Source of the DNA: Aquipuribacter sp. SD81 | GTDB taxonomy: Bacteria; Actinomycetota; Actinomycetes; Actinomycetales; JBBAYJ01 | DNA length: 64,000 nucleotides | Reading direction: 5' to 3' | NCBI RefSeq assembly: GCF_037153975.1 | Contig: NZ_JBBAYJ010000003.1 | Coordinates: forward strand, 62,001-126,000 | Shown here: positions 1-64,000 of the stretch, one piece after another | Position numbering within the stretch: position 1 is the stretch's first letter | Layout of the letters: the number at the start of each line of letters is the position of its first letter | Program-made: the position numbers and the translations under genes | Notes under the pieces: model-generated | Told to the model about the DNA's origin: nothing | Databases searched by the model: none | What the model saw: the letters and a program-made list of their open reading frames with translations, nothing else

Positions 1-40
1 CGGCGCCACCCGTCGCGTCCTGGTGGTGCGCGACGGTCAC
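1..40 (-). CDS. 5' end of a gene after the ABC ATPase (partial, probable permease)
   Basis: Only the first 13 codons are inside the window. A GTG at 40 overlaps the TGA stop of the ABC ATPase gene (37-39) as GTGA, so the two are probably translationally coupled. An ATPase of this class is normally followed by its membrane partner, so an ABC-2 type permease is inferred from context. The visible residues ([12 protein letters not shown]) carry no domain signature. Confidence 0.5.
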   Translation of the reverse strand, partial: MTVAHHQDATGGA

Positions 41-1041
41 GACGCGCGCCTCACGGCGGCGGGCCCGCCCGCGCGGCGCCGCTCGTCGCCGAGGCGCAGC
101 ACGAGCTCCTCCAGAGACGGCCGGCCGACGGCGATCCCGCCGCGGGCGCCGTGACCGGCCTGCCAGGAGGCGATGCTCACGAGGTCGGCGGGGTCGACCG
201 CGCCGCGCAGCTCGAAGCAGCCCGGCCGGGGCTCCGCCAGGACCGCCCCGGGCCCGAGGGCTGCGAGCAGCGCGTCGGTCGCGGCGCCCGGGGGCGCCTC
301 GAAGCGGACGACCTCCTCGCCCGTCACCTCCCCGGGGGCGCCGTCGGCGAGCACCCGCCCCTCGTGGAGGACCACGACCCGGTCGGCGGCGCGCTCGACG
401 TCGGCGAGGGTGTGCGACGACCACAGGACGGCCGTGCCGCCCGCCGCGGCCGCCGCGACGAGGTCGAGAACCGCACGCCGGCCCTCGGGGTCCAGCGCCG
501 CGGTCGGCTCGTCCATGACGAGGACGTCGGGTCGTCCCACGAGCGCGCACGCCACGGCGAGACGCTGGCGCTCCCCGCTGGACAGCCGACGCAGGCCGCG
601 CCCGGCGAGGCCGCCGAGGCCGAGCGCGTCCAGCAGCGCGCCGGTCGGGCGCGGGTCGCGGTGCAGCGCGGCGTGGTGGCGCAGCACCTCGCCCGCCCGG
701 GCCGCGAGCGGAAGCCCGAGGTCCGCGAGCACGACGCCCGTGCGCGCCCGCACGTCGGGACCGGCGCGGTGGGGGTCGGCCCCGAGCACCCGCACGGTGC
801 CCCCGTCCGGCCGGCGTGCGCCGGTCACGCAGTCCAGCAGCGACGTCTTGCCCGCGCCGTTCGGGCCGCACAGGGCGACGACCTCGCCCGCGCGCACCGT
901 GACGTCGACCCCGTCCAGGGCGACGACGGGGCCGGTCGCGCGGGGGCGCCGCAGCCCGCCGCGGCGGACGGGGTGGACCCGTCGGAGCGCCTGCACGACG
1001 ACGGCGGCCGGGGAGCCAGGGGTCGTCGGCTCGGCGCGCAC
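37..1041 (-). CDS. ABC transporter ATP-binding protein
   Basis: This is a 334-aa single ABC ATPase that would hydrolyse ATP on the inner face of the membrane to drive an ABC-2 type exporter. Walker [10 protein letters not shown] lies at about residues 59-67, the signature LSSGERQR near 155, and Walker [16 protein letters not shown] near 173. A leader of about 40 residues precedes the ABC fold. It is divergent from the SUF operon, an arrangement known from other actinobacteria. The GTG start at 1041 sits 7 nt after a TACGAT -10 element. The stop overlaps the next gene, probably its permease. The substrate is unknown. Confidence 0.85.
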
Positions 1042-1048
1042 GGCCCCG

Positions 1049-1054
1049 ATCGTA
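1049..1054 (-). promoter_or_regulatory. -10 element of the ABC ATPase gene (leaderless)
   Basis: TACGAT read on the minus strand ends 7 nt before the GTG at 1041. This spacing places the transcription start at or beside the start codon, so a leaderless mRNA is inferred. Confidence 0.55.
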
Positions 1055-1104
1055 CGGTGGCGTGCCCGGGCCGCGGACGATTGGAGATCGGGCCCGAATT
1101 ACGT

Positions 1105-1110
1105 CATGCT
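1105..1110 (+). promoter_or_regulatory. Probable -10 element of the suf operon
   Basis: CATGCT ends 6 nt before the GTG of sufR. The first base deviates from the TANNNT pattern seen elsewhere in the window. The hexamer lies in the most AT-rich patch between the divergent genes (about 1096-1126). A SufR operator would be expected to overlap it, but no clear dyad is visible. Confidence 0.35.
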
Positions 1111-1116
1111 GGGTGT

Positions 1117-1857
1117 GTGCAAATCACGGACGAGGTCGCGCCGCGCGCGGCCGGCGAGACGCCGCGGGAGGGGACCGACGCCCCTCGCGACCGGGTGTTC
1201 GCCGCCGTCCTCGAGCACGGTCCCGTCTCCGCGGCCGCGCTGGCCGCCCGGCTCGGCGTGACGCCGGCCGCCGTGCGGCGCCACCTCGAGGCGCTGAGCG
1301 ACGACGGCCTCATCGAGGCGCGCTCCGCGCGTGCCACGGGTCGGCGCGGCCGGCCGGCTCGCGTGTACGTCGCCACCGAGCGGGGGCAGGCGCAGGCGCC
1401 CGGGCTGTACGACGAGCTCGCGGTGGCCGCGCTGGAGTACCTCGCCGACGAGCTCGGCGAGCCCGCGGTCCGCGCCTTCGCCGAGCGCCGCTTCGGCGAG
1501 CTCGCCGAGCGCTACCGCCCGGTGATCGAGGCCGCGGGTCCCGACCCGCGGGAGCGGGCCCGCGCCCTGGCGCGCCAGCTGTCCGCGGACGGGTTCGCGG
1601 CCAGCGCCCGGACCGTCGCCGTGTCGCCGCTGGCCCGTCCCGACGGGGCGAGCCCGGTCGGCGGGGTGCAGCTGTGTCAGGGACACTGTCCCGTGCACGC
1701 GGTCGCCGCCCGCTTCCCGCAGCTGTGCGAGGCCGAGACCCGCACCTTCTCCGAGCTCCTCGGGGTCCACGTCCAGCGCCTGGCGACCATCGCCCACGGC
1801 GAGCACGTCTGCACGACCTTCGTCCCCACGCCTGCTGTCAGGAAGGACACCCCATGA
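1117..1857 (+). CDS. sufR: SufR-type Fe-S cluster-sensing repressor
   Basis: This 246-aa winged-helix regulator is the expected autorepressor of the downstream SUF operon. The HTH spans about residues 25-85. The C-terminal half carries four Cys (187, 191, 204, 232) in the SufR arrangement CQGHC...LC...C, which binds an Fe-S cluster in characterised homologues. GTG 1117 was chosen because it gives the family's usual length and lies 6 nt after a -10-like CATGCT. The open frame extends far upstream only as a shadow of the divergent ABC gene. The stop overlaps sufB as ATGA. Confidence 0.88.
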
Positions 1858-3320
1858 CCACGCACCCCGAGACCACACAGCCCGTGCAGCCCACCACGGG
1901 CTCGCCGGTCCCGGAGGCCACCCAGGCCGAGCTCGAGTCCATCGGGCGCTACCAGTTCGGCTGGTCGGACTCCGACGTCGCCGGCTCCAGCGCGCGCCGC
2001 GGCCTGTCCGAGGACGTCGTCCGCGACATCTCCGCGCGCAAGGGCGAGCCGGAGTGGATGCTCAGGCTGCGGCTCAAGGGCCTGGCGATGTTCGGCCGCA
2101 AGCCGATGCCCGCGTGGGGCTCCGACCTCACCGGCATCGACTTCGACAACATCAAGTACTTCGTGAAGTCGACGGAGCAGCAGGCGCAGACCTGGGACGA
2201 CCTGCCCGAGGACATCCGCGCGACCTACGACCGGCTCGGCATCCCCGAGGCGGAGAAGCAGCGCCTCGTCGCCGGCGTCGCCGCGCAGTACGAGTCCGAG
2301 GTCGTCTACCACAAGATCAACGAGGAGCTCGAGAAGCAGGGTGTCGTCTTCCTCGACACCGACACCGCGCTCAAGGAGCACCCGGAGCTGTTCAAGGAGT
2401 ACTTCGGCTCCGTGATCCCGGTCGGCGACAACAAGTTCGCCGCGCTGAACTCCGCCGTGTGGTCGGGCGGGTCGTTCATCTACGTGCCGCCCGGGGTGCA
2501 CGTCGAGATCCCGCTCCAGGCGTACTTCCGCATCAACACCGAGAACATGGGCCAGTTCGAGCGGACGCTGATCATCGCGGACGAGGGCTCGTACGTGCAC
2601 TACGTCGAGGGCTGCACCGCCCCGATCTACCAGTCCGACTCGCTGCACTCCGCGGTCGTCGAGATCGTCGTGAAGAAGGGCGCCCGCGTCCGCTACACGA
2701 CGATCCAGAACTGGTCGAACAACGTGTACAACCTCGTGACCAAGCGCGCGGTGGCCGAGGCCGGCGCGACCATGGAGTGGATCGACGGCAACATCGGCTC
2801 CAAGGTCACGATGAAGTACCCGGCGGTCTTCCTCATGGGCGAGCACGCCCGCGGCGAGACGCTGTCGATCGCGATGGCCGGCGAGGGCCAGCACCAGGAC
2901 GCGGGCGCCAAGATGGTGCACGCGGCGCCGCACACGTCGAGCTCGATCGTGTCGAAGTCGATCGCGCGCGGCGGCGGGCGCACGTCCTACCGCGGTCTCG
3001 TGCAGGTGCTCGAGGGCGCCCACCACAGCGCGAGCACCGTGCTGTGCGACGCGCTGCTGGTCGACCAGATCAGCCGCTCCGACACCTACCCCTACGTCGA
3101 CGTCCGTGAGGACGACGTGCGGATGGGCCACGAGGCGACCGTCTCGAAGGTCTCCGAGGACCAGCTCTTCTACCTCATGTCGCGCGGCATGCCGGAGAGC
3201 GAGGCCATGGCGATGATCGTCCGTGGCTTCATCGAGCCCGTCGCGCGCGAGCTGCCCATGGAGTACGCCCTCGAGCTGAACAAGCTCATCGAGCTGCAGA
3301 TGGAAGGGGCCGTCGGGTGA
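1854..3320 (+). CDS. sufB: Fe-S cluster assembly scaffold SufB
   Basis: SufB is the 488-aa scaffold subunit of the SufBC2D complex, on which nascent Fe-S clusters are built in the cytosol. The beta-helix core is well conserved (for example [19 protein letters not shown] and the C-terminal [10 protein letters not shown] and [11 protein letters not shown] regions). The ATG at 1854 overlaps the sufR stop. The first 30 or so residues are a Thr/Pro-rich extension typical of actinobacterial SufB. No intein interrupts the frame, unlike mycobacterial SufB. Confidence 0.95.
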
Positions 3321-4573
3321 CGACGGAGGTCATGTCAGGAGCGCCCGAGGTCGTCGCCGGCACGCCGGCGCCCGGCGCGAAGGGGGACGCGGGCGCCGAC
3401 AGCGTGCGCTCCGTCCTCGACACCACGGTGCCGGAGGTCAGCCGCGCCGACCGCGTCCGCTCGCGCGACGTCGAGGACTTCGCGGTCCCGACCGGTCGCG
3501 AGGAGGAGTGGCGCTTCACGCCGCTGCACCGCGTGCGCGCGCTGTTCGACGTCGTGCCCGCCGCCGAGGCGGGCGGGGTCGGCGTCGAGGTCCGCACCGA
3601 CGACGAGGCCGTGTCCGTGCGCGAGCACGGGCCCGAGGAGACCGTCGCCCGGCCGGGCGACCGGGCGGCCGTCGTGGCCGCGGCCTCGGCCGCGGTGCGG
3701 CGCACGGTCTCCGTGCCGGCCGAGACGTCGCTCGCCGAGCCCGTGCACGTCGACCTGCGCGGCACGGGCGGTCGCGGCGCCGTCGACCTCGTGGTCGACG
3801 TCGGCGCGTTCTCGAAGGCGACCGTCGTGCTCGACCACACCGGCGACGCGGCCTTCGCCGGGACCGTCGGCATCCGGGTCGGCGACTCCGCCGACGTCAT
3901 CCTCGTGTCCCTGCAGTCGTGGGACGACACGGCCGTGCACGTGGGCCAGCACGACGCCGTCCTCGGCCGCGACGCCACGTTCCGCCACATCGCGGTCTCC
4001 CTGGGCGGCGACCTCGTGCGCCTCGACGTGAACGTCGACTTCACCGGCCCTGGGGCCACCTCGCAGTGCCTCGGCCTGTACTTCGCCGACGCCGGCCAGC
4101 ACCTCGAGCACCGGCTGTTCGTCGACCACAGCCAGCCCTCGTGCACCTCCGACGTCCGGTACAAGGGCGCCCTGCAGGGCGAGGGCGCGCACACCGTGTG
4201 GGTGGGCGACGTGCTCATCCGCAAGGAGGCCGAGGGCATCGACACCTACGAGCTCAACCGCAACCTCGTCCTCACCGACGGGGCGCGCGCGGACTCGGTG
4301 CCGAACCTCGAGATCGAGACCGGGCAGATCGAGGGCGCCGGGCACGCCTCGGCCACGGGACGCTTCGACGACGAGCAGCTGTTCTACCTGCAGGCGCGCG
4401 GCATCACGCCCGTGCAGGCGCGCCGCCTCGTCGTGCGCGGCTTCTTCGCCGAGATCCTCCAGAAGATCGGCATCGAGGAGGTCGAGACGCGGCTGCTCGA
4501 GGTCGTCGAGCGCCGGCTGTCCGACGAGGCCCTCGCCGAGGTGCCCGAGCCCACCCCCGCCCCCGCCAGCTGA
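3317..4573 (+). CDS. sufD: Fe-S cluster assembly protein SufD
   Basis: SufD (418 aa) is the SufB paralogue in the SufBC2D scaffold complex and is needed for iron acquisition. The family hallmarks are the C-terminal core with HNHQ-like [17 protein letters not shown] and the end [21 protein letters not shown]. It starts at GTG 3317, overlapping the sufB stop as GTGA. A later ATG at 3332 is possible. It ends 19 bp before sufC with a GAACGAGGAA Shine-Dalgarno stretch between. Confidence 0.93.
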
Positions 4574-4592
4574 GAACGAGGAACCCCACACG

Positions 4593-5351
4593 ATGACCAC
4601 TCTCGAGATCCGCGACCTGCACGTCAGCATCACCGCCGACGGCGAGGCCAAGGAGATCCTCAAGGGCGTCGACCTCACGGTCCGCTCGGGGGAGACCCAC
4701 GCGATCATGGGCCCCAACGGCTCCGGCAAGTCGACGCTCGCGTACTCCATCGCCGGGCACCCGAAGTACGAGGTGACGAGCGGGTCCGTCCTGCTCGACG
4801 GCGAGGACGTCCTGGGGATGTCCGTCGACGAGCGCGCCCGCGCCGGCCTCTTCCTCGCCATGCAGTACCCCGTCGAGGTCCCCGGGGTGTCGGTGTCGAA
4901 CTTCCTCCGCACCGCCAAGACCGAGGTCTCCGGCGAGGCGCCGGTGCTGCGGCACTGGGTCAAGGAGGTCCGCGAGGCGATGGAGGGGCTCAAGATCGAC
5001 CCGGCCTTCGCCTCCCGCAACGTCAACGAGGGCTTCTCCGGCGGCGAGAAGAAGCGTCACGAGATCCTCCAGATGAAGCTGCTCAAGCCGCAGATCGCCG
5101 TGCTCGACGAGACCGACTCCGGCCTCGACGTCGACGCGCTGCGCATCGTGAGCGAGGGCGTCAACGACGTCCGCTCCGAGCTCGGTCTCGGCGTGCTGCT
5201 CATCACGCACTACACGCGGATCCTCCGCTACATCAAGCCCGACTTCGTTCACGTGTTCGTCGACGGCCGGATCGCCGAGCAGGGCGGTCCGGAGCTCGCC
5301 GAGCGCCTGGAGAACGAGGGCTACGACCGCTTCGTCACCGCGAACGCCTGA
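4593..5351 (+). CDS. sufC: Fe-S cluster assembly ATPase SufC
   Basis: SufC (252 aa) is the ABC-type ATPase of the SufBC2D complex. It energises conformational changes of the SufB-SufD pair and is not part of a transporter. Walker [10 protein letters not shown] is at residues 40-48. The signature [13 protein letters not shown] and Walker [16 protein letters not shown] are both in the SufC-specific form. The ATG at 4593 follows a purine-rich SD. Only 10 bp separate it from sufT, where most actinobacteria carry sufS and sufU. Confidence 0.95.
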
Positions 5352-5361
5352 GGAGCCAGCC

Positions 5362-5691
5362 ATGACCGAGACCCCGCAGACGCCCGTCGACGTCGCCGAC
5401 ATCGAGGAGGCCATGCGCGACGTGGTCGACCCCGAGCTCGGCATCAACGTCGTCGACCTCGGGCTCGTCTACGGCATCCACGTGGACCCGCAGCGCAACG
5501 TCGTGCTCGACATGACGCTCACGAGCGCGGCCTGCCCGCTCACCGACGTCATCGAGGACCAGACCCGCAACGCCCTCGCCCCGCTGGCCGCCTCGGCGAC
5601 CATCAACTGGGTGTGGATGCCGCCGTGGGGCCCGGAGAAGATCACCGACGACGGTCGCGAGCAGCTGCGCGCGCTGTCGTTCAACGTCTGA
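5362..5691 (+). CDS. sufT: SufT / MIP18-family (DUF59) Fe-S assembly factor
   Basis: This 109-aa MIP18-family protein assists Fe-S cluster maturation or trafficking in the cytosol. The family core is visible: VVDPELGINVVDLGLVYGI, then MTLTSAACPLTDV with the conserved Cys58. Position 7 of the classic actinobacterial SUF operon is sufT, but here it directly follows sufC. An AGGAGCC SD precedes the ATG. Confidence 0.88.
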   Translation: MTETPQTPVDVADIEEAMRDVVDPELGINVVDLGLVYGIHVDPQRNVVLDMTLTSAACPLTDVIEDQTRNALAPLAASATINWVWMPPWGPEKITDDGREQLRALSFNV

Positions 5692-5730
5692 GCCCTTCCT
5701 GACGCCCACCGAGCGCCCGGCCCCGGCCCG

Positions 5731-6402
5731 GTGCCGCCCGTGACCGCCTCGCCCGCCGCGAGCCGGTTCCTCGAGGTGGCACCGGGCCGAGTCGTCGGCT
5801 GGGTCGGGCGCTACGTCGCCGCGCGCGACGGCGCCGTGACGGCGCGGGCGGTCGAGGACGGCCTGCTGCTCACGCCCGCCGAGGGCGGCTCGGCGCTCCT
5901 GCGGCTGCTCCGGCCCGACGGCTGGGCGTCGTCGTCCGGTGCCGTCGACGCCTCCGCCGTCGCCGCGCACCTGGCCTCGGCCGCCTCGGTGTCCGTCCCG
6001 CTGCTCGTGGTCGCCGCCCGCCGCGGCGGCTACGGCGTGGCGGTGGTGCGGGACGGCCGGGTGCTCGCGGCCAAGGTCGGCCGCCGCTACGTGCAGGGCT
6101 CCACCGCCGCGGGCGGGTGGTCGCAGCAGCGCTTCGCCCGCCGCCGCGGCAACCAGGCCGACAAGCTCGCGCGCGACGCCGGCGACGTGCTGCGCGGCGT
6201 CCTCGCCGCGGCGCTGCCCGTCGCACCCGTCGGGGTGGCGGTCGCCGGCGACCGCGGTCTCGTCGACGGCGTCCTCGACGCCTCGCCCGCCGCGGACCTG
6301 CCCCGCCTCGGCCCGCTCGAGGTCGGCGAGCCGCGCCGCGCCGACCTCGACGAGCTGGCCCTGCGGGTCCTCGCCGTCCGGGTCACCGTCCACGACGCCT
6401 GA
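5731..6402 (+). CDS. acVLRF1-family peptidyl-tRNA hydrolase (ribosome rescue)
   Basis: This 223-aa protein belongs to the actinobacterial VLRF1 group, relatives of eukaryotic Vms1/eRF1 that release nascent chains from peptidyl-tRNA on stalled large subunits. The diagnostic loop GGWSQQRFARRRGNQ is at residues 128-142, with the presumed catalytic Gln at 132-133. GTG 5731 is taken as start and GTG 5740 is an alternative. Its stop is followed after 8 nt by the first of four 20-bp repeats. The family assignment is from the motif; the function is from family knowledge. Confidence 0.8.
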   Translation: MPPVTASPAASRFLEVAPGRVVGWVGRYVAARDGAVTARAVEDGLLLTPAEGGSALLRLLRPDGWASSSGAVDASAVAAHLASAASVSVPLLVVAARRGGYGVAVVRDGRVLAAKVGRRYVQGSTAAGGWSQQRFARRRGNQADKLARDAGDVLRGVLAAALPVAPVGVAVAGDRGLVDGVLDASPAADLPRLGPLEVGEPRRADLDELALRVLAVRVTVHDA

Positions 6403-6410
6403 GCCGCGCG

Positions 6411-6490
6411 CGACCGGGACCCCTCCCGCGCGGCTGGGACCTTCTCGGCACGCCTGGGACCTCTCCCGCCCGACTGGGACGTCATCGGGC
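6411..6490 (+). repeat. Four tandem 20-bp repeats, left array
   Basis: Four units with exact 20-bp phasing (6411, 6431, 6451, 6471) share the core CGNCTGGGAC followed by a CTTCTC-like half. GGGAC occurs at 6416, 6436, 6456 and 6476. The period is not a multiple of three and lies outside genes. The array begins 8 nt after the acVLRF1 stop. Its mirror image lies at 7621-7680. Two GGACGTCC palindromes, also 20 bp apart (6514, 6534), continue into the 3' end of the next gene. Confidence 0.8.
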
Positions 6491-6520
6491 TCGCAGCGGC
6501 CAAGCCACCCCGAGGACGTC

Positions 6521-7429
6521 CTACTCGCTGCGCGGACGTCCCACACCGGCGGCCACCTGCTGACGCATGAGTGCCGTGAGGGCGTCGACGACACGTTCCG
6601 GCCGCCGCATCATCGTCCGGTCCACCTGGAGCACGAGCCAGCCGGCCAGTCGGATGTCGTTGTGCCGGGCGCGGTCCACCACGTACTGACGCGGGTCGTC
6701 GTGCACGGCGCCGTCGTACTCGCAGCCGACCCGGAGCTCCTCCCACCCGAGGTCCAGGCGGGCGACGCGCCTGCCGTGCAGGTGCACCGGGCACTGGGTA
6801 CGCGGGCGGGGCAGCCCCGCGCGCACGACGAGCAGGCGCAGACGCGTCTCGCGGAACGAGTCGACGCCGTCCTCGACCTCGGCGAGCACCTCCCGGGCGG
6901 AGCGCACGTCGCGGAGCCCGCGCCAGCGGTGCTGGTCGGCGCGAGCCGTCTCGGCGGGCAGCCCGGTGGCGCGCAGGAGGGCGTCGACGCGCGCGACCCT
7001 CGTGTCCGCCGGCAGGGCGCGCGTGCCGGTCCCGCGGGCGAGGTCGAACGCCGTCCGCGACGGAGCGGTGGCGCGACCGAGCGGCGTGTCGACCACCTCG
7101 TCGGGACGCAGGGTCGCGAGATGGGGGACGACCTCGGCCCGACGTCGGATGCGGTGGGGGCGGTCGATGCCCACCACGACTGCCTCCGCCGGTTCCGCGA
7201 AGCGTGCGCCGAGCGCCCAGGCCGCGCTCGGCCCCAGCAGCACGTGGTCGTCGCCGTCGACGGCGCGGAACGCCCTGATGCGGCTGCCGTGCGTCATCGG
7301 CAGGGCGGCCGACTGCACGGCGCCGTGGAGCACGCGGCGGTAGCGAGGGCCGCGCAGCGCGTCCGGTGTCTCGAGCCCGAGTGCCTCGCTGGTGCGGAAA
7401 GGCGTGGAGAAGAGGTCGCGGCGGTCCAT
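6521..7429 (-). CDS. AbiEi-like / DUF559 (Vsr-fold) nuclease-domain protein
   Basis: This is a 302-aa protein of unknown role, of a type often present in many copies in actinobacteria. The N-terminal half resembles AbiEi-like proteins (FRTSEALGL, a Gly/Pro-rich start, and a central TPLGRATAPSRTAFDLAR motif). The C-terminal 110 residues are a DUF559/Vsr-like PD-(D/E)XK domain: RLDLGWEELRVGCEYDG with Asp/Glu ligands, then DRARHNDIRLAGW. ATG 7429 fits the family; ATG 7459 is possible. Its last codons and stop lie inside a GGACGTCC repeat unit, and inverted repeat arrays flank it on both sides. No second toxin-antitoxin gene is adjacent. Confidence 0.72.
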   Translation of the reverse strand: MDRRDLFSTPFRTSEALGLETPDALRGPRYRRVLHGAVQSAALPMTHGSRIRAFRAVDGDDHVLLGPSAAWALGARFAEPAEAVVVGIDRPHRIRRRAEVVPHLATLRPDEVVDTPLGRATAPSRTAFDLARGTGTRALPADTRVARVDALLRATGLPAETARADQHRWRGLRDVRSAREVLAEVEDGVDSFRETRLRLLVVRAGLPRPRTQCPVHLHGRRVARLDLGWEELRVGCEYDGAVHDDPRQYVVDRARHNDIRLAGWLVLQVDRTMMRRPERVVDALTALMRQQVAAGVGRPRSE

Positions 7430-7556
7430 CCTTCGAGCCTCGTCCGCCTGCCCGCGCATCCCTGGCCGCGGCCGCGCAGGCTGTGCACGACGCGCCCGTC
7501 AGGCGCCTGTGCGCACGGCGCGAGTGCCTCCCGCCCCCGCCCTGTCGCCGTGCAAC

Positions 7557-7609
7557 GTCCCAGCCACAGCCCCGGCCCCTCGACGAGTGGGACGTCTTCT
7601 GGGTCGCAG
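7557..7609. repeat. Degenerate copies of the TGGGACGTC repeat core
   Basis: One minus-oriented core (GTCCC at 7557-7561) and one plus-oriented core (TGGGACGTC at 7588-7596, followed by TCGCAG at 7604-7609) lie between the DUF559 gene and the right array. The plus copy resembles 6474-6496 at the other side of the gene, including the TCGCAG end. Confidence 0.5.
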
Positions 7610-7620
7610 GCGCTGCTGGA

Positions 7621-7680
7621 CCCCGACGGCGTCCCAGCCGGTAGGAGAAGGCCCCAGGCGCGGGGAGAAGGTCCCAGTCG
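7621..7680 (-). repeat. Three tandem 20-bp repeats, right array (inverted)
   Basis: Read on the minus strand, three units start at 7680, 7660 and 7640 with the same CGNCTGGGAC core (one GGGGC variant), and two are followed by CTTCTCC. Phasing is exactly 20 bp. The orientation is opposite to the left array, so both point inward at the DUF559 gene. A further minus core (GTGGGACC) lies at 7703-7710, just after the ecfT stop. Confidence 0.78.
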
Positions 7681-7722
7681 GGGCCGATGTGGGTGCGGGG
7701 GGGTCCCACAACCCGGATGGGG

Positions 7723-8379
7723 TCAGTCGACGAGGCCGCGGGCGGCGAGGGCGTCGCCGGTGGCGCGGGCGTGGCCGACCGCGCGGACGACGGTCGGGGT
7801 GACGAGCGCGCGCACGTCGCGGCCGCGACCGCGTGCGCGGGCGGCGTCGCGGGCCTGGACCGCGACGTCCCACAGCACGTCGACGCTGCGGACCGCGAGG
7901 GCGAGGGTCAGCGCGACCCGGTCCGGGTGCAGGTGCGCGCGCAGGCCGGGCACGCGTCGCAGTGGCGCGACGAGCGAGGCCACGCTGTCGAGCAGCCGGT
8001 CCGTCGGGGTGGTCACCGACACCAGCCCGGCGAGCAGCACGAGCCCGAGCAGGTCGAGGACCACCTCGAGCCCGCGCGCGGGCGCCCCGACGAGCACCTG
8101 GTAGACCCCGAGCACCACGAGGACGGGCGCGAGACGCAGCACGAGCCCGCGCCACACCCGCGGCGGCGTCCGCACCCACGCGTGGCCGGCGACCGCGAGC
8201 GCGAGCACCGCGGCCCCGAGCGGCAGGGCGGCCGCGGGCAGCAGGCCGTCGACCCGCACCGCCACCACCACGACGGCGGCGACCGCGAGCGCTCCGAGCG
8301 CCACCGCCGCCGGCAGCCGGTGCAGCGGCGTGCCCCCGGGCCGGTACGCCGGGACGAGCGCCGGGCGCCGCATGCTCAC
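7723..8379 (-). CDS. ecfT: ECF transporter transmembrane subunit EcfT (BioN-like)
   Basis: This 218-aa CbiQ/BioN-type membrane protein couples the ATPase to the BioY substrate subunit. It has about five hydrophobic segments (residues 22-45, 50-66, 80-97, 105-120 and near 150) and the coupling Ala-Arg-Gly motifs in ARDAARARGRGRD and near the C-terminus ALAARGLVD. The GTG start overlaps the ecfA stop as GTGA. It is the last gene of the bioY-ecfA-ecfT operon. Confidence 0.85.
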   Translation of the reverse strand: MSMRRPALVPAYRPGGTPLHRLPAAVALGALAVAAVVVVAVRVDGLLPAAALPLGAAVLALAVAGHAWVRTPPRVWRGLVLRLAPVLVVLGVYQVLVGAPARGLEVVLDLLGLVLLAGLVSVTTPTDRLLDSVASLVAPLRRVPGLRAHLHPDRVALTLALAVRSVDVLWDVAVQARDAARARGRGRDVRALVTPTVVRAVGHARATGDALAARGLVD

Positions 8380-9137
8380 GCGCCCTCGGGCGGGTCGGCG
8401 TCCATGAGCGCCCGGTAGCGCTCGAGGGTCGGGCCGGGCGGCCCGTCCGCCACGACGCGGCCGCCGTCGACGACCACCACGCGCTCGGCCGTCGCCGCGA
8501 GCTCGAGGTCGTGGGTCGCCATGACGACGGGGACGTCGAGGGCGTCGACGGTCCGCCGCACGAGACGCGTGTTGCGCCGGTCGAGCAGCGTCGTCGGCTC
8601 GTCGAGCACGAGCAGCCGGGGGCCCGTCGCGAGGACGGCGGCGACGGCGAGCAGCTGCCGCTGCCCGCTCGACAGCTCACCGACGGCGACGTCGGCGCGC
8701 CCACCGAGCCCGACGGCGTCGAGCGCGGCCCGGACCCGGGCGTCGCGCTGGGCGCGGGGCAGCCGCAGCCGGCGCAGCGACAGCGCGACGTCCTCCGCGG
8801 GGGTCGGCATCACGACCTGGGCGTCGGGGTCGGTGAAGACGAACCCCACGGCGGTGCGGGCGGCGGCGGGGGAGCGGGCCGGGTCCAGCCCCGCGACCCC
8901 GGGAAGGTCGAGCACCACCCGGCCGGACGACGGTACGACGAGGGCGTTGAGGCAGCGCAGCAGCGTCGACTTGCCCGAGCCGTTCGCCCCGACGAGCGCG
9001 ACCCGCTGCTCGCGGAGGTCGAGGTCGACGCCGTCGAGCACCACGTGGCCGTCCACGACGAGGCGGACCGCCTCGAAGCGGGCGAAGGCCCTCGCGGTCG
9101 CCTCAGGAGGAGCCGAGTGCCCCTGGGGCGACCCCAC
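8376..9137 (-). CDS. ecfA: ECF transporter ATP-binding subunit (BioM-like)
   Basis: This ABC ATPase of about 253 aa powers vitamin uptake with EcfT and BioY. Walker A is GANGSGKST, the signature LSSGQRQLL, and Walker B RLLVLDEPTTLLDRRN. Only one ATPase gene is present, as in BioMNY systems. The start is uncertain. GTG 9137 is the first conventional codon. The frame stays open to a CTG at 9182 that overlaps the bioY stop as CTGA and lies 4 nt after a GGCGGAGG SD, which looks better placed for initiation. Confidence 0.85.
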   Translation of the reverse strand: MGSPQGHSAPPEATARAFARFEAVRLVVDGHVVLDGVDLDLREQRVALVGANGSGKSTLLRCLNALVVPSSGRVVLDLPGVAGLDPARSPAAARTAVGFVFTDPDAQVVMPTPAEDVALSLRRLRLPRAQRDARVRAALDAVGLGGRADVAVGELSSGQRQLLAVAAVLATGPRLLVLDEPTTLLDRRNTRLVRRTVDALDVPVVMATHDLELAATAERVVVVDGGRVVADGPPGPTLERYRALMDADPPEGA

Positions 9138-9178
9138 CGACGGCTGCGCCAGGTCGCCCGCCCGGTCGCCCGTGAGAG

Positions 9179-9814
9179 TCAGGACGCCTCCGCCCCGAGG
9201 GTCCCCGGCGTCCGGCGGGCGAGCACGTCGGGGAACGCCCGGTGCACGCTCGCGGCGACGAAGGCCGCGACGACGAGCTTGAGCCCGTCGCCCGGCAGGT
9301 ACGGCAGGACGCCACCCACGAAGGCAGCACCCGGACCGAGGCCGAGGTTCACCTGCAGCCCGATCCACCCGCCGAGGTACGTGATGGCCACCCCACCGAC
9401 GGCGCCGGCGGCGATGAGACCGGGCAGGCGGCCGCGGCTGCGGCGCAGTACGAGCGCGGCGCCGAGGCCCGTCACGAACGTCGCGGGCAGCCACGCGAGG
9501 ACGTAGCCCGCCGTCGGGCCGACGAGGACGCCGAGCCCGGCCACGCCGCCCGCGAAGACCGGCAGCCCGGAGAGGCCGAGGGCGACGTAGACGGCGACCG
9601 CGGCAACGCCCCGCCACGGCCCGAGCACGAGGCCGGCGAGCAGCACCCCGAGGCTCTGCAGGGTGATGGGCACCCCGGCGGAGCCGACCGGTACCGCGGG
9701 CACGAGGGCGAGCACGGTGAGCAGCGCCGCGAACACCGCGACGAGCGCGACGTCGCGGCCCGCGGTCCTCGACGACGGAGGGGCGTGCGGGTCGGCCGGG
9801 GCGGGGGAGGTCAC
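9179..9814 (-). CDS. bioY: Biotin transporter substrate-binding subunit BioY
   Basis: BioY (211 aa) is the membrane-embedded biotin-binding S component. About six hydrophobic helices and the family signatures VPITLQSLGVLLAGLVLGPWRG and GPTAGYVLAWLPATFVTG are present, with LPYLPGDGLKLVVAA near the C-terminus. Together with the two genes downstream it forms a BioMNY-type uptake system. The GTG start at 9814 is 7 nt after a TACCTT -10 element, implying a leaderless transcript. No BirA site is evident. Confidence 0.92.
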   Translation of the reverse strand: MTSPAPADPHAPPSSRTAGRDVALVAVFAALLTVLALVPAVPVGSAGVPITLQSLGVLLAGLVLGPWRGVAAVAVYVALGLSGLPVFAGGVAGLGVLVGPTAGYVLAWLPATFVTGLGAALVLRRSRGRLPGLIAAGAVGGVAITYLGGWIGLQVNLGLGPGAAFVGGVLPYLPGDGLKLVVAAFVAASVHRAFPDVLARRTPGTLGAEAS

Positions 9815-9821
9815 GGCGGCG

Positions 9822-9827
9822 AAGGTA
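9822..9827 (-). promoter_or_regulatory. -10 element of bioY operon (leaderless)
   Basis: TACCTT on the minus strand ends 7 nt before GTG 9814. It lies 15 bp from the divergent -10 of the ABC-F transcript. Confidence 0.6.
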
Positions 9828-9842
9828 CCCGCCGCCCGCCGC

Positions 9843-9848
9843 TACGAT
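9843..9848 (+). promoter_or_regulatory. -10 element of the ABC-F leader transcript
   Basis: TACGAT lies 9 nt before the GTG of a 13-codon leader ORF and 47 nt before the ABC-F start. The ABC-F mRNA should therefore have a short leader that begins close to the leader-peptide start. Confidence 0.5.
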
Positions 9849-9857
9849 GAAGCAGCC

Positions 9858-9899
9858 GTGGCCACGCTGACTCCTTCCTCGCCGGGCGCCCCCTCGTGA
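9858..9899 (+). CDS. Candidate leader peptide upstream of the ABC-F gene
   Basis: This short ORF encodes MATLTPSSPGAPS and starts at a GTG 9 nt after the TACGAT -10 element. Its TGA stop (9897-9899) overlaps the GTG of the ABC-F gene (9896-9898) as GTGA, so its translation would deliver ribosomes to the ABC-F start. Leader peptides are established regulators of several ABC-F genes. The overlap and promoter spacing are seen directly; regulation is inferred. It could be a chance open frame. Confidence 0.45.
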   Translation: MATLTPSSPGAPS

Positions 9900-11494
9900 T
9901 CTCCGTCGACGACGTCGAGCTCAGGGCGGGCGCGCGCCTGCTCGTGTCCGGCGCCAGCTTCCGTGTGGGCGCCGGCGACCGGGTCGGGCTGGTCGGGCGC
10001 AACGGCGCCGGCAAGACGACCCTCACGAAGGTCATCGCGGGGGAGGCCGCACCCGCCGCCGGCAGCGTCACCCGCAGCGGGAGCATCGGCTACCTGCCGC
10101 AGGACCCCCGCACCGGCGATCTCGAGCAGACCGGGCGTGCCCGCATCCTGTCCGCGCGCGGCCTCGACGCCCTCGTCGGCCGGCTCCGCAAGGCGGAGCG
10201 GGAGATGGCCGAGGGCGACGACGCGACCCGCCAGCGCGCGATGGACCGCTACGCGCGCGCCGACGCCGAGTTCGAGGCGGCGGGCGGCTGGGCGGCGGAG
10301 AGCGAGGCCGAGCGCATCGCGAGCAACCTCGGGCTGCAGCCGCGCCAGCTCGACCAGGCGATCGGCACGCTGTCCGGCGGGCAGCGGCGCCGCGTCGAGC
10401 TCGCCCGCATCCTGTTCTCCGGCGCCGACACGCTCCTGCTCGACGAGCCGACCAACCACCTCGACGCCGACAGCATCGTGTGGCTGCGGGACCGGCTGTC
10501 GACGTGGCCCGGCGGCTTCGTCGTCATCAGCCACGACACCGGCCTGCTCGAGCAGACCGTCACCCAGGTCGTGCACCTCGACGCGCAGCGCTCGGTCCTC
10601 GACGTGTACTCGATGGGCTGGACGGCCTACCTCAAGCAGCGCGAGCTCGACGAGCGCCGCCGCCGGCGTGAGCGCGCGAACGCCGAGAAGAAGGCGTCGG
10701 CGCTGCAGCTGCAGGCGGCGAAGATGGGGGCGAAGGCGACCAAGGCCGTGGCCGCGCAGAACATGGTGCGCCGGGCCGAGCGGCTGCTGGAGGGGCTGGA
10801 GGAGACCCGCCGGGCCGACAAGGTCGCGGCGCTCCGCTTCCCCGACCCCGTGCCGTGCGGGCGCGTGCCGCTGACGGCGGAGGGCCTCAGCCGCTCCTAC
10901 GGCTCCCTCGAGGTCTTCACCGACGTCTCCCTCGCGATCGACCGGGGCAGCCGCGTCGTGGTCCTCGGCCTCAACGGCGCCGGCAAGACGACGCTGCTGC
11001 GACTGCTGTCGGGCACCGAGACCCCCGACACCGGCGAGGTCGTGCCCGGGCACGGCCTGCGGCTCGGCTACTACGCGCAGGAGCACGACACCCTCGACCC
11101 GTCGCGCACGGTGCTGGAGAACATGCGGTCCGCGGCACCCGACCTCGACGACACCCGTGTGCGGACCGTCCTCGGCTCGTTCCTCTTCAGCGGGGACGAC
11201 GTCGACAAGCCCGCGTCGGTGCTGTCCGGCGGGGAGAAGACACGCCTCGCCCTCGCCACGCTCGTCGTGTCCGGGGCCAACGTGCTGCTGCTCGACGAGC
11301 CCACGAACAACCTCGACCCCGCCAGCCGCGAGGAGGTCCTCGGGGCGCTGCGCGGGTACGCGGGGGCCGTCGTGCTCGTCACCCACGACGAGGGCGCCGT
11401 CGACGCGCTGGAGCCCGAGCGCGTCCTGCTCCTGCCGGACGGCGACGAGGACCTGTGGAGCACCGACTACCGCGAGCTGGTCGCGCTGGCCTAG
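9896..11494 (+). CDS. ABC-F family ATPase (translation factor type)
   Basis: This 532-aa protein has two ABC domains in tandem and no membrane segment, the layout of ABC-F proteins that act at the ribosomal E site. The first Walker A is GRNGAGKTT near residue 36 and the second GLNGAGKTT near 360. The signatures are LSGGQRRR and LSGGEKTR, and the linker of about 80 residues between the domains is Arg/Lys-rich, as in the P-site tRNA interaction motif. The start GTG (MISVDDVELRAG) matches the family N-terminus. Whether it is housekeeping or antibiotic-protective cannot be told. A GC-rich hairpin follows its stop. Confidence 0.9.
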   Translation: MISVDDVELRAGARLLVSGASFRVGAGDRVGLVGRNGAGKTTLTKVIAGEAAPAAGSVTRSGSIGYLPQDPRTGDLEQTGRARILSARGLDALVGRLRKAEREMAEGDDATRQRAMDRYARADAEFEAAGGWAAESEAERIASNLGLQPRQLDQAIGTLSGGQRRRVELARILFSGADTLLLDEPTNHLDADSIVWLRDRLSTWPGGFVVISHDTGLLEQTVTQVVHLDAQRSVLDVYSMGWTAYLKQRELDERRRRRERANAEKKASALQLQAAKMGAKATKAVAAQNMVRRAERLLEGLEETRRADKVAALRFPDPVPCGRVPLTAEGLSRSYGSLEVFTDVSLAIDRGSRVVVLGLNGAGKTTLLRLLSGTETPDTGEVVPGHGLRLGYYAQEHDTLDPSRTVLENMRSAAPDLDDTRVRTVLGSFLFSGDDVDKPASVLSGGEKTRLALATLVVSGANVLLLDEPTNNLDPASREEVLGALRGYAGAVVLVTHDEGAVDALEPERVLLLPDGDEDLWSTDYRELVALA

Positions 11495-11495
11495 C

Positions 11496-11513
11496 AGCCC
11501 GCGGGCGCGGGCT
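11496..11513 (+). terminator. GC-rich hairpin after the ABC-F gene
   Basis: AGCCCGC and GCGGGCT form a perfect 7-bp stem around a GGGC loop, 2 nt after the ABC-F stop. There is no U tract, as is usual for actinobacterial terminators. Confidence 0.5.
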
Positions 11514-11579
11514 CCTCTCGGGTGGCGGGTGAGCAGGCCGGACACCACGATGAGGACGGACCCGAGCCTGGGAGGGGAC

Positions 11580-11792
11580 GTGGCCGACATCAAGAAGGGC
11601 GCCCGTGTCACGGGAGCCGATCGCGAGAAGCTGGCCCGGCGGCTGGTCGAGGAGTACGAGCAGGGCGCCAGCATCCGCGCGCTCGCCGAGAGCACGGGCC
11701 GGTCGTACGGCTTCGTGCACCGTGTCCTCAGCGAGTCCGACGTCCGGCTGCGCGGCCGGGGCGGGGCCACCCGGGGGGCCGCCCGCTCGTGA
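11580..11792 (+). CDS. Small helix-turn-helix protein
   Basis: This 70-aa protein is almost entirely one HTH unit (residues 10-60, with GASIRALAESTGRSYGFVHR) and a basic tail RGRGGATR. It matches a very conserved actinobacterial family of unknown targets whose members begin MADIKKGARVTG. GTG 11580 was chosen because a strong GGGAGGGG SD precedes it. An ATG at 11550 is in frame but poorly placed. The neighbours (ABC-F and hydratase-family genes) do not reveal a role. Confidence 0.82.
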   Translation: MADIKKGARVTGADREKLARRLVEEYEQGASIRALAESTGRSYGFVHRVLSESDVRLRGRGGATRGAARS

Positions 11793-11816
11793 CCCCCGGC
11801 CCGTGACGGGCCGCGC

Positions 11817-12593
11817 GTGAGCGGCGTCGTCCTCGAGCGCCCGCGCCCGGAGGTGCTGCGGGTCGTGCTCGACCGCCCCCAGCGGCGCAACGCCCAGACC
11901 CCCTCGACGTGGTCGGCGCTGGCCGAGGCGGCGCACACCCTGCCGCCGGAGGTGCGGGTGGTCGTGGTCGCCGGCCGCGGCGAGTCGTTCAGCAGCGGGC
12001 TGGACCGGGCGGTGTGGCCGGAGCTCACGGCCCTCGCGGCCCTGCCCGACGCCGAGCTCGACGCGCGGATCGAGGGCTACCAGCGCGGCTTCACCGGCTG
12101 GCGGCGCCCGGGCGTGCTGAGCGTGGCGGCCGTGCAGGGTCACGCGGTCGGGGCGGGCTTCCAGCTGGCGCTCGCGTGCGACGTGAGGGTCGCGGCCGAC
12201 GACGCCCGCTTCCGCATGGCCGAGACCTCGCTCGGGCTCGTCCCCGACCTCGCCGGCACCGCCCCGCTCGTGCGGGCGGTCGGCGAGGCGGCCGCGCTCG
12301 AGCTGTGCCTGACCGGGCGCGAGGTGGGGGCGGCCGAGGCGCGCGCCCTCGGCCTCGTCCAGCTCGTCGTGCCGCGCGACGACCTCGACGCCGCCGTCGA
12401 CGACCTCGTCGAGGCGGTCCTCGCCGCCCCCGCGGGCGCCTCGCGTGAGACGCTCGACCTGCTTCGCGGGGCCGCGGACCGTGCCGCGCCGGAGCAGCTC
12501 CGGCTCGAGCGCGCCGCGCAGGCCCGGCGGCTGCGTTCGCTCGTGGCGAGACCCGAGGCCGCCGGGGAAGCGGGCGCCGGGCGCGACGGTTGA
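11817..12593 (+). CDS. Enoyl-CoA hydratase/isomerase family protein
   Basis: This 258-aa crotonase-fold protein is predicted to act on acyl-CoA thioesters in the cytosol. The oxyanion-hole and CoA region AAVQGHAVGAGFQLALACDVRVA is intact. At the position of the first catalytic Glu of true hydratases (Glu144, rat numbering) it has Gln, while the second Glu is kept in MAETSLGLVPDLAGT. This pattern fits an isomerase or another crotonase better than a classical hydratase. The start is GTG 11817. The stop touches the next gene. Confidence 0.85.
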   Translation: MSGVVLERPRPEVLRVVLDRPQRRNAQTPSTWSALAEAAHTLPPEVRVVVVAGRGESFSSGLDRAVWPELTALAALPDAELDARIEGYQRGFTGWRRPGVLSVAAVQGHAVGAGFQLALACDVRVAADDARFRMAETSLGLVPDLAGTAPLVRAVGEAAALELCLTGREVGAAEARALGLVQLVVPRDDLDAAVDDLVEAVLAAPAGASRETLDLLRGAADRAAPEQLRLERAAQARRLRSLVARPEAAGEAGAGRDG

Positions 12594-12601
12594 CGCCGAA
12601 G

Positions 12602-14512
12602 ATGTCAGGCCTGGGCGCGCACAGCGCCATCCGCAGCTTCAGCCGCGACCCGTCGGTCGCCGGCCGCCGCGTCGGCGCGGGCACGTGGCGGCGCATCGCC
12701 GGCTACGCGGACCGCTACCGCTGGCGGATCGTCGTCTTCGTCGCCCTCACCGTGGCCTCCGCGGTCCTCGTCGTCGTCACGCCGCTGCTGCTGCAGCGCC
12801 TCGTCGACGACGGGGTCACCGAGGGCGACCGCCGGGTCGTTCTCGTCCTCGCGGGGCTCACGGTCGTCGTCGCGCTCGTGGAGGCGCTCGTCACCCTCGT
12901 GACGCGGTGGCTGTCGGCCCGCATCGGCGAGGGGCTCATCTACGACCTGCGCACCGAGGTCTTCGACCACGTCCAGCGGCAGCCCGTCGCGTTCTTCACA
13001 CGCACGCAGACCGGCTCGCTCGTCACGCGGCTGAACAACGACGTCATCGGCGCGCAGCGGGCCTTCACGACGGTGCTGTCCGGCGTCCTCAGCAACGTCG
13101 TGAGCGTCGTGGTGGTCGTGGTCGCGATGTTCGCGCTGTCGTGGCAGATCACGCTCGCCTCGCTCGCGCTCGTGCCGGTGTTCCTCGTGCCCGCCCGGTA
13201 CGTGGGTCGCCGCCTGCAGCTGCTGACGCGCGAGTCCTTCCAGCTCAACGCCGACCTCGGCAACCGCATGACGGAGCGCTTCAACGTCGGCGGCGCCCTG
13301 CTCGTGCGCCTGCTCGGCGACCCCCGCACGGAGAGCCGCCAGTACGGCGAGCGCGCCGGCCGGGTCCGCGACATCGGCATCCGCATCGCCATGGCGAACC
13401 GCTTCTTCGTCGCGGCCCTCGCGCTCGTCGCCGCGCTCGCCACCGCCCTCACCTACGGCATCGGCGGCCTGCTCGCGATCTCCGGCGGCCTGACGATCGG
13501 GACGCTGCTCGCGCTCGCCGCGCTCCTGGGGCGGCTGTACGGCCCGCTGACCGGCCTGTCGAACGTCCGCATCGACGTCATGACGACGGTCGTGTCGTTC
13601 GAGCGCGTCTTCGAGGTCCTCGACCTGCCGCCGCTCGTGCGGGAGACCGACGACGCCCGGGACCTGCCGACCGGACCGCTCGAGGTCACCTTCGACGACG
13701 TCACCTTCGCCTACCCCGGCGCCGACACGGTGTCGCTCGCGAGCCTCGAGCAGGCCGGCGCGCCGCAGACCGCGGCCGGGCGGCCGGTGCTGAGCGGCGT
13801 CTCCTTCACCGCGCGCCCGGGTGACAAGGTCGCCCTCGTCGGGCCGTCCGGTGCGGGCAAGACGACGATGACGGCGCTGGCGTCCAGGCTGTACGACGTC
13901 GACTCCGGGGCCGTCCGGCTCGGCGGGGTGGACGTCCGCGACGCGACGTTCGCCTCGCTGCGGTCCTCGGTCGGGGTCGTGACCCAGGACGCGCACCTGT
14001 TCCACGACACGATCCGCGAGAACCTCCTGTACGCCGCGCCCGGTGCCGGCGAGGAGGACCTGTGGCGCGCGCTCGGCGACGCGCAGGTCGCGCCGCTCGT
14101 GCGCGGCCTGCCCGAGGGGCTGGACACCGTGGTCGGCGACCGCGGCCACCGGCTGTCCGGTGGGGAGAAGCAGCGCCTCGCCATCGCCCGGCTGCTGCTG
14201 CGCGACCCCGGCGTCGTCGTGCTCGACGAGGCGACCGCCCACCTGGACTCCGGCTCGGAGGCGGCGGTGCAGACCGCGCTGGACCGGACGCTGGCCGGGC
14301 GGACCGCGCTCGTCGTCGCCCACCGGCTGTCGACGGTCCGCGACGCCGACCTCGTCCTCGTGGTGGAGGACGGCCGGATCGTCGAGCGGGGGACGCACAG
14401 CGCGCTCGCCGCCGCGGACGGGCTGTACGCGCGCCTGTACCGGACCCAGCTGCTGGCCGACCTCGAGGGCGAGGCCGCGGCCGAGGAGGAGCTGACCGCC
14501 GGTCAGGCCTGA
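12602..14512 (+). CDS. ABC exporter (fused membrane and ATPase domains)
   Basis: This half-transporter of about 636 aa belongs to the multidrug/lipid exporter class. A six-helix membrane domain spans about residues 30-330, followed by an ABC ATPase with Walker A GPSGAGKTTM, signature LSGGEKQRL and Walker B VVLDEATAHLDSGSE. It would work as a homodimer or with an unseen partner. ATG 12602 is taken as start. A TTG at 12590 overlaps the preceding stop and is possible. It converges with the next gene with a 10-bp overlap. The substrate is unknown. Confidence 0.9.
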   Translation: MSGLGAHSAIRSFSRDPSVAGRRVGAGTWRRIAGYADRYRWRIVVFVALTVASAVLVVVTPLLLQRLVDDGVTEGDRRVVLVLAGLTVVVALVEALVTLVTRWLSARIGEGLIYDLRTEVFDHVQRQPVAFFTRTQTGSLVTRLNNDVIGAQRAFTTVLSGVLSNVVSVVVVVVAMFALSWQITLASLALVPVFLVPARYVGRRLQLLTRESFQLNADLGNRMTERFNVGGALLVRLLGDPRTESRQYGERAGRVRDIGIRIAMANRFFVAALALVAALATALTYGIGGLLAISGGLTIGTLLALAALLGRLYGPLTGLSNVRIDVMTTVVSFERVFEVLDLPPLVRETDDARDLPTGPLEVTFDDVTFAYPGADTVSLASLEQAGAPQTAAGRPVLSGVSFTARPGDKVALVGPSGAGKTTMTALASRLYDVDSGAVRLGGVDVRDATFASLRSSVGVVTQDAHLFHDTIRENLLYAAPGAGEEDLWRALGDAQVAPLVRGLPEGLDTVVGDRGHRLSGGEKQRLAIARLLLRDPGVVVLDEATAHLDSGSEAAVQTALDRTLAGRTALVVAHRLSTVRDADLVLVVEDGRIVERGTHSALAAADGLYARLYRTQLLADLEGEAAAEEELTAGQA

Positions 14513-14847
14513 GGGCCGTCCTCCTGCGCGGCGTACCACTGCGCGTAGGGACCGGTGCGCGCGAGGTGGCGCGTGAGGTCGGGTGCGCCGTCGTCCCACC
14601 ACACCGGCCCGCGCTCGCCGAGGGCGTGCTTGGCGGCGTCGACACGTCGTCGCGCGGCCTCACGGGCGGCGTCGTCCCCCGCACGTACGGCGGCGCCCTT
14701 GTCGCGGCGTGCCGCCATGAGCTCGCGGGTGAGCCGGTCGCGCTCACCGGCCGGCAGCCGGGGGTCGGCGGCCCGCCACAGCCGTCCCCGCACGACGAGG
14801 TAGCGCCCGTCCGGCGTGCGGAGCGGACCCCCGGCCGCGGCGGTCAC
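14503..14847 (-). CDS. Conserved actinobacterial protein of unknown function
   Basis: This 114-aa soluble protein starts at GTG 14847, overlapping the SDR stop as GTGA. It begins with TPDGRYLVVRGRLWRAADP, has a highly charged middle rich in Arg and Ala, and ends with GERGPVWWDDGAPD followed by HLARTGPYAQWYAAQ. The pattern recurs in many actinobacteria with no known function. Coupling to the SDR gene suggests co-expression only. It converges with the ABC exporter (10-bp overlap). Confidence 0.75.
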   Translation of the reverse strand: MTAAAGGPLRTPDGRYLVVRGRLWRAADPRLPAGERDRLTRELMAARRDKGAAVRAGDDAAREAARRRVDAAKHALGERGPVWWDDGAPDLTRHLARTGPYAQWYAAQEDGPQA

Positions 14848-15608
14848 GGGGAGCGGGTGAGCCCGCCGTCGACCGCGACCGCGGTGCCCGTCACGTACGA
14901 CGCCGCGGGTGACAGCAGGAAGGTCGCGACGCGGGCGAACTCCTCGGGCTGCCCGACCCGCCGCAGCGGCACCGACTCCTCGTAGGCCTCGCGGGCGGCG
15001 GCGGCGTCGCCGCTGGTCTCCTCGATCTCCCGCACGCGGGCGGTGTCGAAGCGGCCGGGCAGCAGCGCGTTGACGCGGACGCCGCTCGGGCCGAGCTCGT
15101 CGGACAGCTCCTTGGCGACCATGGCGAGCCCGGGCCGCAGCCCGTTGCTTATGCCGAGGCCGGAGATGGGCTGGCGGGCGGACGTCGACAGCACGAGCAC
15201 GACCGACGCGCCCTCGAAGCCCGCGCCGCGCGCCACCGCCGTCGTGAGACGCAGCGCGCCGAGGAACACCGACTCGAAGGCAGAGCGCCACTGCTCGTCG
15301 CTCGCCTCGTAGGAGCGGCCGGGCGGCGGTCCGCCGACGCTGACCAGCGCCCCGTCGAGGCGGCCGAAGCGCGCGTGGGCACTCGCGACGAGGCGCCCGG
15401 ACGTCGAGGCGTCGGCGAGGTCGCCCGGCATGGCGAGCACGCGGTCCCCGCCGCCGAGCTCGGCGACCGCCGAGTCCAGGCGCGCCTCGTCCCGCGCGCA
15501 CAGCACGACCTTGGCGCCCTCGGCGAGCAGCGCGTGCGCCGTCGCCAGGCCCAGGCCGGAGGACCCTCCGGTCACCAGGTAGACCCGTCCGTCCAGTCCC
15601 ACGTCCAT
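14844..15608 (-). CDS. Atypical short-chain dehydrogenase/reductase (SDR)
   Basis: This 254-aa Rossmann protein has an intact cofactor motif TGGSSGLGLA (residues 13-22) and the C-terminal VTGTAVAVDGGL end typical of FabG-like SDRs. At the active site, where a YxxxK pair is expected, it reads ISNGLRPGLAM, so Tyr and Lys appear replaced by Ser and Arg, although the catalytic-type Ser in LSTSARQPISG is present. The ATG at 15608 gives standard length. It is coupled to the small unknown gene downstream. Classical oxidoreductase activity is doubtful. Confidence 0.82.
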   Translation of the reverse strand: MDVGLDGRVYLVTGGSSGLGLATAHALLAEGAKVVLCARDEARLDSAVAELGGGDRVLAMPGDLADASTSGRLVASAHARFGRLDGALVSVGGPPPGRSYEASDEQWRSAFESVFLGALRLTTAVARGAGFEGASVVLVLSTSARQPISGLGISNGLRPGLAMVAKELSDELGPSGVRVNALLPGRFDTARVREIEETSGDAAAAREAYEESVPLRRVGQPEEFARVATFLLSPAASYVTGTAVAVDGGLTRSP

Positions 15609-15681
15609 CCGGCCATGGTGGCGCACCGGCCCGCACCGGGGCACGTGGGCGCGACGGGAACCACCCGGTGGCCGGAGCCCG

Positions 15682-16470
15682 TCACCGGCCCGGTTCGTAC
15701 ACCCAGTCCCCGGCGGGGGCGCCGGCCGTCTCCTGCTCCTCGTCCCGGCCGGCCCGGCGCGCGAGCACGACCCAGATGGCGAGGCCCGCCACCGCGAACA
15801 GGTACCACTGGACCCCGTAGGCGAGGTGCGGGCCGGGGTCGACGTCGGGACGCGGCACGGTGCGCAGCCCCGCCGGTGGCGCCCCGTCCTCGGTGGCGAG
15901 GACCCCGTACCCCTCGGTGAGCGAGCCGCGTCCCGGCAGCAGGGCAGGCACGTCGAGGCGGTACGTCTGCCCGGGCGGCGCGCCGCGGGTCGCGGGCGAC
16001 TCGGTGGCCCGCAGCCGCACGACGAGCCCGACCTCGCCCGGCGGCGGCGCCGGTACGGACTCCGGACGCGCCGCGTCGGAGCCGGAGGGGACCCAGCCAC
16101 GCACGACGAGCAGGCCTCGAGGCAGCCCGTCGTCCGGGGCCGACACGTCGAAGGGGACCGCGACGAGGTAGCCGTTGGCCCGCTCCTGCGGCCGGTTCCG
16201 GACCAGGACGGTGTCCTCGGGCCGGTAGCGGCCGGACACGCGGGCGGGCACCCACTCCTCCTCCGGCTCCACGCCGGCCGCGGCGACGTCCGCGAGCCCG
16301 CGGAGGTCGGTCGGTGCGGCGTCGTAGTTCGCGAGCACGGCGGCGTTGCGCTCGGCGCGCTGCACCCGGCGGTCCAGCTGCCACTGCGCGAGCCACACGC
16401 ACACGAGGGCGAACACGACGGCGACGGCGAGCCCGGCGAGCCAGCGCGGCTGGCGCAGGGCGCGCCTCAC
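15682..16470 (-). CDS. SURF1-family cytochrome oxidase assembly protein
   Basis: SURF1 homologues assist maturation of aa3-type cytochrome c oxidase in the membrane. This 262-aa copy has the family's two membrane helices, one near the N-terminus (WLAGLAVAVVFALVCVWLA) with the following QWQLDRR, and one near the C-terminus (WYLFAVAGLAIWVVLARR), around an extracytoplasmic domain. The start at GTG 16470 overlaps the preceding stop (GTGA). No oxidase subunit genes lie in the window. Confidence 0.88.
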   Translation of the reverse strand: MRRALRQPRWLAGLAVAVVFALVCVWLAQWQLDRRVQRAERNAAVLANYDAAPTDLRGLADVAAAGVEPEEEWVPARVSGRYRPEDTVLVRNRPQERANGYLVAVPFDVSAPDDGLPRGLLVVRGWVPSGSDAARPESVPAPPPGEVGLVVRLRATESPATRGAPPGQTYRLDVPALLPGRGSLTEGYGVLATEDGAPPAGLRTVPRPDVDPGPHLAYGVQWYLFAVAGLAIWVVLARRAGRDEEQETAGAPAGDWVYEPGR

Positions 16471-16706
16471 CGCGCTCCCGGGACCCCGGTGAGCGGCTCG
16501 ACGTCGCGCAGGAACCCGCGCGCGCCGAGGAAGTCGGACAGGTGGGCGCGGTGCCCGTCGCAGGCCGCCCACGTCTTGCGCCGCTCGGGGGTGTGCAGGC
16601 GCGGGTTGTTCCAGCGCAGCGCCCACACCGCGGTCGCCCGGCACCCCTTCGCGCTGCAGACGGGCGCGTCCTCGGCGCCCGCGGGGACCTCAGGCGGCGT
16701 CGTCAC
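16467..16706 (-). CDS. Small Cys/His-containing conserved protein
   Basis: This 79-aa protein has the pattern CSAKGC, then 25-30 residues later CDGHRAHL, which could form a metal site with three Cys and two His. A WALRWNNPRLHT stretch lies between. Similar small proteins sit beside SURF1 in other actinobacteria, but the function is not known. GTGA coupling to SURF1 suggests a shared role in the oxidase or membrane locus, which is inference only. It overlaps the DUF3099 stop by 17 bp. Confidence 0.72.
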   Translation of the reverse strand: MTTPPEVPAGAEDAPVCSAKGCRATAVWALRWNNPRLHTPERRKTWAACDGHRAHLSDFLGARGFLRDVEPLTGVPGAR

Positions 16707-17046
16707 GGCGTGGCCCCAGCGCGGGCCGCGGCTGCTGCACCGGGCCGAGCCCCGTCGGGCGCACCGGCGTCTTCTCGCGGCCGGCGTTGGCCATGAGCAC
16801 GGCGAGGTAGGGCAGCACGACCGCGCCGGGCACGAACAGCCACGCCGCCCAGTGGTGGGTCAGCGGGAACACGATGGCGAAACCCGCGACGCACGCGGTG
16901 CGGATCGCCATCGAGATCGCGTACCGGCGCATGCGACGGGTCATGTCCTCGGTGTGCGAGGCGCGGGCCGTCGTGATGCGCACGACGGGGTCCACGGCCA
17001 CGACACGCGGGTCGGGGCGCACGGGTCCACGGTCGCTGTCGCTCAC
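16690..17046 (-). CDS. DUF3099 membrane protein
   Basis: This 118-aa protein matches DUF3099: ITTARASHTEDMTRRMRRY, then two hydrophobic segments (MAIRTACVAGFAIVFPL and AAWLFVPGAVVLPYLAVLMA). GTG 17046 was selected because a TACCGT -10 element ends 6 nt upstream. The longer frame begins inside the promoter. It is the first gene of the DUF3099 / small Cys-His / SURF1 unit. Confidence 0.82.
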   Translation of the reverse strand: MSDSDRGPVRPDPRVVAVDPVVRITTARASHTEDMTRRMRRYAISMAIRTACVAGFAIVFPLTHHWAAWLFVPGAVVLPYLAVLMANAGREKTPVRPTGLGPVQQPRPALGPRRDDAA

Positions 17047-17052
17047 CGCACC

Positions 17053-17058
17053 ACGGTA
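17053..17058 (-). promoter_or_regulatory. -10 element of DUF3099 operon (leaderless)
   Basis: TACCGT on the minus strand ends 6 nt before GTG 17046, which places the transcript start on the start codon. Confidence 0.6.
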
Positions 17059-17106
17059 CGTCAGCGTCCCCGAGCGTTCCCGACGAGGCCCCCGCAGGGC
17101 CACGGG

Positions 17107-18504
17107 TCAGGACGCCTCCGACACCGACGACATGTGCAGGTCGGCGACGCGGAGGGCGGGCGCGGCGGCGCGCGGCAGCCAGTCGCCGAGCTCGCGGGGC
17201 AGGCACACCCCGGTGCCCCCGGCCCCGAGCACCCGCGAGAGGAGGGAGTGGGGGGAGTCGTTGAAGCGGAAGTTCGTCGTCGAGCCGACGACCTCGCCGC
17301 CCTCGACGACGTACACCCCGTCCCGGGTGAGGCCCGTCACGAGGAGCGTCTGCTCGTCGACGACGCGCACGTACCACAGGCACGTGACGAGCAGCCCCCG
17401 GTCGACGCCGGCCACGACGTCGGCGGTGGCGCCCGTCGCGCCGTCGACCTCGACGACGACGTTGTCCGCGAACGGCGTGTGCGCGAGGCCGGCCAGGCCC
17501 GCGGTGTGCCGGCTGGAGGGCAGCGCCGCGAGCAGGCCCGCGTCGAGGTAGCGCGTGCCGGGCACGGCGAGGCCGGTGTCGAAGACCGAGGTGAAGGCGT
17601 CGCTGCTCGTGGCCGACACGACGTCGGAGGTGCCGAGGACGGGGTGGTGCGGGTCGTCCCGGACCGTCAGGGGCACGTCGGTGAGCCGCTCGCCGACGCG
17701 CGTGCCGCCGCCGGGCCGCGAGAAGGCCGTGCGGCCCTCGGCCGCGCTGCGGGCGTCGCCGGACAGCAGCCAGTACGCGAGGAGGTCCGCGGCCGCCGAC
17801 GGCGACAGCACGGTCTCGTGCCGGCCGGGCAGCACCTCGACCCGGCGCGCCTGCCACTCGAGGCCCTGGGCCACCTCGGCGGCCAGCGCCCGCAGGTCCA
17901 CGTCGCGGCCGAGGTCCCGCGCGCCCGTGCCGGCCCACGCCGAGCGGGAGCGGGCGTGGCTCTTGCCGTTGAGCTCGACCGTGCCGTACGGCTCGACGGA
18001 GCGGTGCCGGGTGCCGGCGCTCGTCGCCGTCCACGTCGTCGTCACCGTGTGCTCGGCGAAGCCGAAGAGCTCCCGGCCCTCGCCGTCGGCCTCGGCGAAC
18101 AGCTCGCCGAGGACGGCCGCGGTTCCGGTGAGCGCCTCGGGCGGCACCGGCGTCGCCGGCTCCGCGAAGCCGCTGCCCGCCGGCCCGGGCACGAGCGCCG
18201 CGCCGTCCTCGGCCGGGCGGGCGCCGGCGGTCTCCGCGAGCGCGTCCGCGACGAGCCGCTCGACGTCGGCGGCGTCGGTGACGGCCCGGGTGAGGCTGCC
18301 GAGCGCCCGGCCGCCCGGGACGTCCCGGACGACCGCGACGGACAGGCTGCTCTCGGCGGTCGTGCCGCCCGTCGTCAGCTGGTTGGCGGCCCAGCGCAGG
18401 TTCGTGGAGCCCTCGTGCTCCACGACGGCGACGGCGTCGTCGCTGCCGAGGCGGCGGGCGGCGGCCAGGGCGACCTCGACGGCCTGCTCGGGGGTGAGGC
18501 TCAC
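17107..18504 (-). CDS. tldE: TldE/PmbA-family metalloprotease subunit
   Basis: This 465-aa member of the modulator-of-gyrase family is the partner of TldD in a heterodimeric protease that degrades or trims peptides. It lacks the HExxxH metal motif found in TldD, as expected for TldE, and shows the family C-terminal core RDGVYVVEGGEVVGSTTNFRFNDSP in part. The GTG 18504 start overlaps the tldD stop (GTGA), so equimolar synthesis is likely. Confidence 0.86.
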   Translation of the reverse strand: MSLTPEQAVEVALAAARRLGSDDAVAVVEHEGSTNLRWAANQLTTGGTTAESSLSVAVVRDVPGGRALGSLTRAVTDAADVERLVADALAETAGARPAEDGAALVPGPAGSGFAEPATPVPPEALTGTAAVLGELFAEADGEGRELFGFAEHTVTTTWTATSAGTRHRSVEPYGTVELNGKSHARSRSAWAGTGARDLGRDVDLRALAAEVAQGLEWQARRVEVLPGRHETVLSPSAAADLLAYWLLSGDARSAAEGRTAFSRPGGGTRVGERLTDVPLTVRDDPHHPVLGTSDVVSATSSDAFTSVFDTGLAVPGTRYLDAGLLAALPSSRHTAGLAGLAHTPFADNVVVEVDGATGATADVVAGVDRGLLVTCLWYVRVVDEQTLLVTGLTRDGVYVVEGGEVVGSTTNFRFNDSPHSLLSRVLGAGGTGVCLPRELGDWLPRAAAPALRVADLHMSSVSEAS

Positions 18505-19997
18505 GCGCCCTCCTCCTCGGTGTTGAGGACCGCGACGTCGGTGACGACCACCGCCGGGCAGCCGTGGCTGACGGGCGCGGCCTGGCCGGGCTGGCCCTTG
18601 CCGCAGTTGAGCGCACCCTGCAGCGACCAGGTGCCGGGGCCGCCGACCGCGGCCAGCCGCGCCCAGAACTCCGGCGTGCTCGCCTGGTAGGCGACGTCGC
18701 GGAGCATGCCGTCGAGGCGCCCGGAGCGGATCCGGTAGAACCGCTGGCCCGTGAACTGGAAGTTGTACCGCTGCATGTCGATCGACCACGACCGGTCGCC
18801 GACGACGAGCACGCCGTCCTCGACGCCCGCGACGAGGCCGTCGAGGTCCGCACCGGCCGGGTCGGCGGCCAGGCTCACGTTGGGCATGCGCTGCAGCGGG
18901 GCGTGCAGGGGCCCGTCGGCGTACGCGCAGCCGTTGGACGCGGTGCCGCGCTCGGCGGCCATGGCCCGGTCGAGCTGGTAGCCGACGTGCACCCCGTCAC
19001 GCACGACGTCCCAGCGCGTCGCGGGCACGCCCTCGTCGTCCCAGCCGAGGCTCGAGAGCCCGTGCGGCTCGGTGCGGTCGCCGGTCACGTTCATGAGGGG
19101 GCTGCCGTAGCGGCGCGAGCCGAGCCCGTCCGGGGTCGCGAAGGACGTCCCGGCGTACGCGGCCTCGTAGCCGAGGGCCCGGTCGAGCTCGGTCGCGTGC
19201 GCGACGGACTCGTGGATCGTCAGCCACAGCTGGGTGGGGTCGATGACGAGGTCGTAGCGCCCCGGGTCGACCGACGGGGCGGCGAGCTTCTCGGCCGCCA
19301 GCGGCGCGAGGGTGGCCGCCTCGGCCCCGCAGCCGGCGGGGTCCAGCGCGTGCTCCCAGCCGCGGGCCGCGGGCGGCACGAGGCTGCGCATGGTGTCGGC
19401 ACGGCCGTCGTCGGCGACGACGAGCGCCGTGAGCTCCGGCTGCAGCCGGACCCGCTGCTGCACGGTCCGGGTGCCGGCGAGGTCGGCGTACAGCTTCTGC
19501 TCCTTGACGCAGTGCAGCCACGCGTCGGCGTGGGTGCCCCCCGTCGCGAGGACCTCCCCGCACCAGGACAGCAGGAGCTCGGCCTGCTCGGCCGCCGGCA
19601 CCGCGAAGGGGTCGACGTCGTAGCCGGAGACCCACGTGCCCTGCTGGACGGGTGCGTCGGCGAGCTCGACGGGCCGGCGGACGAGGGGGCGCGCGACCCG
19701 CGCGCCCCGCAGCGCGAGGCGGGCCGCGTCCCGCGCGGCCGCGCCGGTGAGGTCCCCCGTGGCCGCGAAGCCCCACGCGCCGTCGAGCACGACCCGCACC
19801 GACACCCCCGCGCGGACGACGTCGGAGACGCCCTCGACGGCCCGGTCGCGGACCCGGACGACGCGGTCGCGGACCCGGTGCACCCGCACGGCGCCGTAGG
19901 AGGCGCCGGCCGCGCGGACCTCGTCGAGCGCCGCCCCCACGACGTCGTCGAGCGGGAGGGCGAGGAAGTCGGCGTCGACGCCGCGGCTGGCCGGCAC
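18501..19997 (-). CDS. tldD: TldD-family metalloprotease
   Basis: TldD (498 aa) is the catalytic subunit of the TldD/TldE protease. The zinc motif HESVAHATELD (HExxxH) is intact near residue 262, and the C-terminal block with NCGKGQP and SHGCPAVVV matches the family. GTG 19997 was chosen because a TAGCCT -10 ends 7 nt upstream. In enterobacteria the pair processes microcin B17 and degrades CcdA; no peptide substrate gene is apparent next to this pair. Confidence 0.88.
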   Translation of the reverse strand: MPASRGVDADFLALPLDDVVGAALDEVRAAGASYGAVRVHRVRDRVVRVRDRAVEGVSDVVRAGVSVRVVLDGAWGFAATGDLTGAAARDAARLALRGARVARPLVRRPVELADAPVQQGTWVSGYDVDPFAVPAAEQAELLLSWCGEVLATGGTHADAWLHCVKEQKLYADLAGTRTVQQRVRLQPELTALVVADDGRADTMRSLVPPAARGWEHALDPAGCGAEAATLAPLAAEKLAAPSVDPGRYDLVIDPTQLWLTIHESVAHATELDRALGYEAAYAGTSFATPDGLGSRRYGSPLMNVTGDRTEPHGLSSLGWDDEGVPATRWDVVRDGVHVGYQLDRAMAAERGTASNGCAYADGPLHAPLQRMPNVSLAADPAGADLDGLVAGVEDGVLVVGDRSWSIDMQRYNFQFTGQRFYRIRSGRLDGMLRDVAYQASTPEFWARLAAVGGPGTWSLQGALNCGKGQPGQAAPVSHGCPAVVVTDVAVLNTEEEGA

Positions 19998-20004
19998 GGG
20001 GGCG

Positions 20005-20010
20005 AGGCTA
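20005..20010 (-). promoter_or_regulatory. -10 element of tldD-tldE (leaderless)
   Basis: TAGCCT on the minus strand ends 7 nt before GTG 19997. Confidence 0.55.
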
Positions 20011-20020
20011 GGGGACGCGG

Positions 20021-21013
20021 TCAGGGGACCAGGACGACCTTCCCCGTCGTGCGTCGCGCCCGCATGTCCGCGTGCGCCTGCGCGGCCTCCGCCAGGGGGT
20101 AGGAGCCGCCGACGACGGCCCGCAGCAGGCCGGCCGACGTCATCGACAGCAGCTCCTCCATGATCGGGGCGAGCCCGCCGCGGGCCAGCGCCGCCTGCAG
20201 CCAGAACCCGCCGACCGTCCGCGAGCTCGCCATGAGGTCGACGGGGGCGACGCTGCGACCGGCGCGGCGCGAGGCGAGGCCGAACACGACGAGGCGCCCG
20301 AGCGGGGCGAGGGCGAGGTACGAGCCGTTGAACACGTCGCCGCCGGTCATCTCCAGGACGACGTCGACGCCCCGGCCGTCGTTGGCGGAGAGGAGGAGGT
20401 CGCGGACCGCGCCGGCGCCGCCCGCCGCGGCGGCGCTGACGTCGACGACGACGTCCGCGCCGAGCTCGTGGGCGAGCTCGCGCTTCGCGACCGTGGACGC
20501 GGAGGCGATCACGCGGCCGGCCTGCCACTGCCGGGCGAGCTGGACCGCGACCGTGCCGACGCCGCCGGCGGCGGAGTGCACGACGACGCTCTCGCCGGGG
20601 GCCATGCGGGTGCTCGTGCGCAGCAGGTGCCACGCGGTCACGCCCTGCAGGACGAGCGCGCAGGCGTCGGCGGCCGGCAGCGCCTCGTCGATGACGACGC
20701 TCGTGGCCTGGGGGACCACGGCGACCTCGGCGTAGCCGCCGTGGGGCACGAGCCCGACGACGCGGCGGCCGACGAGCGCGGCGTCGGCGCCCTCGCCTAC
20801 CTCCCGCACGCGGCCGACCACCTCGGCACCCGGGACGAGCGGCAGCTGCTGCGGGGCGAGGTACGTGTTCTCCGTCGCGTGCGTGTCGGCGTAGTTGACG
20901 CCGCACACCTCGACGTCGACGAGCAGCTCGCCCGCCGCCGGGCGGGGGACGGGGACCTCGTCGAGGACGAGGACCTCGGGGCCGCCGAAGGACCTGACGA
21001 CGACCGCGCGCAC
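20021..21013 (-). CDS. Zinc-less MDR-type NADPH:quinone oxidoreductase
   Basis: This 330-aa medium-chain dehydrogenase/reductase resembles quinone oxidoreductases. It has the MDR core GVNYADTHATENTYL, PLVPGAEVVGRV and the cofactor motif SAAGGVGTVAVQLARQ, and no structural-zinc Cys cluster. It would reduce quinones or activated alkenes with NADPH. GTG 21013 lies 7 nt after TAGGGT. It is monocistronic, and its stop is 23 bp from the tldD start. Confidence 0.85.
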   Translation of the reverse strand: MRAVVVRSFGGPEVLVLDEVPVPRPAAGELLVDVEVCGVNYADTHATENTYLAPQQLPLVPGAEVVGRVREVGEGADAALVGRRVVGLVPHGGYAEVAVVPQATSVVIDEALPAADACALVLQGVTAWHLLRTSTRMAPGESVVVHSAAGGVGTVAVQLARQWQAGRVIASASTVAKRELAHELGADVVVDVSAAAAGGAGAVRDLLLSANDGRGVDVVLEMTGGDVFNGSYLALAPLGRLVVFGLASRRAGRSVAPVDLMASSRTVGGFWLQAALARGGLAPIMEELLSMTSAGLLRAVVGGSYPLAEAAQAHADMRARRTTGKVVLVP

Positions 21014-21020
21014 GGCGGTG

Positions 21021-21026
21021 ACCCTA
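21021..21026 (-). promoter_or_regulatory. -10 element of quinone oxidoreductase gene (leaderless)
   Basis: TAGGGT on the minus strand ends 7 nt before GTG 21013. Confidence 0.6.
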
Positions 21027-21119
21027 CCGACGCCCCACCCGGCGGCCGACGCGGGCGGTCCGTCCGGTGGACGCCGTGGGCGCAGGGCGAGCGGGCGTGA
21101 CGGCGGGTGAGCGGCCGGC

Positions 21120-21617
21120 TCAGCCGAGACCGCGGGCGTAGGAGGCCTGGCCGAGGTGCTGCAGGTCGTCCTCGACGACGCTCACGAGCCGTGCGCCGAG
21201 GGTCACCGGCGGGTCCCACGCGTCGTCGACGACGTCGTCCAGTCGGTCGGGACCGAGGCCCCGCAGCACCTCGGTCGTGCGGTCGCACACGGCCTCGAGG
21301 TAGCCGGCGAGGTCCTCGCCGCTCACGCCGCGCACCGCCGCGACCTGCTCGGGGGCGTGGCCGTAGCCGGTGTCGGCGTCCTCGAGCGCGAGCCCGAAGC
21401 GGCGCGCCCAGCCGCCGGCCAGCCACACCTGCTGCCCGCCCGTCGCGTCCGCCACGTGGTCGTCCTGCACGCGCGCCGCGTGCCACACGAGCCAGACGAC
21501 GGGGTTCCCGCCGCCGGGACGGCGCGTGAGCGCCGCCTCGTCCAGGCCGTCCACCACCGGGCGGGCGAGACCACGCACCCGACCGACCGCCTCCACCAGC
21601 ACCTCGACACCGTCCAC
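21120..21617 (-). CDS. DUF664/DinB-family protein (mycothiol-dependent type)
   Basis: This protein of about 165 aa has the DinB four-helix fold as seen in actinobacterial DUF664 proteins, with NPVVWLVWHAARVQDDHV and a C-terminal DDLQHLGQASYARGL. The His residues (HAARVQDDH and QH) would bind a metal, and family members have been linked to mycothiol-S-transferase activity. GTG 21617 is chosen to fit the family N-terminus; an ATG at 21665 is possible. It is divergent from fabG. The substrate is unknown. Confidence 0.78.
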   Translation of the reverse strand: MDGVEVLVEAVGRVRGLARPVVDGLDEAALTRRPGGGNPVVWLVWHAARVQDDHVADATGGQQVWLAGGWARRFGLALEDADTGYGHAPEQVAAVRGVSGEDLAGYLEAVCDRTTEVLRGLGPDRLDDVVDDAWDPPVTLGARLVSVVEDDLQHLGQASYARGLG

Positions 21618-21669
21618 GGGTGCCAGCCTCGCGCACCGCGGCGGCGGGTGCGCGTCCCGGCGCATCGGC

Positions 21670-21675
21670 TAGGTT
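21670..21675 (+). promoter_or_regulatory. -10 element of fabG-fabI operon (leaderless)
   Basis: TAGGTT ends 7 nt before the ATG of fabG. Confidence 0.6.
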
Positions 21676-21682
21676 CGCCCCC

Positions 21683-22402
21683 ATGCCCGACGCGCACGTC
21701 CTCGTGACCGGAGGCAACCGCGGCATCGGCCTCGGCATCGCCCGCCGGCTGCTGGTCGACGGGTTCGCCGTGACCGCGACCTCGCGCAGCGGCACGCTGC
21801 CGGACGACGCCCCCGAGGGCCTCCGGGTCGTGGCGTGCGACGTGACGGACGCGGCCTCCGTCGACGCCGCGGTCACCGCCGCCGAGCAGGAGCAGGGCCC
21901 CGTCACCCGGGTGGTGGCCAACGCCGGCGTCACCGCCGACCAGCTGCTCCTGCGGATGAGCGAGGAGGAGTTCTCCGGCGTCCTCGACACGAACCTCGGT
22001 GGCGCGTGGCGGGTCCTCAAGCGCACGAGCAAGTCCATGATCCGCGCCCGCACGGGCCGGGTCGTGCTCGTCGGCTCGGTCGTGGGGCTCTACGGCTCGC
22101 CCGGGCAGACGAACTACGCCGCGAGCAAGGCGGGCCTCGTCGGGCTCGCCCGGTCGGTGACGCGCGAGCTCGGCGGCCGCGGCATCACGTGCAACGTCGT
22201 GGCGCCCGGCTTCGTCGACACCGACATGACGGCCGCGCTGGACGAGGGGCGCCGGGACGCCTACCTCGCCGCGATCCCGGCCGGGCGGTTCGGGGCCGTC
22301 GACGACGTCGCCGCCGCCGTGTCCTTCCTGCTGCACGACGCGGCGGGGTACATCAGCGGCGCCGTCGTCCCCGTCGACGGCGGCCTCGGCATGGGCCACT
22401 GA
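21683..22402 (+). CDS. fabG: 3-oxoacyl-ACP reductase FabG (MabA-like)
   Basis: FabG reduces 3-oxoacyl-ACP with NADPH in type II fatty acid synthesis. This 239-aa copy has the cofactor motif TGGNRGIGLGIA and an intact Ser132-Tyr145-Lys149 triad (GSVVGLYGSPGQTNYAASK). It is followed by fabI after 24 bp, the same order as mabA-inhA in mycobacteria. ATG 21683 gives the family's standard length and lies 7 nt after TAGGTT. Confidence 0.93.
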   Translation: MPDAHVLVTGGNRGIGLGIARRLLVDGFAVTATSRSGTLPDDAPEGLRVVACDVTDAASVDAAVTAAEQEQGPVTRVVANAGVTADQLLLRMSEEEFSGVLDTNLGGAWRVLKRTSKSMIRARTGRVVLVGSVVGLYGSPGQTNYAASKAGLVGLARSVTRELGGRGITCNVVAPGFVDTDMTAALDEGRRDAYLAAIPAGRFGAVDDVAAAVSFLLHDAAGYISGAVVPVDGGLGMGH

Positions 22403-22426
22403 GCCCCGAGCCCCCTGGAGGAACCC

Positions 22427-23197
22427 ATGGCCCTGCTCTCCGGCAAGCGCCTGCTCGTCACCGGCGTGCTCAAGGACAGCTCGATCGCCTTCCACGTCGC
22501 GCGGCTCGCGCAGCAGGAGGGCGCGACGGTCGTGCTGTCGTCCTTCGGGCGCACCATGAAGATCACGCAGGCGATCGCGCGTCGCCTGCCGGAGACCGCA
22601 CCGGTCGTCGAGCTCGACGTCACCGACACCTCCCACCTCGAGGCGCTGCCCGGCCTGCTGCGCGAGCAGCTCGGGGAGGACGCGGCGCTCGACGGCCTCG
22701 TGCACTCCATCGGCTTCGCCCCGCAGGGCGCCTTCGACTTCCTCGCCGCGCCGTGGGAGGACGTCGCGACCGCGCTGCACGTGTCGGCGTACTCGCTGAA
22801 GTCGCTGTCGGTCGCGTGCCGCGAGCTGCTGCACCCGGGCTCCTCGGTCGTCGGGCTCACGTTCGACGCCTCCTTCGCGTGGCCGGTGTACGACTGGATG
22901 GGCGTGGCCAAGGCCGCCTTCGAGTCCACGGCGCGCTACCTCGCCCGTGACCTCGGCCCCGAGGGCGTGCGGGTCAACCTCGTCTCCGCGGGACCGGTCC
23001 GCACGACGGCGGCCGGGTCCATCCCCGGCTTCTCGCAGTTCGAGGACACGTGGGAGCAGCGCGCCCCGCTCGGCTGGGACGTCGGCGACCCCGAGCCGAC
23101 GGCCCGCGCGGTGTGCGCGCTGCTGTCGGACTGGTTCCCCGCCACGACGGGCGAGATCGTCCACGTCGACGGCGGCGTCCACGCGATGGGCGCCTGA
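22427..23197 (+). CDS. fabI: Enoyl-ACP reductase FabI (InhA-like)
   Basis: FabI (256 aa) performs the NADH-dependent last step of each fatty acid elongation cycle. The FabI-type active site is present: Tyr155 and Lys162 in YDWMGVAK (Y-x6-K), with DASFAWPVYDW matching the InhA segment. The nucleotide-binding start LLVTGVLKDSSIAFHVAR is also typical. A GGAGGAA SD precedes the ATG. This is the target class of isoniazid and triclosan. Confidence 0.94.
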   Translation: MALLSGKRLLVTGVLKDSSIAFHVARLAQQEGATVVLSSFGRTMKITQAIARRLPETAPVVELDVTDTSHLEALPGLLREQLGEDAALDGLVHSIGFAPQGAFDFLAAPWEDVATALHVSAYSLKSLSVACRELLHPGSSVVGLTFDASFAWPVYDWMGVAKAAFESTARYLARDLGPEGVRVNLVSAGPVRTTAAGSIPGFSQFEDTWEQRAPLGWDVGDPEPTARAVCALLSDWFPATTGEIVHVDGGVHAMGA

Positions 23198-23198
23198 G

Positions 23199-23759
23199 GT
23201 GACGGCCGCCACCGCCCCCGGGGAGTCGCAGACGACCCGACGCGGCTCGCGCCGCCTGCTCGTCGTGCGCCACGCGAAGGCCGGCTACCCCGAGGGGGTC
23301 ACGGACCACGACAGGCCGCTCACCGAGCGCGGCGAGCGCGACGCGGCCGCCGTCGGCCGCTGGATGGCGACCGAGCGGTTCGTGCCCGACGTCGTCCTCG
23401 TCTCCGACGCGGTCCGCGCCCACCGCACGTGGGAGCTCGCGGCGCCCGAGCTCGGCGGGGCCCAGCCCGAGGTCCACGTGGACCGGCGGCTGTACAACGC
23501 CGACGCCGACACCGTGCTGGAGCTCGTCCGCACGCACGGCGGCGACGCGCACACCGTCGCCGTGGTCGGCCACGAGCCGGGGCTGTCGACGCTCGCGCGC
23601 GAGCTCGCCGACCCCGAGACGTCCGACCCGCAGGAGATCGCCGGGCTCAGCGACCGGTTCCCGACGGCCGGTGTCGTCGTGCTGCGGACGCGGGCGGCGT
23701 GGGTCGACACCCCGCTGGGCGGGCTCGTGCTCGCCCGGGTGGTCGTGCCCCGGAACTGA
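23199..23759 (+). CDS. SixA-type phosphohistidine phosphatase
   Basis: This 186-aa histidine phosphatase has the catalytic RHAKAG motif (residues 24-29) and the second His in VGHEPGLS. The RHxK form and small size match SixA, which removes phosphate from phosphohistidine in signalling proteins. It starts at GTG 23199, two bases after the fabI stop, so it is cotranscribed with fabG-fabI. Its TGA stop and the stop of the convergent serB lie in the two arms of a 6-bp inverted repeat. Confidence 0.85.
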   Translation: MTAATAPGESQTTRRGSRRLLVVRHAKAGYPEGVTDHDRPLTERGERDAAAVGRWMATERFVPDVVLVSDAVRAHRTWELAAPELGGAQPEVHVDRRLYNADADTVLELVRTHGGDAHTVAVVGHEPGLSTLARELADPETSDPQEIAGLSDRFPTAGVVVLRTRAAWVDTPLGGLVLARVVVPRN

Positions 23760-23777
23760 CGGGGACGCGAGCCGTCA
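23757..23777. other. Inverted repeat containing both convergent stop codons
   Basis: TGACGG (23757-23762) and CCGTCA (23772-23777) form a 6-bp stem with a 9-nt loop. The left arm begins with the sixA-like gene's TGA and the right arm ends with the complement of the serB TGA. It is too weak to be called a firm terminator. Confidence 0.35.
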
Positions 23778-24962
23778 CGCGCGCGTCGCGTCGGCGATCT
23801 CCTCGGCGTCCAGGCCCAGCAGGAACAGCACCGCGTCGAGGTACGGCCCGGTGAGCGCGGCGTCGGCCTGCTCGCGCACGAGCGGCTTGGCGTTGAAGGC
23901 GACCCCGAGCCCGGCGGCGGCGAGCATGTCGAGGTCGTTGGCGCCGTCGCCGATGGCGACGGTCCGCTCCAGGGGCAGTCCCTCCTCGCGCGCGAACGCC
24001 CGCAGCGCCTCGGCCTTGCCCGCGCGGTCGACGACGCCGCCGAGCACGCGGCCGGTGAGGCGCCCGTCGGCGACCTCGAGGCGGTTCGCGCGGACCCGGC
24101 GGATGCCGAGCGAGCGGGCGAGGGGGCTCACGACCTCCATGAAGCCGCCCGAGACGAGCGCGACGGTGAAGCCGAGCTCGTGCAGCGTCGCCACGAGGGT
24201 GCGCGCGCCGGGGGTCAGCCGCAGCGCCCGGCGCACCTCGTCGAACACCGACACCGGCAGTCCGGCGAGCGCGGCGACCCGCTCGTGCAGCGACGCGGCG
24301 AAGTCGAGCTCCCCCCGCATCGCCCGCTCGGTGACGGCCGCGACCTCCGCCTCGCGCCCCGCGTGGGCCGCGAGCAGCTCGATGACCTCGTCCTGCACGA
24401 GGGTGGAGTCGACGTCCATCACCACGAGACGGCGGCCGTGGCGCACGAGCCCGGCGGGGGAGACGGCGACGTCGACGGCCCGCTCGGCGGCGGTACGGGC
24501 CAGCGCCGCGCGCAGCGCGGGGGCGTCGTCGACGCCGGAGACGTCGAGCTCCAGCGCGGTGACGGGCTGCGAGGCGAGCCGGCGCAGCCGGTCGACGTTG
24601 GCGCCCGCCTCGGCGAGGACCCCCGAGACGGCGGCGACGGCCTCGGGCAGCAGCGGGTGGCCGAGCATCGTGACGTGCAGGTGCCCGCCACGACGCTCCG
24701 CGGTGTCGCCGCGGCCGGGACTGGTCGCGCAGTCCAGGCCCAGGTCGGCGGCCGTGGCGGTGACGGCGTCCTGCAGCGGCTCGAGCGCGGCCTCCGACGG
24801 CACACCGAGCAGGACGCCGAGGGTGAGGCGCCCGCGCAGCACGACCTGCTCCACGTCGACGACCTCCACGCCGGGGCGGGCGGCGGCGCGCAGGAGCGCG
24901 GCGGTGAGGCCGGGTCGGTCCTCGCCGGTGACCGTGACGAGCAGGGTGGTGGGCGCGCTCAC
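23775..24962 (-). CDS. serB: Phosphoserine phosphatase SerB with N-terminal ACT domains
   Basis: SerB (395 aa) hydrolyses phosphoserine in the last step of serine synthesis. Residues 1 to about 170 form two ACT-like regulatory domains (LLVTVTGEDRPGLTAALL, then a second near HLHVTMLGHPLLPEA). The HAD phosphatase domain follows, with catalytic DVDSTLVQDE near 183 and VAIGDGANDLDML. GTG 24962 overlaps the LLM gene stop (GTGA), so it is the third gene of the glgC operon. Confidence 0.93.
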   Translation of the reverse strand: MSAPTTLLVTVTGEDRPGLTAALLRAAARPGVEVVDVEQVVLRGRLTLGVLLGVPSEAALEPLQDAVTATAADLGLDCATSPGRGDTAERRGGHLHVTMLGHPLLPEAVAAVSGVLAEAGANVDRLRRLASQPVTALELDVSGVDDAPALRAALARTAAERAVDVAVSPAGLVRHGRRLVVMDVDSTLVQDEVIELLAAHAGREAEVAAVTERAMRGELDFAASLHERVAALAGLPVSVFDEVRRALRLTPGARTLVATLHELGFTVALVSGGFMEVVSPLARSLGIRRVRANRLEVADGRLTGRVLGGVVDRAGKAEALRAFAREEGLPLERTVAIGDGANDLDMLAAAGLGVAFNAKPLVREQADAALTGPYLDAVLFLLGLDAEEIADATRA

Positions 24963-25834
24963 CCGGCGGAGGCGGTGGCGCCGGGCGTGCCGTGCGCGTC
25001 GTTCATGCGGTCGCGCCACGCGACCCAGCGCTCGACGAGCGTGAGGTCGAAGTCGGGACCGTCGGTGCCGATGGTGAACAGCCGGGTGCCGAGCGCGTGC
25101 AGCCGGTCGCCCACGTCCTCGGGCGCGGCCTCGACCCCGGCCGAGCGCTCGATGGCGCTCGGCTCGCGCTCCTCCGCCGCGCACCACTCGTCGAGCACCC
25201 GGTGCTTGCGGTCGAGCACGTCGGCGTCGCCGAAGCCGTGCCAGATGTCGGCGTGCCGGGCGGTCAGGCGCAGCGTCTTGCGCTCGCCGCCGCCGCCGAC
25301 CATGACGGGGATGCGCCGCGTCGGCTCCGGGTTCAGCACCGACCAGCGCGCCTCGATGCGGGGGAGGGCGTCGGCGAGGTCGGCGAGGCGGGTGCCGGGC
25401 GTGCCGAAGCGGTAGCCGTACTCGTCGTAGTCGCGCTCGAACCAGCCGGCCCCGATGCCGAGCAGCAGCCGGCCGCCGCTGATGTGGTCGACGGTGCGGG
25501 CCATGTCGGCGAGCAGGTCGGGGTTGCGGTAGCCGACGCACGTGACCAGCGCGCCGATCTCGACGCGCTCGGTCTGCTCCGCCCACGCGCCGAGCATCGT
25601 CCAGCACTCGAAGTGGGCGCCGTCGGCGTCGCCGTACAGCGGGAAGAAGTGGTCCCAGTTGAAGACGACGTCCACGCCGGCGGCCTCGGCCCGGTCGACC
25701 GCGCGGCGGATCGCGTCGTACGTCGCGTGCTGCGGCTGCAGCTGCACGCCGATCCGGACCGGACGACCCTCCGCGACGGCCGTCCCGTCGTAGGCGGCCG
25801 CCGCCGTGCCGGACGTGCCGGAGTCCTCGCTCAT
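24959..25834 (-). CDS. LLM-class oxidoreductase, probably F420-dependent
   Basis: This 291-aa bacterial luciferase-like TIM-barrel protein has the core [31 protein letters not shown] and the flavin/F420-phosphate region [16 protein letters not shown], plus [15 protein letters not shown]. It is sandwiched between glgC (ATGA overlap) and serB (GTGA overlap). The substrate is unknown, and the metabolic link to glycogen or serine is not evident. Confidence 0.85.
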
Positions 25835-27078
25835 CGCAGCTCGGTGCCCTTCGGGATGATCGTGATGCCGGACGGCGTGACGTGCAGGCCGCGCTCGCGG
25901 TCCTCCTCCGGCTCGATGCCGATCCGGACCCCCTCACCGACGACGCAGTTCTTGTCGAGGATCGCCCGGCGCACCACAGCGTGCCGGTGGATCTGCACGT
26001 TGTCCATGACGACGGAGTCGCTGACGGTCGCCCAGGAGTGCACGTACACGTTGGGGCTGAGGACGCTGTTCTCCACGAACGCGCCGGAGACCACCGAGCC
26101 GGGGGAGACGATCGAGTTGACCGCGTGCCCGATGCGGCCCTGCCAGCCGTGGACGAACTTCGCCGGCGGGTAGTACGTCTGCGCCGTGATGATCGGCCAC
26201 TCGTAGTTGTAGAGGTTGAAGACGGGGTAGACGGAGATGAGGTCCATGTGGGCCTCGTAGTAGGCGTCGATCGAGCCCACGTCGCGCCAGTAGTCGCGGT
26301 CGCGCTCGGTGGACCCGGCGACGTCGTTGCGGATGAAGTCGTAGACGCCGCAGTCGTCGGCGTCGACGAAGCGCGGCACGATGTCGCCGCCCATGTCGTG
26401 CTTGCTGCCCTCGGTGTCGGCGTCGGCGGTGACGGCCTCGACGAGGGCCTCGGTGGTGAACACGTAGTTGCCCATGGAGGCGAGCACCTGGTCGGGCGCG
26501 TCGGGCAGGCCCTGGGCGTCGGTCGGCTTCTCGCGCCAGCGCGCGATGCGGTCCGGCCGGGACCCCTCGATCTCGATGACGCCGAACTGGTCGGCCAGCT
26601 GCAGCGGCTGCCGGATGGCCGCGACCGTGCAGCCGACGCCGCTCTCGATGTGCGCGTCCACCATCTGGGAGAAGTCCATGCGGTACACGTGGTCCGCGCC
26701 GACCACGACGACGTAGTCGGGCTTCTCGTCGTGGACGAGGTTGAGGCTCTGCAGGATCGCGTCGGCGCTGCCGAGGTACCAGTGCTTGCCGAGGCGCTGC
26801 TGCGCCGGCACCGGGGCGACGTAGTTGCCGAAGAGGGTCGTGAGGCGCCACGTCTGGGCGATGTGCCGGTCGAGGGAGTGCGACTTGTACTGCGTGAGCA
26901 CGACCACCTTGCGGTAGCCGGAGTTCACGACGTTCGACAGCGCGAAGTCGATGAGCCGGTAGTTGCCGGCGAAGGGCACCGCCGGCTTGGCCCGGTCCGC
27001 GGTCAGCGGCATGAGCCGCTTGCCCTCCCCACCGGCCAGGACGATCGCCAGGACCTTGGTGCCGCTCCGACGCGCCAT
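25831..27078 (-). CDS. glgC: Glucose-1-phosphate adenylyltransferase
   Basis: GlgC (415 aa) makes ADP-glucose from glucose-1-phosphate and ATP, the committed step of glycogen synthesis. The nucleotidyltransferase loop [21 protein letters not shown] starts near residue 15 (partly quoted), the substrate region [15 protein letters not shown] is present as [14 protein letters not shown], and a left-handed beta-helix ends the protein. The ATG at 27078 is 6 nt after TAGGGT. It is divergent from glgA with 36 bp between start codons. Confidence 0.94.
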
Positions 27079-27084
27079 GGCCCG

Positions 27085-27090
27085 ACCCTA
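27085..27090 (-). promoter_or_regulatory. -10 element of glgC operon (leaderless)
   Basis: TAGGGT on the minus strand ends 6 nt before ATG 27078. Confidence 0.62.
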
Positions 27091-27101
27091 GCCGCCTGCC
27101 C

Positions 27102-27107
27102 TAGCGT
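27102..27107 (+). promoter_or_regulatory. -10 element of glgA (leaderless)
   Basis: TAGCGT ends 7 nt before GTG 27115. It is 11 bp from the divergent glgC -10, so the two promoters overlap face to face. Confidence 0.62.
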
Positions 27108-27114
27108 TGGCGCG

Positions 27115-28341
27115 GTGCACACAGGTGTGATCACGAAGGAGTGGCCGCCCGCCGTCTACGGCGGCGCCGGTGTCCACGTCGTCGAGCTCGTGCGGGCGCT
27201 GCGGGCGGCCGGTCACGAGGTCGACGTCCACGCGTTCGGCGACCCGGAGCCGGGGCCGGGGGTGCACGGGCACCCCGAGCCGGCCGCGCTGGCGGGGGCC
27301 AACGCCGCCCTGCGCACCCTCGGCACCGACCTGCAGGTCGCGGCGGCCGTCGACGCCGCCGCCGCGGCGGCCGGCCCGGGCCGTGGCCTCGAGCTCGTGC
27401 ACTCCCACACCTGGTACGCGAACCTCGCCGGGCACCTCGCCGCCGGCCTCACGGGGGTGCCGCACGTCGTCACCGCGCACAGCCTCGAGCCGATGCGGCC
27501 GTGGAAGGCCGAGCAGCTGGGCGGCGGGTACCGCGTGAGCTCGTGGGCGGAGGAGACGGCCTACCGCCACGCCGCGGCGGTCATCGCCGTGAGCGCGGGC
27601 ATGCGCGCCGACATCCTGCGCAGCTACCCGTTCCTGGACCCCGAGCGCGTGCCGGTCGTCCACAACGGCATCGACTCCGACGACTGGCGGCGCGACGAGG
27701 ACACCGACGTCGTCGAGCGGCTCGGGGTGGAGCCCGGCCGCCCGGCCGTCGTCTTCGTCGGCCGCATCACCCGGCAGAAGGGCCTGCCGTACCTGCTGCG
27801 GGCGTGCGCGGAGCTGCCGCCGGAGGTGCAGCTCGTCCTGCTCGCGGGCGCGCCGGACACGCCCGAGATCGCCGCGGAGGTGCGCGGGCTCGTCGAGGGC
27901 CTGCGCGAGCGGCGCGACGGGGTGGTGTGGGTGGAGCAGATGCTGCCGCGCCCGGAGGTGTGCCAGGTGCTGAGCCACGCGACGGTGTTCGTCTGCCCGT
28001 CGGTGTACGAGCCGCTCGGCATCGTCAACCTCGAGGCCATGGCGTGCGGCGCCGCGGTCGTCGGCACCGCCACGGGCGGCATCCCCGAGGTCGTCGACGA
28101 CGGGCGCACCGGGTGGCTGGTGCCGATCGAGCAGGTCGGCGACGGCACGGGCACCCCCGTGGACCCCGACCGGTTCGTCGCCGACCTCGCCCGGACGCTC
28201 GGCGAGGCCGTCGCCGACCCCGCCGAGGCGCGCCGGCGCGGCGAGGCGGGCCGGGCCCGCGCGGTCGAGGAGTTCTCGTGGCGCACCGTCGCGGAGCGGA
28301 CGGTCGCGGTGTACGAGCGGGCGCTCAGCCGGGCAGGCTGA
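27115..28341 (+). CDS. glgA: Glycogen synthase, actinobacterial GlgA/GlgM type
   Basis: This 408-aa GT-B glycosyltransferase uses ADP-glucose. The N-terminus ITKEWPPAVYGGAGVHVVEL carries the sugar-nucleotide loop, and the donor site shows VGRITRQKGLPYLL and YEPLGIVNLEAMACG with the catalytic Glu pair. In mycobacteria the close relative (GlgM) makes maltose-1-phosphate, so either activity is possible. The GTG start is 7 nt after TAGCGT. The last 17 bp overlap the convergent gene. Confidence 0.9.
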   Translation: MHTGVITKEWPPAVYGGAGVHVVELVRALRAAGHEVDVHAFGDPEPGPGVHGHPEPAALAGANAALRTLGTDLQVAAAVDAAAAAAGPGRGLELVHSHTWYANLAGHLAAGLTGVPHVVTAHSLEPMRPWKAEQLGGGYRVSSWAEETAYRHAAAVIAVSAGMRADILRSYPFLDPERVPVVHNGIDSDDWRRDEDTDVVERLGVEPGRPAVVFVGRITRQKGLPYLLRACAELPPEVQLVLLAGAPDTPEIAAEVRGLVEGLRERRDGVVWVEQMLPRPEVCQVLSHATVFVCPSVYEPLGIVNLEAMACGAAVVGTATGGIPEVVDDGRTGWLVPIEQVGDGTGTPVDPDRFVADLARTLGEAVADPAEARRRGEAGRARAVEEFSWRTVAERTVAVYERALSRAG

Positions 28342-29140
28342 CCGCCGCCGCGACGGCGTCGCGCGCCGCTCGGGCGAGCCCCGCGAGGGCCTGCTCCCGC
28401 TGGGCCGCCTCCCAGCCGTTGACGGTGCCGCCGGGGGTGCCCTCGGCGACGTCGGCGATGGCGAGCACGTGCTCCGCGCGCGTGAGCAGGCGCAGCGAGC
28501 GCGGCCCGACCGTCGGCGGGAGCGGGGCGCCCCCGTCGCGGCGGGCGCTCACGGCCGAGGCCGCCTGCACCGCCTCGTCCGGGCGCCACGAGGCGGCGTC
28601 GAGGCGCTCGAGGGCGTCGGCGGCGTCGGCGAGCGCGAGCCGGAACGCCTGGTCGGCCTCGGGCAGGCTCGTCGGCAGGGCCGAGGCCACGACGGGGCCG
28701 GCCCGCCACAGCCGCCACGTCGCGAGCCGGCCGACGTCACCCGCCGGGCCGAACTCCTCGATCTCCGGCACGCACCACACGACCAGGGGGTCCCCGCCCG
28801 CGGCGCCGAGGTCGACCGCGACGCACTCGCCCGCGTCGACCGCCGCCCCGTGCAGGCTGCCGGGCCCGGGCAGGCCCCGGAGGTCGCCCGGGCGTGGCAG
28901 CAGGCACCGGACGGTGACCGGCGCGCGCTCGCCCGCGGCGGCGAGCAGCACGAGCAGGTCCGACAGCCAGCCGTCGTCGGGCACGGGCAGCTCCGGCGGC
29001 GGCAGGGAGTCGGTCGCCCACGCCACCCGGTGCGGCTCGTCGTCGCCCGCGACCGCGGCCAGCGCCTCCGACGCCCCGGCCCGACCGGCCGCCACCGCGC
29101 CGGCCCACGCGGCCAGCAACGCCGATCGGGGGAGGGTCAC
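28325..29140 (-). CDS. Conserved hypothetical protein
   Basis: This 271-aa protein belongs to no family I recognise. It is soluble, rich in Ala, Leu and Arg, with no signal peptide or membrane segment. A conserved-looking block VPEIEEFGPAGDVGRLATWRLW lies in the middle (partly quoted), and the C-terminal third contains LLTRAEHVLAIADVAEGTPG. GTG 29140 lies 6 nt after TACGCT on the minus strand. It overlaps the 3' end of glgA by 17 bp and is divergent from the ABC ATPase. Confidence 0.68.
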   Translation of the reverse strand: MTLPRSALLAAWAGAVAAGRAGASEALAAVAGDDEPHRVAWATDSLPPPELPVPDDGWLSDLLVLLAAAGERAPVTVRCLLPRPGDLRGLPGPGSLHGAAVDAGECVAVDLGAAGGDPLVVWCVPEIEEFGPAGDVGRLATWRLWRAGPVVASALPTSLPEADQAFRLALADAADALERLDAASWRPDEAVQAASAVSARRDGGAPLPPTVGPRSLRLLTRAEHVLAIADVAEGTPGGTVNGWEAAQREQALAGLARAARDAVAAAVSLPG

Positions 29141-29146
29141 CGGAGC

Positions 29147-29152
29147 AGCGTA
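29147..29152 (-). promoter_or_regulatory. -10 element of the 271-aa hypothetical gene (leaderless)
   Basis: TACGCT on the minus strand ends 6 nt before GTG 29140. Confidence 0.58.
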
Positions 29153-29162
29153 GGCACCCCGC

Positions 29163-29168
29163 TACCGT
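29163..29168 (+). promoter_or_regulatory. -10 element of ABC ATPase gene (leaderless)
   Basis: TACCGT ends 7 nt before ATG 29176. The in-frame GTG at 29167 overlaps this hexamer and so is unlikely to be the start. Confidence 0.6.
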
Positions 29169-29175
29169 GGCCCGC

Positions 29176-29973
29176 ATGCCGGACGCCGTGGTCGACCTCG
29201 ACGGCGTCGCCGTCACCAGGTCGGGGTCCACCCTGCTCAGCGACGTGACGTGGACCGTCCGGGAGGGCGAGCGCTGGGTGGTGCTCGGGCCCAACGGGGC
29301 GGGCAAGACGACGCTGTTCGACCTGCTCGCCGCACGGTCGTTCCCCTCGCGCGGGCGCGTGAGCGTGCTGGGCGAGACCCTCGGCGAGGTGGACGTCTTC
29401 GAGCTGCGGCCCCGCATCGGGCACAGCAGCGCCTCCCTGGCCGAGGGCGTCCCCGGGCGCGAGCGCGTCCGCGACGTCGTGCTCACCGCCGCCCACGGGG
29501 TCGTGGGCCGCTGGCGCGAGGACTACGACGACGTCGACCTGCAGCGCGCGGACGCCCTGCTCGAGGCCTTCGGGGTCGCGGGCCTCGGCGACCGCACCTT
29601 CGGCACCCTGTCGGAGGGCGAGCGCAAGCGCGTGCTCGTCGCGCGCGCGGTCATGACCGACCCCGAGCTGCTCCTGCTCGACGAGCCGGCCGCGGGGCTC
29701 GACCTGCGCGGGCGGGAGGACCTCGTGACGGGCCTGTCCCGGCTCGCGCACGACCCGGCCGCCCCGACGACCGTCCTCGTCACCCACCACGTGGAGGAGA
29801 TCCCGCCCGGCTTCGACCACGTCCTGCTGCTGCGCAAGGGGCAGGTGGTCGCCGCGGGGCCGGTGGAGACCGTGCTGACGGCGCGGGCGCTGTCGGATAC
29901 GTTCGGCCTGGCGCTGCACGTCACGGTCGACGAGGGGCGCTGGAGCGCCCGGGCCGCACGGGCCACCGGGTAG
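29176..29973 (+). CDS. ABC transporter ATP-binding protein (stand-alone)
   Basis: This 265-aa ABC ATPase has Walker [10 protein letters not shown] near residue 40, signature LSEGERKRVLVARA, and Walker B LLLLDEPAAGLDLRGRE. The type resembles YlmA/ModF-like cytosolic ATPases. No permease gene is adjacent. The next genes are NfeD and SPFH, 33 bp downstream with an SD. ATG 29176 was chosen over GTG 29167 because the latter lies in the -10 element. The transport partner is unknown. Confidence 0.82.
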   Translation: MPDAVVDLDGVAVTRSGSTLLSDVTWTVREGERWVVLGPNGAGKTTLFDLLAARSFPSRGRVSVLGETLGEVDVFELRPRIGHSSASLAEGVPGRERVRDVVLTAAHGVVGRWREDYDDVDLQRADALLEAFGVAGLGDRTFGTLSEGERKRVLVARAVMTDPELLLLDEPAAGLDLRGREDLVTGLSRLAHDPAAPTTVLVTHHVEEIPPGFDHVLLLRKGQVVAAGPVETVLTARALSDTFGLALHVTVDEGRWSARAARATG

Positions 29974-30006
29974 CCGCGGCGGGCGGCGCGCGAGAGGGGA
30001 GCTGGG

Positions 30007-30489
30007 GTGGACTTCCTCCGGGAGACGCAGTGGGTGCTGTGGGTGGCGGGCGCGCTCGTGCTCGGCCTGCTCGAGCTCACGAGCCTCGACTTCGTCTTCG
30101 CCATGCTCGTGGCGGGGGCGCTGGCCGCGGGCCTCGTGGCGGTGCTCGGCCTCTCCTTCGCGTGGCAGGTCGCGGCCTTCAGCGTCGTGAGCCTCGTCGG
30201 CCTCGTGCTGGTGCGGCCCGCGATCAAGCGCTGGGCGGTCCGGTCGAACCCGGACAGCCCCACAAACGCCGACGCGCTGCCGGGCCGGCGCGCGCTCACC
30301 CTCACCGCCGTCGACGACCGCTCGGGCCAGGTGAAGCTCGCGGGCGAGACGTGGTCGGCGCGCTCCGCGGACCGCAGCGCGACGATCCCCGCCGACAGCG
30401 ACGTCGTCGTGGTCCGCATCGACGGCGCGACGGCGGTCGTCCAGCCCGACCCCGACGGGAGCCCCGTCACGCCGCCGCCCCCGCAGTGA
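30007..30489 (+). CDS. NfeD-family membrane protein
   Basis: This 160-aa protein has two to three N-terminal hydrophobic segments (VLWVAGALVLGLLELT, FVFAMLVAGALAAGLVAVLG, VAAFSVVSLVGLVLV) and a C-terminal OB-fold-like domain (residues 85-145), the short NfeD layout. NfeD proteins pair with SPFH proteins in membrane microdomains, and the SPFH gene follows after 50 bp. A GAGAGGGGAG SD precedes the GTG. Confidence 0.87.
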   Translation: MDFLRETQWVLWVAGALVLGLLELTSLDFVFAMLVAGALAAGLVAVLGLSFAWQVAAFSVVSLVGLVLVRPAIKRWAVRSNPDSPTNADALPGRRALTLTAVDDRSGQVKLAGETWSARSADRSATIPADSDVVVVRIDGATAVVQPDPDGSPVTPPPPQ

Positions 30490-30539
30490 CCTGACCCGAC
30501 CACAGCCGGACCCCGCGCCACCCTCAGAACGGAGCCCCC

Positions 30540-31724
30540 GTGTCCTTCGGACAGATCCTCACCACCATCGTGCTCATCCTGGTGGTGGTCGTGGTGGCCA
30601 CCACGATCATCCGGGCCGTCCGCATCGTCCAGCAGGCGACGGCCGTCATCATCGAGCGGCTCGGCAAGTACCAGAAGACGCTCAACGCCGGTCTGCACTT
30701 CCTGGTGCCGTTCATCGACCGGCCGCGCGCGACGGTCGACCTCCGCGAGCAGGTCGTCAGCTTCCCGCCGCAGCCGGTCATCACGAGCGACAACCTCGTC
30801 GTCAGCATCGACACCGTCATCTACTTCCAGGTCAACGACCCCAAGGCCGCGACGTACGAGATCGCCAACTTCATCCAGGGCATCGAGCAGCTGACCGTCA
30901 CCACGCTGCGCAACGTCATCGGCTCCCTCGACCTCGAGCAGACCCTCACCAGCCGCGACCAGATCAACGGCCAGCTGCGGGGCGTGCTCGACGAGGCCAC
31001 GGGCAAGTGGGGGATCCGCGTCAACCGCGTCGAGCTCAAGGCCATCGACCCGCCGCACAGCGTCCAGGACTCGATGGAGAAGCAGATGCGGGCCGAGCGC
31101 GACCGCCGCGCCGCGATCCTCACCGCCGAGGGCGTCAAGCAGTCGGCCATCCTCACCGCCGAGGGCGAGAAGCAGTCGGCCATCCTCACCGCCGAGGGCC
31201 AGGCGCAGTCGGCCATCCTCAAGGCGCAGGGCGAGTCGCGCGCCATCCAGCAGGTCTTCGAGGCCATCCACAAGGGCAACCCCGACGACAAGCTCCTCGC
31301 CTACCAGTACCTGCAGGTGCTGCCCCAGATCGCGCGCGGGCAGAGCAACAAGATGTGGATCGTCCCGAGCGAGCTCACCGAGGCGCTGTCCGGCATCGGC
31401 CGCGCGCTCGGCGGCCAGGGCCGCGACACCGGCGGGTACAAGGGCGAGCCCATGGGCGACGACGCGTTCGGCGGGGTCGGCGCGCCCGTGCTCGAGGACC
31501 CGGCCGAGGCGCTGGAGCGGGCCAAGGCCGAGGCCGCCGGGGCCACGCGCGACGCCGAGCGCGCCGAGCAGGGAAGCCGACGCGGCCCCGGGGGCGGCGG
31601 CATGCCGCCGGCCCGTCCCGACGGGCCCGCCGGGCCGTCGTCGGCTCCGGGCGGGCAGGGTCCCGCGCAGGGTCCCGACGCCGCGGACCCTGCGGGCCCG
31701 TCCGCCGACGGTCCGCACGCCTGA
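30540..31724 (+). CDS. SPFH/Band 7 (stomatin-like) membrane-scaffold protein
   Basis: This 394-aa protein has an N-terminal membrane anchor (residues 5-24), an SPFH domain (about 25-185), and a coiled-coil region with four 11-residue repeats SAILTAEGxxQ (191-234). A Gly/Pro-rich, probably disordered tail of about 90 residues ends it. SPFH proteins form oligomeric membrane rings and pair with NfeD, here encoded just upstream. It starts at a GTG with weak SD context. Confidence 0.9.
   Translation: MSFGQILTTIVLILVVVVVATTIIRAVRIVQQATAVIIERLGKYQKTLNAGLHFLVPFIDRPRATVDLREQVVSFPPQPVITSDNLVVSIDTVIYFQVNDPKAATYEIANFIQGIEQLTVTTLRNVIGSLDLEQTLTSRDQINGQLRGVLDEATGKWGIRVNRVELKAIDPPHSVQDSMEKQMRAERDRRAAILTAEGVKQSAILTAEGEKQSAILTAEGQAQSAILKAQGESRAIQQVFEAIHKGNPDDKLLAYQYLQVLPQIARGQSNKMWIVPSELTEALSGIGRALGGQGRDTGGYKGEPMGDDAFGGVGAPVLEDPAEALERAKAEAAGATRDAERAEQGSRRGPGGGGMPPARPDGPAGPSSAPGGQGPAQGPDAADPAGPSADGPHA
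31110..31241 (+). repeat. Four 33-bp coding repeats in the SPFH gene
   Basis: Four consecutive 33-bp units encode 11-residue copies of (A/S)AILTAEGxxQ. The middle units are nearly identical in DNA, so copy number could change by slippage without a frameshift. Confidence 0.8.
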
Positions 31725-31737
31725 GCGGGCGACACCG

Positions 31738-33354
31738 CTGAGCACGCTGCCGCCGCTCGTCGACCCGGACCTGCCGGAGCAGGACCCCACCTCGACGCGC
31801 TGGTGCTTCGCCGACCAGCTCGGGCCGCACTTCCTCGACGGGCCGGCCGCGGACGGTCGCGACGGGGGCGACGTCGTGCTCGTCGAGGCGCTGTCGGTGT
31901 TCCGGCGCCGCGCGTTCCACCGCAAGAAGGCGCACCTCGTGCTGTCGGCGCTGCGGCACCGCGCCGCCGAGCTGGGCGAGCGGGCCCGCTACGTGCGCGC
32001 CGGCACGTACACCGAGGGCCTCGCCGCGGCCGGCGTCTCGCCGGCGGACCCGGTGTCGGTGTGCGACCCGACCACGTGGGGTGCCCGCCGCCTCGTGCGC
32101 CGCCTGGCCGCGGGGGACGTGGGGCCCGGTGCGGGCAGCGTCCGGGTGCTCGCACCGCGCGGCTTCGCCTCCGGCCACGCCGACTTCGCGCGCTGGGTCG
32201 ACGGGCGGGGCCGGCGCCGGCTGCTGCAGGACGACTGGTACCGCGGGCAGCGCCGCCGCCTCGGCCTGCTCGTCGAGGGCGACGGCGCGCCGTTCGGCGG
32301 GCAGTGGTCCTTCGACGAGGACAACCGCGAGCCGCCGCCGCGCGCGGCCGCCACGCTCGTCGGCTCCGACGCGCCGCTCACCGAGCGCCTCGAGGAGCCG
32401 TGGTGGCCCGAGGAGGACGACGTGGACGCCGAGGTCCGCGACGAGCTCGACCGGATGGCGCGCGAGGAGGGCGTGACGTTCCTCGGGGAGGACGGCCCGC
32501 GCCGTTTCGCCGTGACCCACGACGAGGCGCGGCAGGCGCTGCGGCACTTCCTCGAGCACCGCCTCGACGCGTTCGGGCCGTACGAGGACGCCATGCTCGC
32601 CGGCGACCGGTGGATGGCGCACTCGCTGCTGTCCGCCCCCCTCAACCTCGGCCTGCTCGACCCGGTGCGGGTCGCCCGCGACGCCGCGGGCCGGCTACGG
32701 CACGGCGCCCGGCTCGCGAGCGTCGAGGGCTTCGTGCGCCAGCTCGTCGGCTGGCGCGACTACGTGTGGCACCTGTACTGGCAGCAGGGCGAGGACTACC
32801 GCACCCGAAACGCGCTGCAGGCGCGGCGCGGGCTGCCGGAGTGGTTCGCCGACCTCGACGCCGCGGGCGAGGTGCGCGCCGCGTGCCTGTCCGACGTGCT
32901 CGGCAGCGTCCGCGAGGAGGGCTGGGCGCACCACATCCCGCGCCTCATGGTGCTGGGCAACTGGGCGCTGCAGCACCGCTACGACCCGCAGGCGGTCACC
33001 GACTGGTTCCACCGGGCCTTCGTCGACGGCTACGACTGGGTCATGGTGCCGAACGTCGTCGGCATGAGCCTGCACGGCGACGGCGGTGTCATGGCGACCA
33101 AGCCCTACGCGGCCGGCGGCGCCTACGTCGACCGGATGAGCGACTACTGCGGCCGCTGCCCCTACGACCCCAAGGTGCGCGTCGGCGAGAACGCGTGCCC
33201 CTTCACCGCGGGGTACTGGGCCTTCGTCGACGCCAACCGCGACCGCATGGCCACCAACCCCCGCACGTCCCGCGCGGTCTCGGGCCTGGACCGGCTCAAG
33301 GACAAGGACGAGCTGCTCGAGCAGGAGCGCCGCCGGGGCCGATCCGCGCCCTGA
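31738..33354 (+). CDS. FeS-BCP cryptochrome/photolyase
   Basis: This protein of about 538 aa belongs to the prokaryotic FeS photolyase group (PhrB-like), which repairs (6-4) photoproducts with flavin and light. The four cluster Cys are visible: AACLSDV, then YCGRC and NACPF near the C-terminus. The core HRKKAHLVLSALRH and the FAD-site region GWAHHIPRLMVLGNWAL are typical. The family's N-terminal TRWCFADQLGPHF lies upstream of the first GTG (31876). No ATG, GTG or TTG precedes it, so a CTG at 31738 is proposed as start. Confidence 0.82.
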   Translation: MSTLPPLVDPDLPEQDPTSTRWCFADQLGPHFLDGPAADGRDGGDVVLVEALSVFRRRAFHRKKAHLVLSALRHRAAELGERARYVRAGTYTEGLAAAGVSPADPVSVCDPTTWGARRLVRRLAAGDVGPGAGSVRVLAPRGFASGHADFARWVDGRGRRRLLQDDWYRGQRRRLGLLVEGDGAPFGGQWSFDEDNREPPPRAAATLVGSDAPLTERLEEPWWPEEDDVDAEVRDELDRMAREEGVTFLGEDGPRRFAVTHDEARQALRHFLEHRLDAFGPYEDAMLAGDRWMAHSLLSAPLNLGLLDPVRVARDAAGRLRHGARLASVEGFVRQLVGWRDYVWHLYWQQGEDYRTRNALQARRGLPEWFADLDAAGEVRAACLSDVLGSVREEGWAHHIPRLMVLGNWALQHRYDPQAVTDWFHRAFVDGYDWVMVPNVVGMSLHGDGGVMATKPYAAGGAYVDRMSDYCGRCPYDPKVRVGENACPFTAGYWAFVDANRDRMATNPRTSRAVSGLDRLKDKDELLEQERRRGRSAP

Positions 33355-33381
33355 AGGACACCGGCGGCGCTCCTGTCCGGG

Positions 33382-34917
33382 TCAGACCTCGAGGGCGCCC
33401 CGTACCCCGTCGAGGACCACGTACGAGGCCTGCCGGCGTACCGCCGAGGCGCGGTCGAGCACGTCGTCGGCGAACCAGAGGTCGCCCCGCAGGGCGTCCG
33501 GGGTCACCTCGCACGTGAGGTACCCGCGCTGGCGGCCGTTGTAGAACAGCATCTCCGGGTTCTCGGGCAGCGCGGCCTCGAACAGGGCGTTGTTGCCCTT
33601 GCCGGAGGTCACCGAGCTGCCCAGGAGCTCCGAGGCGACCACCGGACGGTCGCCGTAGGACAACGTCACGTCGTTCACCATCGCCGCGTGCACGTCGCCC
33701 GCGAGGACGACCGGGTTCGGTACCGCGGCCCCGTGCAGGAAGCGGGTGAGCCGCTCCCGAGCGACCGGGTACCCGTCCCACTTGTCGGTGTTGTAGGCCT
33801 CGACCGGACCCGGCTCCATGTCGAGCGCCGCCAGGTACACCTGCTGGGCGAGCAGGTTCCACGACGCGCCGGAGCCCGACAGCCGGTCGAACAGCCACTG
33901 CTCCTGCTCGGCGCCGAGGATCGTCCGGGTCGGGTCGAACGCCTCCGGCGGCAGGGCCTGGAACGTGGGGCCGGGCAGCTGGACGCTGCGGTACTGACGC
34001 GTGTCGAGCATGTCGAACGTCGCGAGCCGGCCGTAGTCCAGAGAGCGGAAGAGCGGGATGGAGGAGCCGCTGGGGCGGGCGGACGCCCGCAGCGGCATGT
34101 GCTCCCAGTAGGCCTGGTACGCGGCGGCCCGCCGCGCCGCACGCGTGCTCTCGTTCTGGTTGTTGACGACCTCGTGGTCGTCCGGGACCACCACGAAGGG
34201 GAAGGCCGCGTGGGCGTCCTGCAGGTCCGGGTCGGTCCGGTACTGGGCGTGACGGATGCGGTAGCCCTCCAGGGTGTCGACGGTCTCGAAGGGGGCGTGC
34301 CGGCGGTCCGGCCCCGCAGGAGGAGAGGCGGGTCCGGCGGCCTCGTAGATGTAGTCACCGAGGTGGAGCACCACGTCGAGGTCCTGCTGGGCGGCGTGCC
34401 GGTAGGCGACGAAGTGGCCGACCGGCAGGTTCTGGCACGAGAACGTCGCGAAGCGCAGCGAACGGACCGCGGCGCCCGGGGCGGGGAAGGTCCTCGTGCG
34501 CCCGGTCCGGCTCAGGTAGCGGCCCGCCCGGAAGCGGTAGAAGTAGACGCGGTCGGGGTCCAGGCCGGTGACGTCCACGTGCACGGAGTGCGCCTCCCCG
34601 GCGGTCGCACGCACCGAGCCCGAGCGCACGGGGTCGGCGAAGGACTCGTCCTCCGCCACCTGCCACACGACGAGCACGTCCCGCGGGGCCATGCCCCCGT
34701 CGGCCGCGAGGGGATCCGGAGCCAGTCGCGTCCACAGCGTGACCCCGTCGGGTCGGGGGTCCCCGGACGCCACCCCGAGCGTGAAGGGGTCGTCCGGTGG
34801 CGGGGCGGCGAAGGCGGGTCGGGCCGCGACGCCCGTGACAGCGGCGCTCCCGACGGCGGCGACGCCACCTGCGAGCACGGTGCGGCGGGAGGGCCCGGCC
34901 GGTGCGGGGGATGTCAT
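33382..34917 (-). CDS. phoD: Alkaline phosphatase PhoD, Tat-exported
   Basis: PhoD (511 aa) is an extracellular phosphodiesterase/phosphatase releasing phosphate. The N-terminus has a twin-arginine signal (SRRTVLAGGVAAVG) ending near AFAAPPP. Metal and catalytic regions include FATFSCQN, HLGDYIYE, PDDHEVVNNQNE and LAGDVHAA. A PHO-box-like direct repeat lies 20 bp upstream (34938-34960), consistent with control by a PhoP regulator. It converges with the photolyase gene. Confidence 0.92.
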   Translation of the reverse strand: MTSPAPAGPSRRTVLAGGVAAVGSAAVTGVAARPAFAAPPPDDPFTLGVASGDPRPDGVTLWTRLAPDPLAADGGMAPRDVLVVWQVAEDESFADPVRSGSVRATAGEAHSVHVDVTGLDPDRVYFYRFRAGRYLSRTGRTRTFPAPGAAVRSLRFATFSCQNLPVGHFVAYRHAAQQDLDVVLHLGDYIYEAAGPASPPAGPDRRHAPFETVDTLEGYRIRHAQYRTDPDLQDAHAAFPFVVVPDDHEVVNNQNESTRAARRAAAYQAYWEHMPLRASARPSGSSIPLFRSLDYGRLATFDMLDTRQYRSVQLPGPTFQALPPEAFDPTRTILGAEQEQWLFDRLSGSGASWNLLAQQVYLAALDMEPGPVEAYNTDKWDGYPVARERLTRFLHGAAVPNPVVLAGDVHAAMVNDVTLSYGDRPVVASELLGSSVTSGKGNNALFEAALPENPEMLFYNGRQRGYLTCEVTPDALRGDLWFADDVLDRASAVRRQASYVVLDGVRGALEV

Positions 34918-34937
34918 CACCGTGCGATCCTGGGCAC

Positions 34938-34960
34938 CCGGTGTGAACGGCGGGAGAACC
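34938..34960 (-). promoter_or_regulatory. PHO-box-like operator of phoD
   Basis: On the minus strand two 11-bp units follow one another: GTTCTCCCGCC and GTTCACACCGG. Each matches the Streptomyces PhoP consensus (GKTCAYYYRSG) at 9 of 11 positions. A third GTTCAC is at 34992-34987. It lies directly upstream of the phosphatase gene. The match is by eye and regulation is inferred. Confidence 0.5.
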
Positions 34961-35033
34961 GGGCGTTGCTCCCGCCCGACGACCGCGTGAACGGGTGCCC
35001 CGAGGGCGACGGGGGCCTTCGCCTGCCGTCCGG

Positions 35034-35039
35034 TACCGT
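35034..35039 (+). promoter_or_regulatory. -10 element of tauE-like gene
   Basis: TACCGT ends 8 nt before GTG 35048. Confidence 0.5.
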
Positions 35040-35047
35040 CGCCGCTC

Positions 35048-35827
35048 GTGCTCGACCTGCTGCTCGCCGCCCTCGCGGGCGCGGGGGCCGGCTTCATCAA
35101 CGCCGTGGTGGGCAGCGGGACCCTCATCTCCTTCCCGCTGCTGCTCGCGATCGGGCTCCCGCCGGTCAGCGCCAACGTCACGAACAACATCGGCCTGGTC
35201 CCGGGGTCCTTCGCCGGGGCCTACGGCTACCGCCGCGAGCTGCGCGGGCAGCGCCGGCGCGTCGCGTGGCTCGTCCCGGCGAGCCTCGCCGGTGGGATCA
35301 CCGGGGCGCTGCTGCTGCTCGTCCTGCCGCCAGAGGTCTTCTCGACCGTCGTGCCGGTGCTCATCGGCGTCGCGCTCGTCATGGTGCTCGTGCAGCCGCG
35401 CGTGCAGTCGGCGCTGCGCCGGCGCCGGCAGCGGATCGCGACGCAGCGCGGCGTCGAGCACGCGGTGCACGACCGCTTCGCGGCCGCGGTGCCCGTGACC
35501 GCCTTCACCGGCGTGTACGGCGGCTACTTCGGCGCCGCGCAGGGCGTGCTGCTGCTCGGCTCGCTCGGGGTCGTGCTCGACGAGGACCTGCAGCGCCTCA
35601 ACGCCCTCAAGAACGTGCTGACGGGTGTGGTCAACCTCGTCGCCGCCGTCGTCTTCGTCGTCGTCGCGCCGGGGGAGATCGTGTGGGCGGTCACGGGCGC
35701 CGTCGCGGTCGGGGCGCTGCTGGGCGGGCTGCTGGGCGGCCGGGTGGGACGCCGGCTGCCTGCCACGGTGCTGCGCGCCGTCATCGTCGTCGTCGGCGTC
35801 GTCGCGATCGTCGCTCTGCTGCGGTGA
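35048..35827 (+). CDS. TauE/SafE-family sulfite or organosulfonate exporter
   Basis: This 259-aa membrane protein has seven to eight hydrophobic helices and the two half-repeat signatures of TauE/SafE proteins (GAGAGFINAVVGSGTLISFP near residue 11 and FTGVYGGYFGAAQG near 158). Family members move sulfite, sulfonates or related anions; the substrate here is unknown. It starts at GTG, and its stop overlaps the next gene (GTGA). Confidence 0.86.
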   Translation: MLDLLLAALAGAGAGFINAVVGSGTLISFPLLLAIGLPPVSANVTNNIGLVPGSFAGAYGYRRELRGQRRRVAWLVPASLAGGITGALLLLVLPPEVFSTVVPVLIGVALVMVLVQPRVQSALRRRRQRIATQRGVEHAVHDRFAAAVPVTAFTGVYGGYFGAAQGVLLLGSLGVVLDEDLQRLNALKNVLTGVVNLVAAVVFVVVAPGEIVWAVTGAVAVGALLGGLLGGRVGRRLPATVLRAVIVVVGVVAIVALLR

Positions 35828-36660
35828 GCGACGTGCCCCCGCCCGAGGCGGTCACCGAGCGCGTCGACGACGTCGCCGACCCCCGGCTCCGCGACTACAC
35901 GTCGCTGACCGACGTGCGGCTGCGCACGGTGCGCGAGCCGGCGGAGGGCCTGTTCATGGCCGAGAGCACGCAGGTGATCCGGCGGGCGCTGCGAGCGGGG
36001 CACCGGCTGCGCTCGGTGCTGGTCGCGCCGCGCTGGCTGCCGGACATCCCCGACGTGCTCGAGGCGGCCGCGGCGCAGCGCGCGCCGGTCCTCGTGGCCG
36101 AGGAGCCCCTGCTCGAGCAGATCACCGGCTTCCACCTGCACCGCGGCGCGCTCGCGTCGGTGCACCGCCCGGCCCTGCGGCCGGTCGAGGAGGTCGTCGC
36201 CGGGGCCCGGCGCGTGGCGGTGGTGGAGGACGTCGTGGACCACACGAACGTGGGCGCCGTCTTCCGCAGCGCCGCCGCGCTCGCGGTCGACGCCGTCCTC
36301 GTGACCCCCCGCTGCGCGGACCCGCTCTACCGCCGCAGCGTCCGCGTGTCCATGGGGACGGTGTTCCAGGTGCCGTGGACGCGGGTCGAGCCGTGGCCCG
36401 GGTCGCTGCAGCGGCTGCGCGACCTGGGGTTCACCACGGCCGCCCTCGCGCTCGACGAGCGCGCCGAGGACCTCGACGCGCTCGCCGCCGAGCCGCCGGA
36501 GCGGCTCGCGTGGGTGCTGGGGACCGAGGGCGACGGGCTGCGGCCGGCGACCGTCGCGGCGGTCGAGCGGGTGGTGCGCATCCCCATGGCGGGCGGGGTG
36601 GACTCCCTCAACGTCGCGGCGGCCGCCGCGGTCGCGTTCTGGGCGACCCGCCCGCGCTGA
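35824..36660 (+). CDS. TrmH/SpoU-family RNA 2'-O-methyltransferase
   Basis: This 278-aa SPOUT enzyme methylates a ribose in rRNA or tRNA using SAM. The three SpoU motifs are clear: NVGAVFRSAAAL, WVLGTEGDGL and IPMAGGVDSLNVAAAAAV. An N-terminal L30e-like RNA-binding domain (about 30-120) precedes the catalytic knot. GTG 35824 overlaps the tauE-like stop. The target nucleotide is not determined. Confidence 0.88.
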   Translation: MSDVPPPEAVTERVDDVADPRLRDYTSLTDVRLRTVREPAEGLFMAESTQVIRRALRAGHRLRSVLVAPRWLPDIPDVLEAAAAQRAPVLVAEEPLLEQITGFHLHRGALASVHRPALRPVEEVVAGARRVAVVEDVVDHTNVGAVFRSAAALAVDAVLVTPRCADPLYRRSVRVSMGTVFQVPWTRVEPWPGSLQRLRDLGFTTAALALDERAEDLDALAAEPPERLAWVLGTEGDGLRPATVAAVERVVRIPMAGGVDSLNVAAAAAVAFWATRPR

Positions 36661-36663
36661 GGC

Positions 36664-36915
36664 TCAGGCCGCGGAGCGCTCGAAGGCGGCGAGCGTGCGC
36701 TCGACCTCGACGGGGTCGACGCCCGTCGCGTGGGCGCGGCCGATCATCGCGAGCACCTCGGCCCGCTCCGCGGGGGTGCGGTAGGCGGCGAGCTCGCGCT
36801 CGAGCCGGCGCTGCTCCGCCAGACGCGCGCGGAAGGCGGTCCAGCGCTCGCGCGCGGCGGGACGGTGGGCGGTGCGGTGGGTGGCGCGGGGGTGGGTCGT
36901 GGTCAGGGACACCAT
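36664..36915 (-). CDS. Small hypothetical protein
   Basis: This 83-aa basic protein is predicted to be largely helical: a Thr/His/Arg-rich start and then AFRARLAEQRRLERELAAYRTPAERAEVLAM (partly quoted) suggesting an amphipathic helix, ending with GVDPVEVERTLAAFERSAA. No domain is recognised. A GAGGAGATCGCC SD precedes the ATG, supporting real expression. It is divergent from the lysR-type gene (109 bp between starts), a common arrangement for a regulator and its target. Confidence 0.62.
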   Translation of the reverse strand: MVSLTTTHPRATHRTAHRPAARERWTAFRARLAEQRRLERELAAYRTPAERAEVLAMIGRAHATGVDPVEVERTLAAFERSAA

Positions 36916-37012
36916 GGCGATCTCCTCGAGCGGTCGGCGTTCCGGGACGACTCAAGAGTGCGCTCAGCAGGCCGTATGCGTCCAATGACGTCTACAGGGG
37001 CAACCCATGCGC

Positions 37013-37018
37013 TAGCGT
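37013..37018 (+). promoter_or_regulatory. -10 element of LysR-type gene (leaderless)
   Basis: TAGCGT ends 6 nt before GTG 37025. Confidence 0.6.
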
Positions 37019-37024
37019 CATGCC

Positions 37025-37951
37025 GTGGACGTCGACGCGCTGCGCTGGTTCCAGCAGGTCGCCGACGGGGCCACCGTCACCGACGTCGCCGCGGTCGAGC
37101 ACGTGTCGCAGCCGGGCGTGTCCCGGGCGCTCGCCCGGCTCGAGCGGGAGGTCGGCGCCCCGCTGCTCGTGCGGCAGGGTCGGCTGCTGCGGATGACCCG
37201 GGCGGGGACGCTGTTCAAGCGCCACGTGGACGCCGCCCTGCACACCCTCGACGACGGCGTCGCCGCGGTGGAGCAGCTGAGCGACCCGGAGAGCGGCACC
37301 GTCCACGTCCGCTTCGAGCGGTCGCTCGGCGCCTGGCTCGTGCCCCAGCTGGTCCGTGACTTCCAGCGCGAGCACCCGCGGGTGCGGCTCGTGCTGGAAC
37401 CGGCGCCGCCCGGGGCGGAGCCCGACGACCCGCAGGTCGACGTCGCCCTCACGAGCAGGCGGCCGACGGGCGGCACGCACCGCTGGCGGCGCCTGCTCAC
37501 CGAGCCGGTGCTGCTCGCCGTTCCCGCGCGGCACGCCCTCGTGGGGCGCGAGCGCGTCGCCCTCACGGAGGTGCGTCACGAGCCGCTCGTCCTGCTCGCC
37601 GCGCCCGCGCCGTTCCGCGGCCTCGTGGACGGCCTGCTGCGTGCGGCCGATGCCGCGGCCACGGACGGCCCGACGACGGCCGAGCCGGGCGGCGGCTGGG
37701 ACGTGCGGTTCGAGGTGAGCGACCTCGCGACCGTCCAGGGGCTCGTGGCGGCCGGTCTCGGGCTGGCGCTCGTGCCGGCCTCGGCCGTGGACGGGCGCAC
37801 CGAGGTGCTGCCGCTGTCGGACGTGGGCGCCACCCGCGACGTCGGCGTGGTGTGGCCGTCGGGAGGGGCGCTGCTGCCGTCGGCGCGCCTGTTCCTCTCC
37901 CACGTCGCCGACGTCGTCGGTCGCGGCCACGTGGCCGTCGCGTACGGCTGA
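37025..37951 (+). CDS. LysR-family transcriptional regulator
   Basis: This 308-aa regulator has an N-terminal winged HTH (residues 1-60, VDALRWFQQVADGATVTDVA and VSQPGVSRALARLEREVG) and a periplasmic-binding-protein-like effector domain (about 85-290). The effector is unknown. It starts at a GTG on a leaderless -10 and is divergent from the small 83-aa gene, which it may control. Confidence 0.88.
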   Translation: MDVDALRWFQQVADGATVTDVAAVEHVSQPGVSRALARLEREVGAPLLVRQGRLLRMTRAGTLFKRHVDAALHTLDDGVAAVEQLSDPESGTVHVRFERSLGAWLVPQLVRDFQREHPRVRLVLEPAPPGAEPDDPQVDVALTSRRPTGGTHRWRRLLTEPVLLAVPARHALVGRERVALTEVRHEPLVLLAAPAPFRGLVDGLLRAADAAATDGPTTAEPGGGWDVRFEVSDLATVQGLVAAGLGLALVPASAVDGRTEVLPLSDVGATRDVGVVWPSGGALLPSARLFLSHVADVVGRGHVAVAYG

Positions 37952-37955
37952 GCGG

Positions 37956-38342
37956 CTAGTGCACGAGGCGGTGCAGCGCGACCGTCGCGGGTACCCGGTA
38001 CAGGCGAGTGACCGGCCACGGGCCGTGGATGAGCACCTCCGCGAGGGTCCCGCCGCCGGGCTCGCGGTGCAGGAAGTGCTCGAGCACCAGCCCGAGCGGA
38101 CCCACCCGCACGCGCCACGACCACGACAGCGCACGCGCGTCGACGTCGAGCACGACGAAGCGGACCTCCGCGCCGAACAGGCTCCGGACGGTGCCGGAGG
38201 CGCCCGCGACGATGACGTCGCTGTCGGCGTCGACCTCGCGCACCTGCGGCGACCACTCGCACCAGCGCTCCGGGCGCGCGTAGCGCTGCCACGCCTCCTC
38301 GGGGCTGACCGGACCGCGCGCCCGGGCACGGGCGGGCCTCAC
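37956..38342 (-). CDS. SRPBCC-family (START-like) protein
   Basis: This 128-aa protein has the SRPBCC helix-grip layout: SPEEAWQRYARPERWCEWSPQV at the start, then VRSLFGAEVRFVVLDVDARALSWSWRV and a C-terminal helix. Such proteins bind hydrophobic ligands; the function here is unknown. GTG 38342 overlaps the methyltransferase stop (GTGA), so both are cotranscribed. It converges with the LysR gene, 4 bp apart. Confidence 0.8.
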   Translation of the reverse strand: MRPARARARGPVSPEEAWQRYARPERWCEWSPQVREVDADSDVIVAGASGTVRSLFGAEVRFVVLDVDARALSWSWRVRVGPLGLVLEHFLHREPGGGTLAEVLIHGPWPVTRLYRVPATVALHRLVH

Positions 38343-38965
38343 GCGGTCCTCACCGCGACGAGCACGTCGGCGAGGTAGCCGAGGCCGGTGCGCCGCCGCG
38401 ACACGACCCGGAGCCCGTGGTCGGCGAGCACGCGCGGCAGGTCCCGTGGCACCCGGTAGGCGCCGAGGCCCGCCGTGGCCCGCTGCGCGAGGCCCCGCAC
38501 CGCGCGCTGCACCCCGGTGCGGGGCTCGGCCGGCACGACGACGCCGATGCGGCCGCCCGGCCGCAGCACCCGCGCCACCTCGGCGACGGCGGCGCGCCGC
38601 TCCTCGGGGTCGAGCAGGTGCAGCAGCCACGCGGCGGTGACGACGTCGACCGTGCCGTCGCGCAGCGGCAGCCGGGTCGCCTCGGCCCGCACCCGGCAGG
38701 CGGCGTCGGTGGGCACGAGCGCGAGCATCGCCGCGCTGCGGTCTGCGGCCACGGTCGGGGCCCCGGGACCACGACCCTCGCGCCCCAGCAGCCGCGGCAC
38801 CAGGGCGGTGCCGGTACCGACGTCGAGCAGCACCTCGTCGGGCCGCACGCCGAGGGCGTCGAGGAGGGCGCCGAGGCTGCGGCGCTCGAGCGGCTCCGAC
38901 CAGCGGTAGCGGGAGGCGAGCAGGTCCCAGGGATCGTCTCCCGCTCCCTCGCTCCCGGCCGGCAC
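38339..38965 (-). CDS. Class I SAM-dependent methyltransferase
   Basis: This 208-aa Rossmann methyltransferase has the SAM-binding motif LLDVGTGTALVPRLL (residues 45-59), an acidic second strand, and post-I motifs TAAWLLHLLDPEERRAA and LRPGGRIGVVVP, as in UbiE/Methyltransf_11 proteins. The substrate is unknown. It starts at GTG 38965. The coupled SRPBCC gene may supply a ligand-binding partner, which is inference. Confidence 0.83.
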   Translation of the reverse strand: MPAGSEGAGDDPWDLLASRYRWSEPLERRSLGALLDALGVRPDEVLLDVGTGTALVPRLLGREGRGPGAPTVAADRSAAMLALVPTDAACRVRAEATRLPLRDGTVDVVTAAWLLHLLDPEERRAAVAEVARVLRPGGRIGVVVPAEPRTGVQRAVRGLAQRATAGLGAYRVPRDLPRVLADHGLRVVSRRRTGLGYLADVLVAVRTA

Positions 38966-39043
38966 CGGCTCATGGTGGCACGGCCCCGCTCCGGCGCCGC
39001 GCGCCGCAGGAGTGGTCCGGGGGCGGACGGGTACTCCTGACCG

Positions 39044-40654
39044 GTGACCGTGTCCGCGCCCGTTGCCCGGACGGCGGAGGGGGACCGGTCAGGCGGGTCC
39101 CTGACCGCCGTCGCACGGCCGCGTGCGTCCCTGCTCGCCGTCGTCGTCGTCCCCCTCGCCCTCGTCGGGGTGCTGCTCGTCCTGTCGGGGCGCTACGGCT
39201 ACCACCGCGACGAGCTGTACTTCCGCCTGCTCGCCGACCAGCCGGCATGGGGGTACGTCGACCAGCCCCCGCTCACCCCGCTGGTCGCGCGGGCGGCTGT
39301 CGCGCTCCTCGGCGACGGCGCCTGGGCGCTGCGGGTGCCGGCCGCCCTCGCGGCGGGCCTCCTCGCCGCGCTGCTCGCCCTGCTCGCGCGCGAGCTGGGC
39401 GGCTCGCCGAGGGCGCAGGTCGTCGCCGCGCTCGGCGCCGCGTCGGCCTCGCCGCTCATCAGCGGGCACCTGCTGCTCACCTCGTCGCTGGACTGGCCGC
39501 TGTGGGTGCTCGTCGGCCTCCTCGTCACCCGGGCGCTCCTGCGCGAGCAGCCCGCCTGCTGGGTGTGGGCGGGGGCGGTGGCGGGGGTCGCGCTCGCCAA
39601 CAAGCTGCTCGTCGTGCTGCTGCTCGTCTCGCTGCTCGCCGCGCTCGTCGCGGTCGGGCCCCGCGACGCCCTGCGCACGCGGTGGCCGTGGCTCGGCGCG
39701 CTCGCCGCGCTCGTGGTCGGGGCGCCGACGGTCGTCTACCAGCTGGCGAACGGCCTGCCGCAGCTCGACATGGCGGGCTCGCTCACGGGGTCCACCGCGC
39801 GCTGGCTGTTCCTGCCCGGCCAGCTGCTGGTCCTGGGTCCGCCCGGCGCGCTCGTGTGGGGCGCGGGTCTGGTGGCGCTGTGGCGGGGCGCGCGCTGGCG
39901 GCCGGTCCGCGTGCTCGGCGCCGCGGCCGTCGCCGGTCTCGGCCTGCTGTTCGCCGTGGCCGGGCAGTTCTACTACTCGACGGGCTTCCTGCTCCTGCTG
40001 TGGGCCGTGGGCTCGGTCGCGCTCGCCGACGACGTCGTGCCGGGGCTGCTGCCGTGGCTGCGCGGAGCGCGGCTCGGGCGCTTCGTCGCGGTCAACGTCG
40101 TGACCTCCGCCGTCGTCGCGCTGCCGCTGCTGCCGCTGCCGTGGCTCGCGGCGTCCCCCGTGCCGCTGGTCAACCCGGCGGTGGGGGACCAGGTCGGCTG
40201 GCAGCGCTACAGCGAGCAGGTGGCCGACGTCGTGCTCGCGCTGCCGCCCGCGGAGCAGCGGCGCACGGTGCTGCTCGCGGAGAACTACGGCGAGGCGGGC
40301 GCGCTCGACCGCTACGGGCCGGCGCTGGGCCTCCCGCCCGTCTACTCCGGGCACAACGCGCTGCACGAGGCCGGGCCCCCGCCCGTCGACGCGACCACGA
40401 CCGTCGCCCTCGTGCAGGACCCCGACCGTCCCGGCGCGGAGGACGCGGTCATGCTGTGGACGCTGCGCTCGACCTTCGAGCGCTGCGAGGTGGCCGGGCG
40501 CCTGGACTCCGGCACCGGGGTCCCCAACGAGGAGGAGGGGACGACGATCGTCGTCTGCCGGGGGATGCTGCGGCCGTGGAGCGAGGCGTGGCCGGACCTC
40601 GGCTACGTCGGGCTGTCGACGTTCTGCCAGCCCTGCCGACGCCTCGACGGCTGA
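39044..40654 (+). CDS. Glycosyltransferase family 39-like membrane protein
   Basis: This 536-aa polytopic protein with about ten hydrophobic helices has the GT39/ArnT-like first loop GYHRDELYFRLLADQPAWG with the acidic DE pair, near residues 50-68. Such enzymes transfer sugars from polyprenyl-phosphate donors to outward-facing targets. The C-terminal 130 residues form an extracytoplasmic domain with Cys pairs (including FCQPC). The GTG start has a weak TACTCC hexamer 6 nt upstream. Acceptor and donor are unknown. Confidence 0.83.
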   Translation: MTVSAPVARTAEGDRSGGSLTAVARPRASLLAVVVVPLALVGVLLVLSGRYGYHRDELYFRLLADQPAWGYVDQPPLTPLVARAAVALLGDGAWALRVPAALAAGLLAALLALLARELGGSPRAQVVAALGAASASPLISGHLLLTSSLDWPLWVLVGLLVTRALLREQPACWVWAGAVAGVALANKLLVVLLLVSLLAALVAVGPRDALRTRWPWLGALAALVVGAPTVVYQLANGLPQLDMAGSLTGSTARWLFLPGQLLVLGPPGALVWGAGLVALWRGARWRPVRVLGAAAVAGLGLLFAVAGQFYYSTGFLLLLWAVGSVALADDVVPGLLPWLRGARLGRFVAVNVVTSAVVALPLLPLPWLAASPVPLVNPAVGDQVGWQRYSEQVADVVLALPPAEQRRTVLLAENYGEAGALDRYGPALGLPPVYSGHNALHEAGPPPVDATTTVALVQDPDRPGAEDAVMLWTLRSTFERCEVAGRLDSGTGVPNEEEGTTIVVCRGMLRPWSEAWPDLGYVGLSTFCQPCRRLDG

Positions 40655-40683
40655 GGGGGCGCGTGGCCCCGGAGACACGAGAA

Positions 40684-40704
40684 CCCCAGGCCACGGGCCT
40701 GGGG
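40684..40704. terminator. Perfect 9-bp hairpin between GT39-like gene and tRNA-Leu
   Basis: CCCCAGGCC and GGCCTGGGG pair perfectly around an ACG loop, 29 nt after the GT39-like stop and 6 nt past the tRNA 3' end. Its symmetry suits a bidirectional terminator serving both convergent transcripts. Confidence 0.7.
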
Positions 40705-40710
40705 CGTGTG

Positions 40711-40794
40711 TGTCCGAGGGGGGACTTGAACCCCCACCCCCTTTCGGGGACTAGCACCTCAAGCTAGCGCGTCTGCCAATTCCGCCACCCGGAC
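40711..40794 (-). tRNA. tRNA-Leu (anticodon GAG)
   Basis: The 84-nt cloverleaf has acceptor arms GTCCGGG/CTCGGAC plus discriminator A, and the D arm GGCGGAATTGGCAGACGC. The anticodon stem CTAGC/GCTAG closes the loop TTGAGGT, with GAG at positions 34-36. A long variable arm and a GGTTCAAGTCC T arm make it a class II leucine tRNA. CCA is not encoded. It would read CUC and CUU codons. A TATGGT at 40846-40841 may be its -10 element. Confidence 0.95.
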
Positions 40795-40977
40795 GAGGTG
40801 GTGCGACTCCGACCTGCCGGTCGCCGTGATCGCGGTCGGAACCATAGCAGGGGCGGAAACCGCCGAGCACACCCGCAGGTCGTTCCCGGTTGCACGGGCG
40901 CGGGGTGGGAGGGTGGGGTGGGAACGGTCTCGTCCACCCGGCCGCGGCACCGCGGCCGTGGCTCCCGAGGAGGGGTA

Positions 40978-41802
40978 ATGCTCGCCAGCCGCGTCGGGCT
41001 CGTCGTCGCCGCCACCGTGCTCGCCGCCAGCGGCGGCTGCAACGGTCTGCCCGGGGGTGTCGAGGTCCCGACGTCCCTGCCGACCGGGATCGACGTCCCC
41101 ACCGGGCTGCCGACGGAGCTGCCGGACCTGCCGGAGCTGCCCGGCGGTGACGACGGGGAGACGGCCGCACCCGCGCCCGTGGACCCGACCGTCGACGGCG
41201 AGGCGGCCCCCGCCCCGACCGCCGCGCCGCCGGCGGAGACCGCGGACCCGGCGGACACCGCGGACACCGCGCCGGCGACGGAGCCGGCGCCGGTCGCGTC
41301 CGGGACGGAGGAGGCGACCCTCGTCGGGGACGTGGTCGACGGCATCCCCTGGTGGGCGTGGCTCCTGCTCGCGCTCGTCGTCGTCGGGCTCGTCGCGGCG
41401 GTCGTCGCCCTGCGCCGCGCCAAGGCGGAGGAGCTGCGCTGGTCGGCCCTGTGGCACGAGCTGACCGGAGAGGCGCGCTGGCTCGACGAACGCGTCGTCC
41501 CCGCCGTCCAGGACCGCTCGCTCGACCCGCAGACCGTCGTGACGCGCTGGCAGGACGGCCAGCGCCGCTTCGACGACCTCGACCGCCGGGTCTGGGCGGC
41601 GGCCAACGAGGAGCGCAGACCGGCCCGCGTCGCCGACCTCAACGCCATCAGCGAGGCGCTGCTGCGCCTGCGCGACGCCGTCGACACCGAGGTGTCGCTG
41701 CGCGCGAGCGGGGTCGAGCAGCCCGGTCTGCCCGACGCGGCCCAGACGGTCGCCGACGCGCGCGACGAGCTGCGGCGGACGGTGAACGCCCGCACCGCCT
41801 GA
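40978..41802 (+). CDS. Exported, membrane-anchored protein with Pro-rich ectodomain
   Basis: This 274-aa protein has a signal sequence that ends in a possible lipobox (AASGGC, Cys21), then a Pro/Ala/Thr/Asp-rich spacer with PTGLPTELPDLPELP-type repeats (residues 25-110). A transmembrane helix follows (about 124-146, IPWWAWLLLALVVVG), then a charged cytosolic domain (148-274) with conserved-looking WRDGQ-type Trp residues. A GAGGAGGGG SD supports the ATG. The function is unknown. A role as an envelope-spanning sensor or scaffold is only a guess. Confidence 0.68.
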   Translation: MLASRVGLVVAATVLAASGGCNGLPGGVEVPTSLPTGIDVPTGLPTELPDLPELPGGDDGETAAPAPVDPTVDGEAAPAPTAAPPAETADPADTADTAPATEPAPVASGTEEATLVGDVVDGIPWWAWLLLALVVVGLVAAVVALRRAKAEELRWSALWHELTGEARWLDERVVPAVQDRSLDPQTVVTRWQDGQRRFDDLDRRVWAAANEERRPARVADLNAISEALLRLRDAVDTEVSLRASGVEQPGLPDAAQTVADARDELRRTVNARTA

Positions 41803-41874
41803 GCCGGGTCGGTGGGTCCGCGCGGCCGCCACCGGGAGCCGTCGCGCCACCGCGGCCGGTCCCGGCGGCGTGCG

Positions 41875-41880
41875 TAGGGT
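41875..41880 (+). promoter_or_regulatory. -10 element of M20 peptidase gene (leaderless)
   Basis: TAGGGT ends 6 nt before ATG 41887. Confidence 0.62.
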
Positions 41881-41886
41881 GGCCGG

Positions 41887-43185
41887 ATGCCGACCGCCGA
41901 GGACCTCGTCACCGGGCTGTGCGCCGACCTGCTCCGGATCGACACGTCGAACTACGGCGACGGCTCGGGGCCGGGGGAGCGGGCCGCCGCGGAGCACGTC
42001 GCGGGCCTGCTCACCGACGCGGGCCTGAGCCCCGAGGTCGTCGAGAGCGAGCCGGGCCGCGCGAGCGTCGTCGCCCGCTGGTCCGGCGCCGACCCCTCCC
42101 GCCCTGCGCTGCTGCTGCACGGGCACCTCGACGTCGTGCCGGCCGTCGCGGGGGACTGGCGGGTGCCACCGTTCAGCGGCGAGGTCGTCGACGGCGAGCT
42201 GTGGGGCCGTGGCGCCGTCGACATGAAGGACATGGACGCGATGATCCTCGCGAACGTCCTGGCGATGAGCGCGGCCGGCGAGCGGCCGGCCCGCGACGTC
42301 GTCCTCGCGTTCCTCGCCGACGAGGAGGCCGGCGGCATGAAGGGCGCGCGGCACCTCGTCGACACCCGGCGCGAGTGGTTCGAGGACTGCACCGAGGCCG
42401 TCAGCGAGGTCGGCGGGTTCTCCCTCGACGTCGACGGCACGCGCGCCTACCTGCTGCAGACGGCGGAGAAGGGGCTGCTGTGGCTGCGGCTCACCGCGAC
42501 CGGGCGCCCCGGGCACGGCTCGCAGGTGCACGACAGCAACGCCGTGACCCGGCTCGCGGCCGCCGTCGCCCGGATCGGGGCCCACGAGTGGGCGTTCGAG
42601 CCGCCGGAGGCCGTCCGCGCCTTCGCCGACGGCTGGTCGCGCCTGAGCGGCCGGGCGCTGCCGCTGCACGACCCCGAGGCGCTCGAGCGCGAGCTCGGCA
42701 CCACCGCGCGGTGGGTGCGCGCCACCACGCAGAACACGGCCACGCCGACCGTCCTCGACGCGGGCTACAAGCACAACGTCGTGCCGGGGACCGCGAGCGC
42801 CCTCGTCGACTGCCGGTTCCTGCCCGGGCAGGAGGACGCCGTCCTCGACACGGTCCGCCGGCTCGCGGGCGACGACGTCTCCGTCGAGGTCGTGCACTCC
42901 GACCGGGCCCTGGAGACGAGCGCCGACGGCGCCCTCGTCGAGGCGATGACGGCCGCGCTGCAGGCGGAGGACCCCGGCAGCACCGTCCTGCCGTACTGCC
43001 TGTCGGGCGGGACCGACAACAAGCACTTCGACCGGCTCGGCATCCGCGGCTTCGGCTTCGCGCCGCTGCGCCTGCCGGACGGCTTCGACTTCGCCAGCCT
43101 CTTCCACGGCACCGACGAGCGCGTGCCCGTCGACGCGCTGCGCTTCGGCGCCCGGACGCTCGGGCGGTTCCTCACGACCTGCTGA
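41887..43185 (+). CDS. M20-family metallopeptidase/deacylase
   Basis: This 432-aa di-zinc hydrolase of the M20 family cleaves peptide or acyl-amide bonds. Metal and catalytic residues are visible in LLHGHLDVVPA, WGRGAVDMKDMDAM, LADEEAGGMKGA and the late FHGTDERVPVD. The dimerisation domain with PGHGSQVH lies between. No signal peptide is seen, so it should be cytosolic. The substrate cannot be assigned. Confidence 0.88.
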   Translation: MPTAEDLVTGLCADLLRIDTSNYGDGSGPGERAAAEHVAGLLTDAGLSPEVVESEPGRASVVARWSGADPSRPALLLHGHLDVVPAVAGDWRVPPFSGEVVDGELWGRGAVDMKDMDAMILANVLAMSAAGERPARDVVLAFLADEEAGGMKGARHLVDTRREWFEDCTEAVSEVGGFSLDVDGTRAYLLQTAEKGLLWLRLTATGRPGHGSQVHDSNAVTRLAAAVARIGAHEWAFEPPEAVRAFADGWSRLSGRALPLHDPEALERELGTTARWVRATTQNTATPTVLDAGYKHNVVPGTASALVDCRFLPGQEDAVLDTVRRLAGDDVSVEVVHSDRALETSADGALVEAMTAALQAEDPGSTVLPYCLSGGTDNKHFDRLGIRGFGFAPLRLPDGFDFASLFHGTDERVPVDALRFGARTLGRFLTTC

Positions 43186-43202
43186 GGCGTCCCTCGGGGA
43201 CG

Positions 43203-43409
43203 TCAGAGGGTCTTCGCGACCCGCATGACCTTGCGGCGCAGCCACACCTTGCGGGCGCCGCCGACGTAGACCCGGGTCCGCGCCAGCTCCCACTTGCCGT
43301 ACTCGGCCTCGTCGGCCAGCTGCTGGCGGAGCCGGCCCCGGTCGGCGCCGCGGCCCACGACGAGGACGCGGTACTCGAACTGGGCGGGTGTGCGTGCGAG
43401 CGTCGACAT
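43203..43409 (-). CDS. DUF5703-family small protein
   Basis: This 68-aa protein matches the actinobacterial DUF5703 family: FEYRVLVVGRGADRGRLR at the start and KWELARTRVYVGGARKVWLRRKVMR at the end (partly quoted). It is basic and probably one compact alpha-beta unit. The ATG at 43409 fits the family length; the longer frame upstream is not supported. It is convergent with the M20 gene and has no known function. Confidence 0.78.
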   Translation of the reverse strand: MSTLARTPAQFEYRVLVVGRGADRGRLRQQLADEAEYGKWELARTRVYVGGARKVWLRRKVMRVAKTL

Positions 43410-43489
43410 CGGGACCGATTGTGCACACGTCCCCCGGCCGTGCCGCCACGGCACACCGAATGCGGTGGGGCAGCGGCGGAGCGCGGCGC

Positions 43490-43495
43490 TACGGT
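43490..43495 (+). promoter_or_regulatory. -10 element of acidic-protein gene (leaderless)
   Basis: TACGGT ends 6 nt before ATG 43502. Confidence 0.6.
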
Positions 43496-43501
43496 CTGCA
43501 C

Positions 43502-43873
43502 ATGTCCGTCGACGCTCGCGCAGCCCTCGACCAGTTCGTCGCTGCCCTGCAGCGCCACTTCGAGGCCGCCGCCGCCCGGCGCTCCGAGCTCGACCCGGTC
43601 GTCGTGGCCGCCTACGACGAGCTCGCCGCCGCCTTCGTCGCCTACGACGACGCCCTGTTCGACGCCTTCGACGAGGTCACGCCCTTCGACCTCAGCGACG
43701 ACGACCGCGACGAGGACGACGACGACGACGACGACGGGTACGACGACGACGACGAGGACGACGACGACGAGGAGGACGACGACGACGACCTCGACGACGA
43801 CGAGGACGACGAGGACGACGACGAGGACGACGACGAGGACGACGACGCCGCCGAGGGCGCGCGCCGCCTCTGA
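43502..43873 (+). CDS. Asp/Glu-rich acidic protein
   Basis: This 123-aa protein has a helical N-terminal half (residues 5-60, ALDQFVAALQRHFEAAAARR and AYDELAAAFVAYDDALFDAF) followed by an acidic tail: 46 of residues 66-115 are Asp or Glu. The N-terminal part resembles actinobacterial proteins sometimes labelled primosomal or primase, a label I would not adopt. ATG 43502 lies on a leaderless -10. A strong hairpin follows. Binding of cations or basic proteins is a guess. Confidence 0.72.
   Translation: MSVDARAALDQFVAALQRHFEAAAARRSELDPVVVAAYDELAAAFVAYDDALFDAFDEVTPFDLSDDDRDEDDDDDDDGYDDDDEDDDDEEDDDDDLDDDEDDEDDDEDDDEDDDAAEGARRL
43697..43846 (+). repeat. GAC/GAG simple-sequence tract
   Basis: About 150 bp of nearly pure GAC and GAG codons encode the acidic tail. 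Such a trinucleotide tract could expand or contract in frame. Confidence 0.75.
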
Positions 43874-43874
43874 C

Positions 43875-43910
43875 GGGCCGGCCGGGCGGCGGGTCCCGCC
43901 GACCCGGCCC
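43875..43910. terminator. Two-tier GC hairpin between convergent genes
   Basis: The outer stem GGGCCGG (43875-43881) pairs with CCGGCCC (43904-43910), and the inner stem GGCGG (43888-43892) pairs with CCGCC (43896-43900) around GTC. It lies between the acidic-protein stop and the AKR stop and could terminate both. Confidence 0.55.
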
Positions 43911-43918
43911 ACGGGGGC

Positions 43919-44842
43919 TCAGCCCGCGGACACCTCGTCGAGCACGGCGACGATCTCGTCGGGCACGACGACGTCGAGACCCCCGAGCGAGCCGCGCAGC
44001 TGCGCGGCGGTCCGCGGCCCGGTGACGGCGCTCGCGACGACGTCCCGGCCGAGCAGCCACGCCAGCGCCAGCTCCTGCGGCGCGCAGCCGAGGCCGTCCG
44101 CGGCCGTCACGAGGCCGTCGACCACGCGCCGCGCGCGGGAGGTGAGGTGCGGGGCGACGAAGCCGCTGAGGTGCGCGGCCGCGGCCCGGGAGTCCGCAGG
44201 CGTGCCGCCGCGGTACTTGCCCGTGAGCACGCCCCGCCCGAGCGGGCCCCACGCGAGGACGCCGAGGCCGAGCGACGCGGCGGCGGGCGCCACCTCCCGC
44301 TCGGGCCCCCGGGCGACGAGCGACCACTCGACGCTCGTGGCGACGAGGTCCGGGGCGAGCGTGGCCGCACGCGCGGTCTGCCAGCCGGAGTAGTTGCTCA
44401 CGCCGGTGTAGCGGGCCCGCCCGGTCGACTGCGCCCACGCGAGCGCCGACAGGGTCTCCTCCAGCGGCACGTGCGGGCTCCACGCCTGCACGAGCCACAG
44501 GTCGACGTGGTCGGTGTCGAGGCGCCGCAGCGTGCGGTCGAGCGCCGCCATGAGCCGGCCGCGCGACACGTCGACCCGCGGCGAGGCGAGCTCCCCGTCG
44601 ACGCCGGCCTTCGCGACGAGGCGTACCTGCTCGCGCGGGACGACCTCGCCGAGCAGCCGACCGAGCACCTCCTCGCCCACCCCGATGCCGGCCGTCGTGT
44701 CGAGGGTGGTCCCGCCCGCGTCGAGGTACACCTCGAGCAGGTCCCGGGCCTCGTGCTCGTCGGTGTCGGCGCCCCAGTGCAGCGTGCCCACCGACAGCGC
44801 GGACACCACGAGCCCGCTCGACCCGACCGCCCGCTGCTCCAC
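43919..44842 (-). CDS. Aldo/keto reductase-fold protein with altered active site
   Basis: This 307-aa AKR barrel is recognisable from VEQRAVGSSGLVVSALSVGT, VGVSNYSGWQ-like TGVSNYSGWQTAR and the C-terminal NADPH-site region. In the catalytic tetrad Asp (LDTTAG) and Lys (LVAKAG) are kept, but the expected Tyr is Ile (DTTAGIG) and the expected His is Gln (LVQAW). GTG 44842 is the start because TAGGGT ends 7 nt before it and overlaps GTG 44851. Reductase activity is questionable. Confidence 0.8.
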   Translation of the reverse strand: MEQRAVGSSGLVVSALSVGTLHWGADTDEHEARDLLEVYLDAGGTTLDTTAGIGVGEEVLGRLLGEVVPREQVRLVAKAGVDGELASPRVDVSRGRLMAALDRTLRRLDTDHVDLWLVQAWSPHVPLEETLSALAWAQSTGRARYTGVSNYSGWQTARAATLAPDLVATSVEWSLVARGPEREVAPAAASLGLGVLAWGPLGRGVLTGKYRGGTPADSRAAAAHLSGFVAPHLTSRARRVVDGLVTAADGLGCAPQELALAWLLGRDVVASAVTGPRTAAQLRGSLGGLDVVVPDEIVAVLDEVSAG

Positions 44843-44849
44843 GGGTGGC

Positions 44850-44855
44850 ACCCTA
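44850..44855 (-). promoter_or_regulatory. -10 element of AKR-fold gene (leaderless)
   Basis: TAGGGT on the minus strand ends 7 nt before GTG 44842. Confidence 0.6.
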
Positions 44856-44901
44856 TGGCGGCCCCCGGTCCCGGCACCCCGACGGGGCGGGAGCGGTCCC
44901 C

Positions 44902-44907
44902 TAGGGT
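44902..44907 (+). promoter_or_regulatory. -10 element of LLM gene (leaderless)
   Basis: TAGGGT ends 6 nt before GTG 44914. Confidence 0.62.
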
Positions 44908-44913
44908 GCCCGC

Positions 44914-45984
44914 GTGCGACTCGGTGTGAACCTCGGCTACTGGGGCGCCGGCAACGACGCCGACAACCTCGCCCTCGCCCGCGAGGCCGACCGCCTCGGG
45001 TGCAGCGTCGTGTGGGTCGCCGAGGCCTACGGCTCCGACGCGCCGACCGTCATGGCGTGGGTCGCGGCGCAGACCGAGCACATCGACGTCGGCAGCGCCG
45101 TCATGCAGGTGCCGGCCCGCACCCCCGCCATGACGGCCATGACCGCCGCGACGCTCGACACCCTGTCCGGGGGCCGCTTCCGGCTCGGTCTCGGGGTGTC
45201 GGGCCCGCAGGTGTCCGAGGGCTGGCACGGCGTGCGGTTCGACGACCCGCTGGGCCGCACCCGCGAGTACGTCGACGTCGTCCGGCTCGCGCTGTCGCGC
45301 GCGCCCGTCGCCTACGAGGGCCGTCACGTCACGCTCCCGCTGCCCGACGGCCCGGGCAAGGCGCTGCGCCTCACCGTCACGCCGGTGCGCGAGCACGTGC
45401 CGCTGTACCTCGCGAGCCTCGGGCCGCGGAACCTGCGGCTCACCGGCGAGGTCGCCGACGGCTGGCTCGGGCTCTTCGTCTCGCCGGAGCACGTGGGCGA
45501 CTCCCTCGCCCGCATCGAGGAGGGGCGCCGGGCCGCGGGCCACGACGGCCTCGCGGGCTTCGACGTGTGCGCCACCGCCCCGCTCGTCGTGACTCCCGAC
45601 GGTGGGGGCGCCGGAGCGGTCGCGGCCGCCGCGGACCCCGTGCGGGACTACGTCGCCCTCTACGTCGGCGGCATGGGCAGCCGGCGGCAGAACTTCTACA
45701 ACGCACTCGCCCGTCGCATGGGCTACGAGGAGGCGGCCGAGGAGGTGCAGCGGCTGTACCTCGAGCGCCGCCCCCGCGACGCCGCCGCGGCCGTGCCCAC
45801 CGACCTCGTCGACGCCACGAGCCTGCTCGGCCCGCCCGCCCGCGTCGCGGAGCGGATGGCCGCGCTCGCCGACGCGGGCGTGACGACGCTCAACGTCGTC
45901 CCCTTCGCGCGCGACCTCGAGGGCCGGCTCGCCATGCTGCGCGCCGCGGTGGAGGCGCTGGAGGCGTCCGGACGCGCCGGGTGA
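44914..45984 (+). CDS. LLM-class oxidoreductase, probably F420-dependent
   Basis: This 356-aa luciferase-like barrel shows VRLGVNLGYWGAGNDADN at the start, TLDTLSGGRFRLGLGVSGPQV for the cofactor phosphate site, and PLYLASLGPRNLRLTGEVADGW. In actinobacteria, relatives use coenzyme F420. The gene lies before uppP and divergent from the AKR gene, an arrangement I recall from other actinobacterial chromosomes. The substrate is unknown. Confidence 0.87.
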   Translation: MRLGVNLGYWGAGNDADNLALAREADRLGCSVVWVAEAYGSDAPTVMAWVAAQTEHIDVGSAVMQVPARTPAMTAMTAATLDTLSGGRFRLGLGVSGPQVSEGWHGVRFDDPLGRTREYVDVVRLALSRAPVAYEGRHVTLPLPDGPGKALRLTVTPVREHVPLYLASLGPRNLRLTGEVADGWLGLFVSPEHVGDSLARIEEGRRAAGHDGLAGFDVCATAPLVVTPDGGGAGAVAAAADPVRDYVALYVGGMGSRRQNFYNALARRMGYEEAAEEVQRLYLERRPRDAAAAVPTDLVDATSLLGPPARVAERMAALADAGVTTLNVVPFARDLEGRLAMLRAAVEALEASGRAG

Positions 45985-46028
45985 CGTGCGCGGCCGCCGT
46001 CCGGCGCCGGGGCGGGCGCGCAGGCCGC

Positions 46029-46034
46029 TAGCGT
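46029..46034 (+). promoter_or_regulatory. -10 element of uppP
   Basis: TAGCGT ends 9 nt before ATG 46044. Confidence 0.5.
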
Positions 46035-46043
46035 GACCGCCCG

Positions 46044-46865
46044 ATGACCGGTTACGGCGAGGCGCTCCTGCTGGGACTCGTGCAGGGACTGACGGAGTTC
46101 CTCCCCGTCTCCTCCAGCGCGCACCTGCGCGTGGTGGGCGGGCTGCTCGGCGACGACCCGGGGGCCTCCTTCACCGCGGTCACGCAGCTCGGCACGGAGA
46201 CCGCGGTGCTCCTGTACTTCGCCCGCGACATCGGGCGCATCGTGCGCGCGTGGTGTCTCGCCCTCGTCGGGCGGGTGCCCCGCAGCGACCCGGACGCCCG
46301 CATGGGGTGGCTCATCATCGTCGGCTCGGTGCCGATCGGGGTGCTCGGCTACGTGTTCCAGGACCTCATCCGCGACGAGCTGCGGAGCCTGTGGCTCGTC
46401 GCGACCACGCTGTGGGTGTTCGCGCTCGTGCTGTGGTGGGCCGACCGCCGTGCCCGGGACGCGCGGCCGCTCACGGAGCTCACGTGGCGCGACGGCCTGC
46501 TGTTCGGCCTCGCGCAGTCCCTCGCGCTCGTGCCGGGGGTGTCCCGCTCCGGCGGCACCATCACCGCGGGGCTGCTGCTCGGCTACACCCGCGCCGCCGC
46601 CGCGCGGTACTCGTTCCTCCTCGCGATCCCCGCCGTCTTCGGCGCCGGCCTGTTCGAGCTGCGCGAGATCGGTGAGGACACCTCACCGGTCGCCTGGGGG
46701 CCGACCCTGCTCGCGACCGGCGTCGCCTTCCTCGTGGCGCTCGCCGCGATCCACTGGTTCCTGCGCTACGTGTCCTCCCACTCCTTCGGCGTCTTCGTCG
46801 CGTACCGGATCGGGCTGGCCGGCCTCATCTACGTCCTGCTGCTCACCGGCGCCCTGCCGGCCTGA
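46044..46865 (+). CDS. uppP: Undecaprenyl-diphosphate phosphatase
   Basis: UppP (273 aa, BacA family) recycles undecaprenyl pyrophosphate for cell-wall synthesis at the membrane. The two signature loops are present: [19 protein letters not shown] and [18 protein letters not shown], with about eight helices. ATG 46044 fits the family N-terminus. Its 3' end is covered on the other strand by the extended reading frame of the DUF1232-type gene. Confidence 0.94.
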
Positions 46866-47279
46866 GGGCGGCGGGGCGCCGGTGAGCGCGAGGACCGCCC
46901 GCAGGCCGTCCTCCCGCCCGGGCCAGTGACGACGCAGGGCCGGCTCGCCCGCGGCGCGCAGCACCGCACCGAGCACGAGCACGACCGCCACGAGGTCGTC
47001 GAGCAGACCGACGACCGGTACCACGTCGGGCACCAGGTCGACCGGCGAGGCGAGGTAGGCCAGCAGCAGCCACAGCAGCAGCCGGACACGGCACGGCAGG
47101 TCCCGGTCGCGAGCCAGACGCGCCACGAGCCGGAGCAGGTCCGGCAGCAGCCGCGCCACCGACGCCAGCCCCGGTCGGCGGGACCCCGCCCGCCACAGCA
47201 CCGCGACCAGCGCCGCCCACGCCAGGAGGAGGCCGGCCGCGAGGGCGAGGACGACCTGCCACCACTCCGGCCACGCCAC
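46683..47279 (-). CDS. DUF1232-family membrane protein with overlong C-terminus
   Basis: The 198-aa frame has an N-terminal helix ([21 protein letters not shown]) and the DUF1232 core [22 protein letters not shown] with [21 protein letters not shown]. The family normally ends near [17 protein letters not shown]. Here no stop occurs, and about 57 hydrophilic residues are read antisense through the 3' end of uppP (183-bp overlap). GTG 47279 is preferred, with GTG 47306 possible. The function is unknown. Confidence 0.7.
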
Positions 47280-47307
47280 CCGCCGAATACTGCCCCCGCC
47301 GGCCACG

Positions 47308-47313
47308 TACGCT
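47308..47313 (+). promoter_or_regulatory. -10 element of phosphomutase-like gene (leaderless)
   Basis: TACGCT ends 7 nt before GTG 47321. Confidence 0.58.
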
Positions 47314-47320
47314 GCCGGGC

Positions 47321-48067
47321 GTGCCCACGCTCCTGCTCGTGCGCCACGGCCGCAGCAGCGCCAACACCTCCGGCGTCCTCGCCGGCCGCACGCCCGGCGT
47401 CCAGCTCGACGACACCGGCCGGTCGCAGGTCGCCGCCCTCGCCGAGCGCCTCGCGCCCGTCCCGCTCGTCGCCGTCGTGTCCAGCCCGCTCGAGCGCTGC
47501 GTCGCGACCGCCGAGGCCGTCCGCGCCGTCGCCGGGCCGCGCGGGAAGTGGCGGCACCGCCCGGACCTCGAGCTCGACGAGCGGCTCAGCGAGTGCGACT
47601 ACGGCGAGTGGACGAACCGGCCGCTGCGCGACCTGGCGAAGGAGCCGGCGTGGGCGGTCGTGCAGCAGCACCCGTCCGCGGCCGCGTTCCCGGGCGGGGA
47701 GACGCTGCGGGGCGTGCAGGCGCGGGCGCTGGAGGCCGTCCGCGAGACCGACGAGCGGGTGCGCCGCGAGCACGGCGAGGCCGCGGTGTGGTGCGCGGTG
47801 TCGCACGGCGACGTCATCAAGGCGGTCCTCGCCGACGCCCTCGGCATGCACCTCGACGCCTTCCAGCGGGTCGTCGTGGACCCCGCCAGCCTCAGCGTCG
47901 TCCGCTACACGCCGACCCGGCCCTTCGTGCTGCGCACCAACGACACGGCCGGCAGCACCGACGCGCTCGTCCCGGCGCGCCGCCGACGCGGCCGTCGCGA
48001 CGCCGTGAGCAGCGGCGACGCCGTCGTCGGCGGGGGAGCGGGAGCCGACCCGGCTCCCCGTGGATAG
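47321..48067 (+). CDS. Histidine phosphatase, MSMEG_4193-type
   Basis: This 248-aa member of the phosphoglycerate mutase-like superfamily has the catalytic LVRHGRSSANTSGVLAGR motif (His9) and the second catalytic His in CAVSHGDVIKAVLADALG. It belongs to the MSMEG_4193 group that sits beside DUF3090 and SCO1664-type genes in many actinobacteria, as here. The start GTG 47321 is on a leaderless -10. The substrate is unknown; mutase activity is not established. Confidence 0.86.
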   Translation: MPTLLLVRHGRSSANTSGVLAGRTPGVQLDDTGRSQVAALAERLAPVPLVAVVSSPLERCVATAEAVRAVAGPRGKWRHRPDLELDERLSECDYGEWTNRPLRDLAKEPAWAVVQQHPSAAAFPGGETLRGVQARALEAVRETDERVRREHGEAAVWCAVSHGDVIKAVLADALGMHLDAFQRVVVDPASLSVVRYTPTRPFVLRTNDTAGSTDALVPARRRRGRRDAVSSGDAVVGGGAGADPAPRG

Positions 48068-48070
48068 GGT
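48065..48070 (+). promoter_or_regulatory. -10 element of DUF3090 gene (leaderless)
   Basis: TAGGGT ends 6 nt before GTG 48077. Its first four bases span the stop codon region of the preceding gene, so DUF3090 has its own promoter. Confidence 0.58.
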
Positions 48071-48076
48071 CGGGGC

Positions 48077-48634
48077 GTGCCTGTCTACGACTACGAGCGG
48101 CCCCGACGGTTCGTCGTGGGCACGGTCGGCGAGCCCGGCCAGCGCACGTTCTTCCTGCAGGCGGTCGACACCGGGCGCGTGACGTCCGTCGCCGTGGAGA
48201 AGGCGCAGGTGCAGGTCCTCGCCCAGCGCATCGACGAGCTGCTCGACCTCGTCGTGTCCCGCAGCGGCGGCTCCGCGTCGGTGCCCGCCCTCGCCCCGGA
48301 CGGCAGCGTCGACACCGAGCCGCTCGAGGCGCCGATCGAGGAAGACTTCCGCGTCGGCGTCATGAGCCTGGCGTGGGACTCCGACCGCGAGCGCGTCGTC
48401 ATCGAGGCGCTGCAGGTCACCGAGGCCGAGGGCGTCAACGACCCGAGCGAGGCCGTGGAGGCCGACCCGAGCCTCGGCATGCTCCGCGTCGCCCTCGACG
48501 GCGCCGCGGCGCGCGCCTTCGTGGTCCGCGCCGAGGCCGTCGTGCAGGCCGGCAGGCCCGCCTGCCCGTTCTGCGGGGACCCGCTCGACCCGGCCGGGCA
48601 CGTCTGCCCCCGCGCCAACGGGTACCGGCGCTGA
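48077..48634 (+). CDS. DUF3090-family protein
   Basis: This 185-aa conserved actinobacterial protein is recognised by its start VYDYERPRRFVVGTVGEPGQRTFFLQA (partly quoted) and a C-terminal zinc-ribbon-like CPFCGDPLDPAGHVCPRANG with three Cys and a His. The function is unknown. It is always near the phosphomutase and SCO1664-type genes in genomes I know, which suggests a joint pathway. It may be followed by the next gene with a CTGA overlap. Confidence 0.85.
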   Translation: MPVYDYERPRRFVVGTVGEPGQRTFFLQAVDTGRVTSVAVEKAQVQVLAQRIDELLDLVVSRSGGSASVPALAPDGSVDTEPLEAPIEEDFRVGVMSLAWDSDRERVVIEALQVTEAEGVNDPSEAVEADPSLGMLRVALDGAAARAFVVRAEAVVQAGRPACPFCGDPLDPAGHVCPRANGYRR

Positions 48635-49479
48635 CGACCGCTCCCGGGCCCGAGCCCGCCGAGGACCGGCCGGGGGAGCCCGGGTACGGCACCCTCCTGC
48701 GCACCGGGGACATCAGCGTCCTCGGCCGGCTCGTGTCGGCGTCCAACGCCACGCTGCTCGTCGAGGTGACGCTGGGCTACGGCCCCGGCCCGCGCTCGGC
48801 CCGCGCCGTGTACAAGCCCGTGCGCGGCGAGCGGCCGCTGTGGGACTTCCCGCACGGCACCCTCGCGGACCGGGAGGTCGCGACGTACCTCGTGTCGGAG
48901 GAGCTCGGGTGGGGCACCGTCCCGCTCACGGTCATGCGCGAGGAGGGCCCCTTCGGTCGGGGCAGCCTCCAGCTGTGGATCGAGGAGCGGCAGGACGACG
49001 GCCTCGTCGACGTCGTCGACCCGGACCACGTGCCCGACGGCTGGTGGACGGTCCTGGAGGCGGAGGGCGCGGCCGGGGAGCCGGTCGTGCTGTGCCACGC
49101 CGACGTCGCCGCGCTGCGCCGGATGGCCGTCCTCGACGTCGTGGCGAACAACGCCGACCGCAAGGGCGGTCACGTCCTGCACGCCCTCGACGGGTCCGTG
49201 CGCGGCGTCGACCACGGCCTCACCTTCCACACCGAGGACAAGCTGCGCACCGTGCTGTGGGGCTGGGCGGGTGAGCCGCTGGCGGCCGATGACCGCGCCG
49301 ACCTCGAGCGGCTCGTGGCCGCCCTCGGCCGCGACGGGGCCCTCGGGGACCGGCTCCTGGAGCACCTGCTGCCCGAGGAGGTCGAGGTCGCCCACGAGCG
49401 TGCGTGCGAGCTGCTCGGCCGCGGCGAGATGCCCGGCCCGGGCGGTCGCTGGCCGGCGATCCCCTGGCCCGCGTTCTGA
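48631..49479 (+). CDS. SCO1664-family protein
   Basis: This protein of about 282 aa has a kinase-like motif set of unknown activity: [38 protein letters not shown] with a conserved Lys, [15 protein letters not shown] and [18 protein letters not shown]. These resemble the N and D residues of HipA/PI3K-type phosphotransferases. The conserved N-terminus lies upstream of the first GTG, so the CTG at 48631, overlapping the DUF3090 stop as CTGA, is proposed as start. The role is unknown. Confidence 0.8.
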
Positions 49480-49490
49480 CGGACGCCTCG

Positions 49491-49496
49491 TAGGCT
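49491..49496 (+). promoter_or_regulatory. -10 element of mshC
   Basis: TAGGCT ends 8 nt before GTG 49505. Confidence 0.52.
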
Positions 49497-49504
49497 GGCC
49501 CGTC

Positions 49505-50755
49505 GTGAGGTCCTGGCCCGCACCGTCCGTGCCCGCCCTGCCCGGCGAGGGCCGTCCCGTCCGGCTCCACGACACCGCCACCGGTGCCGCGCGGGAGGTG
49601 GTGGCCGGCGGGGCGGCGGGACTGTACGTGTGCGGCATCACCCCCTACGACGCCGCGCACCTCGGCCACGCCGCCACCTACGTCGCCTTCGACCTCCTCG
49701 TGCGGGCGTGGCGCGACGCGGGGCTCGACGTCACGTACGTGCAGAACGTCACCGACGTCGACGACCCGCTCCTGGAACGTGCCGCGCGCGACGGCGTCGA
49801 CTGGCGCGAGCTCGCCGAGAGCCAGCTCGACGTCTTCCGCGACGACATGACGGCGCTCGCGGTCCTGCCCCCGGACGCCCTGGTCGGGGTCACCGAGGTC
49901 GTCGACGAGGTCGGCGCGCTCGTGCTGCGCCTGGAGCGGGCCGGCGCCGCGTACCGGCTCGCGCAGCCCGACGACGCGGGCGCGCCGGACGACGTGTACT
50001 TCGACGTCGGTGCCGACGACGCCTTCGGGGCGGTGTCGCACCTGGACCGCGCCACGATGCTCGAGCTGTCCGCCGAGCGCGGCGGGGACCCCGGCCGCGA
50101 GGGCAAGAAGGACCCGCTGGACCCGCTGCTGTGGCGCGGCGCGCGGCCGGGCGAGCCGTCGTGGGCCGTGTCCGGGCTGCCCGAGGGCCGCCCCGGCTGG
50201 CACGTGGAGTGCGTCGCCATCGCCACGGGCCGGCTGCACCCCGTCCACGTGCAGGGCGGCGGGTCCGACCTCGTCTTCCCCCACCACGAGATGGGCGCCT
50301 CCCACGGCGCCGCGGCGGGCGTGCGGCCCTACGCCGAGGCCTACGCCCACGCCGGGATGGTGGCGCTGGACGGGGAGAAGATGAGCAAGTCGAAGGGCAA
50401 TCTCGAGTTCGTCCACCGGCTCACCGCCGCGGGCGTCCCCGCCGCCGCCGTCCGGCTCGCCCTGCTCGCCCACCACTACCGCAGCGACTGGTCGTGGGAC
50501 GCCGGGGAGGTCGACGGCGCCGTGGCGCGCCTGGCCCGCTGGCGCGCCGCGGTGTCCCACGAGGGCGGTCCCGAGGCCGCCTCGACGCTGCAGGCGCTGC
50601 GCGACGCGCTCGCCGACGACCTCGACGCGCCCGCGGCGCTGCGGACGGTCGACGCGTGGTGCGCCCGGCAGGAGGCCGGCACCGAGGTCACCGAGCTCGG
50701 CGCGCCGGGCCTGGTGGCCCGGGCCGCGGACGCGCTGCTCGGCGTGCGGCTGTAG
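49505..50755 (+). CDS. mshC: Cysteine:GlcN-Ins ligase MshC
   Basis: MshC (416 aa) joins cysteine to GlcN-inositol with ATP, the third enzymatic step to mycothiol. It is a cysteinyl-tRNA-synthetase relative: zinc ligand Cys43 in [14 protein letters not shown] at 52-56, [10 protein letters not shown], and KMSKSKGN near 291. It lacks the tRNA anticodon-binding C-terminus of CysS. The ligase indicates a mycothiol-based redox system, consistent with the DinB/DUF664 proteins nearby. Confidence 0.94.
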
Positions 50756-50786
50756 CCGCTGCGACCGGCGCCGCCGCCCGCGGGAC

Positions 50787-51623
50787 TCAGCGGTCGCGGC
50801 GGCGCAGGTAGCGCTCGAACTCCCGCGCGATCGCCTCGCCGCTGGCCTCCGGGAGCTCGGCGGTGTCACGGGCCTGCTCCAGCTGCGCGACGTACTCCGC
50901 GATCTCCTCGTCCTCCTGCGCGAGGTCGTCGACGCCGCGCTGCCACGCCTCCGCCTCCTCGCGCAGCTCGGCGACGGGGCTCGACAGCCCGGTGAGGTCC
51001 TCCAGGCGCCCGAGGAGCGCGAGCGTCGACTTCGGGTTCGGCGGTTGGGCGACGTAGTGCGGGACCGCCGCCCACAGCGACACGCCGAGCAGCCCCGACG
51101 CCGACGCCTCGTGCTGCAGCACCCCGACGATGCCCGTCGGCCCCTCGTACGTCGACAGGTCCAGCCCCCACGCCTCGGCCCGCGCCGGGTCCTGCACGGT
51201 CGCCGAGACCGGGATCGGCCGGGTGTGCGGCACGTCGGTGAGGAGGGCGGCGAGCGTGAACAGCCGTCCCACGTGGTGGGCGCGCGCGACGTCGAGCAGC
51301 TCGGCGCAGAACGCGCGCCAGCGGGTCGACGGCTCCGTCCCGTCGACCAGCAGCACGCTGCGGCCGTGGACCCGGGCGCGCAGCACGCGCGTGCCGGGCC
51401 ACTCCAGGCCGCGCGAGCCGTCCTCGTTGACGACCGCCTCGGGACGATTCACCTGGAAGTCGTAGTACGGCTCCGGGTCGATCTCGGCGACGACCTCGGC
51501 GTCCCACGCCTCGACGAGGTGCGAGACGGCGTCGCTCGCGCTGTCCGCGGCGTCGTTCCAGCCGCGGAACGCTGCCACCAGCAGCGGCGTGTCGTCGGCG
51601 CCGCCCGGGCCGTCGTCCGTCAT
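50787..51623 (-). CDS. PAC2-family protein
   Basis: This 278-aa protein has the PAC2 fold related to proteasome assembly chaperones: LLVAAFRGWNDAADSASDAV near the start, VFHR-type DFQVNRPEAV, and the LWAAVPHYVAQPPNPKSTLALL segment. A long charged helix rich in Glu ends it. ATG 51623 is preceded by a GGAGGTG SD, and a TACGCT hexamer lies at 51660-51655. It converges with mshC and is divergent from metH. The role in actinobacteria is not known. Confidence 0.87.
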   Translation of the reverse strand: MTDDGPGGADDTPLLVAAFRGWNDAADSASDAVSHLVEAWDAEVVAEIDPEPYYDFQVNRPEAVVNEDGSRGLEWPGTRVLRARVHGRSVLLVDGTEPSTRWRAFCAELLDVARAHHVGRLFTLAALLTDVPHTRPIPVSATVQDPARAEAWGLDLSTYEGPTGIVGVLQHEASASGLLGVSLWAAVPHYVAQPPNPKSTLALLGRLEDLTGLSSPVAELREEAEAWQRGVDDLAQEDEEIAEYVAQLEQARDTAELPEASGEAIAREFERYLRRRDR

Positions 51624-51654
51624 GGCACCTCCAGCTCGCGGGGACGGGCGGCCA

Positions 51655-51660
51655 AGCGTA
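51655..51660 (-). promoter_or_regulatory. Candidate -10 element of PAC2 gene
   Basis: TACGCT on the minus strand lies 31 nt before ATG 51623. This transcript would have a short leader with a GGAGGTG SD, unlike the leaderless neighbours. Confidence 0.45.
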
Positions 51661-51666
51661 CGCACC

Positions 51667-51672
51667 TACACT
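51667..51672 (+). promoter_or_regulatory. -10 element of metH
   Basis: TACACT ends 8 nt before ATG 51681. With such a short leader there is no room for a cobalamin riboswitch. Confidence 0.55.
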
Positions 51673-51680
51673 CGGCAGGC

Positions 51681-55187
<3,507 letters not shown>

Positions 55188-55201
55188 CAGGCTCGACGCC
55201 C

Positions 55202-55909
55202 GTGACCCCGCCCCCCGCGCTGCCGGCCGCCGTCCTGTGGGACATGGACGGCACCCTCGTCGACAGCGAGCCGTACTGGATCGAGGCGGAGACCGACCTC
55301 GTCCGCGACCACGGCGGGCGCTGGACCCACGAGGACGGCCTCGCGCTCGTCGGCAACCCGCTGCTCGTGAGCGGGCGCATGCTCGTGGAGCGCAGCGGCA
55401 TCGACCTCGCCCCCGAGCAGGTGGTCGAGGCGCTCGTCGCGCGGATGGCCGAGCGCCTGCGCACCGACGCGCCGTTCCGGCCCGGGGCGCGGGAGCTGCT
55501 GCTCGCGTGCGCCGCGGCGGGCGTCCCCAACGCGCTCGTCACCATGTCGTACGCGGTCCTCGCCGACGCGGTCGTCGAGACGCTGCCCGCGGGCACCTTC
55601 GCGACCGTCGTGACCGGAGACGCCGTCACCCACGGCAAGCCGCACCCGGAGCCGTACCTGCTCGCCGCGCGACGGCTGGGGGTGGAGCCCGCCGCGTGCG
55701 TGGCCGTCGAGGACTCGGTGCCCGGCGTCGCGTCCGCGACGGCGGCCGGGTGCCGCGTGGTCGCGGTGCCCGTGCACGTGCCGGTGCCGGCCGCGCCCGG
55801 CCTCAGCCGGGTGACCGACCTGCGGACGCTGAGCGTCGATGCTCTCGCCGACGTGCTCGCCGGCCGCACGATCGACGACGTGGACGACGCGGTACCCACG
55901 CATTCGTGA
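55202..55909 (+). CDS. HAD-family hydrolase
   Basis: This 235-aa HAD phosphatase has the nucleophile motif WDMDGTLVDSEPYW (residues 11-24), an alpha-helical cap, VTMSYAVLAD for motif II, KPHPEPYLLAARRLG for motif III and VAVEDSVPGVASATAAG for motif IV, as in beta-phosphoglucomutase-like and Gph-type enzymes. GTG 55202 is 14 bp after metH. The substrate is unknown. Its TGA stop lies in the first of three GTGAC boxes upstream of the peptide transporter. Confidence 0.87.
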   Translation: MTPPPALPAAVLWDMDGTLVDSEPYWIEAETDLVRDHGGRWTHEDGLALVGNPLLVSGRMLVERSGIDLAPEQVVEALVARMAERLRTDAPFRPGARELLLACAAAGVPNALVTMSYAVLADAVVETLPAGTFATVVTGDAVTHGKPHPEPYLLAARRLGVEPAACVAVEDSVPGVASATAAGCRVVAVPVHVPVPAAPGLSRVTDLRTLSVDALADVLAGRTIDDVDDAVPTHS

Positions 55910-55934
55910 CGCAACTGTGACGCCGCGGTGACGA
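55906..55934 (+). promoter_or_regulatory. Three 11-bp-phased GTGAC boxes upstream of the peptide ABC operon
   Basis: GTGACG occurs at 55906, 55917 and 55928, exactly 11 bp apart, ending about 20 bp upstream of the TAGGTT -10. Helically phased direct repeats of GTNAC type are typical sites for OmpR-family regulators such as MtrA, GlnR or PhoP. Which regulator binds cannot be told from sequence. Confidence 0.5.
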
Positions 55935-55954
55935 GGTCCGCCCGCGCGCGGGGC

Positions 55955-55960
55955 TAGGTT
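55955..55960 (+). promoter_or_regulatory. -10 element of the peptide ABC operon
   Basis: TAGGTT lies 51 nt before ATG 56012. Unlike most genes here, this transcript would have a leader of about 45 nt with an AGGGGAG SD. Confidence 0.52.
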
Positions 55961-56011
55961 CACCTGGTCCGAGTCCCGGGGCGCCCGTCCCGGTCGAACC
56001 AGGGGAGTCCT

Positions 56012-57730
56012 ATGCGGTCCACATCTCCGGGCGTCGCGCGCGCCCTGCGTCTCGGGGCCGTCGGCCTCGCGTCCGTGCTCGCCCTCGCCGCGTGCGGCGG
56101 CGACGACGCCGACGAGGGCGGCAGCGGCGACGCGGCCACCGGTGCGGCCGGCGGCGAGGACGCCGGCAGCAGCGACGCGACCCTCGTCTTCGGTGCCTCC
56201 GCCGACCCCGTCGTCATCGACGGCGCGTACGTGAGCGACGGCGAGTCGCTGCGCGTCGTGCGGTCCATCTTCGAGGGCCTCGTCACCACCGAGGCCGGCG
56301 GCACCGAGATCGAGCCGGCGCTCGCCACCGAGTGGGAGCCGAGCGAGGACGGCCTCGAGTGGACGTTCCAGCTCCGCGAGGGCGTCACGTTCCACGACGG
56401 CGAGCCGTTCGACGCCGAGGCGGTGTGCGCCAACTTCGACCGCTGGTACAACTTCTCCGGCATCCAGCAGTCCGGCAACGTGTCGTACTACTGGCAGACG
56501 GTCATGGGCGGCTACGCCGAGAACGAGGACGAGTCGCTGCCGGAGAGCCTGTACGCCTCCTGCGAGGCGACGGACGACCTCGAGGCGACCATCACGCTGA
56601 CCCGGCCGTCGTCGACGTTCCTGTCGGCGCTGTCGCTGCCGGCGTTCAGCATCGCCAGCCCCGCGGCGCTCGAGGAGTACGGCGCCGACGAGATCGGCGG
56701 CTCCGCGGAGGAGCCGCAGTTCACCGGCACGTACGGCACCGAGCACCCGACCGGCACCGGCCCGTTCCGGTTCGTGTCGTGGGAGCGCGGCAACCAGCTC
56801 GTCCTCGAGCGCAACGAGGACTACTGGGGTGACGTCGCGCAGATCCAGACCCTCGTCTTCCGTCCGATCGCCGACGGCCCCGCCCGGCGCCAGGCGCTGG
56901 AGTCCGGCGGCATCGACGGCTACGACCTCGTCGACCCTGCCGACGTCGACGCCCTCGAGGAGGCCGGTTACCAGATCCTGCGCCGCCCGGCCTTCAACGT
57001 CGGCTACATCGGCCTGCAGCAGACGACCCCGCCGCTGGACAACCTGCAGATCCGGCAGGCCATCGCCCACGCGATCGACCGCGAGAACATCATCACGACC
57101 AACTACCCCGAGGGCTCGACGGTCGCGACGCAGTTCATGCCGGAGTCGGTGTTCGGCTACGCCGAGGACGTCACCACCTACGACTACGACCCCGACCGGG
57201 CCCGCGAGCTCATCGAGGAGTCCGGCGTCACCGACCTCACGATCGACTTCTGGTACCCGACCGAGGTGTCCCGGCCGTACATGCCGGACCCCACGGCCAA
57301 CTTCCAGCTGATCGCCGAGGACCTCGAGGCCGTCGGCTTCACCGTCAACCCGATCGGCGCGCCGTGGAACCCCGACTTCCTCGACGCGGCCCTGTCCGGC
57401 GGTGCGCCCATGTACCTGCTCGGCTGGACCGGCGACTTCGGCGACCCCGACAACTTCGTCGGCACCTTCTTCCAGGCGGAGAGCCCGGAGTGGGGCTACG
57501 ACAACCCGGAGCTGCGGGACCTGCTCGACCAGGCCGAGGCGGAGACCGACGAGGACGTGCGGACCGAGCTGTACCAGGAGGCCAACCGAATCATCATGGA
57601 CGACCTCCCCGGTCTGCCGTACGCGAGCACGGAGCCCGCGCTCGCGTTCCGGCCCGGCGTCGAGGGCTTCGTGCCCAGCCCGGTGCAGAACGAGGACTTC
57701 AACGTCGTGACGGTGGAGCCGCCGGAGTGA
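56012..57730 (+). CDS. Peptide ABC transporter substrate-binding lipoprotein
   Basis: This 572-aa SBP_bac_5 (DppA/OppA-like) protein captures peptides or related solutes outside the cell. It has a lipoprotein signal (VLALAACGGD, lipid-modified Cys28) and an acidic, Gly/Ser-rich linker. The binding protein follows (VRSIFEGLVT, LEWTFQLREGVTFHDGEPF and TGPFRFVSWERGN). It is first in a five-gene operon. A 14-bp hairpin separates it from the permease genes, which would allow excess production of this subunit. Confidence 0.92.
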   Translation: MRSTSPGVARALRLGAVGLASVLALAACGGDDADEGGSGDAATGAAGGEDAGSSDATLVFGASADPVVIDGAYVSDGESLRVVRSIFEGLVTTEAGGTEIEPALATEWEPSEDGLEWTFQLREGVTFHDGEPFDAEAVCANFDRWYNFSGIQQSGNVSYYWQTVMGGYAENEDESLPESLYASCEATDDLEATITLTRPSSTFLSALSLPAFSIASPAALEEYGADEIGGSAEEPQFTGTYGTEHPTGTGPFRFVSWERGNQLVLERNEDYWGDVAQIQTLVFRPIADGPARRQALESGGIDGYDLVDPADVDALEEAGYQILRRPAFNVGYIGLQQTTPPLDNLQIRQAIAHAIDRENIITTNYPEGSTVATQFMPESVFGYAEDVTTYDYDPDRARELIEESGVTDLTIDFWYPTEVSRPYMPDPTANFQLIAEDLEAVGFTVNPIGAPWNPDFLDAALSGGAPMYLLGWTGDFGDPDNFVGTFFQAESPEWGYDNPELRDLLDQAEAETDEDVRTELYQEANRIIMDDLPGLPYASTEPALAFRPGVEGFVPSPVQNEDFNVVTVEPPE

Positions 57731-57751
57731 CGCACCCGTCCTGACCCGTGC

Positions 57752-57792
57752 GCCCGTGCGGGCGGTCGACCCCGGTCGCCGCCCGCACGGGC
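57752..57792 (+). terminator. Strong intercistronic hairpin after the binding-protein gene
   Basis: GCCCGTGCGGGCGG (57752-57765) pairs perfectly with CCGCCCGCACGGGC (57779-57792), a 14-bp stem with a 13-nt loop that can fold further (CGAC/GTCG). It has no U tract. It probably acts as an attenuator or mRNA 3'-end stabiliser. Confidence 0.72.
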
Positions 57793-57815
57793 ACGTCCAC
57801 CACCGGAGGGGACGC

Positions 57816-58847
57816 GTGCTCCGATTCGTCGTCCGGCGCCTGCTGCTGCTCGTGCCGATCCTGCTCGGCCTCAGCCTGCTGCTGTTCGCGTGGCTGCGGG
57901 CCCTGCCGGGCGGGCCCGCCCAGGCGCTGCTCGGCGAGCGCGCCACCCCCGAGGCCGTCGCCCAGCTGGAGAGCCTGTACGGCTTCGACCGGCCGCTGCT
58001 CGAGCAGTACCTCGCGTGGCTCGGCCGCTCGGTGACGGGCGACTTCGGCGTCTCCACGACCACGCGCCGCCCCGTCACCGAGGAGCTGGCGCGGCTGTTC
58101 CCCGCCACGATCGAGCTGAGCCTCTTCGCCCTGCTCATCGCGGTGGTGCTCGGCGTCGGCCTCGGCTACCTCGCGGCCCGCCGCCACCTCACGTGGGTGG
58201 ACAGCAGCGCGGTGCTCGCCTCGCTCGTCGGGGTCACCATCCCGGTGTTCGTGCTCGGCTACGTGCTCAAGTACGTGTTCAGCGTCCGGCTCGGCTGGTT
58301 CCCGGACTCCGGGCGGCAGGACCCGCGGCTGTTCACCGAGCACCCCACCGGCTTCTACGTGCTCGACGGGTTCCTCGTCGGCCGCCCCGACGTCGCGTGG
58401 GACGCGTTCCTCCACCTCGTGCTGCCGGCGGTCGCCCTCGCGACCATCCCGCTCGCGATCATCGCCCGCATCACGCGGGCGAGCGTGCTCGACGTCGTCA
58501 ACGAGGACTACGTGCGCACCGCCGACGCCAAGGGCCTCGCCCGCTCGACGATCAACCGCCGCCACGTGCTGCGCAACGCGCTGCTGCCGGTCGTCACCGT
58601 CATCGGCCTGCAGGTCGGTCTGCTGCTGGCGGGCGCGGTGCTCACCGAGACGGTGTTCGCCTTCCCGGGCGTCGGCTCGTTCCTCGTCGACGCCATCACC
58701 AACCGCGACTACGCGGTCGTGCAGGGCTTCATCCTCGTCATCGCCGTCGTCATCGTCGTCGTCAACCTGCTCGTCGACATCGCGTACGGCCTCATCGACC
58801 CGCGCATCCGCGCCGCCACCATGGCCTCGGCCGGGGGAGGTTCCTGA
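57816..58847 (+). CDS. Peptide ABC transporter permease (DppB-like)
   Basis: This 343-aa inner-membrane permease has about six helices. The N-terminus [21 protein letters not shown] is typical of DppB/OppB, and the EAA loop that contacts the ATPases is seen in [22 protein letters not shown] (partly quoted). GTG 57816 is preceded by a GGAGGGG SD, which decides the start over an upstream in-frame codon at 57756 inside the hairpin. The stop and the next start overlap as TGATG. Confidence 0.91.
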
Positions 58848-59815
58848 TGTCCGACAGCCCCGGGTACCCGGAGGGCAGCGGCCGCGTCGACGCGACGGTC
58901 GCCGAGCGCCGCGAGGCGAGCAGCGCCCAGTCCGCCGCGGTCCTGTCCGGCGCGGACCAGGGCACGTCGCTCGGCCGGGAGGCGCTGCGCCGCGTGCTGC
59001 GCGACCCCCTCGCGATGGTCGGCGCGCTCCTCGTGCTCGGCTTCGTGACCGTCGCCGTGCTCGCGCCGTGGCTCGCGCCGTACGACCCGGGCGAGCGCGT
59101 CGGCGCCGTCACGCCCACGAGCATCCCCGGGCCCTCGGCCGAGCACTGGATGGGCCTGGACAGCCTCGGGCGCGACGAGCTGAGCCGCGTCATCTACGGC
59201 GCCCGGCAGTCCCTGCTCGTCGGCGTCGTCGCGACGCTGCTCGGCGCCGCGGTCGGCATCGCCGTCGGCATGCTCGCGGGCGCCTTCGGCGGCTGGGTGG
59301 ACACCGTCGTCATGCGGGTCGTCGACATCATGCTGTCGCTGCCGTCCCTGTTCCTCGCCATCGCGATCGCCGCGGTCCTCGGCCGCTCGCTCACGTCGGT
59401 GATGATCGCCATCGCGGTCGTCAACGTGCCGATCTTCATCCGGCTGCTGCGGGGGGCGATGCTCGCGCAGCGCAACGCCGACTACGTGGTGGCGGTCCGC
59501 AGCCTCGGGGTGCGCGACCGCCACGTCGTGGTGCGGCACGTGCTGCCGAACTCACTGTCGCCCGTCATCGTCCAGGGCACGCTCACCCTCGCCACGGCCA
59601 TCATCGACGCCGCGGCGCTGGCCTTCCTCGGCCTGTCGGGGGAGGACCCACGCCTGCCGGAGTGGGGCCGCATGCTCGCCGAGACGCAGCGCTTCCTCGC
59701 CTCCGCGCCCCACCTCGCGTTCTTCCCCGGCCTCGCCATCGTGCTCGCCGCGCTCGGCTTCACGCTGCTCGGCGAGTCGATGCGCGAGGCCCTCGACCCC
59801 AAGTACCGGAGGTAG
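58847..59815 (+). CDS. Peptide ABC transporter permease (DppC-like)
   Basis: This 322-aa second permease subunit has a hydrophilic N-terminus of about 50 residues, then a helix ([23 protein letters not shown]) and the DppC segment [21 protein letters not shown]. The EAA loop is in [22 protein letters not shown] (partly quoted). It pairs with the DppB-like protein to form the pore. ATG 58847 overlaps the previous stop by one base. Confidence 0.91.
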
Positions 59816-59818
59816 CCC

Positions 59819-60877
59819 GTGAGCACGACGACCGCCGGGTCCGTCGACCGCCGCGGCACCCGCCCCGACGGGCCGCTGCTGCAGGTGCGCGACCTCGAGG
59901 TGCACTTCACCCGCCGCGGCCGGGCACCGGTGGTGGCCGTGGACCAGGTGGGCTTCGACGTGCCCGCCGGGCGCAGCGTCGGCCTCGTGGGGGAGTCCGG
60001 GTCCGGCAAGTCCGTCACGAGCCTGGCCATCATGGGCCTGCTGCCGCGGCGCGGCGTGGAGGTGCGCGGCAGCGTGCGCTTCGACGGCGAGGAGCTCCTC
60101 GACATGCCCGACGACCGGCGCCGGTCGCTGCGCGGCGCGGACATGGCGATGGTCTTCCAGGACCCGATGTCCTCCCTCAACCCGGTCGTGCCCGTCGGCG
60201 TGCAGGTGACGGAGGTGCTGCGCCGCCACCGCGACATGACGCGCTCCGAGGCCCGCGACGAGGCCGTCGACCTGCTGCGTCGCGTGGGCATCCCGGAGGC
60301 GCAGCGCCGGCTGCGGGACTACCCGCACCAGCTGTCCGGTGGCATGCGGCAGCGCGCCCTCATCGCGATCGCGCTCGCGTGCGAGCCCCGGCTGCTCGTG
60401 GCCGACGAGCCCACGACGGCGCTCGACGTCACAATCCAGGCGCAGATCCTCGACCTGCTGCGCGGCCTCGTCGCCGAGAGCGGCACGGCGCTGGTCCTCA
60501 TCACCCACGACCTCGGGGTCGTCGCCGGCATGTGCGACGACGTCCACGTCATGTACGCGGGCCGGCTCGTGGAGTCCGCGGCCCGGCGGGAGCTGTTCGC
60601 GCGCCCCGAGCACCCCTACACCGACGGGCTGCTGCGCTCGGTGCCTCGGCTGGACGCGCCGCGCGGGGAGCCGCTGCAGCCGATCCCCGGCTCACCGACC
60701 CTCACCCGCGCGTGGTCGACCGGCTGCGCGTTCGAGCCGCGCTGCACCCGCTCGGACTCCGCGTGCCTCGGCGAGCCGCCCGCCATGGAGACGGTGCGCG
60801 GGCACGGCGTGCGCTGCGTGCACCCCGTCGGTGCCGCCGGCGCCTCCGGCACCGCCGGGAACGAGGCCCGCCCGTGA
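59819..60877 (+). CDS. Peptide ABC transporter ATP-binding protein (DppD-like)
   Basis: This 352-aa ATPase has Walker [12 protein letters not shown]-loop [11 protein letters not shown], signature [15 protein letters not shown] and Walker [15 protein letters not shown]. The C-terminal oligopeptide-transporter extension has Cys residues in [16 protein letters not shown], which bind a 4Fe-4S cluster in DppD homologues. GTG 59819 is 3 bp after the permease stop, and the stop overlaps the next gene (GTGA). Confidence 0.92.
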
Positions 60878-61905
60878 GCGACGACGTCCTGCTGCAGGTG
60901 CGCGACGTGGCCGTGCACTTCCCCATCACGCGCGGCATCGTCCGCGACACGGTCGTCGGCCACGTCAAGGCCGTCGACGGGGTCAGCCTCGACGTGCGCC
61001 GGGGCAGCACGTACGGGCTCGTGGGGGAGTCCGGCTGCGGCAAGAGCACCCTCGGCCGCGCCGTCCTGCGCCTGGTCCGCCCGACGCGCGGCTCGGTCGT
61101 GTTCGACGGCGAGGACGTCGCCGCCCTCGGCGGCGAGCGGCTGCGCCGCGCGCGCCGCCGCATGCAGATGGTCTTCCAGGACCCGATGTCGAGCCTCGAC
61201 CCCCGCCAGTCCGTCGAGGCCGCCCTCAGCGAGCCGCTGCGCGCCCACGGGGCCCCGGCGGGTCCCGGCGGCTACGCGGCGCGTGTGCGGGAGCTGCTGG
61301 ACCAGGTGGGGCTGCCCGCCTCGGCCGCCGGCCGCTTCCCGCACGAGTTCTCCGGCGGGCAGCGGCAGCGCATCGGCATCGCCCGGGCCGTCGCGCTGCG
61401 CCCGGAGCTCGTCGTGGCCGACGAGCCCGTCTCGGCCCTCGACGTGTCCGTGCAGGCGCAGGTGGTCAACCTGCTCGAGGAGCTGCAGGACTCCCTCGGC
61501 CTCACCTACCTCGTCATCGCCCACGACCTCGCCGTCGTGCGCCACGTGAGCGACGTCGTGGGAGTCATGTACCTCGGTGCGCTCGTGGAGGAGGCGGACG
61601 CGGACACGCTGTACGCCTCACCGCGGCACCCCTACACGCTCGCCCTCATGTCGGCGATCCCCGTGCCCGACCCGGAGGTCGAGGACCGCCGGGAGCGGAT
61701 CCTCCTCACCGGCGACCTGCCCTCGCCCGCGGACCCGCCGACCGGCTGCCGGTTCTCCACGCGCTGCCCGTTCGTGCAGCCCGGCCGTTGCACGACCGAG
61801 CGGCCGGCGCTGCGCGAGGTGGAGCCCGGTCACACGGTCGCGTGCCACTACGCGGAGGACATCGCCGCGGGCCGCCTGCAGCCGCACCCGACGCCCGCGG
61901 CCTGA
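60874..61905 (+). CDS. Peptide ABC transporter ATP-binding protein (DppF-like)
   Basis: This 343-aa second ATPase completes the operon. Walker A is GESGCGKST, the signature [17 protein letters not shown] and Walker [15 protein letters not shown]. The C-terminal Cys-containing extension ([15 protein letters not shown]) is the oligopeptide-type cluster region. It starts at GTG 60874, overlapping the DppD-like stop. With the lipoprotein and the permeases it forms a complete importer. Confidence 0.92.
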
Positions 61906-61947
61906 GCCCCTGCGTGGCCGCGCGCCCGAACCGGGTATGCCTGGAGC

Positions 61948-62658
61948 ATGGCCTCCCAGCGGACCCGAGACCGGCTGACCGGGGCGCTCCTCGGCGTCCT
62001 CGTCACCCTCCTCGTCCTCGCCGTGGCGGGGGCGGCGCTGTTCCTCGTCGTCACCGAGCCCGCCGACGGGCCCGGCACGGCGGCGCCCTCGCCGACGCCG
62101 GGCAGCCCGCCGGACGCCGGTGCGCCCGCGCCGGAGCCGCCGGCGGACCTCGGCCCGGAGGAGAGCTGGCTCGGCGACGTCGACCTCGACAGCGGCGCCC
62201 TCGTCCTGCCCGGCTCCCGGTTGCGCGACGTCACCGCCACCGGCAGCGGCGTCCGCTCGGGCCCGGAGACGACGACGGCGCAGTCGCTCGCGGTGGTCGC
62301 GACGGTGCCGTTCGAGGTCGTGGCGGAGCAGATCGGGCCCGGGGTCGTCGTCTCGGCCGCCGCGGACGGGCAGGCGCAGGTGGAGACGACCGTCGAGGCG
62401 CTCGGGCGCGAGCTCGACGTCGTCGCCACGGGCCGCGTCGCGGCGGTCGACGGGCGGCTCGCGGTCACCCCCACCGAGATAGACGTGGGTGGGCCGTCCT
62501 TCCTCGACCCGTTCCTCGGCGACGTGGCCGCCGCCCTCACCACGATCGAGCAGGACATCGAGGGGATCCCCGAGGGACTCGTGCTCCGCGAGGTGACCGT
62601 CGTCGACGACGGCTTCCGGGCCGAGCTCGACGGGACCGACGTCGTCCTCGTCCCGTGA
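61948..62658 (+). CDS. LmeA-like (DUF2993) phospholipid-binding protein
   Basis: This 236-aa protein has an N-terminal membrane anchor (LLGVLVTLLVLAVAGAALFLVV, residues 13-34), a Pro/Ala-rich linker (45-75) and a DUF2993-like domain. The domain has the LPGSRLRDVTATGSGVRSG start and a repeated beta-strand pattern ending with FRAELDGTDVVLVP. In mycobacteria LmeA takes part in lipomannan maturation; this role is only suggested here. A TATGCC hexamer lies 6 nt before the ATG. It converges with ychJ. Confidence 0.77.
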   Translation: MASQRTRDRLTGALLGVLVTLLVLAVAGAALFLVVTEPADGPGTAAPSPTPGSPPDAGAPAPEPPADLGPEESWLGDVDLDSGALVLPGSRLRDVTATGSGVRSGPETTTAQSLAVVATVPFEVVAEQIGPGVVVSAAADGQAQVETTVEALGRELDVVATGRVAAVDGRLAVTPTEIDVGGPSFLDPFLGDVAAALTTIEQDIEGIPEGLVLREVTVVDDGFRAELDGTDVVLVP

Positions 62659-62689
62659 GCCCGGCACCGGCGGCGACGACGCGTGGCCG

Positions 62690-63088
62690 TCAGGCGAGGT
62701 GGTCGCCGTCGACGTAGCGCCACGCGCCGCCGCTCCGGCGGAAGCGGCTCCGCTCGTGCAGCCGGCCGCCGGCGCCCGGACGGCCGTCGCGGAAGCGGGC
62801 GGTGAACTCCACGACGCCGTCGTCGCCGGAGGCCGTGGCCTCGTGCACGTCGAGGCCCACCCACCGGGTCGCCGGGTCGAGCCCGAGCCGGTCCGGGCGG
62901 GTCGCGGGGTCCCACGTGCGGCGCAGGTACGCCTCGTCACCGCGGACGAAGGCCGTGTATCGCGACCGCATGAGCGCCTCCGGCTCCGGTGCCTCCCGCG
63001 CCCCGGCCAGGTACGGCCCGCAGCACGCGTCCTCGGCGAGCACCTGGCCGAAGGAGCCGGTCCGACCGCACGGGCACGTGCCGCTCAC
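62690..63088 (-). CDS. YchJ-family (UPF0225) SEC-C-like protein
   Basis: This 132-aa protein has the YchJ layout: CPCGRTGSFGQVLAEDACCGPYL with a Cys cluster (5, 7, 22, 23) that probably binds zinc, then ALMRSRYTAFVRGDEAYLRRTWDP (partly quoted) and the FxxRFRD strand region FTARFRDGRPG ending in SRFRRSGGAWRYVDG. GTG 63088 overlaps the DinB stop (GTGA). The function is unknown. Confidence 0.87.
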   Translation of the reverse strand: MSGTCPCGRTGSFGQVLAEDACCGPYLAGAREAPEPEALMRSRYTAFVRGDEAYLRRTWDPATRPDRLGLDPATRWVGLDVHEATASGDDGVVEFTARFRDGRPGAGGRLHERSRFRRSGGAWRYVDGDHLA

Positions 63089-63627
63089 TCGCCGACCAGC
63101 CCGTCGACCTCCTCGCGCAGCAGGTCCGCGTGCCCCACGTGGCGGGCGTACTCCTCCACGAGGTGGACGAGCACCCACCGCACGCTCGGGGTGCGCCCGT
63201 CGGCGAAGGTGCGCGAGCCCGACCCGTCGAGCCCGCGCTCGTGGAGCACCTGACGGAGCAGCGCGTCCGAGCGCTCCACCGAGCGGCGCCAGAACGCGAG
63301 CGCCTCCTCCGGCGCCATGCTCGCGGCCAAGTGCCAGTCGGCGTCCTCGTCCACCGCCCAGTCGACCGAGGCCCACGGCTCGGGCCGGTCCCGGCCGGCG
63401 AGACCGCGAGCGGTCCAGTCGTCCTCGACGTAGGCGAGATGGCACAGCAGGCCGCCGAGCGTCATCTCCGAGCGGCCCCAGCGCAGCGCGAGCCCGGCGG
63501 CGTCGACGCCGCCGCACTTCCACGCGATGGTCGCCCGGTGGTAGGCGAGGAAGCCGAGCAGCGTCTCGGCCTCGCCGGCGGCGAACGGCGGCTCCGGGCG
63601 GCCCTGCTCGTCCGTCTGCTGGGTCAC
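63085..63627 (-). CDS. DinB/DUF664-family protein
   Basis: This 180-aa four-helix protein has the DUF664 pattern: FLAYHRATIAWKCGGVDAAGLALR, LGGLLCHLAYVEDDWTARGL and, near the end, LVHLVEEYARHVGHADLLREEVDG (partly quoted). Metal-binding His residues are in these helices. Related proteins are thiol S-transferases using mycothiol or bacillithiol. GTG 63627 lies 6 nt after a TACGGT -10. It is divergent from the PEP carboxylase gene and coupled to ychJ. Confidence 0.83.
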   Translation of the reverse strand: MTQQTDEQGRPEPPFAAGEAETLLGFLAYHRATIAWKCGGVDAAGLALRWGRSEMTLGGLLCHLAYVEDDWTARGLAGRDRPEPWASVDWAVDEDADWHLAASMAPEEALAFWRRSVERSDALLRQVLHERGLDGSGSRTFADGRTPSVRWVLVHLVEEYARHVGHADLLREEVDGLVGE

Positions 63628-63633
63628 CCGGTG

Positions 63634-63639
63634 ACCGTA
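63634..63639 (-). promoter_or_regulatory. -10 element of DinB-ychJ operon (leaderless)
   Basis: TACGGT on the minus strand ends 6 nt before GTG 63627. Confidence 0.6.
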
Positions 63640-63767
63640 GCCGGGCGCCCCGACACCGCGACAGCATCGGCGGGCGGACGGGCTCCCGGGGGCTAGCGGG
63701 CGTCGGCTGCCCGAGTGGTGGACAGCCCGGCGCGTGGTCCGCGGGGTGGCTTGGGAGCATGGGGCCC

Positions 63768-64000
63768 ATGCACTCGGCCGAGGACACCGCGACCACCCGC
63801 ACGGCACCCGAGGGCGACGAGCGGCAGGACGACGTCGCGCGGTTCGCCGCGGGCGTGGCCTCCGACGCCCAGCACGCCGCGCTGCGCGCGTCGGTGCGCC
63901 AGCTCGCCACCCTGCTGGGCGAGGCGCTGACCCGCCACGAGGGTGCGGACCTGCTCGCGCTCGTCGAGCGGGTCCGCGGCCTCGCGCGCGAGCCCGACGA
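63768..64000 (+). CDS. ppc: Phosphoenolpyruvate carboxylase, N-terminus (partial)
   Basis: The frame from ATG 63768 runs off the window after 77 codons. Its segment ALRASVRQLATLLGEALTRHEG with LLALVERVRGLAR matches the N-terminus of PEP carboxylase, which makes oxaloacetate from PEP and bicarbonate. An ATG at 63759 is out of frame. The preceding 140 bp hold the divergent DinB promoter but no clear promoter for this gene. The call rests only on the N-terminal 77 residues. Confidence 0.75.
   Translation, partial: MHSAEDTATTRTAPEGDERQDDVARFAAGVASDAQHAALRASVRQLATLLGEALTRHEGADLLALVERVRGLAREPD

Follow-up and report, generated by a model that had tools for sequence, protein, structure and literature searches.

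REP elements are among the commonest repeats in bacterial genomes. RAYT is, to our knowledge, the only partner enzyme of these elements that has been identified. The REP/REPIN and RAYT systems described previously (PMC2817692, PMC3116915) serve here as the main comparison. A second group, the CGTC-tagged REPs, has been described in Proteobacteria and four other phyla but not in Actinobacteria; these repeats are "apparently" without a dedicated transposase and have no known partner gene (PMC3733652). AbiEi-family proteins bind inverted repeats of 23 bp, and both AbiEi and Rv2827c bind such repeats in their own promoters (PMC7319586). No description of a link between DUF559 genes and repeats was found in the literature searched, from which subscription papers and preprints were excluded.

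The window (the whole stretch of DNA analysed, 64,000 nucleotides of genome G000) encodes a DUF559/Vsr-like protein between two palindromic elements, here called A and B. The features of the locus are as follows.

5731..6402, plus strand: acVLRF1, flanking gene (PF18859), given for context
6411..6490, plus strand: left arm of palindrome A, four phased 20-bp units (CGNCYGGGAC...)
6471..6527, no strand: 57-bp core of palindrome A, CGACTGGGACGTCATCGGG ... CCCGAGGACGTCCTACTCG
6521..7459, minus strand: DUF559/Vsr-like gene, intact, 312 amino acids
6531..6550, minus strand: outer unit of palindrome A, GCCGGTGTGGGACGTCCGCG, within the last codons of the nuclease gene
7584..7640, no strand: 57-bp core of palindrome B, CGAGTGGGACGTCTTCTGG ... 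CCCCGACGGCGTCCCAGCCG
7621..7680, minus strand: outer arm of palindrome B, three phased 20-bp units
7723..8379, minus strand: ecfT/CbiQ-like flanking gene (PF02361), given for context

The original prediction described two arrays of 20-bp units in exact register, both facing the gene. The units are found exactly where it placed them (6411, 6431, 6451 and 6471 on the plus strand; 7680, 7660 and 7640 on the minus strand), but they do not form one-way arrays. When the copies are aligned, each array proves to be half of a palindrome with a 57-bp inverted-repeat core (6471-6527 and 7584-7640; consensus CGASTGGGACGTCNTCGGGSTC - loop - GANCCCGANGACGTCCCASTCG), from which the 20-bp units extend outward in phase. 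The left arm of palindrome A begins 8 bp past the acVLRF1 stop codon, and the right arm of its core extends into the 3' end of the nuclease gene. The related GGACGTCC units reported at this 3' end are present and can now be identified as the opposite arm of palindrome A; the corresponding arm of palindrome B lies at 7584-7600. The arms 6431-6492 and 7619-7680 together make up a 62-nt inverted repeat (77% complementary). The two hairpins of the window have DNA fold z values of -0.65 and -0.43 and are degenerate, and the orthologous element of the sister genome G001 forms an almost perfect hairpin with a z of -7.3. Elsewhere in the window, positions 18317-18326 and 19014-19044 carry a short GGGACGTCCC-type palindrome and, on the minus strand, a pair of CTGGGAC motifs 30 bp from each other.

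In the predicted structure (model pLDDT 93), residues 9-196 of the gene product form an AbiEi-like module and residues 199-303 a Vsr-like nuclease domain fused to it. The predicted fold of the first part matches 6y8q (Z 10.6), and that of the second matches I-Bth0305I (3r3p; Z 12.4), 3hrl (Z 11.8) and Vsr (Z 9.6). The acidic residues E204, D236, E247 and D262, together with R265, are invariant or nearly so among homologues. The gene call is correct, but the Pfam matches of the window protein are below the curated cut-offs (14.4 and 14.7 bits versus 20.6 for PF04480 and 38.2); its assignment as a nuclease rests on the predicted structure. The homologues L210 and L171 pass the PF04480 cut-off, and the homologue L202 matches AbiEi PF09407 at 46 bits. 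No AbiEii toxin gene lies beside the window gene, the neighbours of which are acVLRF1 and ecfT. As AbiEi-family proteins bind 23-bp inverted repeats, the 20-22-bp units are plausible binding sites for the AbiEi-like module, although there are no binding data. Unusually fast evolution of the gene is not supported, its product being 79% identical to the G001 counterpart versus 77-83% for several neighbours.

To determine how general the arrangement is, 60 DUF559 homologues from 40 genomes of the order were combined with the three loci of the genus. About 6 kb was fetched on each side, the 350-bp flanks were locally aligned and a score of 18 or more was taken as a pass; 134 genes from the same regions served as controls. 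Matched repeats are present in both flanks of 47/63 DUF559 homologues versus 3/134 control genes (Fisher 7.6e-28, a value that is indicative only, the homologues being related). Two of the three control matches come from signal-peptide genes that are syntenic, and the third is a weak call. The 16 DUF559 genes that fail among the 63 include some that are truncated, and 4/5 named records, such as those of Arthrobacter and Tsukamurella described below, pass. Many homologues, in many families, have near-perfect palindromes on both sides, and the units around AbiEi-Vsr genes are about 20-33 bp, inverted or palindromic. The claim that a nuclease-like gene is bracketed by its own repeat family thus not only holds at the window but generalises: an AbiEi-Vsr (DUF559/MTES_1575) gene between inverted or palindromic repeats is a widespread actinobacterial gene-plus-repeat partnership of which the window is one member. 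We regard the association of gene and repeat as close to certain. That ordinary intergenic hairpins happen to lie beside the gene with no functional link is very improbable in view of these counts, the private repeats of each gene lineage and a repeat type that tracks the protein, even though copies also occur away from the gene and the window hairpins are degenerate.

Each protein lineage has its own repeat sequence, and when the protein changes, the repeats in both flanks change with it. Of 1027 non-syntenic pairs, those with protein identity of at least 40% have similar repeats in 15/65 cases, versus 1/962 below this value. L197, L202 and L224 occupy syntenic sites in three families, and there the two flanks have changed in concert. 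The closest homologue of the window protein in G002 (58% identity) lies at a different site, adjoining a maltokinase gene, with CGACTGGGACG...CGTCCCAGTCG palindromes on either side. This site is syntenic with G000 and G001 sites that carry another DUF559 gene (L171 and L174, respectively) and TGTCGACG-type repeats, and in the protein tree the G002 gene clusters with the genes of the window type (support 99/98). Since both the protein and the CGACTGGGACG repeats of G002 are window-type at the L171/L174 site, the repeat follows the protein and not the site.

The acVLRF1-ecfT junction was to be compared with that of a strain lacking the gene. Beside acVLRF1 in G002 neither the gene nor the element is seen, but the downstream neighbour differs, which disqualifies this as a clean empty site. 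The comparisons yielded neither such a site nor a target duplication, the orthologous gaps in G000 and G002 holding other palindromes or having lost synteny. Comparison with the G001 flanks likewise resolved no junction (gaps with other palindromes or not alignable).

Further copies of the repeats, mostly as inverted pairs capable of forming hairpins, are dispersed outside genes and can number in the hundreds per genome. One DUF559 clade has the unit GTGATCATGCA, which is present in 413, 384, 347, 150, 106, 90, 72, 68, 34 and 24 copies in ten of 396 genomes, and in 0-16 copies in the remaining 386 (control: about 0). A search of 50 genomes, selected by copy number, found the matching DUF559 clade in 8/10 high-copy genomes, and in 8/8 of these the gene flanks carry GTGATCATGCA. 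The exceptions are G034 and G066 (150 and 34 copies), where no matching flank was found at the DUF559 genes examined (L314-L323). Clade members in eleven low-copy genomes have no GTGATCATGCA in the flanks examined, only other units such as GTGATCATGG, or none. The dispersed copies and the DUF559 flanks share one consensus in G006 (GTGATCATGCACGTTCGCCCC), and they share GTGATCATGCACGCCAG in G024. Dispersed copies are intergenic in 36/45 cases and typically form inverted pairs; one that was folded has a z of -8.1. The G066 copies continue into GTGATCATGCAGAAG, which is similar to the flanks of a distant G009 gene (L209).

Two named genomes show the same arrangement. In Tsukamurella tyrosinosolvens NCTC13231, hairpins flank the DUF559 gene (WP_170181047.1) on both sides and occur in eight replicon records of this strain but in no other among 72,556 plasmid records. 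The 64-bp unit has conserved 22-bp arms and a variable loop of about 20 bp; as the flanks of its copies are unrelated (0.28 and 0.26 identity), it is a unit with sharp edges. Of its dispersed copies, 5/7 lie in convergent 3'-3' gaps. The hairpin of Arthrobacter sp. ERGS1:01 (WP_054009319.1) occurs 15 times in one record and is absent from the rest of the collection.

The window-type element is itself a small dispersed family, two copies of which bracket the nuclease gene in both G000 and G001. A search for two CGNSTGGGAC units in phase, with 1 mismatch allowed, gave nine matches in the genome of the window and 21 in G001, with 1 control match in all; this strict pattern missed G002, in which the inner stem is different. 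With up to 3 mismatches, the palindrome core is found four times in G000, seven times in G001 and not at all in the control. Only 4 copies of the family are thus present in G000, two of them away from the gene, between rplA and rplJ. G001 has one window-type palindrome between rplA and rplJ and others behind several genes. The rplA-rplJ palindromes (G000 C1:30392-30671, L103 about 4893-5172; G001 C1:448536-448632, L102) might influence read-through between these ribosomal operons. The repeats of the window are few and decayed, and the system is probably decaying in this genome. A search for the exact window core in 84,980 named genomes and in viral contigs returned 50 stretches, of which those inspected are coding-type chance matches without flanking units. 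No occurrence of the exact core beyond its genus was found, although near relatives of the window may be absent from the collection. This core is not common to other DUF559 genes, each gene lineage having its own repeat. Because of these private repeats, the refutation first proposed, absence of the window core near other DUF559 genes, had to be rephrased.

Several further arrangements were observed in these genomes. At L099:5063-6809 (G001 C8), an arsR and arsenate-reductase-like pair is bracketed by two window-type palindromes, forming a cassette-like unit without DUF559; in G000 an arsC-like gene adjoins rlmB, differently arranged and with another palindrome. At L284 about 1960-2120 (G000 C12), behind a gene that bears a window-type element in G001, there is a GGGACG palindrome of a different family (TGGGACGTCGCGCAC), and G002 has a third palindrome type at this gap. 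At L171:5700-7060 (G000 C18), another DUF559 gene of this genome lies between long tandem arrays of ~33-bp units (TGCGTTYNTGTCGACG...), with about six copies downstream that are inverted relative to those upstream.

The proposed model for the interaction of gene and repeat is as follows. The AbiEi-like winged-helix module would bind the repeat unit, as inferred from the binding of 23-bp inverted repeats by the AbiEi family (PMC7319586). The Vsr-like domain would then nick or cut at the repeats. Repair or copying of the cut DNA is inferred to spread hairpin units into the gaps behind genes, and the same process would keep the flanking copies alike. Overall, the system would work in the manner of REP/RAYT, with a restriction-fold nuclease replacing the HUH transposase. 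The best explanation available, and the one towards which we lean, is that in such a partnership the repeats are spread or maintained by the nuclease; mobilisation is inferred, and no insertion or excision event was seen in the loci compared.

The alternative that survives best is that the AbiEi-like part is an autoregulator with operators in the upstream repeats, the downstream and dispersed hairpins being bidirectional terminators or a regulon and the nuclease acting elsewhere, for example in defence. AbiEi and Rv2827c do bind inverted repeats in their own promoters (PMC7319586), sister species have different palindromes in the same gap, and the preference of the copies for 3' gaps, including the convergent gaps of Tsukamurella (5/7), would suit terminators as well. 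Against this reading, repeats flank the gene both upstream and downstream, and the copies reach 413 per genome, are restricted to a genome or lineage and have sharp edges and unrelated flanks, a picture typical of dispersed elements and not of a regulon. We consider this alternative unlikely but not negligible.

Less likely still is that the protein is a free-standing homing endonuclease that targets the palindrome and copies itself into existing palindromes, leaving one on each side, while the palindromes spread by other means. The G002 gene, at a different site but bracketed by the same repeat type, would fit such a process, as would the closeness of the nuclease domain to the homing endonuclease I-Bth0305I (Z 12.4), which is a resemblance of fold only. 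Homing leaves unexplained why repeat copy number tracks the matching gene clade, L197, L202 and L224 stay at one site across three families, and no gene-less site with a single palindrome has been shown to be a target.

A broader form of the preferred reading, that the nuclease maintains and spreads its repeats, is that REP-like selfish systems include a second class, of independent origin, in Actinomycetota. In this class an AbiEi-Vsr nuclease, not a transposase, would maintain and spread its own palindromes, with many lineages, several per genome, each with private repeats, and with the window as a nearly extinct member. On this proposal we are evenly divided. If it is true, an unrelated nuclease has the same anatomy as RAYT systems and such partnerships arose more than once; it would also account for many of the dispersed hairpins in actinobacterial genomes. 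The results suggest a different function for some of the genes that are annotated in these genomes as "AbiEi family antitoxin" or "DUF559", and they provide a large natural set of pairs of protein and recognition site for tests of specificity.

Each known system resembles this one in part. The window protein shares the predicted two-domain AbiEi fold (residues 9-196) with the antitoxins S. agalactiae AbiEi and M. tuberculosis Rv2827c (PMC7319586), but it is fused to a nuclease domain and has no adjacent AbiEii toxin gene, and the repeats flank the gene on both sides and occur across the genome. With Vsr and I-Bth0305I-type nucleases it shares the predicted C-terminal fold and the conserved acidic residues; unlike them, the gene is neither a mismatch-repair gene beside a methylase nor intron-borne, and it is bracketed by its own repeats. 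CGTC-tagged REPs are likewise dispersed palindromes in 3' or intergenic space without a RAYT, but they have no known partner gene (PMC3733652).

The REP/RAYT analogy made in the original prediction is borne out by the flank matches, the coevolution and the link of copy number to gene clade. A gene between inverted copies of a palindromic repeat is seen for the 47/63 homologues and the window gene. High-copy palindromic extragenic repeats, often in inverted pairs like REPINs, are seen for GTGATCATGCA and for the Tsukamurella and Arthrobacter hairpins. Protein and repeat coevolve (15/65 versus 1/962 pairs, and the G002 case), and gene presence tracks repeat abundance in 8/10 high-copy genomes, with two exceptions. 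The differences are that the enzyme is an AbiEi-Vsr protein and not a Y1 HUH transposase, that the repeats inspected have no GTAG tag and that the system is actinobacterial. Y1_Tnp (PF01797) is absent from all 23 genomes searched (0/23), the same search having given matches in 5 control genomes, and a RAYT is thereby ruled out as the mobiliser in these genomes. As the anatomy, coevolution and copy-number correlation fit REP/RAYT but the HUH transposase is absent, the system appears to work like REP/RAYT without being a member of it. The pairing of gene and repeat looks like an undescribed counterpart of REP/RAYT built on an unrelated enzyme.
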